Below, one piece after another: positions 1 through 44,645 of a stretch of 44,645 nucleotides of DNA; positions within the stretch are counted from its first letter, which is position 1, and each line of letters begins with the position of its first letter. Source of the DNA: Prescottella defluvii (GTDB taxonomy: Bacteria; Actinomycetota; Actinomycetes; Mycobacteriales; Mycobacteriaceae); NCBI RefSeq assembly GCF_000738775.1, contig NZ_JPOC01000019.1:1-44645 (forward strand), given 5' to 3'. Made by a program: the position numbers and the translations under genes. The notes under the pieces were generated by a model, which worked only from the letters and a program-made list of their open reading frames with translations, was not told the DNA's origin and ran no database searches.

Positions 1-1319
1 CGCCGACCGGCCCGGCCGGTAGCGACCAGCCGCCCAAGTCCAGCTTCAAGCGTGTCCTCACCGGCAGCATGGCCGGCGCCGTACTCGAGTGGTACGACTT
101 CGCGATCTACGGCATCCTCGCCGCGACCGTCCTCGGTCCGCTGTTCTTCCCGGGCGACGACGGCGTCGCGAAGCTGCTGCTGGCGCTCGCGACCCAGGGC
201 CTCGGCTTCATCGCCCGCCCGTTGGGCGGCATCGTCTTCGGCCATCTCGGCGACAAGTTCGGCCGCAAGCCGATGCTCGTCACGACATTCATCATGCTGG
301 GCGCAGCGACCGCCGCCATCGGCCTGCTGCCGACCTACGACCAGATCGGCATCTGGGCCACGGTCGCACTCGTCGTGCTGCGCATGATCCAGGGCTTCGC
401 CCTCGGTGGCGAGTTCGGTGCCGCGGTGCTGCTGGTCAGTGAGTACGGCGAACCGAAGCGGCGTGGATTCTGGGCGTCCTGGCCGCAGGCCGGTGCGCCG
501 ATGGGCACGGTCCTGGCGACCGTCATCGTCTCCCTCCTCGGCGTCTTCCTCTCGGACGAGGCGTTCGACCAGTGGGGCTGGCGTGTGGCCTTCCTGTTCG
601 CGATCCCGCTGCTGATCGTCGGTTTCTGGGTGCGTCGCGGTGTCGAGGAGTCCCCCGTCTTCAAGGCGGCGCAGGAGCAGGCCGCCAAGAACCCGCAGGC
701 GGAGGAGCGTTCGAGCATCCTCGAGGCACTGCGTCGTCCGCGCGCCGTCCTGATCGGACTCGGCATGCGACTCGGCGAGAACATCGCGTTCTACGTCTAT
801 ACCGTCTTCGTGATCGCCTACGCCACGACGTATTTCGACTTCCACCGCGGCGACATCATCTTGGCCGTGACGTTCGCGTCGCTGTTCCAGTTCGTCGGCA
901 TGATCACCGGCGGCGCGTGGTCCGATCACATCGGCCGCAAGAAGGCGATGCTCGTCCCCGCCGTCATCCTCGTGGTGTGGGCACCGGTGTTCTTCTGGCT
1001 GGTCCAGCTCGAGAGCCTGCCGATGCTGTGGCTCGGCGTGTGCGTCGGCGCCTTCTTCCACGGCATGCTCGCCGGCCCGGAGGCCGCGTGGATCACCGAG
1101 CTGTTCCCGACCCGCTACCGCTACGCCGGTTCGTCGCTGGTGTTCCAGGGATCGTCGATCATCGCCGGTGCACCGGCCCCGTTCATCGCCGTCTGGCTGA
1201 TCGAGAACCACGGCGTCGGTATGGTTGTCGGCTACCTGGTGATCACAATGGCGATCACGGTGACCGCACTGCTGTTCAGCCGTGAGACCAAGGGCGTGGA
1301 TCTAGACGACGTCGCATGA
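1..1319 (+). CDS. MFS transporter, MHS (metabolite:H+ symporter) family, 5' partial
   Basis: The reading frame is open from base 3 and the true start lies upstream of the window; the Met at 69 is internal. The visible protein has about 12 hydrophobic segments. It carries the family signature after the first helix (LEWYDFAIYG) and the MFS loop 2-3 motif (GHLGDKFGRK), repeated in the second half as SDHIGRKK. This is typical of the KgtP/ProP/ShiA branch, which imports organic acids or osmolytes with protons across the inner membrane. The alpha/beta hydrolase starts 83 bases downstream after a large hairpin. The substrate cannot be read from the sequence; a carboxylate or aromatic acid is likely from the family. 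Confidence 0.9.
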   Translation, partial: PTGPAGSDQPPKSSFKRVLTGSMAGAVLEWYDFAIYGILAATVLGPLFFPGDDGVAKLLLALATQGLGFIARPLGGIVFGHLGDKFGRKPMLVTTFIMLGAATAAIGLLPTYDQIGIWATVALVVLRMIQGFALGGEFGAAVLLVSEYGEPKRRGFWASWPQAGAPMGTVLATVIVSLLGVFLSDEAFDQWGWRVAFLFAIPLLIVGFWVRRGVEESPVFKAAQEQAAKNPQAEERSSILEALRRPRAVLIGLGMRLGENIAFYVYTVFVIAYATTYFDFHRGDIILAVTFASLFQFVGMITGGAWSDHIGRKKAMLVPAVILVVWAPVFFWLVQLESLPMLWLGVCVGAFFHGMLAGPEAAWITELFPTRYRYAGSSLVFQGSSIIAGAPAPFIAVWLIENHGVGMVVGYLVITMAITVTALLFSRETKGVDLDDVA

Positions 1320-1323
1320 GAGT

Positions 1324-1368
1324 TGAAGGGTCCCTTCATGCGCTGTCAGCGTGTGAAGGGACCCTTCA
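1324..1368. repeat. Nested palindromic hairpin between the transporter and the hydrolase
   Basis: Two 15-base arms (1324-1338 and 1354-1368) are exact reverse complements, and each arm is itself a near-perfect palindrome around its centre base. The 15-base spacer contains a further CGCT/AGCG pairing around GTC. The element can fold as one long hairpin or as two short ones. It starts 5 bases after the transporter stop and ends 34 bases before the hydrolase ATG, so it could terminate or attenuate transcription, stabilise the mRNA, or be an interspersed intergenic repeat. It has no T-tract. Confidence 0.7.
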
Positions 1369-1402
1369 GCCAGCCCTCCCCGACCAGCTAGGAGAACTTC
1401 GA

Positions 1403-2164
1403 ATGGCAATCGCACACAAGATCGTCGGTCACGGTCCGATCAAGGTGATCGCGCTGCACGGCTGGTTCGGCACGTCCGAGGGCTGGGGCATGATGCCCGA
1501 GTTGATCGACACCGACGTCTACACCTATGCCCTGATCGACTACCGCGGCTACGGTGCCCGCACGGACGAGGCCGGCGACTTCACGCTCGCGGAGATCTCG
1601 GCGGACACCCTGACCCTCGCCGACGAGTTGGGCTGGGATCGCTTCGCCCTGATCGGGCACTCGATGGGTGGCGCCGCGGCGCTGCGCGTGCTCGCCGACG
1701 CCCCGGAGCGGATCACCGCGGTGATCGGCATCAGCCCGGTGCCGGCGTCCGGTGTCCCGTTCGACGCGGACAGCGAAGCGTTGTTCACCGGCGCCGAGAA
1801 CGAGGACGGCAACCGCTACGCGATCCTCGACTTCACCACCGGCAACCGCCAGTCGGCGACGTGGCTGCGGCAGATGACGCAGTTCTCGGTGGACTTCACC
1901 ACCCGTCCGGCGTTCGGTGCCTACCTGCGTTCGTGGGCGGGCGCCGACTTCGCGGCCGAGTTGCCGCAGACGTCGATCCCGATCAAGGCGATTGTCGGTG
2001 AGCACGATCCGGCCCTCGGTGCCGAGACGGTGAAGGCCACCTGGATGACGCAGCTGCCGCAGTGCGAGCTCGACGTCCTCGCCAACGCCGGGCACTACGC
2101 GATGTTCGAGGCTCCGGTCGCGATGATCACCAGCATCGAGAAGACACTCGCACCGTTGCAGTGA
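1403..2164 (+). CDS. Alpha/beta hydrolase with intact catalytic triad
   Basis: A 253-residue single-domain alpha/beta hydrolase. The oxyanion-hole HGW follows the first core strand (residues 19-21). The nucleophile elbow GHSMGG is at 85-90 (Ser87), the acid at GEHD (Asp202) and the histidine at AGHY (His231). The ATG at 1403 is chosen because AGGAGAA lies 6-7 bases upstream; the frame is also open further upstream through the hairpin, which would make an implausible N-terminus. Hydrolases of this size act on esters, C-C bonds of ring-cleavage products or dihalides. Its position behind an organic-acid transporter suggests a catabolic role. Substrate unknown. Confidence 0.88.
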   Translation: MAIAHKIVGHGPIKVIALHGWFGTSEGWGMMPELIDTDVYTYALIDYRGYGARTDEAGDFTLAEISADTLTLADELGWDRFALIGHSMGGAAALRVLADAPERITAVIGISPVPASGVPFDADSEALFTGAENEDGNRYAILDFTTGNRQSATWLRQMTQFSVDFTTRPAFGAYLRSWAGADFAAELPQTSIPIKAIVGEHDPALGAETVKATWMTQLPQCELDVLANAGHYAMFEAPVAMITSIEKTLAPLQ

Positions 2165-2170
2165 CGAGCA

Positions 2171-2201
2171 GGCCCGCCCCTCATCGTCGACGGGGCGGGC
2201 C
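2171..2201. terminator. Terminator between convergent hydrolase and flotillin genes
   Basis: Ten-base perfect GC-rich stem (2171-2180 with 2192-2201) and 11-base loop, seven bases after the hydrolase stop and 18 bases beyond the flotillin stop, so it can serve both strands. Confidence 0.7.
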
Positions 2202-2218
2202 GGTCTCGGTGCAACCGA

Positions 2219-3808
2219 TCAGACCCGGGTCGGGTCACCCGCCCCGTTGCCTGTGACGCCCACGGCTGCCGGACTCGTCTCACCGGGAGATCCGACAGAC
2301 GACGCGCTCCTACTCTGCTGCCCAACGGAGTTGAGCATGCCGGTGACATTCACTCCGGAGGATTCGAGGGTCTCGATCACTCCCGCGATCGTCGACGGGC
2401 TGATCCCGAGGATCGAGCCGACACTGCCGGAGATTCCTTCCGCGCCACCGACGATCGAGATCCTGTCGATCTCGCCCACCGGCTTCGCTGCTGCGGCGGT
2501 CGCCTCGACCAGTGCCGCGAGGACATCGGGAAGCATCAACATCTGGGCGGCGGCCGGTGTGTAGGCGTTGAGAGCCTCGGCCACCTTCCGCTTGCCGTCG
2601 GCTTCGGCCTCGAGCCGGGCCCGGAGACCGTCCGCCTCGGCCTGCTGCTCGGCGCGCAGCGCCTCGGCCGCGACCGTGCGACCCTCCGCCTCAGCGGCCA
2701 GTCGAGCCTTGATGCCGTCAGCCTCCGCCTGCTGCTCGGTGCGGACGGCGTCGGCGGCAAGCTTGCGCGCGTCGGCGGCGGCAGCACCCGAACGTCGCGC
2801 CGATTCGGCGGCAGCTTCAGCGCGGAGGATCGCGGACTGCTTCTCGCCTTCGGCACGGGCGACGGACGCCTGACGCTCGGCCTCGGCGGGCGCGATGACG
2901 TCCGCCTGCAGTGCCGCCTTGGCCTGTTCGGCGCGTCGCTGATCGACCTCGATCCGGGCCTCCACCTGAGCGGCCTCGGCCTGCTGCTGCGCGATCCGGA
3001 CCGCCTTCTCGGAGGTCGCTCGGGCCAGCGGACCGGCCTGGTCGGCCTCGGCATTCTCCGCCTCGGTGCGGGCCCGGAGCTTCGCCAGCTCGACGTCGCG
3101 GGCCTGGTTGGCGGTGGCGATCGCGGTGTCGGCCTCGGCCTGCGCGACGGCGCCTTCCTGCCGGGCCTTCGCGGACTGGATCTGGGCGTCACGGTCGGCG
3201 TTCGCGGTGCCGATGGCTGCGTCGCGCTTGACCTCGGCGATACGCCGTTGACCGAGGGACTCGAGGTAGCCGTTGTGATCGCTGATTCCGGCGATCTTGA
3301 GGACGTCCACTTCCATGCCGATGCGGGAGAGGTCGCCGCCGGCCTCGTCGACGACGCTGCGGGCGAGGGTCTCGCGGTTCGAGTTCAGATCCTCGACGGT
3401 CATCGTCGCGGTGATTCCGCGCAGCGACCCGGCGAGGATGTCGTTGATCTGCCGGCGGAGTTCGTCGAGGTCGGAGGTCAGGAAGCGCTGGACGGCGGTC
3501 TGCACAGCTTCGTCCGCCGAGCCGATGCGGACCAGGCCGACGGCCTCGACGTTCACCGGGACCCCGTCGTTCGAGAGGGCGTTCTGCAGATCGATCTTCA
3601 CGTTGAACGGCTCGAGCGACATGATGTCGACGCGCTCGATGCCGGGGATCTTGAAGCGGGCACCGCCGCGGACGATCTTCGGGGTACCGCGACCGGTGAA
3701 GACCGCGACCTCGTTGGGGGGCACCTTGACGTAGTTGCGGACGTAGATCAACGGCAGTCCGACGAAGACCACCAGGGCAGCCAGGACGGCGCCCACGATT
3801 GCGATCAT
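2219..3808 (-). CDS. Flotillin-like SPFH/band-7 protein
   Basis: A 529-residue protein. An N-terminal membrane segment (about residues 3-23) is followed by an SPFH/band-7 domain to about residue 190. A very long Ala/Glu/Gln/Arg-rich coiled coil runs to about residue 420 with repeated EAE/ERQA heptads, and the C-terminal tail is Gly/Ser-rich. This is the flotillin layout (YuaG/FloT): an oligomeric scaffold of fluid or ordered membrane microdomains on the cytoplasmic face. GAGGAAA precedes the ATG. It lies 9 bases after the NfeD-like gene, the usual bacterial partner, so the two form an operon. Confidence 0.92.
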   Translation of the reverse strand: MIAIVGAVLAALVVFVGLPLIYVRNYVKVPPNEVAVFTGRGTPKIVRGGARFKIPGIERVDIMSLEPFNVKIDLQNALSNDGVPVNVEAVGLVRIGSADEAVQTAVQRFLTSDLDELRRQINDILAGSLRGITATMTVEDLNSNRETLARSVVDEAGGDLSRIGMEVDVLKIAGISDHNGYLESLGQRRIAEVKRDAAIGTANADRDAQIQSAKARQEGAVAQAEADTAIATANQARDVELAKLRARTEAENAEADQAGPLARATSEKAVRIAQQQAEAAQVEARIEVDQRRAEQAKAALQADVIAPAEAERQASVARAEGEKQSAILRAEAAAESARRSGAAAADARKLAADAVRTEQQAEADGIKARLAAEAEGRTVAAEALRAEQQAEADGLRARLEAEADGKRKVAEALNAYTPAAAQMLMLPDVLAALVEATAAAAKPVGEIDRISIVGGAEGISGSVGSILGISPSTIAGVIETLESSGVNVTGMLNSVGQQSRSASSVGSPGETSPAAVGVTGNGAGDPTRV

Positions 3809-3817
3809 GGGGTTTCC

Positions 3818-4369
3818 TCAGTTCGTTTCGGGCAAAGCAGAATCCGATGCGCCGTCGGGGATTGTGACAACGTGGAGATTGTCGTCGTCGACGTCGCCGA
3901 TGTAGACGGGGGTGTTCACGGGCAGCGGTGCGGGTTCGGCGGACACGGCACGCGCACGAACCCGGCTTCCTTCGGTGTCGGTGAAGGAGATCTCGCCCCA
4001 CAGGCCGGGTTCGATGGCGATGGTGACCGTGCCGGTCAGGCCGATGTAGCTGTCGCGTCCGAGGTGGGAATTGGACTGCTGCCGCAGGAGGTAGGGAAGT
4101 AGGGCACCGCGGGTGAGACCGACCAGGATGATCCCGCACCCGGCGGCGGCGATCGCCGCGATGCCACCGGTTCCGCCCGACAGCATGACGGCGCTACCAC
4201 CGAGACCGACGCCGAACAACGCGGTGGCGACGGTGGTCAGACTCAGGAACGGCAGACCCCCCGCGGCATCCCCTCCACCCGGCCCGTCGGATCCGCCCTC
4301 TCCGACGACGAGCGTCCCGACGAGGCCCACGAGACCCATTGCAAGACAGGCAAGAAAGAAGACTGTCAC
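3818..4369 (-). CDS. NfeD/YuaF-like membrane protein, partner of flotillin
   Basis: A 183-residue protein with an N-terminal membrane helix (residues 2-22), a Gly/Pro-rich linker, one or two further hydrophobic segments (about 43-90) and a C-terminal beta-rich domain (about 105-172) resembling the OB fold of NfeD proteins. The GTG at 4369 is chosen because GAGGGG lies 6 bases upstream. A longer frame to 4513 exists, but its extra residues are Arg-rich and the ATG at 4408 has no ribosome site. It is read just before the flotillin gene, as in yuaF-yuaG. Membership rests on topology and neighbourhood more than on motifs. Confidence 0.75.
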   Translation of the reverse strand: MTVFFLACLAMGLVGLVGTLVVGEGGSDGPGGGDAAGGLPFLSLTTVATALFGVGLGGSAVMLSGGTGGIAAIAAAGCGIILVGLTRGALLPYLLRQQSNSHLGRDSYIGLTGTVTIAIEPGLWGEISFTDTEGSRVRARAVSAEPAPLPVNTPVYIGDVDDDNLHVVTIPDGASDSALPETN

Positions 4370-4511
4370 TAGCGCCCCTCCCCGGACAGTAGATTCGCCG
4401 TCGACCATAACGCAGGCGATGTCGAGGTCTGCGAAGGGCCACCTTCCACCGCCGCGGTGGGGTCGTGCACGCCGTCGACCCGCAGCAACCTGCGTCCGCG
4501 CGAATGTGAAC

Positions 4512-4556
4512 ACGGCAGCGCCGGCACCCCCACGGAGGGGGTGCCGGCGCTGCCGT
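4512..4556. terminator. Strong 20-bp hairpin terminator
   Basis: Perfect 20-base stem (4512-4531 with 4537-4556) and 5-base loop, GC-rich. It lies 26 bases past the stop of the SnoaL-like gene read on the minus strand and marks the end of the six-gene catabolic operon, separating it from the nfeD/flotillin unit. Confidence 0.8.
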
Positions 4557-4582
4557 CACTACTGACCTGGAAGTGTTGCGGT

Positions 4583-5071
4583 TCAGGGCTTTCCGGTGAA
4601 GACCGGGTCCTCGAACGAGCGACGGGATCGAACCCACGAAGGGGACAGGGCGTCGACGATCTCGTCGGTCACGGACTCGTCGAACACGACGATGCGGTCG
4701 GCGATGCGCCACTGCCCGTCGCGCCTCTCGAAGCGATCCACGTAGCGGCACTTGACGGTGGCCCGCGACTGCGGGCCGCCCGGAACCTGCGGCGCCTGCC
4801 GCAGGTAGCACAGGCAGTACGACTCGACGTGCGCTGTGTCGCCGTCCAGGTCGATCAACACGTTGGTCACGTAGTGCAGCGACGAGTCGATGGACGAGTG
4901 CCGGGACTTCATGTCCTCGATCAGACCGTCGACGGTGCCGAGGTATCCGCCGTGGTTGTCGATCGCGTCGGGGAAGTAGCAGTCGGCCACCCGGTCGAAG
5001 TCCTTGCGGTCCACCGCCCGTGCGTAGCGGTACAGGACCTCGGTGATCTCCTGCTTGTCGATGAGCGACAC
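4583..5071 (-). CDS. SnoaL/NTF2-fold protein (SnoaL-like domain), operon end
   Basis: A 162-residue single cone-shaped NTF2-like domain: an N-terminal helix with YRYARAVDRKDFDRV, CYFPDAI and a central HYVTN strand, then strands ending in WRIADR. The layout resembles SnoaL_4 proteins such as LinA dehydrochlorinase and scytalone dehydratase, where an Asp near residue 21-25 and a mid-protein His form the acid/base pair. Asp21, Asp24 and His66 are present here. It starts at GTG with GAGGAGA upstream. It is the last gene of the operon and follows a strong hairpin, so it may be partly uncoupled from the transporter gene. A dehydratase, isomerase or cyclase role in the unknown pathway is inferred. 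Confidence 0.8.
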   Translation of the reverse strand: MSLIDKQEITEVLYRYARAVDRKDFDRVADCYFPDAIDNHGGYLGTVDGLIEDMKSRHSSIDSSLHYVTNVLIDLDGDTAHVESYCLCYLRQAPQVPGGPQSRATVKCRYVDRFERRDGQWRIADRIVVFDESVTDEIVDALSPSWVRSRRSFEDPVFTGKP

Positions 5072-5092
5072 GCGCTCTCCTCTCGTGGCGAA

Positions 5093-5126
5093 CGGATCCT
5101 GCCGGTGTTGCCACCGGCAGGATCCG
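5093..5126. terminator. Hairpin between MHS transporter and SnoaL-like gene
   Basis: Perfect 15-base stem (5093-5107 with 5112-5126) with a 4-base loop, 11 bases after the transporter stop and 22 bases before the next gene's start. Partial termination or mRNA processing inside the operon is likely. Confidence 0.7.
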
Positions 5127-5137
5127 ACGGGGCCGGA

Positions 5138-6493
5138 CTAGTCGACGCGGAGCTCGATGCCCTTGGTCTCCTTGACGAAGAAGATCGCACCTAGGGTGAG
5201 CAGCGCGCAGAACACGAAGTAGAACGCTGGCGCCAGATTGTTGCCGGTGATGTCGATCAGCCACGTCGCGATGAACGGGGCCGTGCCACCGAGCGCCATG
5301 TTGGTGATGTTGTTGCCCAGCGCGAGTCCGCTGTAGCGGACCGACGCCTTGAGCATCTCCACGTACGTCACGTAGGACGCGCCGTTGACCACCGAGACCG
5401 CGATGAAGAGCACCGACTGGCCGACGACCGCCTGCCAGATGCTGCCGCCCGCCATGAGCATGAACATCGGGACGCCCAGCACGACGGCCGCGATGGTGCC
5501 GGCGAACAGCACGGGCTTACGGCCGTAGCGGTCGGCCATGTAGCCCGCGATGGGCAACGTGATGACACCCAGGACCAATGCGAGCGACGTGGAGAGGAAC
5601 GCGACGGTCGACGACTGTCCGCCCGCCTTCTGCAGGTAGGTGGCCGCGTACACGGAGGCGATGTAGTAGCCGCCGGTGATGAGCGCACCGAGGAAGATGA
5701 TCTTCACGAGCGACGAGCCCGAGGTGGTCAGCAGTTCCTTGACGGGAACCTTCGCGGTCTCGCCCTTGTCCTCGAGTTCCTTGAACTGCGGGGTGTCCTC
5801 CATGTGGTTACGGATCCAGATACCGACCACGCCGATGAGGACCGACAGCAGGAACGGGATACGCCACGCCCACGACATGATCTGGTCATGTGTGAACACC
5901 GAGGTGAGCGCCAGCGCGGTCAGCGACGCGACGAGCGAGCCGATGTAGGTTCCCGAGTTGACCATGGAGGTCTGGAACGCGCGCCACTTGGCCGGAGCGG
6001 ACTCCGACACGAACGCGTTGGCGCCGCCCAGCTCGCCACCGGCCGCGAAGCCCTGCAAGCAGCGGGCCAGCACCAGGATCGCCGTCGCCCACACGCCGAG
6101 CGTGACGTACGTGGGCATCATGCCCATCGCGGCCGTCGCGACGACCATCAGCAGGATCGTCCAGGACAGGGCGTTCTTGCGGCCGTACTTGTCGCCGATG
6201 TGGCCGAAGAAGATGCCACCGGGCACTCGCAGGAAGAACGCGACGGCGAAGGTCGCGAACGTGCCGAGCAGGGCGGCGGTGTCGTTCTCCGAGACGAAGA
6301 ACAGCGACGCGATGATGGTCGCCATGTAGCCGTAGATGCCGAAGTCGTAGTACTCGACGACGGTGCCGACAATGGCCGCGCGCACCACCTTGACGGTGGA
6401 CTGCGTCGGCTGGGCGTCTGTCTGCACGGGATCCGGTCCTCGGGCGGGCTCGGGGTTACGAACCGCGGGCTCCACAATATCGTTCGTTGGCAT
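5138..6493 (-). CDS. MFS transporter, MHS family
   Basis: A 451-residue, 12-helix transporter. The cytoplasmic N-terminal tail of about 35 residues leads into VVEYYDFGIYGYMAT, the MHS helix 1 signature. The loop 2-3 motif is GHIGDKYGRK and the second-half copy is ADRYGRKP. The start is ATG with AAAGGA upstream. It sits between the flavoprotein and the distal SnoaL-like gene in the IclR-linked operon. It probably imports the substrate of that operon by proton symport, a carboxylated or polar cyclic compound judging by family and neighbours. Substrate identity is not readable. Confidence 0.9.
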   Translation of the reverse strand: MPTNDIVEPAVRNPEPARGPDPVQTDAQPTQSTVKVVRAAIVGTVVEYYDFGIYGYMATIIASLFFVSENDTAALLGTFATFAVAFFLRVPGGIFFGHIGDKYGRKNALSWTILLMVVATAAMGMMPTYVTLGVWATAILVLARCLQGFAAGGELGGANAFVSESAPAKWRAFQTSMVNSGTYIGSLVASLTALALTSVFTHDQIMSWAWRIPFLLSVLIGVVGIWIRNHMEDTPQFKELEDKGETAKVPVKELLTTSGSSLVKIIFLGALITGGYYIASVYAATYLQKAGGQSSTVAFLSTSLALVLGVITLPIAGYMADRYGRKPVLFAGTIAAVVLGVPMFMLMAGGSIWQAVVGQSVLFIAVSVVNGASYVTYVEMLKASVRYSGLALGNNITNMALGGTAPFIATWLIDITGNNLAPAFYFVFCALLTLGAIFFVKETKGIELRVD

Positions 6494-6535
6494 GGATGGT
6501 CCTTTGTAAGTGTCTGGTACGCAACACGCTCGGTG

Positions 6536-7996
6536 TCAGATTCCTGCTGTTGTCAGAGCCGTAGATGTCGTCGACTCGCCGCGTGCGGTGCGCGCGGCAT
6601 TGATTCCGGCGATCCGGCCCATCGTGAGGGCGTTCGCCACGGCGTTGCCGCCGCCCACGTACCGGAGGCCGAGGATTCCGGCCCCGGCCTCGCCGGCCGC
6701 GAACAGTCCGTCGACCGGACGACCGGTCCGGTCCAGTACTGACGCATTGCTGTCGATCTCGACGCCCGCGTGGGTGCAGACGAGTTCGGCCGGCAGCAAC
6801 CGGGCCGCGTAGAACGGGCCCTGGTCGATCGGGTCCGGGTTGGTGGTCGAACCCTTGTTGGAGAGGGTGCGATGACGCAGGAAGTCGTCGTCGGCACCGT
6901 TCGGGAGTTGATCGTTCCAGCGAGCGACGGCCACCTCGAGCGCATCGGCGGGCACGCCCATCGCCCCGGCGAGTTCCGCGACCGTGTCCGCTCGGAGAGT
7001 GCGCCCGGCATCGGCCTCTTCGAGAATCCGCTCCGAAGCCCAATCAGTATAGCCTGCAGGAAGATTCAGTCTAGCCCTGTCGTCGAACACGACCCAGGCG
7101 CCGCCCTGCTGCGCGTCGATGATCCCGGTCGACACCGCATACGAGGCGTCCTCGTCCATGAAGCGGCGGCCGTCGCCGTTGACGTAGATCCGCGACTTGG
7201 GCGGGAAACCCGACTGCCAGTGGTGGAACCGCTGGAAGTAGGCGGTGGGCAGCATCAGGCCCCAGCCCTCACCGGTGACGGCCGCGTCGACCTGCTCACC
7301 GAACACGAGGTGATCGCCCTGGCTGCCCTCGGCGGCCACGACGAAGAGGGAGTCTCCGCCACGGTTCGCGAACGGGTACAGCCGGTCGACCAGGTCCTTG
7401 TTCTGCGCGAAGCCGCCGCTGGCGATCACGACCGCCGACGCGCGGACCTCGATGTCGTCGGCGACGACACCGGTGACCCGGCCGTCCTCGACGAGCAGCG
7501 ACTGCACGCGGGTGTTCATCACGACCTCGACGCCCTCGTCGCGGCGGGCCTTGTCGAGCGCCTGGACGAGGCCGTAGCCCTGGTCCTTGGGCACGTGACC
7601 GCGCCAGACGTCCTCGACACCGGCCTGGGCCAGACCGGGCATGTGCGCGTTGGCGGACTCGCGGGCGGGGATCTCCACACCCAGACCGATGAGCCACTCC
7701 AGCGTGGGACCGGCGTTCTCGCAGAAAGCGCGGATCAGGCCCGGCTTGAGCATCCAGTGGTTGAGGTCCATGTAGTGCTGGAAGAACTTCTCGGCGGTGT
7801 CCTCGATCCCGAGGCCCCGCTGGACGCTGGTCCCGGCGGCGGTGAACAGGCCCGCCGACAGTTGCGTCGAGCCGCCCAGTTCGGTCTGCGACTCGAACAG
7901 CAGCACCGATGCGCCCTGCTCGGCCGCGGACACCGCGGCCGCGAGGCCCGCTCCGCCGCCACCGATGACGACAACGTCCCAGTTGTCTTCACTCAT
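6536..7996 (-). CDS. FAD-dependent oxidoreductase, fumarate reductase / 3-ketosteroid dehydrogenase type
   Basis: A 486-residue FAD_binding_2 flavoprotein. The N-terminal Rossmann motif GGGGAGLAAA (about residues 12-21) is followed by the FAD-contact LGGSTQLSAG. A capping domain contains GADDDFLRHR, aligning with the hydride/proton-transfer Arg region of fumarate reductases. The C-terminal FAD motif is GLFAAGEAGAGILG...GGGNAVANALTMG. It lacks a signal peptide and heme motifs, so it is soluble and cytoplasmic. The ATG overlaps the TGA of the preceding SDR by 4 bases, with GGGAGGAG upstream. It likely inserts or removes a C=C bond next to a carbonyl in an alicyclic intermediate (inferred). Confidence 0.9.
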   Translation of the reverse strand: MSEDNWDVVVIGGGGAGLAAAVSAAEQGASVLLFESQTELGGSTQLSAGLFTAAGTSVQRGLGIEDTAEKFFQHYMDLNHWMLKPGLIRAFCENAGPTLEWLIGLGVEIPARESANAHMPGLAQAGVEDVWRGHVPKDQGYGLVQALDKARRDEGVEVVMNTRVQSLLVEDGRVTGVVADDIEVRASAVVIASGGFAQNKDLVDRLYPFANRGGDSLFVVAAEGSQGDHLVFGEQVDAAVTGEGWGLMLPTAYFQRFHHWQSGFPPKSRIYVNGDGRRFMDEDASYAVSTGIIDAQQGGAWVVFDDRARLNLPAGYTDWASERILEEADAGRTLRADTVAELAGAMGVPADALEVAVARWNDQLPNGADDDFLRHRTLSNKGSTTNPDPIDQGPFYAARLLPAELVCTHAGVEIDSNASVLDRTGRPVDGLFAAGEAGAGILGLRYVGGGNAVANALTMGRIAGINAARTARGESTTSTALTTAGI

Positions 7997-8805
7997 GAGA
8001 GGACTCCTCCCGTTTCGGCGAGGATGCGGTGGTACAGCCCGTTGGACACCAGGCCGCCGTCGACCGTCACCTCGCTGCCGTTCATGTACGTGGACCGGTC
8101 CGACAGCAGGAACAGCACCGCGTTCGTGATCTCGTCGACGGTGCCCATGCGGGCGGCCGGGATGCTTTCCAGCGAGGCCTTGACGAAGGCGTCCGCTCCC
8201 CCGACGAGAGCGGTGCCCACCAGCCCGGGATGCACGGAGTTCACCCGGATGCCCCACTGCGCGAACTGTCCGGCCGCCGACTTCGACAGCCCGGTCAGCC
8301 CCCACTTGCTCGACGCGTACGCCGGCGAGAAGTAGCCGACCTGGCCGGAGATCGATGAGATGTTCACGATCGATCCGCCGCCGCTCTCCCGCATCAGCGG
8401 TGCGGCGGCCTTCATCCCGTAGAACGGGCCGAACAGGTTGATCCGCATGGTCAGCTCCCAGACGTCGTCCGGGGTGTCCATGAACTCGCGCCGACGACTG
8501 ATGCCGGCGTTGTTGACCAGACCGCCGAGTTCGCCCTTGGTGGAATGGATCTCGTCGATCACCCGCGTCCATGCGTCCGAGTCGGCGACGTCGAGCTGGT
8601 GCGCCGACGCGCTGCCGCCCGCGGCTTCGATCTCGGCCATGACCGCCGAGGTGTCCGCGACGTCGGCGACGCACACGTGCACGCCCTGCGCGGCGAGGGC
8701 CTTCGCATGGTTGGCGCCCATGCCGCCGGCGGCGCCGGTGACGAGGACGACGTTCGGGAAAGTCTCAGGAGTGGAGCCTGCGGAACGACCCATCGACTCA
8801 GACAT
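7993..8805 (-). CDS. Short-chain dehydrogenase/reductase (SDR), second of a pair
   Basis: A 270-residue classical SDR: cofactor motif TGAAGGMG (about residues 23-30), Asp after the second strand (ADVAD), NNAG, a catalytic Ser in ISSISG, YASSK as the Tyr/Lys pair, and a C-terminal VDGG. The acidic Asp after beta-2 favours NAD(H) over NADP(H). The ATG at 8805 is preferred; it overlaps the previous SDR by 8 bases. A GTG at 8817 is an alternative. Its end is coupled by ATGA to the flavoprotein gene. It would oxidise a ring or side-chain alcohol in the pathway (inferred). Confidence 0.9.
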   Translation of the reverse strand: MSESMGRSAGSTPETFPNVVLVTGAAGGMGANHAKALAAQGVHVCVADVADTSAVMAEIEAAGGSASAHQLDVADSDAWTRVIDEIHSTKGELGGLVNNAGISRRREFMDTPDDVWELTMRINLFGPFYGMKAAAPLMRESGGGSIVNISSISGQVGYFSPAYASSKWGLTGLSKSAAGQFAQWGIRVNSVHPGLVGTALVGGADAFVKASLESIPAARMGTVDEITNAVLFLLSDRSTYMNGSEVTVDGGLVSNGLYHRILAETGGVLS

Positions 8806-9634
8806 GGCGCGAACCACCGTCGACGGCGATGGAGTGGCCGGTGACGTAGCGGGCGCTGTCCGAGAGCAGGAAAAGCAGCGGCCCGAAGACCTCCTCGGGT
8901 GAGCCGAGACGGTGCAGCGGCACCACGTTCAGCGCGTGTTCGAGCGCGGCGGGATCCTCGCGGACCCAGCGGGTCATCTCGGTGTCGATGTAGCCGGGGG
9001 CGATCGCGTTGACGCGAATACCCTTGTCGCCCAGCTCGACCGCGAGCGACTCGGTGAGGTGCGCGACGGCCGCCTTGGAGGTGCAGTACGCGCCGCGGCC
9101 GCGGCGGACGCGCAGCGCCGACACCGACGACATGTTCACGATCGCGCCGCCCGGCGTCATGTGCCGGGACGCGGCCTGCGCGCCGAACAGCACACCCTCG
9201 ACGTTGACGTCGAGGACAGCGGCGATCTGCTCGGGAGAGATCTCGTCGACCAGTGCGAACGGGAAGATGCCGGCGTTGTTGATCCAGAAGTCGATGCGGC
9301 CGAACTCCTTCAGCGCGGTCTGCGCGAGGGTCTCGTGCTCGTCGGCCTTGGTGACGTCGATGCGGGCGCCGACGACGCGTCCGGGCGTCTCGGCGAGCGA
9401 GGCCGCGGCGAGCGCGGCGTTGATCTCGTCCGCAGTGGCCGTCATCTGCTCCGCGTCGATGTCGGCGCCGACGACGTGGACGCCGCGGGTGGCGAGACCG
9501 GCCGCGAAGGCCGCGCCCATACCGCGGGCTGCGCCGGTGACGACGGCGACCTTGCCGGCCATCTCCGGGTACAGCGCGGTCATCAGGGACGCGTCGGTGC
9601 GGCCGGGGTTCTCGGTGTCAGCGGTTTCGGTCAT
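8798..9634 (-). CDS. Short-chain dehydrogenase/reductase (SDR), first of a pair
   Basis: A 278-residue classical SDR: TGAARGMG cofactor motif, GADID after strand 2 (NAD-type Asp), INNAG, MSSVSA with the catalytic Ser, YCTSK as the Tyr/Lys pair and VDGG near the C-terminus. The N-terminus is about 25 residues longer than in minimal SDRs. The ATG at 9634 follows GGAGGAA; the longer frame to 9658 would translate the ribosome-binding site. It is the second gene of the operon. Two different SDRs next to one flavin dehydrogenase suggest sequential alcohol and ring oxidations of one alicyclic substrate. Confidence 0.9.
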   Translation of the reverse strand: MTETADTENPGRTDASLMTALYPEMAGKVAVVTGAARGMGAAFAAGLATRGVHVVGADIDAEQMTATADEINAALAAASLAETPGRVVGARIDVTKADEHETLAQTALKEFGRIDFWINNAGIFPFALVDEISPEQIAAVLDVNVEGVLFGAQAASRHMTPGGAIVNMSSVSALRVRRGRGAYCTSKAAVAHLTESLAVELGDKGIRVNAIAPGYIDTEMTRWVREDPAALEHALNVVPLHRLGSPEEVFGPLLFLLSDSARYVTGHSIAVDGGSRHV

Positions 9635-9704
9635 GATCGGGCGTTCCTCCAAAAACAATGTTCTGCAAAAGATTCGGGCTACTCGTCTGGCGAGCCCCGA
9701 GGTG

Positions 9705-10154
9705 TCAGGACTGCGGGGTCTGATCGTCCCGGCGGACGACGCGGCGCGCGATGAGCCACTGGCCGCCCTCTCGCACCACCCGGTCGGCGACGGTGGTGAA
9801 CCGCACGAGGCGCGACTCCCCGCCGATCCGGGTCGCGACGATCTGCAGGTAGGCGTGGACCTCGAGCTCGTCGTCGCCGACGCGGTCGACGGCGATGTTG
9901 GTGATCACGTGCCGGTGCGCCTCGCCGGCGACGGACGCGTTCGAGAAGAACGCGGCGGCGAACGCGGTCAGCGCGGGCGCGCCCACGACCGGGGCCGGGT
10001 AGCTGGGCGAGTGGAACTCACCCTCGGCCGTGAAGGTGGCCGCCCACTCGGCCGCGCGCCCCTCGTCGATGAAGTGGCTCTGCCGGCCGTACAGCTGGTG
10101 GATCTCCACGATCGCCACTGCGCCGACATCGGCGCCGCTCTCGATACCTGTCAT
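9705..10154 (-). CDS. SnoaL/NTF2-fold protein, first gene of catabolic operon
   Basis: A 149-residue NTF2-like domain: an initial helix with IHQLYGRQSHFIDEG, WAATFTAEGEF, a middle RHVITNIAVD strand and a final strand ending RRVVRRD. This is the SnoaL_4/ring-hydroxylating-dioxygenase-beta-like layout. The ATG at 10154 follows GAGGAG. It is the promoter-proximal gene, 137 bases from the divergent IclR gene. Together with the gene at 4583-5071 the operon has an NTF2-fold protein at each end. Possible roles are dehydratase, isomerase or a lyase acting on a cyclic intermediate; none is provable from sequence. Confidence 0.8.
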   Translation of the reverse strand: MTGIESGADVGAVAIVEIHQLYGRQSHFIDEGRAAEWAATFTAEGEFHSPSYPAPVVGAPALTAFAAAFFSNASVAGEAHRHVITNIAVDRVGDDELEVHAYLQIVATRIGGESRLVRFTTVADRVVREGGQWLIARRVVRRDDQTPQS

Positions 10155-10195
10155 GACGAACTCCTCGGTCACTCTCCGGTGCACCCCGATTGGGA

Positions 10196-10245
10196 TTGCA
10201 CCGCCCCGCCCATGTGTGCGATAATCGAACGCATAGTGCGATTAA
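10196..10245 (+). promoter_or_regulatory. Promoter and repeat operator between the SnoaL operon and iclR-type gene
   Basis: TTGCAC (10196-10201) and GATAAT (10220-10225), 18 bases apart, form a sigma-70-like promoter reading toward the IclR gene. Overlapping it are two direct copies of GTGCGATWA (10216-10224 and 10236-10244) spaced exactly 20 bases, two DNA turns, with an inverted CGCA (10230-10233) between them. Same-face half-sites in a divergent gap are what an IclR tetramer would use for autoregulation and control of the operon. The binding claim is inferred. Confidence 0.5.
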
Positions 10246-10291
10246 GAAGAAGAGTAGGTGTCTCACCTCACATGCGTCAAGGGAGGGATCC

Positions 10292-11032
10292 ATGGCATCG
10301 GTCGGTTCCGATGAACAAATGAACGAAAGTCCTGGAAGAACGGGCGCCGTCCAGCTCGATTCGCGGATGTCGAAGACGCTGCACAACGGCCTCGAGATTC
10401 TCGAGCTGCTGACGCAGCACAAGTACGGGCTGACGGTCACCGAGATCGGCGAGGGGATCGGCGTGCACCGCACGGTCGCGGATCGCCTGGTGCGCACCCT
10501 CGAGGCACACCGGCTGTGCCGGCGCACCGAGAACAAGCGCATCCTGCTGGGCGCGGGGCTGGTCACGCTCGCGGGTTCGGTGGAGCAGGATCTGCGCGAA
10601 CTCGCGCGCCCGATCCTCGAGGAACTGGCGGATACGGTCGAGGCGACTGTGCACCTCGCGGTCCGGGAGGGCGAGGACTCGGTCCGCGCGCTCATGGTCA
10701 TCGAACCGCGGAACTCGCGCGCGCACGTCGGTTTCGACGCCGGTCAGGTCGACCCGATCAACCGCGGGTCCGCGGGACTGGCGATGCTCGCGGCGCTGCC
10801 GCCGCGGGAGGGCGAACGCCCCGAGGTCACCCGCGCCCGCGAGCGCGGGTTCGCGGTGACCTCAGGGGAAGTGACCCACTCGGTCACGGGTATCTCGGCG
10901 ACGCTCCCGAACCGTCGGCCCGCCGACCTCGTGAGCATCGGTGTCTCGGTGTTCGACTCGTCGGAGGAGCAGAAGCTGGGCGAGGCCGTCATGGCCGCGG
11001 CCCGGCGGCTGGGCGCGCTGCTGCTGCGCTGA
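10292..11032 (+). CDS. IclR-family transcriptional regulator
   Basis: A 246-residue regulator with an N-terminal winged helix-turn-helix (about residues 28-88; LTVTEIGEGIGVHRTVADRL) and a C-terminal IclR effector domain (about 100-246), recognisable from NRGSAGLAMLA and ISATLP. The ATG at 10292 follows GGGAGGG; the frame extends upstream but has no ribosome site there. It is divergent from the SnoaL-SDR-SDR-flavoprotein-MHS-SnoaL operon and is the obvious candidate to control it in response to a pathway substrate. A hairpin terminator follows immediately. Confidence 0.92.
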   Translation: MASVGSDEQMNESPGRTGAVQLDSRMSKTLHNGLEILELLTQHKYGLTVTEIGEGIGVHRTVADRLVRTLEAHRLCRRTENKRILLGAGLVTLAGSVEQDLRELARPILEELADTVEATVHLAVREGEDSVRALMVIEPRNSRAHVGFDAGQVDPINRGSAGLAMLAALPPREGERPEVTRARERGFAVTSGEVTHSVTGISATLPNRRPADLVSIGVSVFDSSEEQKLGEAVMAAARRLGALLLR

Positions 11033-11037
11033 CGCGC

Positions 11038-11072
11038 GAACTGCTCGGCTTCGCTTCGTGGTCGAGCAGTTC
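11038..11072. terminator. Terminator after iclR-type gene
   Basis: Ten-base stem (11038-11047 with 11063-11072) with a 15-base loop between the convergent IclR and antiporter genes; it can serve both strands. Confidence 0.6.
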
Positions 11073-11097
11073 CGCCCTCGAAGTCAACCGCCCGGGC

Positions 11098-12696
11098 TCA
11101 CTCCCGGTTCAAGGTCGCTTCCTCGAGATCGAGTTCACGCAGCACCTGCCGCAGCACCTCGTCGTCGATGCGCCCGTTGTCACGCTCGGCGATGAAGACG
11201 CTCCGCTCGGTCGCGAGCATCTGCAGGCGCAGTGCGCGGAATGCGGCGGACGGGCTCTCCCCCAACTCGGCTTCGCTGCGGCCGAGCCGTTCCCAGGCCG
11301 CGTGGGCGCGGTGCTCGCTCCAGGTGCGCAGGATCTCCGCGGCCCGTTCCCGGACCGCCGCGGAATCCTCGCCGGCGTTCGCGACCAGGCTGTCGAGCAC
11401 CTCCGTGGCGGCCCGCGCGGCCTTGTCCTGGGCCGCAGCGAGCGCGACGGAGTCCGCACGGTGTTCGTCCTCGTTGTCGACCCCGAACCGGGTGATCAGC
11501 CACGGCAGGGTCAACCCGTGCAGGAGGAGGGTGCCGACCACGACGACGAAGGTGACGAACAGGATCATGTCGCGCTCAGGGAAGGGCGCGCCCGAATTGA
11601 CCGTCAACGGGATCGCGAAGGCGGCGGCCAGCGAGACGACACCGCGCATGCCCGACCATGCCACGACGAACACCCCACGGAGGCGCGGAGCCGGCTCCCG
11701 CTGACGGATCCGGGCGGACAGCAGACGCGGGAGGTAGGTCGCGGGGAAGACCCAGACCAGCCGGACGGCGATCACCGCGGCGAGCACGGCGACGGAGGCG
11801 CCGACCACCGCGGCCACGCTGCGGCCGTGAAGCCCCTGCACGACGCTCGGCAACTGCAGCCCGATCAGCAGGAACACGAACGATTCGAGGACCACGTCGA
11901 CGGCCTTCCAGACGGCGGTGTCCTGCAGTCGGGTCGCGTAGCCTGCACGGGTCGAGCGTTGACCGAGGAACAGCCCGGCGACTACGACCGCGATCACCCC
12001 GGAACTGTGCACCTCCTCGGCCGCCAGGTAGGCGACGAAGGGCACGAGAAGTCCGATCCCGCTCTCCATCACCGGGTCCGACAGCCGCGAACGGATCGCG
12101 TCGACGACGATCCCCACTCCGAGTCCGATCAGCGTGCCGACGATCGCGGCACCCAGGAAGGTCCGCACCCCCTCCATCAGCGTCACTCCGGTGCCGACCG
12201 CCGCGGCGAGGGCCACCCGGTACGCCGTGAGGGCGGTCGCGTCGTTGAGCAGGCTCTCACCTCCCAACAAGGTCATGATTCGCCGGGGCAGGCCGAGACG
12301 GCGTCCGATCGCACTGGCGGACACCGCATCCGGCGGCGCCACGACCGCCCCCAACACCAACGCCGCGGCCAGCGGAAACTGCGGAATCGTAAAGTAGGCG
12401 ACCGCCCCGACGACCGCCGTGGTGGCCAGTGGCAGGCCGATCGCGAGCAGAGCGATGGGCCGCGCGTTGCGGCGCATCGCGAGCGAGGAGCTGTCGAGTG
12501 CCGCCGAGTAGAGCAGCGGCGGCAGCACCGCGTACAGCACCAGATCGGGGTCGAGTGCGGTGTCGGGAAGGCGAGGAATCTGCGATCCGACGAGCCCGAC
12601 CATGACCAACAGCAACGGCGCCGGCCAGTTCAGACGCCGCGCGAGGGCGGCGGCGAGCAGCGCCGCCACCGCGACGACGAGCAGTGCCACGTTCAC
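11098..12696 (-). CDS. Na+/H+ antiporter, CPA1 family
   Basis: A 532-residue protein with about 12 hydrophobic helices in the first 400 residues. CPA1 features are PPLLYSAAL near helix 2-3, VVAPPDAV and GGESLLNDATAL (the ND ion-binding pair of NhaP/NhaG-type exchangers), and SGMRGVVSLAAA near the last helices. A cytoplasmic C-terminal domain of about 110 residues is helical and charged. The GTG at 12696 is chosen from GGAGAA upstream; an upstream extension in frame to 12891 is Arg/Pro-rich and non-hydrophobic. It is divergent from the UBP zinc-finger gene by 80 bases, suggesting shared control. Role: sodium or potassium for proton exchange in pH and salt homeostasis. Confidence 0.92.
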   Translation of the reverse strand: MNVALLVVAVAALLAAALARRLNWPAPLLLVMVGLVGSQIPRLPDTALDPDLVLYAVLPPLLYSAALDSSSLAMRRNARPIALLAIGLPLATTAVVGAVAYFTIPQFPLAAALVLGAVVAPPDAVSASAIGRRLGLPRRIMTLLGGESLLNDATALTAYRVALAAAVGTGVTLMEGVRTFLGAAIVGTLIGLGVGIVVDAIRSRLSDPVMESGIGLLVPFVAYLAAEEVHSSGVIAVVVAGLFLGQRSTRAGYATRLQDTAVWKAVDVVLESFVFLLIGLQLPSVVQGLHGRSVAAVVGASVAVLAAVIAVRLVWVFPATYLPRLLSARIRQREPAPRLRGVFVVAWSGMRGVVSLAAAFAIPLTVNSGAPFPERDMILFVTFVVVVGTLLLHGLTLPWLITRFGVDNEDEHRADSVALAAAQDKAARAATEVLDSLVANAGEDSAAVRERAAEILRTWSEHRAHAAWERLGRSEAELGESPSAAFRALRLQMLATERSVFIAERDNGRIDDEVLRQVLRELDLEEATLNRE

Positions 12697-12776
12697 GACG
12701 GTTCTCCGTCCGACGGCTCGGTCCACGGAAATCGACCTGTGGAAATCGCTCTCTGAAGCATGCAGGATGGGAGGTG

Positions 12777-13106
12777 ATGAAGAGAGCGCTCCGGCGTGCA
12801 GCCGATGCCATCCGACTCGGATCCCAGGATCCGGCGTCAGCGGGGCCCTGCATCGAATTGGCGGCCGCCTCCGGGCCGGACCCGGAACCACGCACGCCCG
12901 GCCGCTGCGAGGAATGCGCGGCGCTCGACGAACAGAACTGGGCGCACCTGAGGATGTGCCTCACCTGCGGGCACGTCGGATGCTGCGATTCGAGTCCACA
13001 CCGGCACGCGACCGGGCATTTCGAGCAGACGGGGCACCCCGTCATGCGGTCGCACGAGCCCGGTGAGACCTGGCGATGGTGCTACCGCCACGTCGAGATG
13101 GGCTGA
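12777..13106 (+). CDS. UBP-type zinc-finger protein
   Basis: A 109-residue protein. After a short basic N-terminus it contains CEEC (Cys44, Cys47), CLTCGHVGCC (Cys61, Cys64, Cys69) and a His cluster (SPHRHATGHFEQTGHP), the ligand order of zf-UBP domains. In eukaryotic deubiquitinases this fold binds the free C-terminus of ubiquitin; many actinobacteria have stand-alone copies of unknown function. GGGAGGTG precedes the ATG. It is divergent from the CPA1 antiporter and 51 bases before the SRPBCC gene, with which it probably forms an operon. A role linked to antiporter regulation is only a neighbourhood inference. Confidence 0.88.
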   Translation: MKRALRRAADAIRLGSQDPASAGPCIELAAASGPDPEPRTPGRCEECAALDEQNWAHLRMCLTCGHVGCCDSSPHRHATGHFEQTGHPVMRSHEPGETWRWCYRHVEMG

Positions 13107-13157
13107 CTCCGAATCCCGGTCGCCGGTCTCCGGCCACCACGTGTCAAGGAAGGCGTC

Positions 13158-13640
13158 ATGACCACGATTCATCTCCATCAGACGACCACCGCGACCCCCG
13201 AGCAGTTCGTTGCCGGTCTCACCGACTTCGGGCCGGGACGCGGGGAACTGTTCGGCAACAGTTCGGACCGCTACCTCCAGGTTCACCACGAAGGCCCGCA
13301 CGATGCCGACGTCACCGAAGGCTCGAGCGGAATCTGGGAACGCCTGCACTACGACTGGACCGACCCCCACCACGTCGTCATGACGACCACCGACTCCAAC
13401 CTGTGGGGTGGCGCCTCGGGCCACACCTACACGCTCACGGAGAACTCCGCGGGCGGGACCGACGTGGACGCGGTCGTGGTCCGCGACGGCAAGAACCTCA
13501 AGGGACGGATGCTCGCGGCAATGCTCGGACTCGTCGGAACCCGTGTCCTGGGAAAGCAGTTCGAGAAGTCCGTCGAGGCCATCGAGGCTCGCGGCGACGC
13601 CGCCGACGGCGGGAGGGGCGGACAGAGTCCGGAGGAGTGA
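13158..13640 (+). CDS. SRPBCC-family (START/polyketide-cyclase-like) protein
   Basis: A 160-residue protein whose strand pattern (TTIHLHQTTTATPEQFVAGL at the start, IWERLHYDWTDPHHVVM and HTYTLTEN in the middle, a long C-terminal helix with MLAAMLGLVG) fits a small helix-grip START-like fold. Such proteins bind a hydrophobic ligand in a deep cavity. AAGGAAGG precedes the ATG at 13158. It lies downstream of the zinc-finger gene and ends at a bidirectional terminator. No catalytic residue pattern identifies a ligand. Confidence 0.7.
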   Translation: MTTIHLHQTTTATPEQFVAGLTDFGPGRGELFGNSSDRYLQVHHEGPHDADVTEGSSGIWERLHYDWTDPHHVVMTTTDSNLWGGASGHTYTLTENSAGGTDVDAVVVRDGKNLKGRMLAAMLGLVGTRVLGKQFEKSVEAIEARGDAADGGRGGQSPEE

Positions 13641-13672
13641 GTAGCCACCGTCGGCACGACGGTCCTCGAAGA

Positions 13673-13715
13673 CGAATCCAGCGCCGCCCGCTACTGCCGG
13701 ACGGCGCTGGATTCG
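13673..13715. terminator. Bidirectional terminator between SRPBCC and monooxygenase genes
   Basis: Perfect 14-base stem (13673-13686 with 13702-13715) with a 15-base loop, between convergent stops at 13640 and 13725. Confidence 0.75.
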
Positions 13716-13724
13716 AACACGTAC

Positions 13725-15641
13725 TCAGGCGCCGACAGCGGCACCCGTGTTCTCGTCCGCGGGCACGGTGAGCGACTGGTCGGTGGCGGCCGCGATGGCC
13801 TCCTCGAATTCGCGCTGCCCCACCTGCGATCCGAGCACGAGCGCGAGTCGGGTCAGGAAGCCCTCGCGGTCGGTCTCGGCGGCCTGGTCGAGGGCGTCGG
13901 ACAGGCCCATCCACACGTTCTCGCGACGCAGCTCGGCCGGGTCGATGACCGGCCCGCTGTCGACGGCGGCGCTGGCACCGGTGGGCGCATCGCCCAGCGA
14001 CAGGTGGCGCACGACGTCGTCGATGCGTCCGACGCCGTCGATGCGGCACAGCAGCACACCGTCGGGGCGGATCACGAACACCTCGCCGTCGCGGGCACCG
14101 AGTGCGGCCGCGACACCACCGTCGGCGTCGGGCACGACGGCGACGGACGCATCGGACGTGTCACTGCCGATCAGGACCGCGCGGACCGACTCCGGCGCGA
14201 GTGCACCGGCGAGGGTGGCGGTCGCGGCGGCCAGTGCCGCGGCGTCGACGTTCACACCGAGCACGGCGAAACCGTTGCCGCGCAACACGTTGAGTGACGT
14301 CTCGGTGCCGTCGGCGATCACCACACGCCGGTCGTCGACCGGGTCGCCCGCGGCGACACCCGCGGCATCGACCGGGGTGGGCCAGGTCAGCGGCGAGATC
14401 CGTGCGTTGGTGGCGCTGGACTGACGCGGGTTGATCAGGTGGCCGAACTCGGGACGGTCGACGGCCAGCGCGAGGATCGCGTCGCGCGTCGTCTGGTAGC
14501 CGTGGCTGCCGGGCGACATGATGAGCGTGCTCTTGCCGGCGTTCGCGACGTTCTGCCGCCATGCGTCGTGCCGCTCCACCGAATATGCCTGCAGCAGTTC
14601 CGAACTGGCGTTGCCGTGAATCACGGCCGCGAGCTGCCAGGCGAGGGTCTCGGCGTCCTCCATGCCCGAGTTGAGGCCGCGGACACCGAAGATCGGCACC
14701 AGGTGCGCCGCATCGCCCGCGAACAGGAGGCGGTCGTGCGTGAAGTCGGGCAGCGCCAACGCGCGGGCACTGTAGAAGCCGTGCCACTCGAGCGTCCACG
14801 GCAGATCGTTCTGCAGCCACTCCAGGTGCTTGGTGATGCGATCCCGGATGCGGTCTTCCTGGGTCTCGATCTCGGCATCCTCGGACGGATCGAGCTGGTA
14901 GTCGATGCGCCAGATGTCCTTGGGCTGCTTGTGCATGATGATCGTCGAGCCGGGGTTGCTCGGCGGATCGAACCAGACCATGCGCTCGGCTGGCAGTTCC
15001 GACTCCCAGTGGATGTCGGCGATGACGTAGCGGCCGTCGTAGTTGTTGCCCTGCAGACGCAGTCCGGCGAGCTCACGCATGCGGCTGCGGCCACCGTCGG
15101 CGGCCACGACCCAGCGGGCGCGCAGGTGACGCTTGCCGTCGGCGGTGTCGACCTCGACGGTGACCTCGTCGTCGGCGCGCAGCACGCCCGCGATGCTCGC
15201 GGACCAGTACAGCGTGATGAGCGGGTTCGCCTCGATCGTGTCGACCATGATCTGCTCGAACTCCGACTGGGAGACGTTGATCATGGGCGGGCGGACGTCG
15301 TGGTCGGCGTTGCGCATCTGGAAGTGCAGCACCTGCTGGTCGCGGTAGAAGCTGCGGCCGCCGACCCACGGGAGCACGATCTTCTCGAGTTCGGCGCCGA
15401 AGCCGAGGCGCGCGGCGGCCTCGAGGCTGTGGCGGGAGATGCAGATCGCGCGGCTGCCGAACGACACCTGGTCGGCGGCCTCGATGATCGTGACGGGGAT
15501 GCCGCGCTGCGCGAGGCCGAGCGCGACGGCCATGCCGACGGGGCCGGCGCCGACGATGACGACGGGCAGCGTCTCGTCGGTGGCCGTCATCGACTCGAAC
15601 GCCGAGGGGGCGTACTTCTTGGGCTGGTAGTAGGTCGACAC
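13725..15641 (-). CDS. FAD-dependent aromatic monooxygenase, MhpA/PheA-like
   Basis: A 638-residue class A flavoprotein hydroxylase. It has GAGPVGMAVALGL (FAD ADP-binding, about residues 31-43), ADGGRSRMRE (DG motif, about 188) and LLFAGDAAHLVPIFGVRGLN (GD motif, about 313-333, contacting the ribityl chain). A C-terminal thioredoxin-like domain (about 455-560) is followed by an extra helical tail of about 70 residues. The family uses NAD(P)H and O2 to hydroxylate a phenolic ring; MhpA makes 2,3-dihydroxyphenylpropionate. It starts at GTG 4 bases after the MHS transporter stop. The import-then-hydroxylate arrangement supports aromatic acid catabolism; the exact substrate is unknown. Confidence 0.9.
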   Translation of the reverse strand: MSTYYQPKKYAPSAFESMTATDETLPVVIVGAGPVGMAVALGLAQRGIPVTIIEAADQVSFGSRAICISRHSLEAAARLGFGAELEKIVLPWVGGRSFYRDQQVLHFQMRNADHDVRPPMINVSQSEFEQIMVDTIEANPLITLYWSASIAGVLRADDEVTVEVDTADGKRHLRARWVVAADGGRSRMRELAGLRLQGNNYDGRYVIADIHWESELPAERMVWFDPPSNPGSTIIMHKQPKDIWRIDYQLDPSEDAEIETQEDRIRDRITKHLEWLQNDLPWTLEWHGFYSARALALPDFTHDRLLFAGDAAHLVPIFGVRGLNSGMEDAETLAWQLAAVIHGNASSELLQAYSVERHDAWRQNVANAGKSTLIMSPGSHGYQTTRDAILALAVDRPEFGHLINPRQSSATNARISPLTWPTPVDAAGVAAGDPVDDRRVVIADGTETSLNVLRGNGFAVLGVNVDAAALAAATATLAGALAPESVRAVLIGSDTSDASVAVVPDADGGVAAALGARDGEVFVIRPDGVLLCRIDGVGRIDDVVRHLSLGDAPTGASAAVDSGPVIDPAELRRENVWMGLSDALDQAAETDREGFLTRLALVLGSQVGQREFEEAIAAATDQSLTVPADENTGAAVGA

Positions 15642-15645
15642 TGAT

Positions 15646-16980
15646 CTACACCGCTTCCTGCTCGATCGGACGGGAGGGCTGGGTACCGGGCACCTTCAGC
15701 AGCAGGATGCTGGCGAGGCTGATCAGCGCGATCAGCACGAAGTAGCCGGTGATCGCGAGCGACGTCTCGAAGCTCGCGTACAGCGCGGTGGCGATGATGG
15801 GCGCGAGGCCGCCGCCGAGGATGGCACCGATCTGGTAGCCGAGCGAGGCACCCGAGTAGCGGATCGCCGGCGGGAAGAGCTCCGCGAACAGCGCGGACTG
15901 CGGGCCGGCGCAGCAGCCGAGGACGAAGCCCATCGCGATCATCGCGACGACCATCACCGGCAGGACGGCGGTGTCCATCAGCGGGAAGAAGACGGCGGCG
16001 ACGATCACCAACGCGATGGAACTGCGGACGTAGACCGTCCGACGGCCCAGAGTGTCGGACTTCCATGCGCTGAACGCCATGCCGGCCATCCAGAACGGGC
16101 ACGAGCTGATCAGCAGGAACAGCATCGTGGTCTTGCTGAAGCCGAGCTCGGTCTCGCCGTACTTGAGGACGTAGACCATGTACGCGTACGCGATGCCGTT
16201 GGTGGCGATGAAGGTGCCGCCGGCCAGCAGGACCGTCTTCCAGTGCTTGGTGAGGACCTCGACGATCGGCAGCTTCTCGGGCTGCTCAGCATCCTTGGCG
16301 TCCTTGGACTCCTGGAACTCGCTGCTCTCCTCGAGGCCGAGCCGGATCCACATGGCGACCAGGACGAGGACGGCGCTGAGCAGGAACGGGATCCGCCAGC
16401 CCCACGACTTGAACGCCTCGTCGCTCATGAACGCGGTCAACGGCAGGTAGACCAGGTTCGCGACGAGGACACCGGCCGGGACACCGATCTGGGGTGCGGC
16501 GCCGTACAGGCCCTTGCGGCCCTCGGGGGCGTTCTCGGTGGCGACCAGGACCGCACCGCCCCATTCGCCGCCCACGCCGAGACCCTGGATGAAGCGCAGC
16601 GTCACCAGCAGGATCGGGGCGAAGACGCCGATCGCGTCGTAGTTGGGGAGGACACCGATGCCGACGGTCGCGAAGCCCATGAGCAGCAGCGAGATGACGA
16701 GCATCGACTTGCGTCCCACGCGGTCACCGAAGTGGCCCATGACGACGCCACCGATGGGGCGCGCGATGAAGCCGACGGCGAGGGTCGCGAACGAGGCCAA
16801 CGTGCCGGCCAGATCCGACGAGTTCGGGAAGAACTGATGGCCGAGCACCAGCGCGGCAGCCGTGCCGTAGATGAAGAAGTCGTACCACTCGATCGCGGTG
16901 CCGACGAAGCTGCCCAGCGCGGCCTTGCGGGCCTTGCGTTGCAACTCCTGCGGCGGGGCCGCAGCCATGGTTGCCGTCAT
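15646..16980 (-). CDS. MFS transporter, MHS family
   Basis: A 444-residue, 12-helix transporter with the MHS helix 1 signature AIEWYDFFIYGTAAAL, loop 2-3 GHFGDRVGRK and second-half SDTLGRRT. The ATG at 16980 is preferred over the upstream in-frame ATG at 16998; AAAGG lies about 10 bases upstream. It is followed after 4 bases by the FAD monooxygenase, so they are co-transcribed. It probably takes up the aromatic acid hydroxylated by that enzyme. The 257-base gap upstream, after the LysR gene, holds a candidate operator. Confidence 0.9.
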   Translation of the reverse strand: MTATMAAAPPQELQRKARKAALGSFVGTAIEWYDFFIYGTAAALVLGHQFFPNSSDLAGTLASFATLAVGFIARPIGGVVMGHFGDRVGRKSMLVISLLLMGFATVGIGVLPNYDAIGVFAPILLVTLRFIQGLGVGGEWGGAVLVATENAPEGRKGLYGAAPQIGVPAGVLVANLVYLPLTAFMSDEAFKSWGWRIPFLLSAVLVLVAMWIRLGLEESSEFQESKDAKDAEQPEKLPIVEVLTKHWKTVLLAGGTFIATNGIAYAYMVYVLKYGETELGFSKTTMLFLLISSCPFWMAGMAFSAWKSDTLGRRTVYVRSSIALVIVAAVFFPLMDTAVLPVMVVAMIAMGFVLGCCAGPQSALFAELFPPAIRYSGASLGYQIGAILGGGLAPIIATALYASFETSLAITGYFVLIALISLASILLLKVPGTQPSRPIEQEAV

Positions 16981-17112
16981 GGGTTCGGTGCCTTTCAACT
17001 CTGGATGTGCACACAGGGCGAAGACACCTGCACACGTGCCGACGAAGCGGCCTGCAGGACATCTTGACCTGGATCACATCTCGTGAAAAGCGCAAGAAAT
17101 CGTGGTGAATAC

Positions 17113-17127
17113 CCACAAAACCTGTGG
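17113..17127. promoter_or_regulatory. Candidate LysR operator upstream of transporter/monooxygenase genes
   Basis: CCACA (17113-17117) and TGTGG (17123-17127) form a perfect 5-base inverted repeat with a 5-base spacer, overlapped by a second dyad GTGG...CCAC just to the left. It lies in the 257-base gap between the LysR stop and the transporter start, about 130 bases upstream of the ATG. LysR proteins bind such interrupted dyads; assignment is inferred. Confidence 0.3.
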
Positions 17128-17237
17128 TTACGGGGGAAGGCCGGTCAAACGTTCGAAAAGTGGGAGCATCGCGGCCCTCGTACTGCATCCTGCACCGCCG
17201 GGACCGGTTTCGGGGTGTGATCGTGGCGACACCCGGC

Positions 17238-18164
17238 TCAGAACGGGCTGGCGTCCCCGTCGGCGGCGAACTCGACGAAGGCGCGGGCCGCCCGACTGAG
17301 CAGCGCATCCTGCGACCACACCAGCAGGATGTCGACCTCGGGCACCGGCGGCTCCACCTCGGGCCGGACAACGACGCCGAGCCCCTCGTAGGTGACGTCG
17401 AGGTGGGGTCGCTGGATCAGCAGCGTCCAGCCGAAGCCCCGGCCCACGAGCGCGCGGGCAGTCTCGAAGTTCTTCGGCCGGAACCGCACGCGCGGGGTGA
17501 ACCCGGCATGGCTGCACATCTGCAGCGCGTGGAACGAACTGGGCGGGGCGTCGAGCAGCACCATCGGCTCGTCGGCGAGCTCGGCGAGCTCCACGACCGG
17601 CGCATCGGCAAGACGGTGGTCGGCGGGCAGCAGGATCGCCGGCTGCCGGGTGTCCATCCGAGTCGAGCGCAGGGCGGGCGACAGATCCAGGTCGTAGACG
17701 ATCGCCAGGTCCAGCTCCCCGGACGCCAACCGCTGCTCGAGCCGGTCCTGGGTGTCCTCGACGAAGTCGACGGTAACCCCCGGATGGAGCTGGTTGAACT
17801 CGTACAGCAGCCGCGGCAGCAGCGTCGGCCCCAGGGACGAGTAGCAGCCGATCGCGAGCGGACCGGTGAGCGCACCCTCCGCGCCCGACGCCTCCGCAGC
17901 CAGGTCGCCGGCCTGCTCGAGCAGCGCCTTCGCGCGCATCAGGACCCGTTCGCCGGTGGGCGTCAGCTGCACGCCGTGTGCGCGTCGCCGCACGCACAGC
18001 TGCGACTTGAGCGCCCGTTCCAGTTCGGTGATCGAGAGCGAGACCGCGGACTGCGACACGTGCAGCCGGTCGGCGGCGGCCCGGATGGTGCCGGTCTCGG
18101 CGACGGCCACGAAGACGAACAATTGGCGCATCGTGTACGCCGGCGGCCTCGCCGAGCTGACCAT
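17238..18164 (-). CDS. LysR-family transcriptional regulator
   Basis: A 308-residue LTTR: an N-terminal winged HTH (about residues 11-70; AADRLHVSQSAVSLSITELE) and a two-lobed periplasmic-binding-protein-like effector domain (about 95-300; GPLAIGCYSSLGP opens it). GGGAGGT precedes the ATG at 18164. It starts 5 bases after the DUF1254 gene stop and reads in the same direction as the transporter and monooxygenase. A regulator embedded co-directionally between structural genes suggests two transcripts, one from the DUF1254 promoter and one from the gap at 16981-17237. Confidence 0.92.
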   Translation of the reverse strand: MVSSARPPAYTMRQLFVFVAVAETGTIRAAADRLHVSQSAVSLSITELERALKSQLCVRRRAHGVQLTPTGERVLMRAKALLEQAGDLAAEASGAEGALTGPLAIGCYSSLGPTLLPRLLYEFNQLHPGVTVDFVEDTQDRLEQRLASGELDLAIVYDLDLSPALRSTRMDTRQPAILLPADHRLADAPVVELAELADEPMVLLDAPPSSFHALQMCSHAGFTPRVRFRPKNFETARALVGRGFGWTLLIQRPHLDVTYEGLGVVVRPEVEPPVPEVDILLVWSQDALLSRAARAFVEFAADGDASPF

Positions 18165-18169
18165 GGTGG

Positions 18170-19606
18170 TTACCTCCCAGGCATCGATTCTCCCACCTCG
18201 ACGAGCTCGCCCGGCGCCCACGTCCCGTCGAACCACGGCTCCAGCGGACCGTACAGCCGGAGCATCGGGAACCAGCTCTTGCCGGGGACGGTGCAGATCC
18301 AGTTCGACTCACGACCCGGCGGCGGCGTCGGCCCGAACCACAGCACGAACGACCCGTCGTCCTCCGAGACGACGGTGCCACTCAGGCTCATCAGACTCGG
18401 GTAGGGGTTGTCGGTCTGCAGCAGTGACCGTGTCTGGGTGTCGTAGATGTCGACCGACCAGAAGTTCTTCGCGGGCGGGTTCGCCGGGAGGGTCAGGCGG
18501 TAGCTCTTGCCGCCGTCGAGGATCGCCCCGTCCGCGTCCTCGGCCGTGTAGGCGTACGCGGACCCCGCCCCCACCTGGGCGTGCGCCATCGCCGGGGTGA
18601 TCACGGTCGCGAAGTAGTGGAACAGGGTGCGGGCGTCGAGGAGGCGCGCATGGTCGCGCAGGAACTCGTAGCTGCCACCGACGAACGCCTGCTTCCACGA
18701 CGAGCCGGCGTACAGATAGCTGTCCGCGTCGCGCGGGAAGTACACGAGCGCCCGGCTGATCCCGGCCGCGGTCCGCGCGGCGGTGTCGAGGATGCCGCGC
18801 ATGCGTTCGTCCGGCGCGAAGGGCGTCCCGTGGCGGATCCCGACGGCCGCGAGCTGACCGGCCCGCTCGGGATCGAGCGATTCCGCGGGTTCCTCCTGCA
18901 CCAGTTCGTCGATCTCCTCGAAGAACGAGAAGTCGTTCGCGTGCACGGTGTTGAACTTCTTGTCCGCGACGTTCACGAACGCCATCGCAGGCGGATCCGC
19001 GGCATCGGCGAGGCGGTAGACCCGGGTCGTCTTGACCGCGTCGACGCCACCGAGCGCCCGGAAGACCGCCCAGTTGGTGAACGTGGGGGTCCGGTAGACG
19101 AAGTAGCCGTCGGGTTCCTCGCCCTGGTAGCCGGGTGGCAGGAACAGGTACTTGCCGCCCTTGCCCTGGTCCGGTCCGGCGATCCCCATGTCGGCGACGT
19201 AGCGGAACCAGAAGTCGTCCACCACGCACAGCGACTCGGCGGGCGGTTCGATCACGACGGGCCCGTCGCGCAGGTCGAAGAACATCGTGGCGTAGGTGGT
19301 CTCGGTGTTCGGGGTCAGGAAGTAGCTGCCCGAGTTGGCGCGCGGGTCGGTGTAGGCGATCGTGCCCAGGCCGTCGATGCCGACGCTGCGGAACCCGCGC
19401 CGCATCGCGACGAGCGAGGCTCCCGGGACCGAGTTGAGGAAGACCTCGACGCCCCGCAGGAAGTCGAGGCCGTCGTACAGACTCTTGGTGGTCTCGGGCA
19501 GGGGTACCCCGTCGAAGAACTCGAACGTTCCGATCGGGGTCCCTACGCGGTCGGGCATCCCGACCCCCGCGAGGGCCTGCCCGAGGGCATCTCCTGCGTC
19601 GTGCAT
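18170..19606 (-). CDS. DUF1254 / DUF1214 domain protein
   Basis: A 478-residue protein. The N-terminal half (about residues 50-200) has the DUF1254 pattern with TPNTETTYATMFFDLRDGPVV (quoted in part: TPNTETTYATMF) and PPAESLCVVDDFW. The C-terminal part (about 360-460) matches DUF1214: YRLTLPANPPAKNFWSV, then the SLLQTDNPYPSL and WICTVPGKSWF strand motifs. No signal peptide is visible, unlike many family members that are exported. GGGGAGG precedes the ATG at 19606. The function of these domains is not established. It heads a cluster with LysR, an MHS transporter and an aromatic hydroxylase, and is divergent from the acyl-CoA dehydrogenase. Confidence 0.85.
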   Translation of the reverse strand: MHDAGDALGQALAGVGMPDRVGTPIGTFEFFDGVPLPETTKSLYDGLDFLRGVEVFLNSVPGASLVAMRRGFRSVGIDGLGTIAYTDPRANSGSYFLTPNTETTYATMFFDLRDGPVVIEPPAESLCVVDDFWFRYVADMGIAGPDQGKGGKYLFLPPGYQGEEPDGYFVYRTPTFTNWAVFRALGGVDAVKTTRVYRLADAADPPAMAFVNVADKKFNTVHANDFSFFEEIDELVQEEPAESLDPERAGQLAAVGIRHGTPFAPDERMRGILDTAARTAAGISRALVYFPRDADSYLYAGSSWKQAFVGGSYEFLRDHARLLDARTLFHYFATVITPAMAHAQVGAGSAYAYTAEDADGAILDGGKSYRLTLPANPPAKNFWSVDIYDTQTRSLLQTDNPYPSLMSLSGTVVSEDDGSFVLWFGPTPPPGRESNWICTVPGKSWFPMLRLYGPLEPWFDGTWAPGELVEVGESMPGR

Positions 19607-19772
19607 TCTGAACCTCCCCGTCCGACGATCGTCGGCGCCGACGGTAAGCGACTGCCGGGTCCTCCGTCCTCACCCACACGGGGTGATCCCTTCCGCCGAC
19701 GCAGATAGAGGGGAATACTCGCCAGTAGCTTTGTCGATAGTTCTCCGATCGCTCTCGTCGAGGAGGCGGATC

Positions 19773-21732
19773 ATGGCGGCACCGACCCAGGTCACGGAAG
19801 AACAGGCGCGAGCACTCGCCGAAGAATCCCGGGAGAGCGGCTGGGACAAGCCCCTCCTTCGCCAAGGAACTGTTCCTCGGGCGGTTCCGGCTCGACCTCG
19901 TCCATCCATTCCCCCGGCCCGGCGCCGCCGACGAGGCGCGGACCGAGGCGTTCCTCGCCGATCTCGAGCGGTACTGCCGAGGCATCGACGGGTCGGTGAT
20001 CGAACGCGAGGCCCGGATCCCCGACGAGTACGTGGCCGGACTGACCGCGCTCGGATGCTTCGGGCTCAAGGTCCCCACCGAGTACGGCGGACTCGGGCTG
20101 TCCCAGGTGGCCTACAACCGCGCACTGATGATCGTGACATCGGTGCACGGGAGCCTCGGCGCACTGCTGTCGGCGCACCAGTCCATCGGCGTACCCGAAC
20201 CGCTCAAGCTGGCCGGAACCGACGATCAGAAGGAGAAGTTCCTGCCGCGCTGCGCGAAGGGTGCGATCTCGGCGTTCCTGCTCACCGAGCCGGACGTCGG
20301 CTCGGATCCGGCACGGATGGCCTCGACCGCCACCCCGACCGCGGACGGCTCCGCGTATCTCCTCGACGGCGTCAAGCTGTGGACCACCAACGGTGTGGTG
20401 GCCGAACTGCTGGTGGTGATGGCGCGGGTGCCGCGCGGCGAGGGGCACCGCGGGGGTATCAGTGCGTTCGTCGTCGAGGCGGACTCCCCCGGCATCACCG
20501 TCGAACGCCGCAACGCCTTCATGGGTCTGCGCGGAATCGAGAACGGCGTCACCCGGATGCACCGGGTTCGGGTCCCTGCCGAGAACCTGATCGGACGGGA
20601 GGGCGACGGCCTGAAGATCGCGTTGACCACCCTGAACGCCGGCCGACTGGCGATCCCCGCGATGTGCGCGGCGGCGGGCAAGTGGTCACTCAAGATCGCC
20701 CGCGAGTGGTCCGCCGAGCGCGTGCAGTGGGGCAGGCCGGTCGGCGAGCACGGCGCCGTCGCCGCCAAGATCTCGTTCGTCGCGGCCACGACGTACGCAC
20801 TCGAGGCCGTACTGGAACTGTCGGGCCAGATGGCCGACGAGGGACGCAACGACATCCGGATCGAGGCCGCACTGGCCAAGCTGTGGTCGAGCGAGATGGC
20901 CTGCCGGATCGCCGACGACCTCGTCCAGATCCGCGGCGGTCGCGGCTACGAGACGGCCGCGTCGCTGGCGGCGCGCGGTGAACGTGCGGTCCCGGTCGAG
21001 CAGTTGATGCGAGACCTACGGATCAATCGAATCTTCGAGGGTTCGAGCGAGATCATGCGACTGCTCATCGCCCGTGAGGCCGTGGACGCGCACCTGACCG
21101 CAGCGGGCGACCTGGCCGACCCTGCAGCCGACATGCAGCACAAGGCCAAGGCGGCGCTCGGCGCGAGCGGCTTCTACGCCAGGTGGCTGCCGCACCTGTT
21201 CTCCGGCAAGGGCCAGCTGCCCACGTCGTACGGTGAATTCGGCTCACTGGCAACGCATCTGCGGTTCGTCGAACGGAACGCCCGCAAGCTCGCCCGCTCC
21301 ACCTTCTACGGGATGGCACGTTGGCAGGCCGGCATGGAGAAACACCAGGCCTTCCTCGGCCGGATCGTCGACATCGGCGCCGAACTGTTCGCGATGTCGG
21401 CGGCGTGCGTTCGCGCCGAGATGGAACGCGCCGACACTCCCGACCGGGGTGCGACCGCCACCGACCTCGCGGACGCCTTCTGCCGACAGTCGCGGTTGCG
21501 CGTCGACCGACTGTTCGCGGCACTGTGGGAGAACACCGACGACACCGACCATCGGATCGCCCGTGACGTCCTCGGCGGCGACTACACCTGGCTGGAGGCC
21601 GGCGTGCTGGATCCGTCGGAGGGCACCGGGCCGTGGATCGCGCCCTGGGCGCCGGGCGCCTCCACCGAGGAGAACCTGGCCCGACGCTTCTCCGCCCCGG
21701 CCGAGGCGGCCACGGAGGAATCTGTGGACTAG
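19773..21732 (+). CDS. Acyl-CoA dehydrogenase, long form, with a 5' frameshift
   Basis: The ATG at 19773 has GAGGAGG upstream and opens a frame encoding MAAPTQVTEEQARALAEE, but that frame leaves the family sequence after the C run at 19851-19854. Reading continues in the next frame as SFAKELFLGRFRLDLVHPF and on through the domain. The continuous downstream frame can only start at GTG 19996, without a clear ribosome site. The remainder is a typical FAD acyl-CoA dehydrogenase: LTEPDVGSDPA, WTTNG, RIFEGSSEIMR near the catalytic region. An extra C-terminal part of about 200 residues resembles VLCAD/ACAD9-type enzymes. Either a real mutation, leaving an N-truncated enzyme, or a sequencing error in a C homopolymer. 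Confidence 0.85.
19851..19854 (+). other. Frameshift site in acyl-CoA dehydrogenase (C4 run)
   Basis: Deleting one C from this four-C run joins the ATG-initiated frame (GWDKP) to SFAKELF in the main frame with no other change, restoring a protein of about 652 residues. Confidence 0.75.
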
Positions 21733-21737
21733 CGGAT

Positions 21738-21763
21738 CCGGAGAGCGCTCCCGCGCTCTCCGG
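21738..21763 (+). terminator. Terminator after acyl-CoA dehydrogenase
   Basis: Perfect 11-base stem (21738-21748 with 21753-21763) and 4-base loop, 6 bases after the stop at 21732. Confidence 0.75.
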
Positions 21764-22017
21764 GCAAGCGCGGAGGACGAAAGTGCGTGGCCGACGGCCG
21801 ATTCTTCGGGACGAGCCGTACAGTGGGGACCGCCCGGAGACTTACTCGTTCCCGCGCCGACCCACGCACGCCAGACAGTGATCGAGAGCACGCGAGTCAG
21901 CCGCGGCGCCTACCAGCGTCGGCGGGGCGAGCCATCGACATCCTCGCGCGGAAATGCGCCCCGGCCGTTCGGGAGCCCGCCGCCCGCGCGATACCGACAG
22001 ACGAAAAAGGACACGCC

Positions 22018-22188
22018 GTGAACAGCAAGCACGATCCGGTCGACGGACGACTCTTCTACGACCCACGAGCCGCAGCTGAGGGGGACCGGACTGCCGTCGA
22101 TGAGCTCGCCGGCCCCGTCGTCGCGGATTCGCACCCGACACCGAGAAGCAGCGAGGAGATCCATCGCGCGCTCTTCAGCACCCGGTAG
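22018..22188 (+). CDS. Small hypothetical protein (56 residues)
   Basis: GTG at 22018 with AAAAAGGA about 8 bases upstream opens a 56-residue acidic, hydrophilic protein (starts MNSKHDPVDGRLFYDP, ends HRALFSTR). The frame runs open back to 21787, but the upstream part is Arg/Ser-rich and lacks a ribosome site. No domain recognised. It stands alone 250 bases before the cold-shock gene. The 285 bases between the terminator at 21738 and this start hold nothing else that I can support. Confidence 0.5.
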   Translation: MNSKHDPVDGRLFYDPRAAAEGDRTAVDELAGPVVADSHPTPRSSEEIHRALFSTR

Positions 22189-22441
22189 CCCTCCACACCA
22201 ACGCTTCTGACACTTCTCGCCGGTATCCCCCAGCGCGGGCCACGGGGCCGATTTCGGGACTTCCCACCGAATGTGTGGTTGACTGTGGTTGGTCGTAGTT
22301 TTTGTTCGCGTTAGCCACGCTCGCAAATTCTTTGTTGCGGGCGGTGTGGATATTTCGTTCGGAAATCTTCTCGTCGTGCAATATTGGCCTGACTCTGCCC
22401 AATTTCGGCAGGGTCGTTGAGTATGAGAAGAGGAAATTCAC

Positions 22442-22645
22442 ATGGCAGAAGGCACCGTGAAGTGGTTCAACTCCGAGAAGGGGTTCGGCTTCATCGCACC
22501 TTCGGACGGTTCTGCTGACGTCTTCGCGCACTACTCGGAGATCCAGAGCGGCGGATTCCGCAACCTCGAGGAGAACCAGCGCGTGCGGTTCGAGATCGGT
22601 CAGGGCGCGAAGGGCCCCCAGGCGACCGGTATCACCGTAATCTGA
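22442..22645 (+). CDS. cspA: Cold-shock protein, CspA family
   Basis: A 67-residue single cold-shock (OB-fold) domain with RNP1 KGFGFI (about residues 13-18) and RNP2 VFAHY (about 27-31), full family length. AAGAGGAAA lies upstream of the ATG. It binds single-stranded nucleic acid and acts as an RNA chaperone. The 253 bases upstream (22189-22441) are unusually AT-rich for this window near the gene and carry no ORF, as expected for a long structured cold-shock leader. A CTGCC/GGCAG hairpin lies about 40 bases before the start. A strong terminator follows. Confidence 0.95.
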
Positions 22646-22685
22646 CCCACCCCCGTTTCTTCCCCCTCGCGGGGATGTGAGGCCA

Positions 22686-22728
22686 CGTCGGGCCCCGCCC
22701 CTTCCATGCAAGGGGGCGGGGCCCGACG
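22686..22728 (+). terminator. Terminator after cspA
   Basis: Perfect 16-base GC-rich stem (22686-22701 with 22713-22728), 11-base loop, followed by CG and TTT; 40 bases past the cspA stop. Confidence 0.85.
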
Positions 22729-22799
22729 CGTTTCCCACGGGAGAACTCGAGCTACCGGGAAATCCTTAGCCCCGCAGACCGATCCGAGAAACCTGAGCC

Positions 22800-22893
22800 C
22801 TCGGACAGCCCCGCAGAGGGTCCTGTTGCCAGGACGGTGGCGATACTGCCCGACAGCGGGCGCACACCGAACCCGGATCATCCTCCAGCCACC
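22800..22893 (-). other. Structured intergenic stretch between cspA and the short minus-strand gene
   Basis: Convergent gap with three stems. GTCCTG/CAGGAC (22820-22835) has a GCAA tetraloop when read on the minus strand. GCCCG/CGGGC (22848-22861) has a 4-base loop. GGTGGC/GCCACC (22836-22841 with 22888-22893) encloses the second. The GNRA-type loop favours a minus-strand transcript, i.e. the 3' end of the gene at 22918-23286, or an independent RNA. No known RNA family recognised. Confidence 0.3.
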
Positions 22894-22917
22894 GAACCCT
22901 TTGGCGCAAAGCATCTT

Positions 22918-23286
22918 TCAGGGATGAACGACCCCGCGCAGATTCTCCGCAGCCCGCGCCACGGCGGTCAGCTCCGCCCGTGCAGATTTCATCGCGGCGG
23001 CACGACTGAGCGGGACAGCCCGCACCGCGTCATCCTCGACCGGCCGCCGTCCGCCTGTTCGGGTCGCCCGTTCCCGCTCGTCGTGCACGCGCTGTCGATC
23101 CGCATTCACGCGGCGCCAGAACGCTGCATCAAGAGTGAGAGACATGGGTTCCATTCTGTCAGTGAGTGGTTCACCGAAGCGAACCGGAGCCGGGATATCC
23201 ACGGCCCGCTCCTCCGCCACGCGGACTCGCCGGCACCGGACCACTTTCGCCGGCGCGACCTGAATCATCGAATGGGTGACGACCAT
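22918..23286 (-). CDS. Short hypothetical protein, probably leaderless
   Basis: A 122-residue basic protein (MVVTHSMIQVAPAKVV at the start; LTLDAAFWRRVNADRQRVHD and AAAMKSARAELTAVARAAEN later), likely helical in its second half. Codons have the high third-position GC expected of real genes here, from the ATG at 23286 onward. There is no ribosome-binding site. Instead TAGACT, part of a 22-base palindrome, lies 8 bases before the ATG, as for a leaderless transcript. ATGs at 23151 and 23142 are internal alternatives. No domain recognised. The upstream palindrome suggests repression by a dimeric regulator. Confidence 0.55.
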   Translation of the reverse strand: MVVTHSMIQVAPAKVVRCRRVRVAEERAVDIPAPVRFGEPLTDRMEPMSLTLDAAFWRRVNADRQRVHDERERATRTGGRRPVEDDAVRAVPLSRAAAMKSARAELTAVARAAENLRGVVHP

Positions 23287-23294
23287 CACAAAAA

Positions 23295-23316
23295 GTCTAC
23301 AGTGGCGACTGTAGAC
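23295..23316. promoter_or_regulatory. 22-bp palindromic operator in divergent promoter
   Basis: GTCTACAGT (23295-23303) and ACTGTAGAC (23308-23316) are a perfect 9-base inverted repeat with a 4-base spacer. Each arm supplies a TAGAC(T/A) -10-like element on one strand, so a bound dimer would block both the short minus-strand gene and the plus-strand transcript through 23324-23759. The TACAGT/ACTGTA core resembles BlaI/CopY-type winged-helix operators, but no such regulator gene is in the window. Confidence 0.6.
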
Positions 23317-23323
23317 AAGCGCA

Positions 23324-23759
23324 CCTGCCCGTTGTATTGTTCCTTCTGTCGATACAGAAGGATCCGAAACGGCAGGCAGAGGACGAACTGCCTGCATGGA
23401 GGAACAAGCTGGTAGTAGGGCGGGACGTGTCGAGAAGATGTGTTGATGTGTTTGTCGAAGGACTCGACGCGTCCCGCCATCTACCGGGCAGCAAGATCGG
23501 CCCGGTAGAGAAATGCAGGGAACAACAGGTAGTTGCAATACTTGCGGCGTCGGCAGTTCGATGCCGCACCCGGGCGGTAGCGAGATCGCCGTCCCGGAGC
23601 GTCGAAGGAATATCCCCAACTGGGAGGTGGTGCACTGTCAGCTGTTACACGATCGAGTCCCGTCCACCGAGGCGGGGAACAAGTACGGATGCCGGCCCGA
23701 TGGCCGGTCTGAGTAAGTAAATCCCCTCGGGCCCCGGCGCCGCACAGGCGCCGGGGCCC
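23324..23759 (+). ncRNA. Candidate structured RNA or long leader upstream of the MerR-type gene
   Basis: This 436-base stretch has no convincing ORF but is packed with inverted repeats. 23341-23349/23354-23362 pairs 9 bp, perfect, loop CGAT. 23372-23379/23388-23395 pairs 8 bp. 23419-23434/23463-23478 pairs 16 bp with one G-U. 23480-23489/23500-23509 pairs 10 bp. 23544-23548/23563-23567 pairs 5 bp. A bulged stem with GCGA/TCGC lies around 23571-23596. 23692-23696/23703-23707 pairs 5 bp, and 23729-23741/23747-23759 pairs 13 bp. All but one pairing is exact. It begins just past a promoter-like palindrome. No tRNA, tmRNA, RNase P or riboswitch signature was recognised. The 5' end is inferred. Confidence 0.4.
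23729..23759 (+). terminator. 13-bp hairpin: RNA terminator or ribosome-site sequestering stem
   Basis: Perfect GC-only stem (23729-23741 with 23747-23759), 5-base loop. Its 3' arm contains the only GGGG that could serve the GTG at 23766, so folding would hide that ribosome site. It could equally end the upstream RNA. Confidence 0.55.
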
Positions 23760-23765
23760 ACGTCC

Positions 23766-24173
23766 GTGCACACGAAAGGCGTCACGCACATTCCGCCGAA
23801 GCCAGACGACAGTAGCCAGAACGCCAGCGGCCCGGGCGACAAGTTCGACGACGAGGACTACCCGGCATACAGCATGGGCCGAGCCGCCGAACTCCTCGGC
23901 GTCACCCAGGCGTTTCTCCGCAGCCTCGACACCGCAAATCTCATCACCCCGCTGCGATCCGAGGGCGGTCACCGCCGCTACTCCCGCTACCAGCTCCGCG
24001 TCGCCGCCCGCGCCCGTGAACTGATCGACCAGGGCACCCCCACAGAGGCCGCCTGCCGCATCATCACCCTCGAAGACCAACTCAGCGATGCACAGCGCAT
24101 CAACACCGAACTCCGCCAGGCGCAGCAGCAGCAGGCGAGCGAAGCCATCGATCGCGAAAGCACCACCGACTGA
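23766..24173 (+). CDS. MerR-family helix-turn-helix regulator
   Basis: A 135-residue protein. After a 36-residue acidic, polar N-terminus comes a MerR winged HTH (about residues 37-105): YSMGRAAELLGVTQAFLRSL, then LITPLRSEGGHRRYSRYQL. A Gln/Glu-rich coiled-coil helix at the C-terminus probably dimerises. It lacks a metal- or drug-sensing domain. The start is uncertain: GTG at 23766 is the first in-frame codon after the hairpin; ATG at 23874 would cut into the domain start. The strongly structured upstream DNA suggests control at the RNA level. Confidence 0.8.
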   Translation: MHTKGVTHIPPKPDDSSQNASGPGDKFDDEDYPAYSMGRAAELLGVTQAFLRSLDTANLITPLRSEGGHRRYSRYQLRVAARARELIDQGTPTEAACRIITLEDQLSDAQRINTELRQAQQQQASEAIDRESTTD

Positions 24174-24222
24174 ACACCGCCGGCGGTACATGCCGGACAC
24201 GCTGATGGGGCCGCGTGCGACC

Positions 24223-24772
24223 TCAGGCGGGCTGCGCGGTCACGACCACGTTGTCCTCGTACGTGAAGCCGGAAGGTAGATGCGGATCGGGAACCGTTGT
24301 TCCACCGCAGGTTACGAGAGCGAGCAGTGGCTCGCCTGCGGTATCGAACAGATCATCCGGCAGCGCCGTCTTTTCGTACAGCCGCAAACTGCTCGCGCGA
24401 TAGGTCCACACCTGACCGGACTGTCGCTCACGAAGATGGGTGTGCCCGGCTCGATCTGGTGTAGCGCCCACGTCGCGCCTCGGGTGCGGTCCCCGTCGTC
24501 GACGTGGCCGGCAACCAGATTGGCGCCTTCACCGGCTCCGAACGCAACGCCGTTTGCGAGATGTGAGACGAACCTCGGAGCGGGAAGCACCATGCCCCCG
24601 GAACCGATTCCGGTGGAAACCATGCTGCGCTGATGTTCAGGTCCGGAATTGCCAGCGTGTTCGGCGGCAGATCCGGCCGCTGGATCGGTGCGGTGGAATC
24701 GAGGAATGACAGGTCCGACGCAGCGAATGGGTTCTCGGGTACCAGCGCCGAGAGCGGCTGCCCTGCCGTTCC
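24223..24772 (-). pseudogene. Sortase (class F-like) remnant with at least two frameshifts and no N-terminus
   Basis: Three consecutive minus-strand pieces in alternating frames reproduce a sortase. About 24772-24633 reads ...PPNTLAIPDLNIS; about 24632-24440 reads MVSTGIGSGG...NLVAGHVDD...LHQIEPGTPIFVSD; about 24440-24223 reads SGQVWTYRASSLRLYEKT...LALVTCGG...YEDNVVVTAQPA. The catalytic His (GHVD) and Cys (VTCGG) motifs and the following region are intact. Each junction fits a single-base deletion, near 24633 and near 24440. No start codon, signal or membrane anchor precedes the first piece. Sortases attach proteins to the cell wall; this copy cannot make one chain. Confidence 0.75.
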
Positions 24773-25083
24773 TCACTCTCACGCCGGAAGCGCTGGACTG
24801 GATTGCCGCTGCCGGCCTCGAGCAGACATTGACCACATCAGGGATCGACCCGAGGAGCTGCCCGCGGTTGGTCACCGAACGCGTGACCACCGTGCGGCTG
24901 ACCCAGCGGGAACTCGAGGTGCTCCGCGAACTCGCGAGCGGCGGGACCATGACGACGATCTCCGTGCGGATGTTCGTGTCACTGAACACGGTCAAGTCCC
25001 AGATTCGTAGCATCTACCGCAAGCTCGGTGCGCATTCCCGGGCAGAGGCGATCGAGACGGCGATTCGTCTGCGGCTGCTCTAG
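24706..25083 (+). CDS. LuxR-type HTH protein, probably N-terminally truncated
   Basis: The last 65 residues form a LuxR (GerE) helix-turn-helix: LTQRELEVLRELASG...VSLNTVKSQIRSIYRKLGAHSR. The preceding 45-50 residues (LTPEALDWIAAAGLEQTL...) look like the end of a larger sensor or MalT-type protein. No receiver domain is present. Start codons are poor: ATG 24706 has only a weak upstream purine run, and its first residues overlap the antisense sortase remnant. It therefore looks like the 3' end of a longer gene left by a deletion or insertion. A short functional regulator cannot be excluded. Confidence 0.6.
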   Translation: MTGPTQRMGSRVPAPRAAALPFLTLTPEALDWIAAAGLEQTLTTSGIDPRSCPRLVTERVTTVRLTQRELEVLRELASGGTMTTISVRMFVSLNTVKSQIRSIYRKLGAHSRAEAIETAIRLRLL

Positions 25084-25233
25084 TTCCGCTTTCCGATACC
25101 GAGCGTCATCGATCTGTTCGATCCGGCGAGCCCGATTACTTTCCTCTCCGTGAGGGGTCTATCTGTGCAAGGGCCGCATCTGCGGGCAGGGCACCGGCCG
25201 GATGGTACGGACGATGACTAGGGGAGAACCTCT

Positions 25234-26091
25234 GTGGCACACGGGATGAAAACGATCGACGCCAACGGCGTCACACTCGGGGTGGAGCACTTCGGGGACG
25301 CGACAGCGCCGCTGATCCTCCTCGTGGGCGGAACCACCATGCTCTCGTGGCCCGACGCCCTGTGCGCCGCTCTCGCCCGCGGCGGGCACCACGTCGTGCG
25401 GTACGACCTGCGCGATTGCGGTGCGTCGACAACCGTCGATCCCCGGTCGCCGGCCTATACGTTGCGCGATCTGGCGTCGGACGCCGCGGCGCTCGCCCAC
25501 GAACTCGACTCGAGGCCGGCGCACCTGGCGGGTATCGGTGTCGGCGGAATGGTCGCCCAGGTCGCGGCGCTCGATCATGCGGACGCTTTCGGCGCACTCA
25601 CGCTCGTCGGAACGCGGCCTGTCGCTCCAGGGCCGGTCGACGACGATCTGCCCGACCACGACGAGGCGACAATGGGCAGGCTGTTCTCACGCCCGATGCC
25701 GGACTGGTCCGACCGCGCCGGCGTGGCGGAGTTCGTCGCCGTCGGCGCCGACATCCTCGGTGACGACCCCGCCGCCGCGCGCATGACCGCCGAACGCATC
25801 TGGGACCGCGCGCAGAGCACCGAGCCTGCGGCCCAGATGGCGAACCATCTGAGAATGGTGTTCTCCAAGCTCGACTGCGGACCGCGCTGGCGCGAACGTC
25901 TGCCCGAGCTCACGATCCCTGCACTGGTGGTGCACGGCAGGCACGACCCATTCTTTCCCGTCGGCAACGGCGAGGCGTGCGCACAGGAGATCCCCGGGGC
26001 CCGGCTACTCGTGATCGAAAATGCAGCGACCGCGATTCCCGCGGCGGCTACCGATGAGGTGACGGCGGCGATGCTCGCGCTCAGGCGGTGA
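25234..26091 (+). CDS. Alpha/beta-hydrolase-fold protein lacking the catalytic Ser and His
   Basis: A 285-residue protein with the order of an RdmC/aclacinomycin-methylesterase-like hydrolase: VGGTTMLSWP oxyanion loop (31-40), RYDLRDCGAS (57-65), elbow region (100-105) and GRHDPFFP (235-242). The elbow reads GIGVGG, so Gly102 replaces the nucleophile Ser. The usual GxGH reads NAAT, so Thr266 replaces the His; only Asp238 of the triad remains. It starts at GTG with GGGGAG upstream. It ends 7 bases from the convergent DUF808 gene. Probably a non-hydrolytic family member (binding, signalling or cofactor-independent chemistry) or an enzyme with relocated residues. Confidence 0.85.
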   Translation: MAHGMKTIDANGVTLGVEHFGDATAPLILLVGGTTMLSWPDALCAALARGGHHVVRYDLRDCGASTTVDPRSPAYTLRDLASDAAALAHELDSRPAHLAGIGVGGMVAQVAALDHADAFGALTLVGTRPVAPGPVDDDLPDHDEATMGRLFSRPMPDWSDRAGVAEFVAVGADILGDDPAAARMTAERIWDRAQSTEPAAQMANHLRMVFSKLDCGPRWRERLPELTIPALVVHGRHDPFFPVGNGEACAQEIPGARLLVIENAATAIPAAATDEVTAAMLALRR

Positions 26092-26098
26092 TCCCGCG

Positions 26099-27055
26099 TC
26101 AGTGCGCCGCCTTCTCCTTCTTCTTCCGCTTCGGGATCAGGTGCACGATCAGGACGACGATCGCACCGATGATCAGTCCGACGACCGCCGATGCCACGGT
26201 TCCCGCGGTCCAGGACAGGACGCCGCCGAAGCCACCGTGCACGAGTTCACCGAACCAGTGTTCGAGGTCGTGGAGACGGTCTGCCGGCCAGTGGAATCCG
26301 GCTTCGCCGACGTTGACGATCAGGATGTGGCCGCCGACCCACAGCATCGCGGCGATTCCGACGACGGTGAGGACCGCCATCACCTTCGGCATCGCGGCCA
26401 CGAGGCCGCGGCCGATCCGCTGGCTGACGGTCGACTTGCGCTGCGCGAGTGCGAGACCGACGTCGTCCATCTTCACGATCAGGGCGACGACGCCGTAGAC
26501 AAGGATGGTGATGAGGATCGCGACGACGATGAGCACCGCCAGCCGGGTGAGGAACGGTTCGTCCTCGACCGACGACAGGGAGATCACCATGATCTCGGCG
26601 GACAGGATCAGGTCGGTGCGGATGGCGCCGCTGACCATCGCCTTCTCACGCTCGGGCCCGTCCTGCGCCGCGGCCGTGTCCTCGTCCTCGTGGTGACCGC
26701 CGGTGAGCGCCTCGTAGACCTTCTCGGCGCCCTCGTAGCAGAGGAACAGGCCGCCGGCGATCAGCAGGTAGGGCAGGGCCTGCGGCAGGAACTGGCTGAG
26801 AATCATCGCGACCGGCAGGATGATCAGGAGCTTGTTGCGGATCGATCCGATCGCGATCTTGCGGATGATCGGCAACTCCCGCTTCGGGGAGAACCCGTGC
26901 ACGTAGCGGGGTGTGACGGCGGTGTCGTCGACGACCACGCCCGCCGCCTTGATGCTGGCCTTGCCGGCCGCGGCGCCGATGTCGTCGATGGATGCCGCGG
27001 CCGCTTTCGCGATCGCTGCGACGTCGTCCAACAGGGCGACAAGACCACCAGCCAC
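26099..27055 (-). CDS. DUF808 / YedI-like integral membrane protein
   Basis: A 318-residue protein. The N-terminus AGGLVALLDDVAAIAKAAAAS is the conserved DUF808 opening, followed by DDTAVTPRYV and SPKRELPII. About six hydrophobic helices lie between residue 75 and the end, one run ending in the basic tail KRKKKEKAAH. GGGAGGT precedes the GTG start. The family occurs widely in bacteria and has no established function. It lies 100 bases downstream of the radical SAM operon in the same direction, with an imperfect TGTCGAC/GTCGACA dyad (27090-27115) in between, so it may be its own unit. Confidence 0.88.
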   Translation of the reverse strand: MAGGLVALLDDVAAIAKAAAASIDDIGAAAGKASIKAAGVVVDDTAVTPRYVHGFSPKRELPIIRKIAIGSIRNKLLIILPVAMILSQFLPQALPYLLIAGGLFLCYEGAEKVYEALTGGHHEDEDTAAAQDGPEREKAMVSGAIRTDLILSAEIMVISLSSVEDEPFLTRLAVLIVVAILITILVYGVVALIVKMDDVGLALAQRKSTVSQRIGRGLVAAMPKVMAVLTVVGIAAMLWVGGHILIVNVGEAGFHWPADRLHDLEHWFGELVHGGFGGVLSWTAGTVASAVVGLIIGAIVVLIVHLIPKRKKKEKAAH

Positions 27056-27155
27056 GGGAACCTCCCAGTTCGGATGTGCAGATCCGGTCTGTCGACACGC
27101 ACTCGCGGGTCGACACAGAACGGTACCGAACCCGCGGTCACCGGCGCGGCACCGA

Positions 27156-28013
27156 TCAGGTCATCGGCAGCCAGACCGGCTCCGCCGGGATTCGCTCCAG
27201 CACCCCACCGGCGAAGACGTCGTACAGCGGGAGCTGCTCGGTGTGCACGTACCCGATGTGGCAGTCGCACACGTCCAGCGGGCAGGGCCGTGGTCGCAGC
27301 GCGTCGCGGAAGGAGCCGTCGTACAGGTTGCCCAGTTCCTCGGGGACGAAATGACAGCGCCGGACCGTGCCGTCGCCGTCGACGGACACCACGGTGTCAC
27401 CGGTGCGGCACGCCCGCCCCCGCGTCCGGTGCGGATGCCGGCTGTACTCGAACAGCGGGTCGAGCGTCGTCCACTCGGCTGCATCGGCGTCGGTGTACTG
27501 GTGCCCCTCGGCGGCGTTGACCCACAGATACACCGGATCGGGCAGCTCGGCGCGCAACCGGCGAGCTGCGACGAGATGCTCGGGCAGTCCCACGACGCCG
27601 ACGCTGAAGCGCACACCGAGCGCGGTCAGTTCGGCGGTCTTGGTGAGGAACCGATCGTGCGGGGTCTCGCCGGGGTGGTACGTGCACCACAACGCGACGG
27701 TGTCGCGCTCGGCGTCGGCGAGCCACCCGGTGCGGCAGCTGAGGTTGGTCTGGATCGCCACCCGTCGCACGTGCGGTAGCCGGGACAACTCCACCAGGGC
27801 CCGCCGGTACCAGGAGCGGACCAGGCCCTCCCCCCACGGTGTGAACAGGATCGACAGTTCCTCGTCCTGGCCCGCCACCCACGCGCAGAAGCGTTCCAGC
27901 GCGGCGCGGTCGGCGCGCAACTGTTCCGGGGTGTCCCGACGTTTCGCGAACGGGCAGTACGGGCAGTCGTAGTCGCACGACGCCAGCGGTCCGCGGTACA
28001 GGATGGTCAGCAC
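27156..28013 (-). CDS. Radical SAM protein, STM4011 family
   Basis: A 285-residue radical SAM enzyme. The [4Fe-4S] motif is CDYDCPYC (Cys13, Cys17, Cys20). A C-terminal cluster of Cys202, Cys220, Cys244, Cys249 and Cys251 (ACRTGD; RRCHFVPEELGNLYDG; CPLDVCDC) resembles a SPASM/Twitch auxiliary-cluster domain, as in enzymes that modify peptides or proteins. It starts at GTG 2 bases after the STM4012-type gene stop, with GAGGG upstream. It is the last gene of the five-gene operon. Family function is unknown; the SPASM-like tail points to a macromolecular substrate (inferred). Confidence 0.9.
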   Translation of the reverse strand: MLTILYRGPLASCDYDCPYCPFAKRRDTPEQLRADRAALERFCAWVAGQDEELSILFTPWGEGLVRSWYRRALVELSRLPHVRRVAIQTNLSCRTGWLADAERDTVALWCTYHPGETPHDRFLTKTAELTALGVRFSVGVVGLPEHLVAARRLRAELPDPVYLWVNAAEGHQYTDADAAEWTTLDPLFEYSRHPHRTRGRACRTGDTVVSVDGDGTVRRCHFVPEELGNLYDGSFRDALRPRPCPLDVCDCHIGYVHTEQLPLYDVFAGGVLERIPAEPVWLPMT

Positions 28014-28015
28014 CG

Positions 28016-29380
28016 TCAACGGCCCTCGTACTCGGCCATCGCGGCGCGCACCTGCGGCGAGAACAGATCCGGTCCCAGCGCGTCGGAGTAGGCCAGGCCC
28101 GATTCGGTCAGCCGCAGCCGGCCACCGTCGGCGACGAGCCACCCGCGCCCGGACCACCGGTCCAGCTCGGTACCGAAGTGCTCGTGCGGGTCGGCGCCGA
28201 ATCGGGACCGATAGTCCGCCAGCGGCATTCCCTCGGCCTGCAGCACGGACTGCAGCAGGTGCCGGCGTCGGGACTCGTCCTCGGTCATCGCGTGTCCCAC
28301 GACGGCGCGGCGGAAGTCGTCGACGGTGCCCGCGACGTAGTCGTCGATGATGGCGCGCACCTCCCGCGCGTCGACCGCGTAGTCGAAGGAGTAGTGCAGG
28401 GAACGGGTGTACGACCTTGCGCCGCAACCGAGTCCGATCATGCCGTCGGTCTGGCACGCGTAGTCGTTCGGACCGTGATCGGGTGCGTCGGCGCGCCGGA
28501 ACATCCGCATCGACTCCTGCACGTAGCCCGCCGCGATCAGGTGGTCGCGTCCGCGGCGATAGAGGTCGAGCCGGAGCGCGTCCCAGTCCGGGTCCGGCCC
28601 GCCGCCGCGTCGGGCCAGGCCCGTCAGCGGCCGCACGTACAGCGGGTACAGGTACAGCTCCTCCGGCCGCCAGGCCAGCGCGGCGTCGAGGGAGGCGGCC
28701 CAGGACTGCGGTGTCTGGCCGTCGATTCCGTAGATCAGATCGATGTTGAGGACGTCGATCGCGGCGTCCCGGACGCGCTGCAGGGCGGCCTCGACGTCTG
28801 CGCGACGCTGCGGCCGGACCGCGGCCCGGGCCTCGGTGTCGTCGAAGCTCTGCACACCGAGACTGAGCCGGGTGATTCCGCGTTCGGCGAGGACCGCGAG
28901 CCGGTCGGCGGTGGCCGTCGCCGGCGACGCCTCCACCGACAGCGGGATCGCCCGCAGGTCGGCGCCCATGCCCTCGGCGATGTCGCACAGCCGGTCCAGT
29001 TCCGACGCGGTCAGGTAGGTGGGGGTCCCGCCGCCGAAGGCCGCCGTCGCGAACTCCGCCGACGGGGCCAGCGCCTCCCGCACCGCCTCGGACTGCCGCT
29101 CGAGGGCGTCGAGGTAGCGGGTGGTGAGCTCGTCCGGCGCGCCGACCCGGGTGAACAGATTGCAGAAGCCGCAACGCACCTCGCAGAACGGCACGTGGAG
29201 ATACAGCGACAGCGCGTCCTGGGGTTCGTCCGCCCACAGTTCGGTCAGCGCCGGGCGCGGGTCCAGCGTCCGGTACGCGGTCTTGTGCGGATACGCGTAC
29301 ACATAGTTCTGGTACGGCGCAACGTAATCCGCGGTGACGGTATCCGGCGGCACCGGCAGGGGCAGGTCGACGGTGGTCAT
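28016..29380 (-). CDS. Radical SAM protein, STM4012 family (HemW-like)
   Basis: A 454-residue radical SAM enzyme. The Fe-S motif is CEVRCGFC (Cys66, Cys70, Cys73) in LYLHVPFC, as in HemN/HemW. FGGGTPTYL and SLGVQSFDD are also HemW-like; LIYGIDGQTP is the matching third motif. The C-terminal winged-helix-like domain contains SDALGPDLFSP. It is not a second HemW by context. The ATG at 29380 overlaps the TGA of the hydrolase gene (ATGA). HemW-like proteins may be methyltransferases, heme carriers or oxygen-independent decarboxylases, so the reaction is open. Confidence 0.9.
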   Translation of the reverse strand: MTTVDLPLPVPPDTVTADYVAPYQNYVYAYPHKTAYRTLDPRPALTELWADEPQDALSLYLHVPFCEVRCGFCNLFTRVGAPDELTTRYLDALERQSEAVREALAPSAEFATAAFGGGTPTYLTASELDRLCDIAEGMGADLRAIPLSVEASPATATADRLAVLAERGITRLSLGVQSFDDTEARAAVRPQRRADVEAALQRVRDAAIDVLNIDLIYGIDGQTPQSWAASLDAALAWRPEELYLYPLYVRPLTGLARRGGGPDPDWDALRLDLYRRGRDHLIAAGYVQESMRMFRRADAPDHGPNDYACQTDGMIGLGCGARSYTRSLHYSFDYAVDAREVRAIIDDYVAGTVDDFRRAVVGHAMTEDESRRRHLLQSVLQAEGMPLADYRSRFGADPHEHFGTELDRWSGRGWLVADGGRLRLTESGLAYSDALGPDLFSPQVRAAMAEYEGR

Positions 29381-30201
29381 CTCGGTCCCTCGAGGAAGAA
29401 GTGGGCGTACGGCACCGTCCACACCAGGGGGTGGCCCAGCCGGTGGCCGGTGTAGCCGTCCTCGCCGTAGGTGGTGCCGTGGTCGGAACAGACGATCGCG
29501 AAACACCGTCGCCGGCTCGACACGGCGTCGAACAGACGTCCGATGTGCCGGTCCACGTACTCCAGCGCCGCTGCGTGCGTCGCCCGGGTGTCGCCGTCGT
29601 CCGCGGTGGCACCGGCGGTGAAGAACCAGTTCGGTTGGTGCAGTGCGGAAACGTTGACGAACAGGAACAGTCGCCGGTCGGAGGGAAGCCGGTCCACCAC
29701 CCCGGCCGCCACGTCCACCTGCGCCTCGAACGAGGTCGGCGACGTCACCCCCAGTTCGGGTGACCAGTGCGCCTCGTCGAACATCCCGGGCAGCACCGAT
29801 CCCAGCGCGCCCTGGCGGTTGAAGAAGCCGACGCCGCCGATGCATGCCGTGTGATAACCGGCGGAGGCGAGGCCCGCAACGAGATTGGACTCCGCGAACA
29901 CGAAAGTTCCGTCCGCGGTGGACTCGCTCCCGGCGAAGTCGGCCGCGAACAGCCGCGGGTGCGGTCCCTGCCCGACCGGGGTGGGCAGGAATCCCGCGAA
30001 CATCGCCTGGTGCGACGCGTACGTGAAGCTGCCGGGAGCATGGCGCTGCTCCCACTGCCCGCCGGGCAGGTGCTTCGCGAGGTTCGGGATCCGCCCGGCG
30101 GCCGCGAGCTCGCATGCCACGTCGTAGCGCAGGGTGTCGAGTGTGATCAGCAGGATGTCGTCGGATCCGACGACGGTGGTCATGTCAGGCTGCTGCAGCA
30201 T
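29377..30201 (-). CDS. Sulfatase/alkaline-phosphatase-fold hydrolase, STM4013/SEN3800 family
   Basis: A 274-residue protein with the metal-dependent sulfatase/phosphatase layout: ILLITLDTLRYDVA near the N-terminus supplies the first metal Asp (Asp22), and SDHGTTYGEDGYTGH near residue 240 supplies the Asp-His pair. No CxPxR formylglycine motif is present, so it is more likely a phosphoesterase-type member than a classic sulfatase. It is shorter than most of the superfamily. The ATG at 30201 follows AAGGA and overlaps the ATP-grasp gene by 17 bases; ATG 30183 is an alternative. It lacks a signal peptide, so it acts in the cytoplasm. Confidence 0.85.
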   Translation of the reverse strand: MLQQPDMTTVVGSDDILLITLDTLRYDVACELAAAGRIPNLAKHLPGGQWEQRHAPGSFTYASHQAMFAGFLPTPVGQGPHPRLFAADFAGSESTADGTFVFAESNLVAGLASAGYHTACIGGVGFFNRQGALGSVLPGMFDEAHWSPELGVTSPTSFEAQVDVAAGVVDRLPSDRRLFLFVNVSALHQPNWFFTAGATADDGDTRATHAAALEYVDRHIGRLFDAVSSRRRCFAIVCSDHGTTYGEDGYTGHRLGHPLVWTVPYAHFFLEGPR

Positions 30202-31279
30202 CTGCCCATCCTTCGATCGCGGCCAGTTGCGCCGCGTAGGTGTCGAGATCGTCGGCGCGGCCCGGGAGCCCGTTCAGGCCCGGGAGCAGATCGCCGAAGG
30301 CGTTCACCTCGCCGACGGCCGCACCGCGCCAGTCCGCGGCGGGCAGCAGGTCCACCCCGACACACAGGGTGCGGGGGAAGCAGGCGGCGGCCCGTTCCGC
30401 GACGGCCAGCGCGTTCTCCCAGCCGTACCCCGCGGAATCGAATGCGGCCCGCGCGGTGTCCAGGTCGCCGCGCTGCCCGCCGAGGTGCAGGTTGGTCATG
30501 GGATGAGTGCTGGTGCGCAGCACCGCGTGGGTCGCCCGCCCGGCGACCACCACGATCCGCAGATCGACGGCGCGGCCGCCAATCGACGGCTTCGGCAACC
30601 AGGCCTCGATGTGCAGGCGTTCCCCGGCCAGCGCGTCGATCAGGGCTCCCACCTCCGCGTCGCCGGTTCGTCGGCGCACCCGCAGTGAGTTGTAGATCCC
30701 GTCCGCGGCGATCTCCACGCTGCTGCGGGCCTGGACCCGGCCACCGGAGGCGGTCTCGACCGCGACCACCCCGGCCGCGGACGATCCGTGTGCGGGCTTG
30801 ACGAAGAACCGCCGCAGCCCGGCCGCTTCGGCCAGATCGCGCACCTCCGACCAGTTCCGCGGCACCGGCGCATCGTTGCCCGAGGTTGGCGACATCGGCA
30901 CCGGCACACCACTGTTCGCGAGGACCGCGTGGCATCGGCGCTTGTCGAACAACACCGCCAGATCGGCCGGGTCCGTCAGTCGACGGCCGCCGTGCAGCGT
31001 GCCGACCGCGGTGAGCAGCGACGCGTACCCGCGCGGGCCGTCGGCGATCCGGGTCGGATCGCCGGGGCCGCGCAGCATCGCGTCCACGGCGGGGTTCTCG
31101 CCGGGCGAGTCGAGGCGCACCCACTCGTCGGCGTCGAAGCGCGCTCCACGCGCGGTGAGCACCTCGCTCCAGGACACCACCCGCGGGGTGGGCAGGCCGG
31201 AGCGGGCCGCGGCGTCCAACAGCATTGTCACGCGGCGGTTCTCCGGATTGCCCACGACCGCCAGTCGGGGACGGATCAT
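30185..31279 (-). CDS. ATP-grasp-like protein, STM4014 family
   Basis: A 364-residue protein. The order fits ATP-grasp: a pre-ATP-grasp domain (about 1-110), FVKPAHGSSAAGV (about 159-171) as the ATP-binding Lys and glycine-rich loop, then LRIVVVAG, and near the C-terminus VGVDLL and VGEVNAFGDLLPG (about 318-345), the acidic/Asn metal-binding end. The family ligates a carboxylate to an amine or thiol through an acyl phosphate. The ATG overlaps the LRR gene's TGA by 4 bases. With two radical SAM enzymes and an LRR protein next door, it could ligate an amino acid or peptide to a protein (inferred). Confidence 0.85.
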   Translation of the reverse strand: MIRPRLAVVGNPENRRVTMLLDAAARSGLPTPRVVSWSEVLTARGARFDADEWVRLDSPGENPAVDAMLRGPGDPTRIADGPRGYASLLTAVGTLHGGRRLTDPADLAVLFDKRRCHAVLANSGVPVPMSPTSGNDAPVPRNWSEVRDLAEAAGLRRFFVKPAHGSSAAGVVAVETASGGRVQARSSVEIAADGIYNSLRVRRRTGDAEVGALIDALAGERLHIEAWLPKPSIGGRAVDLRIVVVAGRATHAVLRTSTHPMTNLHLGGQRGDLDTARAAFDSAGYGWENALAVAERAAACFPRTLCVGVDLLPAADWRGAAVGEVNAFGDLLPGLNGLPGRADDLDTYAAQLAAIEGWADAAAA

Positions 31280-32232
31280 TCGCTGACAGCGACCGACCGG
31301 TAGATCGTCCCGTCGTACTCGTCCTCGTCGGCGTCCTCACCGTCGAGATTCAGTTGCACGCCGGACGGCTCGAGTGCCGTCCGCAGGCGCTCCCGCATGC
31401 CGTCGCTGAGGTAGTTGTGGTGCAGGTCCAGCGACTCCAGGTGGGTGAGCGACTGCCCCGCGAGCAGCGCCTCGGCACCGGTGTCGAGCAGGACGCCCTT
31501 CGACAGGTCCAGGACACGCAGCTGCGGGACGACCGCTGCGGCCGCGACGGCGGCTGCGATCTCGTCCTGGTACTCGCTGTTCGAGAGCGCGAGGCGCGTC
31601 AACCGCGGGAGCGTCTTCCCGGAGAGGATCGGCGCGAGATCCTCCACCGTCGAATCGGCGCCGTAGTTCTCGTCGCCCAGCCACAGCTCGAGGTCGGTCA
31701 GGGCCGGCAGATCCGACGCGGCCACGGCCCGGACCACGTCGACGGACAGGCCGCCCGTCTCGATCACCAGGTGGCGCAGGTTCTCGTGCCGGACCGGGGT
31801 CAGAGTCAGGCCGGTGCCACCGCGCACCCCCAGGCGCTCGAGTCGCGGAAACGCGGTCAGCAGCGGAGTGATGTTCGACTGGGTGATCCACGAGATCTCG
31901 CAGTCCTCGAAGGTCATGTCCCCGAGGAACAGGGCCCGCAATGCGGGCAGTTCACCGGCCGCCGCGACGAGCGCCGCCACCACGTCGGCGGAACTCTCCT
32001 CGTACGGGTCGGACCAGCCGCCGACGACGATCGCCTGCACGCTCGACGGATCGACCGAGGCGAGGAACTTGGCCAACGCCTCCGGCCACTCCATCGGCGC
32101 CTCGTACGTGGGAACGGTGATCCGCCAGGCGACCGGACCCTGCCCGGGCACCGCGGGGGCCGCGTCGGTATCGATGGGGAACTCCACAACCGGGAGGCCG
32201 TGGAACTCCTTCTGCAGATCATTGATGGTCAC
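31276..32232 (-). CDS. Leucine-rich-repeat protein, STM4015 family
   Basis: A 318-residue protein, first gene of the operon. After a variable N-terminus with WRITVPTYEAPMEWPEAL, residues about 95-300 hold irregular LRR units (LPALRALFLGD; FPRLERLGVRGG; LPALTDLELWLGD; LPRLTRLALSN; VPQLRVLDLSKG; LTHLESLDLHHN). The C-terminal tail is acidic (DGEDADEDEYDGT) and ends in YRSVAVSE. No signal peptide or anchor is seen, so it is cytoplasmic. It starts at GTG with AGGAG upstream. LRRs bind proteins; it may be the scaffold, the specificity factor, or the modified substrate with its tail as target. These are inferences; the family is uncharacterised. Confidence 0.88.
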   Translation of the reverse strand: MTINDLQKEFHGLPVVEFPIDTDAAPAVPGQGPVAWRITVPTYEAPMEWPEALAKFLASVDPSSVQAIVVGGWSDPYEESSADVVAALVAAAGELPALRALFLGDMTFEDCEISWITQSNITPLLTAFPRLERLGVRGGTGLTLTPVRHENLRHLVIETGGLSVDVVRAVAASDLPALTDLELWLGDENYGADSTVEDLAPILSGKTLPRLTRLALSNSEYQDEIAAAVAAAAVVPQLRVLDLSKGVLLDTGAEALLAGQSLTHLESLDLHHNYLSDGMRERLRTALEPSGVQLNLDGEDADEDEYDGTIYRSVAVSE

Positions 32233-32315
32233 CGTGGCACTCCTGCTGTCGGGTGGACTCGATGGGCATTATGCCCGGGTTCGGCGGTTGGTCCGGCTGA
32301 GGTTATCTCCCCGGT

Positions 32316-32333
32316 CCGACACGACCGTGTCGG
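32316..32333. promoter_or_regulatory. Palindrome in the gap between the STM4015-type operon and the DNA polymerase gene
   Basis: CCGACAC (32316-32322) and GTGTCGG (32327-32333) form a perfect 7-base inverted repeat with a 4-base spacer, in the 124-base divergent gap. It could be an operator for either side. CACACT 10 bases before the polymerase GTG could be its -10 element for a leaderless start. Confidence 0.4.
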
Positions 32334-32356
32334 TGCCGTCCCGCACACTGGTCTGC

Positions 32357-33904
32357 GTGAGAACGGTGCTGGTACCTGACGGCGACGGTGCCACGCTGAT
32401 CCGGACCGACGAGTCCGGCCGGGCACTGGGCGCGCCGCTGCACGTGCCGGATGTGGCCGCCGCGGTCCGCGAGATCGAGGCCACCGAGCGGCCCCGTTGG
32501 GCGTGGGAGGACACCACGCGGGTGTATCCACCGCTGCTGGCGGCAGGGGTGCGGGTGCAGCGGTGCCACGACCTGACGCTCACCGGTGCGCTGCTCGAGA
32601 CCCGCGCGGGCCGGTACGTCCCCGTGGCAGAGACCCCGGTCGACGACCGGCTGGGCCTGTTCGACGTCGTGCCCTGGACCGCGCCGGACGTCGTCGTCGA
32701 GCGGCACCGGCGTCAGATCGAGACGGTCGGGGACGATCCGCGGCTGCGACTGCTGGTCGCCGCCGAGTCCGCGGGCGGGCTCACGGCGGCGGAGATGGGC
32801 TTCGACGGCCTCCCGTTCTCGGCGGCTGCGCACCGCACGCTGCTCGAGAACGCACTCGGGCCGCGGGTCCCGGACGACATGCTGCCGGACCGCCTGCGCG
32901 CCGTCGCCGACGACGTGAGTGCGGCGTTCGGGCGTCAAGTCAATCCGGCGTCGCAGCCGGAGGTGGTCGCGGCGTTCGCACGCGAGGGCATCGAACTGTC
33001 CTCCACCCGCGCGTATCTGCTGCGGGAGATCGACCACCCGGCGGTGGAGCCGTTGCTGCGCTACCGCGACCTGGCCAAGTTGCACAGCACCAACGGCTGG
33101 ACATGGCTGGACGCGTGGGTCCGCGGCGACCGCTTCCGACCGGTGTACGTGCCCGGCGGTGTGGTGTCGGGACGGTGGGCCAGCCGCGGCGGAGGCGCAC
33201 TGCAGATCCCGAAGGCACTGCGCTCCAGCGTGATCGCGGATGCGGGTCACACCTTCGTGATCGCCGACGCCGGTCAACTCGAGCCCCGGATACTCGCGGC
33301 GATGTCGGGGGATCCGCGGATGATGGCCGCCGCCGGCGCCGACGACCTGTACTCGCCCGTCGCGGCGGAGGCGTTCGGTGGGGACCGGGCGACGGCGAAG
33401 GTTGCGATCCTCGGCGTCCTCTACGGAGCCACCGCCGGCGACGCCCGCGCACTACTCGGGTTGCTGCGCAAGCGTTTTCCCGTCGCAGTGCAGTTCGTGG
33501 AGGACGCCGCCCGAGCCGGTGAACGCGGCGAGGTGGTCCGGTCCTGGCTCGGACGCGCGTGTCCCCCACCGGACGACGCGTGGTGGTCCGACGGCGACGC
33601 CCACGCCCGCGGCCGATTCACCCGCAACTTCGTCGTGCAGGCCACGGCCTCGGAGTGGGCACTGTGCCTGCTCGCAGACCTGCGTCGCCGCCTGGCCGCC
33701 GACCCCGGCGACGGTGAACTCGTGTTCTTCCAGCACGACGAGGTGGTGGTCCACAGCAGGCGCCCGGACGCGGCGGCCGCGCACGTCGTCGCGGCGGCCG
33801 AGTCGGCGACGCGACTGCTGTTCGGCGATACGCCCGTACGGTTTCCGATGGAGGTCGAGATCAGGGATTGCTACGCGGAACCGGCACCCTCCGACGCCGG
33901 ATAA
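32357..33904 (+). CDS. Bifunctional 3'-5' exonuclease/DNA polymerase-type protein (family A, actinobacterial)
   Basis: A 515-residue protein. The C-terminal half is a family A polymerase: motif A DAGQLEPRI (304-312) in place of the usual DYSQIELR, motif B RATAKVAILGVLYG (344-357) with Arg, Lys and Tyr-Gly kept, motif C QHDEV (459-463). The N-terminal 200 residues occupy the exonuclease position but show no clear DEDD acidic set. It lacks a 5' nuclease domain. GTG 32357 has no ribosome site and may be leaderless; the open frame further upstream is antisense to the LRR gene. A repair role or a role tied to the divergent operon are both possible. Confidence 0.85.
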   Translation: MRTVLVPDGDGATLIRTDESGRALGAPLHVPDVAAAVREIEATERPRWAWEDTTRVYPPLLAAGVRVQRCHDLTLTGALLETRAGRYVPVAETPVDDRLGLFDVVPWTAPDVVVERHRRQIETVGDDPRLRLLVAAESAGGLTAAEMGFDGLPFSAAAHRTLLENALGPRVPDDMLPDRLRAVADDVSAAFGRQVNPASQPEVVAAFAREGIELSSTRAYLLREIDHPAVEPLLRYRDLAKLHSTNGWTWLDAWVRGDRFRPVYVPGGVVSGRWASRGGGALQIPKALRSSVIADAGHTFVIADAGQLEPRILAAMSGDPRMMAAAGADDLYSPVAAEAFGGDRATAKVAILGVLYGATAGDARALLGLLRKRFPVAVQFVEDAARAGERGEVVRSWLGRACPPPDDAWWSDGDAHARGRFTRNFVVQATASEWALCLLADLRRRLAADPGDGELVFFQHDEVVVHSRRPDAAAAHVVAAAESATRLLFGDTPVRFPMEVEIRDCYAEPAPSDAG

Positions 33905-34058
33905 CGATTCGGCGGCGGCGCATTGCCGGACGTCACCGTCAGCCGTTACCGTTGAGCAGCAAGGTTGGGCAGACAGCCGGCGCGGGGAAGCGTGTCGCCG
34001 CTACAGTGTCGCCTGCTTCATGCCTCCCCTCCGTTGTAAGCACTTCGTGAGGGCACCC

Positions 34059-34211
34059 ATGACCCATCGTTACCTGTCCCGTCATTCCGACCACGAGATC
34101 CTCACCGCGGCCACAGCATCCCGCCGTCTCGAGACCACCACGCGAGCCCGCGGACGGTCGGAGGCATCCGTGCCCCGTGACTGGCACCACCCCGAGGAGG
34201 TCGCCGGATGA
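34059..34211 (+). CDS. Small basic protein (50 residues), first of a two-gene unit
   Basis: ATG at 34059 with GAGGG 6 bases upstream. The product is short, hydrophilic and His/Arg-rich (starts MTHRYLSRHSDHEILTAAT, ends HHPEEVAG). Its TGA overlaps the ATG of the next gene (ATGA), a strong sign that both are translated; the next gene's ribosome site lies inside its last codons. No domain recognised. TACAGT about 53 bases upstream may be a -10 element. Confidence 0.55.
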   Translation: MTHRYLSRHSDHEILTAATASRRLETTTRARGRSEASVPRDWHHPEEVAG

Positions 34212-34414
34212 CCACCCTGTCCGACTCCGAGGTCCGTGTACGGGAGGACCGCGAGACGATCGCGCGCGAGGGGTGCTGCACACTGCGGATCGCGGCGCTG
34301 TCGGCCGCGTCGGTGACCGCGGTAACCCTGCTGTTCGGCGGCTCGATCGTCATCGCCGCGTCGGCGGCCGCCCTGATCGTCCTGTGCGTCGTGGCCGCCG
34401 CCGTTCTCATCTGA
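34208..34414 (+). CDS. Small membrane protein (68 residues)
   Basis: ATG at 34208 after GAGGAGG. A charged N-terminus of about 26 residues with Cys23-Cys24 precedes two adjacent hydrophobic segments (about 27-46 and 48-68) that reach the C-terminus. No family recognised. It is translationally coupled to the preceding 50-residue gene and converges on the GAF-ANTAR gene with 12 bases between stops. Confidence 0.65.
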   Translation: MTTLSDSEVRVREDRETIAREGCCTLRIAALSAASVTAVTLLFGGSIVIAASAAALIVLCVVAAAVLI

Positions 34415-34426
34415 CCGGTCTGCCGA

Positions 34427-35170
34427 CTACGAGCGGTCGATCTTGTCGAGCAGCTGCTGCGCGACGTCGCGGAGCTTGGTGTTGGTCTGTTGGGAGGTCT
34501 TGACCATCAGCGCGAAGGCGGCGTCGGGATCGAGTCCGTGCAACGCCATCAAGACACCGATGGCGTGATCGATCGATGCTCTCGACTTCAGCGCGGACTC
34601 CAACGCTCGGACGGACCGCCGCGCCCCGTCGTAGCGCTGCGTCTGGCGCAGGGCAACCATTGCCGCCGTCGTAAAGGCCTCGAGCAGGGACTCGTCCAGC
34701 GTGCGGAAGCCGTCGTCGTCCGGGCTGTACAGGTTGAACGATCCGCTCACCCGGTCGTCGAGCGTCAACGGGGAGGCGACGAAGCTGCCGATTCCGTGGC
34801 TGTCGGCGACGGCGGCGATCTCGGGCCATCGCCGTCGGATCTCGTCGCGGCCGATATTCTGTGAAACCTGTTCTCGCGCCGAACGCAGGCAGGGACCGTC
34901 GTCGAGATCGTATTGAGTGCTGTCGATCTCGCGTACCCGCGGATCGGTGGCCGCCGCCGTCTCTGCCTTCCCGTCGCGAAGGATGGTCACCCCACCCATG
35001 TCGGCGGCCGGCACGATGCGGACCGCGCTCTCGACGAGGCACTGCAGGACATGCTCGAGCTCGTCGACATCGTCGAGCATCCCCGACAGTTCCTGGAGGG
35101 AGGACGTGAGTTCGTCGACGCTTCCCTGCAGCTCCGACTGTTCGTCCGGAATCGCTCGCTCGTCACCCAT
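34427..35170 (-). CDS. GAF-ANTAR regulator at the end of the urease operon
   Basis: A 247-residue protein: GAF domain (about residues 40-180; LVESAVRIVPAADMGGVTI; DDGPCLRSARE; ASPLTLDDRVSGSFNLYSP) followed by an ANTAR domain (about 185-245; SALKSRASIDHAIGVLMA...AFALMVKTSQQTNTKLRDVA). ANTAR proteins bind paired hexaloop hairpins in mRNA and prevent termination. The ATG at 35170 overlaps the urea transporter stop by 8 bases with GGGGGA upstream, so it is translated with the urease operon. This suggests it antiterminates that or a related nitrogen transcript when its GAF domain senses a signal. Confidence 0.9.
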   Translation of the reverse strand: MGDERAIPDEQSELQGSVDELTSSLQELSGMLDDVDELEHVLQCLVESAVRIVPAADMGGVTILRDGKAETAAATDPRVREIDSTQYDLDDGPCLRSAREQVSQNIGRDEIRRRWPEIAAVADSHGIGSFVASPLTLDDRVSGSFNLYSPDDDGFRTLDESLLEAFTTAAMVALRQTQRYDGARRSVRALESALKSRASIDHAIGVLMALHGLDPDAAFALMVKTSQQTNTKLRDVAQQLLDKIDRS

Positions 35171-36269
35171 CGGATCCCCCGGATTCACCGTCTCGATGCC
35201 CCGACCGTTGCGTCGATTCTATTCCCGTCGACGTGCCACGGGACCGCTTCGACCCGGACTCTGCCGCGCCGCCGGCGATCGTGGCGTGCTGGACCGGGAC
35301 GAACCGCTTCTTCGGGAGCAGGAACAGCCACGTGGCGAACACGAAGGGCGCGGTGCCCACCGGCAGCGAGATCGGTGCGAACGCCGACAGCAGCGCGGCG
35401 TGCACGACCACCGTCACCAGGATGCCGAAGATCGTGTAGATCAGCACCCGCCAGGACGGGTCGTAGAACACCGAACCGAGGGCGACGGCGGTGAGGACGG
35501 CGCTGAACCCGTACAGCCCGTTGCCGATCGCGGTGGCGTCGGCGCCGAGCGCGAGGACCGTCGCCATCGCGACGGCCGAGCCGATGAGCGCGAACAGTGC
35601 CGCCCACCGCGACGCGACCAGGAGGGCGATCACGAGAACGATTCCGGTCACCGTGTCGTTGATCAGGAAGATCTGGGACACGTTCCGGAACAGCGTGTTC
35701 CACAGATAGCCGACGGTGACGTCCGCGTGCGCGGCGGACTCCCCGATCGGCTGGGGGAACTGCGCTGCCGCCAGCGGCGACGTCCCGACGTGGAGGAACT
35801 GGAACGCGCCCAGGACGAGGAACCACATCACCAGGTTGAAGGGGAACGTCAGCGCCGGCACGCCCCAGGTCTTGAATACGTTTGCGGTCGCCATGAACAC
35901 GACGGTCGAGGCGGCCGCGCCCACCACCAGATACACCCACAGCATGGGGCCGCCGGCCAGGAAGGTGGGAATCGCGGCGCCGACGAGAATGCCGTTGTAC
36001 CCGTACAGTCCGGCGCGCATCGATGCGTCGTCGGAGTTCAGCAGCATCCCCGTGGCCGTGGCGACCACCAGGCCCACCACCGCACCGATCGCCACCGAGA
36101 CCGATTCGGTCGCGATCGCACCCCAGAAGATCCCCACGACGAACAGCAGCCCGGTGGCCGCGTTGTCCTGGAACATGACCTGACCGGCTCCCCGGAGGTC
36201 GGTGTCCACGAGGCGGACGACTGCGTTCCGTTCGACCACGCGGCCCCAGGCCGCCCCGACCGAGGGCAC
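35163..36269 (-). CDS. Urea transporter, UT family
   Basis: A 368-residue protein with about ten hydrophobic helices in two related halves. The signature segment is LRGAGQVMFQDNAATGLLF, followed by GLYGYNGILVGAAI and, in the second half, GLYGFSAVLTAVALG; these paired YGYNG/YGFSA motifs line the urea channel. The GTG at 36269 is chosen because the residues before MFQD belong to the family; it is 5 bases after the ureD stop with GGGG upstream. A charged tail of about 50 residues ends the protein. It imports urea by channel-like facilitated diffusion for the urease encoded upstream. Confidence 0.9.
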   Translation of the reverse strand: MPSVGAAWGRVVERNAVVRLVDTDLRGAGQVMFQDNAATGLLFVVGIFWGAIATESVSVAIGAVVGLVVATATGMLLNSDDASMRAGLYGYNGILVGAAIPTFLAGGPMLWVYLVVGAAASTVVFMATANVFKTWGVPALTFPFNLVMWFLVLGAFQFLHVGTSPLAAAQFPQPIGESAAHADVTVGYLWNTLFRNVSQIFLINDTVTGIVLVIALLVASRWAALFALIGSAVAMATVLALGADATAIGNGLYGFSAVLTAVALGSVFYDPSWRVLIYTIFGILVTVVVHAALLSAFAPISLPVGTAPFVFATWLFLLPKKRFVPVQHATIAGGAAESGSKRSRGTSTGIESTQRSGHRDGESGGSDG

Positions 36270-36274
36270 GGCGC

Positions 36275-37189
36275 TCAACCCCACAGCGGCACAGGCGGAA
36301 TGGAGGCGCCCAGGACCGTCTCGCGGACCAGCGACCAGAACTCGCGAACCTGGGCGCGTACCGGTTCGCTCTCGGGCCCGAGCACCTTGTAGATCAGTCC
36401 GGCGTCGTTCGGCAACCGGCTCGCGCCCGCGAACACCGAGCTCTGCCGGCCCGGGACGATCCGGTCCAGGATCGCCTCCGCGTGGGCCACCGGAGTGAGC
36501 AGCACGACGTTGGCGAGGACGTCGTGGCCCCGCATGGCCCCGGCCAGGCGCACCGGCCACCGGCCCGGCTCGATCAGCAGCTTCTCGGCGAACAGGTCTT
36601 CCCCACCAGGATGTTTCGCGGCCACGGAGGTGGAGTACACGTCGTACTCGAACAATTCCCCGCCACGGTGGTACTTGCGACCGGGCATCACGATCTCCGA
36701 GAACAGCAGCGTCGCCGACGGATCGATCGTGATGTCGGTGTGCGCGACGTAGCGGGCGTGCCGATGCGGGATCGTCATGCCCGGCATGAGTTCCAGGTAC
36801 GAATCCTCCGCGAGCGTGACGGTCTGCACCTGGGACGCGTAGTTGGCGTCCATCTCGTGCACCTTCGTCGCCGACTGGGTCGTCACGTGCGCCGTCGACC
36901 CCGGCCCCATGTCGATGCCGATGTGCAGCCGGTCGCCCTGCAGCACGCACCCGGAAGTGGAAATGATGTAGACACAGGGCATCCCGGGTAGGTTCTCGTC
37001 CCAGTACAGCGCCTGCTGCACCAGCAGCGGGGCCTTGCGGTACAGGTGTGCCAGGATCGACCGTCCGCCCCGGTCCTCGAAGCGCAGGTCGAGGATCCCG
37101 GTCTTGCCGACCCGCCCGGACGGCGCCTGCCGGGGCTCGTCCTGGTACGGGGCCAGCTCCGGGACCGACCCGACCGAACGCGTCGTCAT
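36275..37189 (-). CDS. ureD: Urease accessory protein UreD
   Basis: A 304-residue UreD (UreH) protein, all-beta scaffold: LFEDRG-type opening (here LRFEDRGGRS), TTQSATKVHEMD, YLELMPGMTIPHRHARY and the region FSEIVMPGRKYH (UreD GR motif). It forms the UreD-UreF-UreG complex that delivers Ni to apo-urease. The ATG overlaps the ureG stop by 4 bases, and the urea transporter follows after 5 bases. Confidence 0.95.
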   Translation of the reverse strand: MTTRSVGSVPELAPYQDEPRQAPSGRVGKTGILDLRFEDRGGRSILAHLYRKAPLLVQQALYWDENLPGMPCVYIISTSGCVLQGDRLHIGIDMGPGSTAHVTTQSATKVHEMDANYASQVQTVTLAEDSYLELMPGMTIPHRHARYVAHTDITIDPSATLLFSEIVMPGRKYHRGGELFEYDVYSTSVAAKHPGGEDLFAEKLLIEPGRWPVRLAGAMRGHDVLANVVLLTPVAHAEAILDRIVPGRQSSVFAGASRLPNDAGLIYKVLGPESEPVRAQVREFWSLVRETVLGASIPPVPLWG

Positions 37190-37830
37190 GTCGAGGCCGC
37201 CTCGGCCTTCCCCGGGGCGTCGAACAGGACGCCGTGCACGATCTGCTCCACCACGTCCGAGATCCCCTCGCCGGTCATGCAGTTGGTGAAGATGAACGGC
37301 TTCCCGTTTCGCATCAGCGCCGAATCGTGCGCCATCACTCCGAGATCCGCGTGCACGTACGGCGCCAGGTCGGTCTTGTTGATCACCAGGATGTCCGACT
37401 GCGAGATACCGGGGCCGTTCTTGCGGGGGATCTTGTCACCGGCCGCGACGTCGATGACGTAGACGAAGTAGTCCACCAATGCCGGGCTGAACGTGAGAGT
37501 CAGGTTGTCGCCACCACTTTCGATGAACACCACGTCGGTGCCGGGGAACATCCGTTCCATGTCCTCGACGGCCGCGAGGTTCATACTGGGGTCCTCCCGG
37601 ACCGCGGTGTGCGGGCAGGCGCCGGTCTCGACCCCGACGATCCGCTCCTCGACGAGGACGCCCTTGAGCGCGCGGCGGACGTGCTTGGCGTCCTCGGTGG
37701 TGACCACGTCGTTGGTGATCACCAGGACGCTGGTGCCGCGGTCGATGAACTCGGGCGTCATCGCCTCGATGAGGGCGGTCTTGCCCGACCCCACGGGACC
37801 GCCGATCCCGATGCGCGTCGTCTTCTTCAT
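37186..37830 (-). CDS. ureG: Urease accessory GTPase UreG
   Basis: A 214-residue SIMIBI-class GTPase: P-loop GPVGSGKT (about 11-18), metal-binding ETGACPHTAVREDPS with the CPH motif that holds Ni at the dimer interface, ESGGDNL (switch region) and NKTDLAP (guanine specificity). It powers Ni insertion into UreC. It lacks the His-rich N-terminus of some homologues, consistent with a separate UreE. Ten bases separate it from ureF. Confidence 0.97.
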   Translation of the reverse strand: MKKTTRIGIGGPVGSGKTALIEAMTPEFIDRGTSVLVITNDVVTTEDAKHVRRALKGVLVEERIVGVETGACPHTAVREDPSMNLAAVEDMERMFPGTDVVFIESGGDNLTLTFSPALVDYFVYVIDVAAGDKIPRKNGPGISQSDILVINKTDLAPYVHADLGVMAHDSALMRNGKPFIFTNCMTGEGISDVVEQIVHGVLFDAPGKAEAAST

Positions 37831-37840
37831 CGTCGACCTC

Positions 37841-38572
37841 CTAGGTCATGAACATCCGGACGTGGGCACGCACATGGACGGCCGCCAGGACGTCGGCCAT
37901 CGGGGCGAACGTCGCCATGTCGTCGAGCGTGTGATCGACAACCGCGGCGTAGTCGTCCTCGACGTTTCCGTTGACGTCGAACAGGATTCGTTGCGTCGCC
38001 ACGTGATCCACCCGCAGCAGCCGCAGTGCCGCGCCGAGTACGGTCGTCGCCGCCCCGTACTGATGCGCCGCGAAGGCGTCCTGCTCGGGGCATCCCATCT
38101 CGGCGAGCGCGATCCCGACACCCACCGGATACGTGCCCGGCGTCTCCCCCGCCTCGACAGCGGCGAGCCACTTGCCGAACGTCACTCCTCCGGTCAGCTC
38201 GCAGCCGAGTTCGGCGAGCTTCTTTCCCATCCGCGTCGACATGGTGCGTGCCTCCTCGCCGAGCTTGCGCGTGAGCACCGCGTGGTCCGCGGCCAGCACC
38301 CGGCCGAAGTCGTCGTCGACGGTGCCGCGGTGCGCCGCCAGCACCGCGATGCCGTCGCACGTGGCCGCCTGACGGACGACGGTAAGTACGAACTCGCGCA
38401 GCGTCACGGCGTCGGTCACCACCGACTCGGCCACGGCCGCTTCGAGTCCGTTGGAGAACGAGAACGCCCCGACCGGGAACATCGAGTCGGCGAACTGGAT
38501 CAGCCGCATCGCCCGGGTGATCCCCGCGGGCGATGCCGGATCGATGCCGTCAGGCTCAGGGCTGCGGGGCAT
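37841..38572 (-). CDS. ureF: Urease accessory protein UreF
   Basis: A 243-residue helical UreF: QFADSMFPVGAFSFSNGLE at the start (conserved D/P/G/F-S motif), GTYPVGVGIALAEMG and AAHQYGAA later. It acts as the fidelity or GTPase-activating partner of UreG in the UreDFG complex. The ATG at 38572 follows AAGGG and overlaps ureE by 17 bases; the GTG at 38587 is a weaker alternative. Confidence 0.93.
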   Translation of the reverse strand: MPRSPEPDGIDPASPAGITRAMRLIQFADSMFPVGAFSFSNGLEAAVAESVVTDAVTLREFVLTVVRQAATCDGIAVLAAHRGTVDDDFGRVLAADHAVLTRKLGEEARTMSTRMGKKLAELGCELTGGVTFGKWLAAVEAGETPGTYPVGVGIALAEMGCPEQDAFAAHQYGAATTVLGAALRLLRVDHVATQRILFDVNGNVEDDYAAVVDHTLDDMATFAPMADVLAAVHVRAHVRMFMT

Positions 38573-39146
38573 GGGTGTGCCCTTCACCCTCGCGCGCCGC
38601 TGCTCCGAACAACCTGCGCGCCTCGTGCGGCGCGAGGTACGGGATCACCTCGGCGCCGGGCCGGAACTCGTACGTGATGCCCTCGAATCCGTGCGTGCGC
38701 ATCACCGACCCCATCACCGCCTTGTCGACGGTGAGGGGCACATAGACGGTGCCGCCCTTCACCACTGCCGGCCAGTGCTGATTCCCGATCGCGTGGCCCA
38801 ACTCCAGACAGGTCTGCATCATCGTCTCGGGTGTCGCGTCGAGTAGACCGGTCAGCTCGATCGCCATGACGTCCTTGAGGTTGATCCGTGCCACCACGAG
38901 GCTGCCGTCGCCGGCGTCCCGGACCAGAACGTCGCCGTCGCGCAACTGGACGCCGCGGTCGAGCGAGAGCGCGATCTCGACACCGTCCTGGGTGGTGCGC
39001 CGCAGCCGGCTCTTCTGTGCCTCCCACTGGTCGAGGACCAGCAGGTCGACCTTTGCTCCCTCGAGGCGGGACCGCCAGTCCGGATCGTCGACGTTGCCGA
39101 GGACCGCGTCGACGCGAACAGGCTCCCGAAATCGCTCGTCCGGCAC
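38556..39146 (-). CDS. ureE: Urease accessory protein UreE (Ni metallochaperone)
   Basis: A 196-residue UreE: an N-terminal peptide-binding-like domain with LLVLDQWEAQKSRLRRT, and a C-terminal ferredoxin-like metal domain with LGHAIGNQHWPAVV, whose His is the interface Ni ligand. The C-terminal tail is short with two histidines (GHTHAPQP). AGGGGTG precedes the GTG start. It follows ureC by 10 bases. It carries Ni to UreG. Confidence 0.93.
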   Translation of the reverse strand: MPDERFREPVRVDAVLGNVDDPDWRSRLEGAKVDLLVLDQWEAQKSRLRRTTQDGVEIALSLDRGVQLRDGDVLVRDAGDGSLVVARINLKDVMAIELTGLLDATPETMMQTCLELGHAIGNQHWPAVVKGGTVYVPLTVDKAVMGSVMRTHGFEGITYEFRPGAEVIPYLAPHEARRLFGAAAREGEGHTHAPQP

Positions 39147-39156
39147 GAGAACACCC

Positions 39157-40875
39157 CTAACTGAAGAAGTAGAGTTGGTTCAGCCGAATCGATTCCGCGG
39201 GTTCGACGTAGGCGTGCACCCCGTCGGCCTTCACTGCGAACGTCTCCGGATCCACCTCGATCCGCGGGGTCGCGGTATTGCGGATCAGGTCCCGTTTGGT
39301 GATGGTCCGGGTCCCCTTCACCGCCATCACCTGACGGTCGAGCCCGAGGCGCTCCTTGATGCCGCTGTCCAGCGCCGCCCGCGACACGAACGACACCGAG
39401 CTCTCCGCCAGCGCCTTGCCGTGGGCGCCGAACATCGGTCGGTAGATAACCGGCTGCGGTGTCGGTAGCGACGCGTTGGGATCACCCATCGCGTACCAAT
39501 TGATCATCCCGCCCTTGATCACCATCTTGGGTTTGGCGCCGAAGAAGCCCGGATCCCACAACACGAGGTCGGCCATCTTGCCCGGCGCGATCGAGCCGAG
39601 AACGTGCGAAACACCGAACGTCAGTGCGGGATTGATCGTCACCTTCGCGACGTACCGCAGGACCCGGAAGTTGTCGTTGCCGTCCGCGTCCTCCGGCAGC
39701 TTGCCCCGTGCCCGCTTCATGCAGTCGGCGAGCTGGATCGCACGCAGCCAGGTCTCGCCGACCCGGCCCATCGCCTGGGAGTCGCTCGAGATCATCGAGA
39801 TGACGCCCATGTCCTGCAGCACGTTCTCGCCGCCGATCGTCTCGGCGCGCACCCGGCTCTCCGCGAACGACACATCCGAGGGGACCTTCGGATTGAGGTT
39901 GTGGCACACCATGATCATGTCGAACAGCTCGGCCTGGGTGTTGATGCCGTACGGCAGTGTCGGGTTGGTCGACGCGGGCAGCACGTTGTCCTCGCCGGTG
40001 ACCCGCAGGATGTCCGGCGCATGGCCGCCGCCGGCACCCTCGCTGTGGTACGTGTGGATGGTGCGGCCTTCGAAGGCCGCGATGGTGTCCTCGACGTAGC
40101 CCGACTCGTTGAGGGTGTCGGTGTGGATGGCCACCTGGATGTCCATGTCGTCGGCCACCCGGAGGGCCGCACGGATCGCGGCGGGAGTGGCACCCCAGTC
40201 CTCGTGCACCTTCAGGCCCGCGGCGCCCGCCTCGATCTGCTCGATGAGCGACTGGTCGCCGGACGAGTTGCCCTTGCCGAGCATGCCGATGTTGACGGGT
40301 AGCCCCTCGTTCGCCCGCAACATCATCGCCATGTTCCAGGTGCCGGAGGTGATGGTGGTGCCGTTGGTGCCGTCGGTCGGCCCGAATCCGCCCCCGAACA
40401 GGGTCGTGACGCCGTTGCTCAGCGCGGCGTACGCCTGCTGGGGGGCCACCAGGTGCACGTGCGGGTCGATACCGGCGGCCGTGAGGATCAACTGCTCACC
40501 CGAGATGGCGTCCGTCGCGGGCCCCGTCGTCAGGCCCGGCGTCACACCGTCCATCGTGCCGGAGTTACCCGCCTTGCCGATGCCGGCGATCCGGCCGTCC
40601 TTGATCCCGACGTCGGCCTTGACGACTCCCAGCAACGCGTCGAGGACGACCACGTTGGTGATCACCAGGTCCAGTGCACCGTCGACGCTGCACGACGTGG
40701 GGTCCTGCCCCATGCCGTCCCGCAGGGTCTTGCCTCCGCCGTAGAGCGCCTCGTCACCGATGACCCGCAGATCCTTCTCGATCTCCACGAACAGGTCCGT
40801 GTTCCCGAGGCGGATCTTGTCGCCCTCGGTGGGGCCGAACAGGCCCGCGTACTCCGCCCGCGAGATCTTGGTCAT
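39157..40875 (-). CDS. ureC: Urease alpha subunit UreC
   Basis: A 572-residue catalytic subunit, full length. Ni ligands are visible: GIDPHVHLV, the carbamylated Lys in [29 protein letters not shown] and SSDSQAMGR with the Asp ligand. The flap motif reads VCHNLNP; the catalytic His is kept, but the next residue is Asn where His is usual. The following segment [17 protein letters not shown] also departs from the usual IAAED. The ATG at 40875 ([16 protein letters not shown]) is preferred over the frame start at 40896. It hydrolyses urea to ammonia and carbamate with UreA and UreB. Confidence 0.97.
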
Positions 40876-40926
40876 GAGTCCGTACCTCTTCTCCACATCG
40901 GAATGTGTCGCCGAAACCTGTGCTGC

Positions 40927-41400
40927 TCAATCGGATCGGAAGTCGTATTCCTTCGCCAACGCGACCGCCCTCGCCAACCGGGGACGGTACGGCGCATGCG
41001 TCGGTCCCCAGCCGTCGACGAAGCCGTTGAAGCCGTACACGCGCTGCTTGCCGCCGAAGGGAACCAACGTGACCTCCTTCCGGTCCCCGGGCTCGAACCG
41101 GACGGCGGTGCCGGCCGCGATGTCGAGCCGCCACCCGAAGGTGGCCTCCCGGTCGAACGCGAGGGCGCGGTTGACCTCCATGAAATGGAAGTGCGACCCG
41201 ACCTGGATGGGACGGTCCCCCGTGTTGCGGACCGTCACCTTCTGCCGCGGGCGCCCGACGTTCAGTTCGATCGGCTCGTCACGCAACACGTACCCGCCGA
41301 CGGGCACCGCGCGCGAGGCCTGACCGGACCGCCCGGACTTACCGGGTCCGGCGGGCTTCCCCGCCTTTCCTGACTTGCCTGTCTTGCCGGATTTGCTCAT
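40927..41400 (-). CDS. ureB: Urease beta subunit UreB with Lys/Gly-rich N-terminal extension
   Basis: A 157-residue UreB. The usual domain begins near residue 34 ([14 protein letters not shown]) with [31 protein letters not shown] and [10 protein letters not shown]. The first 30 residues are a repetitive basic stretch ([19 protein letters not shown]) not found in compact UreB proteins; many homologues begin directly at the domain. The start ATG at 41400 is the only one upstream of the domain. It lies between ureA (23 bases) and ureC (51 bases). Confidence 0.95.
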
Positions 41401-41423
41401 CGCAGCAGCCTTCTCGTCGTTCG

Positions 41424-41726
41424 CTAGCGGATCGGTGAGTGCACCGTGACCAGTCGACTCCCGTCGAGGAACACCGCCTCGACCTGCACCCGGGGAATCA
41501 ATTCGGGCACGCCCTCCATCACGTCGTCGACCGTGAGGACATGCGACGCGTCGGTCATCACCTCTTCGAGGGTCTTACCCTCCCGCGCGCCCTCGAGGGC
41601 GGCCGCGGAGATCACCGCAACCGATTCGGGATGATTGAGCTTGAGCCCCTTCGCCTTCCGCCTGAGCGCGACATCCGCAAGCATGAGGATGGTCAGTTTG
41701 TCGAGTTCACGCGGCGTCAGATGCAT
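41424..41726 (-). CDS. ureA: Urease gamma subunit UreA
   Basis: A 100-residue full-length Ure[41 protein letters not shown]-type helix, [15 protein letters not shown] near the C-terminus. It is the first gene of the operon ureA-ureB-ureC-ureE-ureF-ureG-ureD-transporter-GAF-ANTAR. The 182 bases upstream (41727-41908) must hold the operon promoter; I see no unambiguous -35/-10 pair or GlnR box there. Confidence 0.97.
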
Positions 41727-41908
41727 GCCGGCCTCCTGTGGCCCGGGAGAGCGCGGCCAGGGCAGGGCAGCACCGACCGTCGACGCTCTCTACTGGACTC
41801 ACCGAACGCTACGTCAGATCCGCCGGACGGCTCCCCCGATTGAGGGATCAAGACCGTAACGACCACGGGGGGGCGGACCGACCGACCCACCGGTCACCGC
41901 GACCGCTC

Positions 41909-43204
41909 CTACGGACCGTCCCGTCGCGATGCCAGACGCAGGGTCGAGATGCGGTGGCCGTCCAGTGCGTCGACGGTGAGCCGCCACCCGTCGACGTCGA
42001 CGCGGTCGCCCACCCGCGGCAGGCGTTGCAACTCCGCCAGCACGAAACCGGCTACCGTCTCGTACGGACCGTCGGGAAGCACTGTTCCCGTGACACTTTC
42101 GAAATCTTCGACGAGCAGGCGCCCGTCCACGAGCCGGGGTTCCTCCTCCGCGCCGACCGTCTCCGACGGGTGCGGATCGAACTCGTCCCCGATCTCGCCG
42201 ACCACCTCCTCGACGATGTCCTCGAGGGTCACGATCCCGGCGGTGCCGCCGTACTCGTCGACCACCAGTGCGATCTGCGAGTTGTCCTGGCGCATCACCG
42301 TCAGGGCCGCGAGGGCAGGCTTGGAACCGGGCATACGCAGCAGCGGGCGCACCAGATCACCGACGGTCGGCGTGTCCTCCGGGTGCGCGAGCAGCAGATC
42401 CCGCAGGTGGACGAATCCGGCGACGTCGTCGAGGGTTTCCGCGAGAACCGGGTAGCGGCTGTGCCCCCGCGCGAGGGCGTCACCGCGGGCGCGCCGCACC
42501 GGACTGTCGGCCCGTAGGAAGTCCACATCGGGGCGGGGACGCATGACCTCCACGAGCGAGCGCCGGGCAACGTCGAACACCTCCGACAGCACCCGGCGCT
42601 CCTCCTCGGCCACGGCACTGTGCCCCGTCACCAGATCACGCAGTTCCTCGTGCGTGATCTCCTCGCCCTTGCGCGACGGATCGCCACCGAGAATCCGTAC
42701 CAGCGCATCGGTGGAGATCGACAGCAGCCAGATCACCGGACGGACCAGTCCGGCGAATCGTTCGAGCGGTGGCGCGGTCACCAGTGCCACCCCGGTCGCG
42801 TTCTGGAGCGCAATGCGTTTGGGTACCAGTTCACCGAGGACCAGCGACAGGTAGGCGATCACGAGCGTGGTCACGATCAACGCCACCGCGTCCGCCTCCC
42901 CGCTCGACAGCCCCCAGTTCTGCAGCGCCGGAGCGAAACTGGGCGCGATAGTGGACGCGCCGTACGCCGCGGAGAAGAAGCCCGCGACCGTCACGCCGAT
43001 CTGCACCGCGGACAGGAACCGATTCGGATTCCGGGCCAGGCCGACCGCTCGTTCGCCACGACGCCCACGCAGTTCGAGGGCACGGAGCTGACCGTCCCGC
43101 AGCGACACGAGTGCGATCTCGGTGGCCGCGAAGACGCCGCCGATCAGGATGAAGACCACGACCAGGACGACGTTGAGGAGCGTGCCGCCGGTCACGGCGG
43201 ACAC
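41909..43204 (-). CDS. CNNM/CorC-type membrane protein (DUF21-CBS-CorC_HlyC; 'hemolysin' family)
   Basis: A 431-residue protein: an N-terminal DUF21 domain with about four membrane segments (about residues 8-165; GGVFAATEIALVSLR, GELVPKRIALQ), a CBS pair (about 205-330; FVHLRDLLLA; QIALVVDEYGGTAGIVTLED, the signature) and a C-terminal CorC_HlyC domain (about 345-425). It belongs to a family linked to Mg2+/Co2+ efflux and Mg homeostasis; the hemolysin name is historical. The start is GTG 43204 with a weak ribosome site. It stands alone behind the urease operon and is divergent from the SDR gene by 193 bases. Confidence 0.92.
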   Translation of the reverse strand: MSAVTGGTLLNVVLVVVFILIGGVFAATEIALVSLRDGQLRALELRGRRGERAVGLARNPNRFLSAVQIGVTVAGFFSAAYGASTIAPSFAPALQNWGLSSGEADAVALIVTTLVIAYLSLVLGELVPKRIALQNATGVALVTAPPLERFAGLVRPVIWLLSISTDALVRILGGDPSRKGEEITHEELRDLVTGHSAVAEEERRVLSEVFDVARRSLVEVMRPRPDVDFLRADSPVRRARGDALARGHSRYPVLAETLDDVAGFVHLRDLLLAHPEDTPTVGDLVRPLLRMPGSKPALAALTVMRQDNSQIALVVDEYGGTAGIVTLEDIVEEVVGEIGDEFDPHPSETVGAEEEPRLVDGRLLVEDFESVTGTVLPDGPYETVAGFVLAELQRLPRVGDRVDVDGWRLTVDALDGHRISTLRLASRRDGP

Positions 43205-43397
43205 CGTCGGTGTCTTCGTCGGTGGCGGTCCATGGTCCTTTCACCTCACCTGGACGCGTCGGCGCCCTCACCCCGAGACTAGCGCCGTCGCGCGCGGCCT
43301 GTAGGCGACGGAGACGTCGACCTCCCCGTATCGTCGAATCGACGGACAGCAGCGCTCCACGAATCGGCAAGGACCACAAACCAATCGGAGGAGAATC

Positions 43398-44141
43398 ATG
43401 AGGCTTGACGGAAAAGTCGCGATCGTCACGGGCGGCGTCGGTGGCATCGGCCGGGGCATCACCCGCGCCTTCACCAAGGAGGGTGCGCGCGTGCTGGCCG
43501 TCGACATCAACGACGAGGCGGGACGCGCGCTCGAATCCGAACTCGGCGACTCGGTCCGCTATCTGCACGCGGACATTTCGCTCGAGCCCAGTGCGGCGGA
43601 GATCTGCGGCGCCGCCGTCGACGCGTTCGGATCTGTCGGCGTCCTCGTCAACAACGCACACGTCTCGCGTCAGGCGCCCCTGCTGGAGACCACGCAGGAC
43701 ATGATGGACCTGTCGTTCGGTACCGGCTTCTATCCCACGTTCTGGCTGATGAAGGCGTGCCACGAGCAGTTGAAGGCCACGGAGGGTTCGGTGATCAACT
43801 TCGCGTCGGGCGCGGGGATCGACGGACAGGTCAATCAGGCGTCGTATGCGGCGGCGAAGGAGGCCATTCGCGCCATCAGCCGTGTCGCCGCCAACGAATG
43901 GGCGCCGGACAACATCAATGTCAACCTGATCTCGCCCCTCGCCCTCACCGAGGGTGTGCAGGCGTACATCGCGGCGAACCCGGGCATCGAGGACAAGCTG
44001 CTCGGGCGCACCCCGTTGCATCGCTTCGGGGATCCCGAGGCCGACATCGGACGGGTCGCGGTGTTCCTCGCCAGCGCCGACGCCTCCTACATCACCGGAC
44101 AGACGATCATGGTGGACGGCGGCAGCATCATGCTGCGCTGA
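43398..44141 (+). CDS. Short-chain dehydrogenase/reductase
   Basis: A 247-residue classical SDR: TGGVGGIG (about 11-18), VDIND after strand 2 (NAD-type Asp), NNAH in place of NNAG, FASGAG with the catalytic Ser, YAAAK Tyr/Lys pair and a C-terminal VDGG. GGAGGAGAATC precedes the ATG. The next gene begins at or before its stop, so the two may be co-transcribed. Substrate unknown. Confidence 0.92.
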   Translation: MRLDGKVAIVTGGVGGIGRGITRAFTKEGARVLAVDINDEAGRALESELGDSVRYLHADISLEPSAAEICGAAVDAFGSVGVLVNNAHVSRQAPLLETTQDMMDLSFGTGFYPTFWLMKACHEQLKATEGSVINFASGAGIDGQVNQASYAAAKEAIRAISRVAANEWAPDNINVNLISPLALTEGVQAYIAANPGIEDKLLGRTPLHRFGDPEADIGRVAVFLASADASYITGQTIMVDGGSIMLR

Positions 44142-44645
44142 CCGGGGAGGGCCTCGCCGAGATCACGGCCCCGTCCGACGAGGCTGCTGCCGCCGCTCTG
44201 GACGGGCTGCTCGATCTCGACCCGGACGTCGTCGAGGCGGACCGGGCGCTGTACCGCATCGACCCGGCGGAGGCCTCCCGTCCGCGCGTCCGCGCGGCGG
44301 CGAGCGGCACTCCGGTCCTGGAGGCCAAGCGCATCGAGCCGCGTGTCGCCCTCGGCAGGCTCGAGGAGGCCCTCACCGGCCGGTCCTACGAGGAGATCGT
44401 GGCGGGGCCGCGGCGGGGGTCCCTGGTCGCCGCGGGCGAGGATTCCGTCGTCCTCGCCGTCGCCGACGAGTTGCGCGACGCGCTCGCCGGCGTGGATGGC
44501 GGCGCCGTGACTGCGGCGGCCCGGGTGTGGATCTTCGACGAGGCCGCCGAGCCGTCCGAGGAGTCCGCGCCGTTCGTCGCCGCGCTGGCCGAGTTGGCAG
44601 TAGATGCGGTCGCTCGCGGCGACCGCATCTACTACCACGTCGTGG
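44138..44645 (+). CDS. Unidentified gene, 3' partial, start uncertain
   Basis: From about 44138 one plus-strand frame stays open to the window end with the strong third-position GC of real genes here. It is Ala/Asp/Glu-rich and encodes at least 165 residues (e.g. ALDGLLDLDPDVVEADRALY; LEEALTGRSYEEIVAG; RVWIFDEAAEPSEE; RGDRIYYHVV). No ATG or GTG precedes the conserved-looking part; CTG at 44138, overlapping the SDR stop, is the only plausible initiator, and a GGGGAGGG at 44144-44151 sits before a non-start ATC. Either an unusual start or a small sequence error near 44140-44160. No domain recognised. Confidence 0.55.
   Translation, partial: MTGEGLAEITAPSDEAAAAALDGLLDLDPDVVEADRALYRIDPAEASRPRVRAAASGTPVLEAKRIEPRVALGRLEEALTGRSYEEIVAGPRRGSLVAAGEDSVVLAVADELRDALAGVDGGAVTAAARVWIFDEAAEPSEESAPFVAALAELAVDAVARGDRIYYHVV

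Follow-up and report, generated by a model that had tools for sequence, protein, structure and literature searches.

An invariant C-terminal glutamate in the LRR protein of the STM4015-STM4011 cassette of Prescottella defluvii: a candidate protein-tethered modification system

Several ligases act on the last residue of a protein. LysX, ArgX and RimK join amino acids to a C-terminal Glu, and tubulin tyrosine ligase, a eukaryotic enzyme that works without radical SAM steps, unlike the cassette considered here, extends an acidic tail by one amino acid at its C-terminal Glu, in likeness to the role proposed below for STM4014. Among other related enzymes, DcsG is a small-molecule ligase and PsnB a graspetide ligase. 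According to the published account, LysX and ArgX read LysW via a GSWGR motif and couple the amino acid to this carrier at its C-terminal Glu, through the gamma-carboxyl; the carrier ends in EDWGE, and its E54A variant results in auxotrophy (PMC10433800). For the STM4011 to STM4015 families, the literature that we found offers no described function, only family names and one uncharacterised structure, PDB 2ra8, an STM4015-type protein from Bacteroides fragilis that is also the nearest solved relative of the LRR protein studied here.

The window, by which we mean the whole stretch of 44,645 nucleotides analysed from P. defluvii contig NZ_JPOC01000019.1, carries an STM4015-STM4011 block of five genes at 27156-32232, all on the minus strand. 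Downstream of an AGGAG stretch that reads as ribosome-binding-like (32233-32260, minus strand), the LRR gene (31276-32232; STM4015 family, 318 aa) starts with GTG, and its stop shares an ATGA overlap with the ATP-grasp gene (30185-31279; STM4014 family). The ATG of the hydrolase gene (29377-30183; STM4013 family) lies 1 base past the ATP-grasp stop; an alternative ATG at 30201 is present in the ORF list. The HemN-like radical SAM gene (28016-29380; STM4012 family) follows with another ATGA overlap, and the second radical SAM gene (27156-28019; STM4011 family) begins either at a TTG overlapping the preceding stop or at a GTG at 28013. These coordinates and overlaps bear out the close packing of five minus-strand genes described in an earlier note, whose family assignment also holds, since 5/5 proteins exceed the curated NCBIfam cut-offs: STM4015, LRR protein (NF038076, 384.6 bits against 275), STM4014, ATP-grasp (NF038074, 397.5 against 175), STM4013, hydrolase (NF038075, 416.7 against 250), STM4012, HemN-like radical SAM (NF006067, 641.8 against 380), and STM4011, radical SAM (NF038073, 414.1 against 200).

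When set beside the LysW system, as the published account describes it, the locus shares the predicted ATP-grasp fold class of LysX and ArgX and an acceptor with an acidic tail that invariably ends in Glu; however, the carrier is an LRR solenoid ending in RSVAVSE and not a small Zn protein with EDWGE, and the GSWGR motif is absent from the STM4014 sequence of the window (PMC10433800). Moreover, instead of LysZ-, LysY-, LysJ- or LysK-type genes, the block encodes two radical SAM enzymes and a phosphoesterase-type hydrolase. RimK and its substrate S6 offer another ATP-grasp ligase working at a protein C-terminus, and RimK with RpsF was a top PDB match, but STM4014 falls far under the RimK cut-off, the LRR substrate would be a dedicated one, and further enzymes follow. 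With the graspetide ligase PsnB the locus has in common the ATP-grasp fold and a protein substrate to which the ligase is genetically linked; it has no transporter and no short precursor in which a leader is combined with conserved ring partners.

The cassette is an insertion of about 5.2 kb, with an empty site in six same-genus genomes; its widest extent relative to that site is 27079-32326 (unstranded), with flank matches that stop at 27078-27148 and restart at 32285-32327. Within the genus, the LRR protein was above the cut-off in 5/14 genomes (own included), with a split LRR in one more, and in the phylum sample it was found in 6/296 genomes. The empty site in six genomes together with this patchy presence rules out a housekeeping operon. 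The earlier note had named failure of the five genes to co-occur elsewhere as a possible refutation; all five families lie on one strand in identical order in 75/79 fetched loci (L028-L106), and annotated same-order blocks extend to distant phyla, with complete blocks in four phyla and a broken copy in a fifth. The range of the block runs from Salmonella to Streptomyces, and in E. coli it was present in 154/5426 complete genomes. Among 150 sampled Streptomyces genomes, LRR and STM4011 occurred together in 67, LRR only in 3, STM4011 only in 2 and neither in 78; this joint presence and absence, with the insertion at an empty site, supports the previous claim of a self-contained system. No STM4011 relative was found in viral contigs. 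A known defence system was rejected as an identity, PADLOC having returned only two weak matches (PDC-M51A, 25.7 bits; a CARF model, 11.6 bits). One decayed block (G416) was below the cut-offs and was left out of the counts; its LRR ORF ends early in the linker, where the last residue is Glu by accident.

The new observation is an invariant C-terminal Glu tail on the LRR protein, composed of an acidic linker followed by R-[YF]-x-A-V-[AGS]-E. In the window the linker corresponds to 31300-31341 (minus strand; about residues 298-311), its length varying among relatives, and the codons of the terminal R-S-V-A-V-S-E plus stop to 31276-31299 (minus strand), where the tail DNA pattern matches; we propose the terminal Glu as acceptor. 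Glu was the last residue in 130/131 distinct LRR tails, the sole exception being an out-of-frame ORF; this count excludes L003, L010 and L012 (duplicates), L009, L011 and L027 (frame-broken copy) and L107-L121 (pattern loci), as well as seven LRR-like ORFs below threshold, six of which end in Glu and one in Arg (46.9 bits, probably spurious). Each of seven aligned, diverged LRRs drawn from five phyla has Glu at its end, as do the E. coli LRRs and one cyanobacterial LRR; the residue is kept in six phyla, with drift at the positions next to it, and none of the last 25 positions has a conserved Ser, Thr or Lys. At the same loci, the last residues of the four enzymes are different ones, without an invariant Glu end. 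In the AlphaFold2 model of the LRR protein (mean pLDDT 88.8), the tail is predicted with low confidence, with mean pLDDT of 52 at residues 301-310 and 45 at 311-318. A general tag carried by other proteins was ruled out: in 24 genomes the tail DNA pattern gave 15 matches, of which 3 end in TGG, not a stop, and every one of the 12 true-stop matches is an LRR gene, these occurring in 11/12 LRR-bearing genomes versus 0/12 others; the reversed control gave one match.

Furthermore, two to five LRR genes, with diverged solenoids, were present in 24/79 loci (five in L102), and no enzyme was duplicated in any of the 79; a looser threshold brings out a pair of overlapping STM4012 pieces in L040, and two ATP-grasp pieces were listed for L084. 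In block-bearing Streptomyces, 10/13 LRR genes outside the block keep the terminal Glu and three divergent ones do not, while in Streptomyces genomes with an LRR but with STM4014 and STM4011 not above the cut-offs, Glu was lost in 3/3, a contrast drawn from 16 hand-picked, non-random LRR loci with three genomes on the no-enzyme side. Consequently, Glu is dispensable for the LRR fold.

Regarding the putative ligase, the STM4014 model (pLDDT 91.4) had LysX (3vpd) as the top Foldseek match in the PDB (E 1.5e-13, target TM 0.66), followed by DcsG, RimK and ArgX and then by PsnB, Ddl and PPIP5K, whose E values differ by no more than about three orders of magnitude; the ranking of this predicted structure is supportive of a LysX-type ligase, not decisive. 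At the sequence level STM4014 resembles LysX weakly (E 0.03), its best NCBIfam match outside its own family is RimK-like (RimK_fam, E 1.1e-6, 28.2 bits versus a cut-off of 143.4), and in Pfam only the sugar-transfer-associated ATP-grasp passes, barely (31.8 versus 31.4 bits).

The earlier description of STM4013 as a sulfatase fold lacking the formylglycine motif was confirmed: the protein belongs to the alkaline-phosphatase/sulfatase superfamily (PF00884, 45.8 bits versus a cut-off of 25), with D22, D27, T60, D240, H241, H253 and H257 invariant in 89/89. Thr60 (P0003 numbering) takes the position, judged by eye from the alignment, of the Cys of formylglycine sulfatases, and its presence instead of Cys or Ser in 89/89 rules out that identity. 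STM4012 carries a HemN_C domain and invariant C66, C70 and C73 (86/86), and STM4011 has C15, C19 and C22 (90/90), its Pfam Radical_SAM score (14.8 bits) lying below the cut-off of 29.5. The SPASM-like Cys tail previously proposed for STM4011 was upheld in part, by five further Cys (C204, C222, C246, C251 and C253) invariant in 90/90, whereas the Pfam SPASM score of 16.5 bits remains under the cut-off of 21.5.

Concerning neighbouring genes, a HAD phosphatase gene overlaps STM4011 in enterics and is fused to it in Bacteroides, which fits a phosphorylated intermediate. Many blocks adjoin a small accessory protein whose last residue is Asp in 61/61, so an invariant C-terminus alone is no proof of modification. 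DUF6745 and a small protein were ruled out as core parts for the window, since its own genome and 15 relatives gave no DUF6745 match in a search that does yield matches in Streptomyces, where 55/56 genomes with strong DUF6745 (>350 bits, our own threshold) also have STM4011. Clustering of other neighbours gave groups in at most 27/79 loci and no further block-linked part.

In this context, we slightly favour, at little better than even probability, a protein-tethered modification system in which STM4014 charges the terminal Glu of the LRR protein, and the radical SAM enzymes and the hydrolase remodel the tail. STM4015 would be carrier and specificity domain in one, its flexible acidic tail offering the C-terminal Glu; STM4014 would activate this residue and couple an amino compound to it, most likely an amino acid, as LysX and ArgX do on LysW and RimK on S6. 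Next, STM4012 and STM4011 could rework either this added group or the adjoining R-[YF]-x-A-V-x residues, and STM4013, as a Thr-nucleophile phosphoesterase-type hydrolase, may remove or transfer a phosphate ester, or, less likely, a sulfate. The LRR solenoid would carry the finished tail to a partner, and the additional LRR genes, whose solenoids have diverged while the tail is shared, may serve several partners. We infer these chemical steps, the identity of the amine and the retention of the product, the last being favoured since neither a peptidase nor an exporter can be recognised in the block. The earlier suggestion of an LRR substrate or specificity factor with an ATP-grasp ligase thus gains specific support (the terminal Glu, the LysX/ArgX/RimK-like fold, several LRRs per enzyme set, and Glu loss without the enzymes), the modification itself still being a proposal. 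More tentatively, and rather doubtful in its full form, after a LysX/RimK-type ligase has extended the LRR C-terminal Glu, the two radical SAM enzymes might convert the extension into a permanent prosthetic group or warhead; a single enzyme set would thereby arm interchangeable LRR targeting domains, and radical chemistry on a protein tether of this kind would form a class of its own.

The same acceptor type and ligase fold, which match LysW and LysX, would also suit a strict LysW-type carrier pathway, in which the LRR tail is a temporary handle for assembling a free small molecule that an enzyme with its gene elsewhere then releases, and the HAD phosphatase of enterics and Bacteroides would suit a phosphorylated metabolite; this seems unlikely to us, however, as the block has no LysK-kind peptidase, and both the large LRR domain and the presence of several diverged LRR genes alongside one enzyme set are hard to square with a mere handle. 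Retention of the tail by LRRs outside the block, the ability of terminal carboxylate motifs to serve as docking signals, and the second PDB match, DcsG, with its small-molecule substrate, agree with a tail that is only a docking tag, holding the LRR protein on the enzymes or the enzymes on a target; the product of STM4014 and the radical SAM enzymes would then be a free small molecule. We consider this improbable, given that one reactive terminal residue stays the same over six phyla amid drifting neighbours, alongside a LysX/ArgX/RimK-like ligase.

Quite improbable, in our judgement, is a RiPP-like system in which the LRR protein would be a leader of unusual size and its tail a core peptide, cross-linked by the ATP-grasp enzyme as in graspetides, modified by radical SAM enzymes and then released. 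Although PsnB is among the PDB matches of STM4014, and SPASM-type radical SAM enzymes are common in RiPP pathways according to PMC8939145, what is conserved here is a short hydrophobic-basic end carrying the terminal Glu, without conserved Ser/Thr/Lys ring partners, and the block has no protease or exporter.

In brief, the block is found in Salmonella, some E. coli and about half of 150 sampled Streptomyces, yet the literature found gives it no described function. The invariant C-terminal Glu picks out the residue to examine and STM4014 as the enzyme to start with, which makes the function of these widespread genes testable. If the protein-tethered reading is true, radical SAM chemistry would be joined to the known action of ATP-grasp ligases at protein C-termini.

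The earlier note had placed a compact minus-strand block of five genes at 27156-32232 of the window; it was confirmed there, with neighboring genes overlapping or lying 1 base apart, and the proposed STM4015 to STM4011 assignments held, since each of the five proteins scored well over its own curated cut-off. These are a leucine-rich repeat (LRR) protein (STM4015), an ATP-grasp protein (STM4014), a hydrolase of the alkaline-phosphatase/sulfatase superfamily (STM4013), and two radical SAM enzymes (STM4012 and STM4011). In the window, the block is flanked by a DUF808 gene and a DNA-polymerase-A-like gene. In six same-genus genomes (G002, G004, G006, G009, G010, and G012), these two genes adjoin each other, their flank matches overlapping by up to 17 bases or lying up to 116 bases apart; consequently, the block in the window represents an insertion of ~5.2 kb containing these five genes. 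Among the 11 genomes searched with the DUF808 flank, a full match was obtained in its own genome and in these six, four being without one, and two of the empty-site genomes (G002 and G004) carry their own block elsewhere. The block has a G+C content of 0.71, against 0.68 elsewhere in the window. Beside the block, a plus-strand gene (31814-33904) shows partial-length similarity to the DNA polymerase A family (75.7 bits).

The order LRR, ATP-grasp, hydrolase, STM4012, and STM4011 is annotated in Streptomyces, Methylobacterium, three Deinococcus, Paenibacillus, Salmonella, and E. coli, representing four phyla. It also holds in another E. coli record, whose LRR is annotated as frameshifted. All five families were found on one strand in this order in 75 of 79 actinobacterial loci (the best 80 of 458 encoding a relative, with the frame-broken L027 excluded), the other four being short contigs (L034 and L100) or loci below a score threshold (L062 and L084). 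Across 150 Streptomyces genomes, the LRR passed its cut-off in 70 and STM4011 in 69 (both in 67, LRR only in 3, STM4011 only in 2, and neither in 78), while 154/5426 E. coli genomes had a match to at least 80% of a Salmonella query spanning LRR to STM4012. Two Salmonella records are part of a phage collection, and no STM4011 relative was found in the viral contigs searched. Broken copies were observed at L023:7600-7980 and in L027, L084, L145, and L150; they comprise a Bacteroides plasmid copy whose hydrolase and STM4012 genes were largely removed by a deletion, LRRs with broken frames in P. defluvii, S. altiplanensis, and E. coli, and one Streptomyces block in decay.

The LRR C-terminus is strongly conserved. 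In seven otherwise diverged LRRs from five phyla, Glu directly precedes the stop (7/7), and in the wider set it ends 130/131 distinct tails, the sole exception being an out-of-frame L084 ORF (another L084 ORF ends RYVAVDE). Counted from the end, Arg -6 (124/131), Ala -3 (114/131), and Val -2 (115/131) follow an acidic stretch of variable length. At the loci of this tail set, Glu ended none of 90 distinct ATP-grasp tails, 1/87 for the hydrolase, 0/89 for STM4012 (mostly Lys or Arg), and 2/90 for STM4011. One E. coli LRR ends in NPMFTE and another, frameshifted, in HAMYTE, and the Calothrix tail (DRYCSVAE) brings Glu-ending LRRs to six phyla; this plasmid gene (L122:2014-3288) had no other block gene matched within its 11-kb plasmid stretch. 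In the solved B. fragilis relative (2ra8), the aligned part runs to MITE, after which come 8 residues, probably a tag. The AlphaFold2 model of the window LRR (mean pLDDT 88.8) is confident everywhere but the tail (52 at residues 301-310; 45 at 311-318). The Bacteroides LRR (L023:5528-6601) has an N-terminal WGR domain absent from that of the window.

Two to five LRR genes were present in 24 of the 79 loci, one in 52, and none by thresholds in three, of which L034 and L100 are short and L066 failed the coverage rule, yet ends in Glu. No enzyme passed twice; loci with a single copy numbered 79 for STM4011, 78 for the hydrolase, 77 for STM4012, and 72 for the ATP-grasp. Two Deinococcus plasmids have two LRR genes each. 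Co-resident LRRs (45 pairs) have a median of 58% of the body in common (42-72%) and a median of 5 of the last 7 residues. For 13 LRR genes lying away from the block in STM4011-bearing Streptomyces, the Glu was kept in 10 and absent from three divergent ones (G382, G427, and G387). Where the LRR passed its cut-off and STM4011 did not (G376, G417, and G441, the last with a remnant), Glu was kept in 0/3; none had STM4014 over its cut-off, and G417 retains a stand-alone STM4013.

The STM4014 model (mean pLDDT 91.4) matched best LysX (E 1.5e-13), DcsG, RimK with RpsF, ArgX with LysW, RimK, and LysX/ArgX with LysW-gamma-AAA (target-normalised TM 0.64-0.75); PsnB, Ddl, and PPIP5K come close behind (about 0.52-0.63), so this ranking lends support without being decisive. 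By sequence, the next-best NCBIfam family was RimK-like (E 1.1e-6; 28.2 bits vs. a cut-off of 143.4), Pfam reported a sugar-transfer-associated ATP-grasp barely over cut-off, and a profile search reached LysX at E 0.03 through a common D-[LI]-R ... R-x-S ... T-N ... G-G stretch. Lys113, Lys161, Glu225, Lys230, Asp239, Arg241, Arg255, and Asn263 are invariant (90/90). According to PMC10433800, the acceptor for LysX/ArgX is the gamma-carboxyl of LysW's final Glu, and auxotrophy follows when the carrier bears E54A.

In STM4013, Asp22, Asp27, Thr60, Asp240, His241, His253, and His257 are invariant (89/89), and a Thr nucleophile is typical of phosphodiesterases and phosphotransferases in this superfamily. 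A HAD-type phosphatase overlaps the STM4011 end in Salmonella and E. coli, and in Bacteroides is fused to it (STM4011, 334 bits over residues 12-291, followed by Cof/HAD-IIB, 70 bits, below cut-off); these genes lie at L023:7980-9545, L024:8840-9574, and L149:7839-8537. The nearest family of the E. coli enzyme is pyridoxal phosphatase (215.5 bits, below the cut-off of 274). Both the hydrolase and the HAD association suggest that an intermediate is phosphorylated. STM4012 resembles HemN and carries a HemN_C domain. One Streptomyces has an STM4013 hydrolase standing alone (L151:6362-9312; 334 bits) that neighbors MoaA-like radical SAM, dTMP-kinase-like, and phosphohexomutase-domain-like genes; these may form a further radical SAM pathway whose intermediates are phosphorylated. 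On symbiotic-type plasmids (Rhizobium tropici and Cupriavidus taiwanensis), STM4012-annotated genes without the remaining block (L025:7944-10261; L026:7893-10228) are paired with a class I SAM-dependent methyltransferase.

Streptomyces, Methylobacterium, and Deinococcus have, next to the block and in differing orientations, a DUF6745 protein together with a ~100-aa protein with no Pfam family (L019:3418-5040, L020:2316-3641, L021:8903-10224, L124:12903-14200, and L125:13887-15196). Asp is last in 61/61 distinct tails of the small protein, and the pair was not found in the genome of the window.

A function of STM40xx genes or families was not found by name in the open-licence literature, nor was a work combining radical SAM, LRR, ATP-grasp, and carrier. 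In PMC3844500 and PMC2784778, one STM40xx name appears in each, once, in a table, and a term search of two ATP-grasp papers (PMC4431377 and PMC8939145) returned no LRR.

Regarding the role of the tail, it is possible that a product is released from it, that it contains a RiPP-like core, or that it is a mere docking tail. What is shown is anatomy, conservation, and predicted fold; the most likely reading is charging of the Glu: the ATP-grasp would join an amine to the terminal Glu of the LRR, the radical SAM enzymes and the hydrolase would rework the attached group or adjacent residues, and the LRR solenoid would provide specificity.
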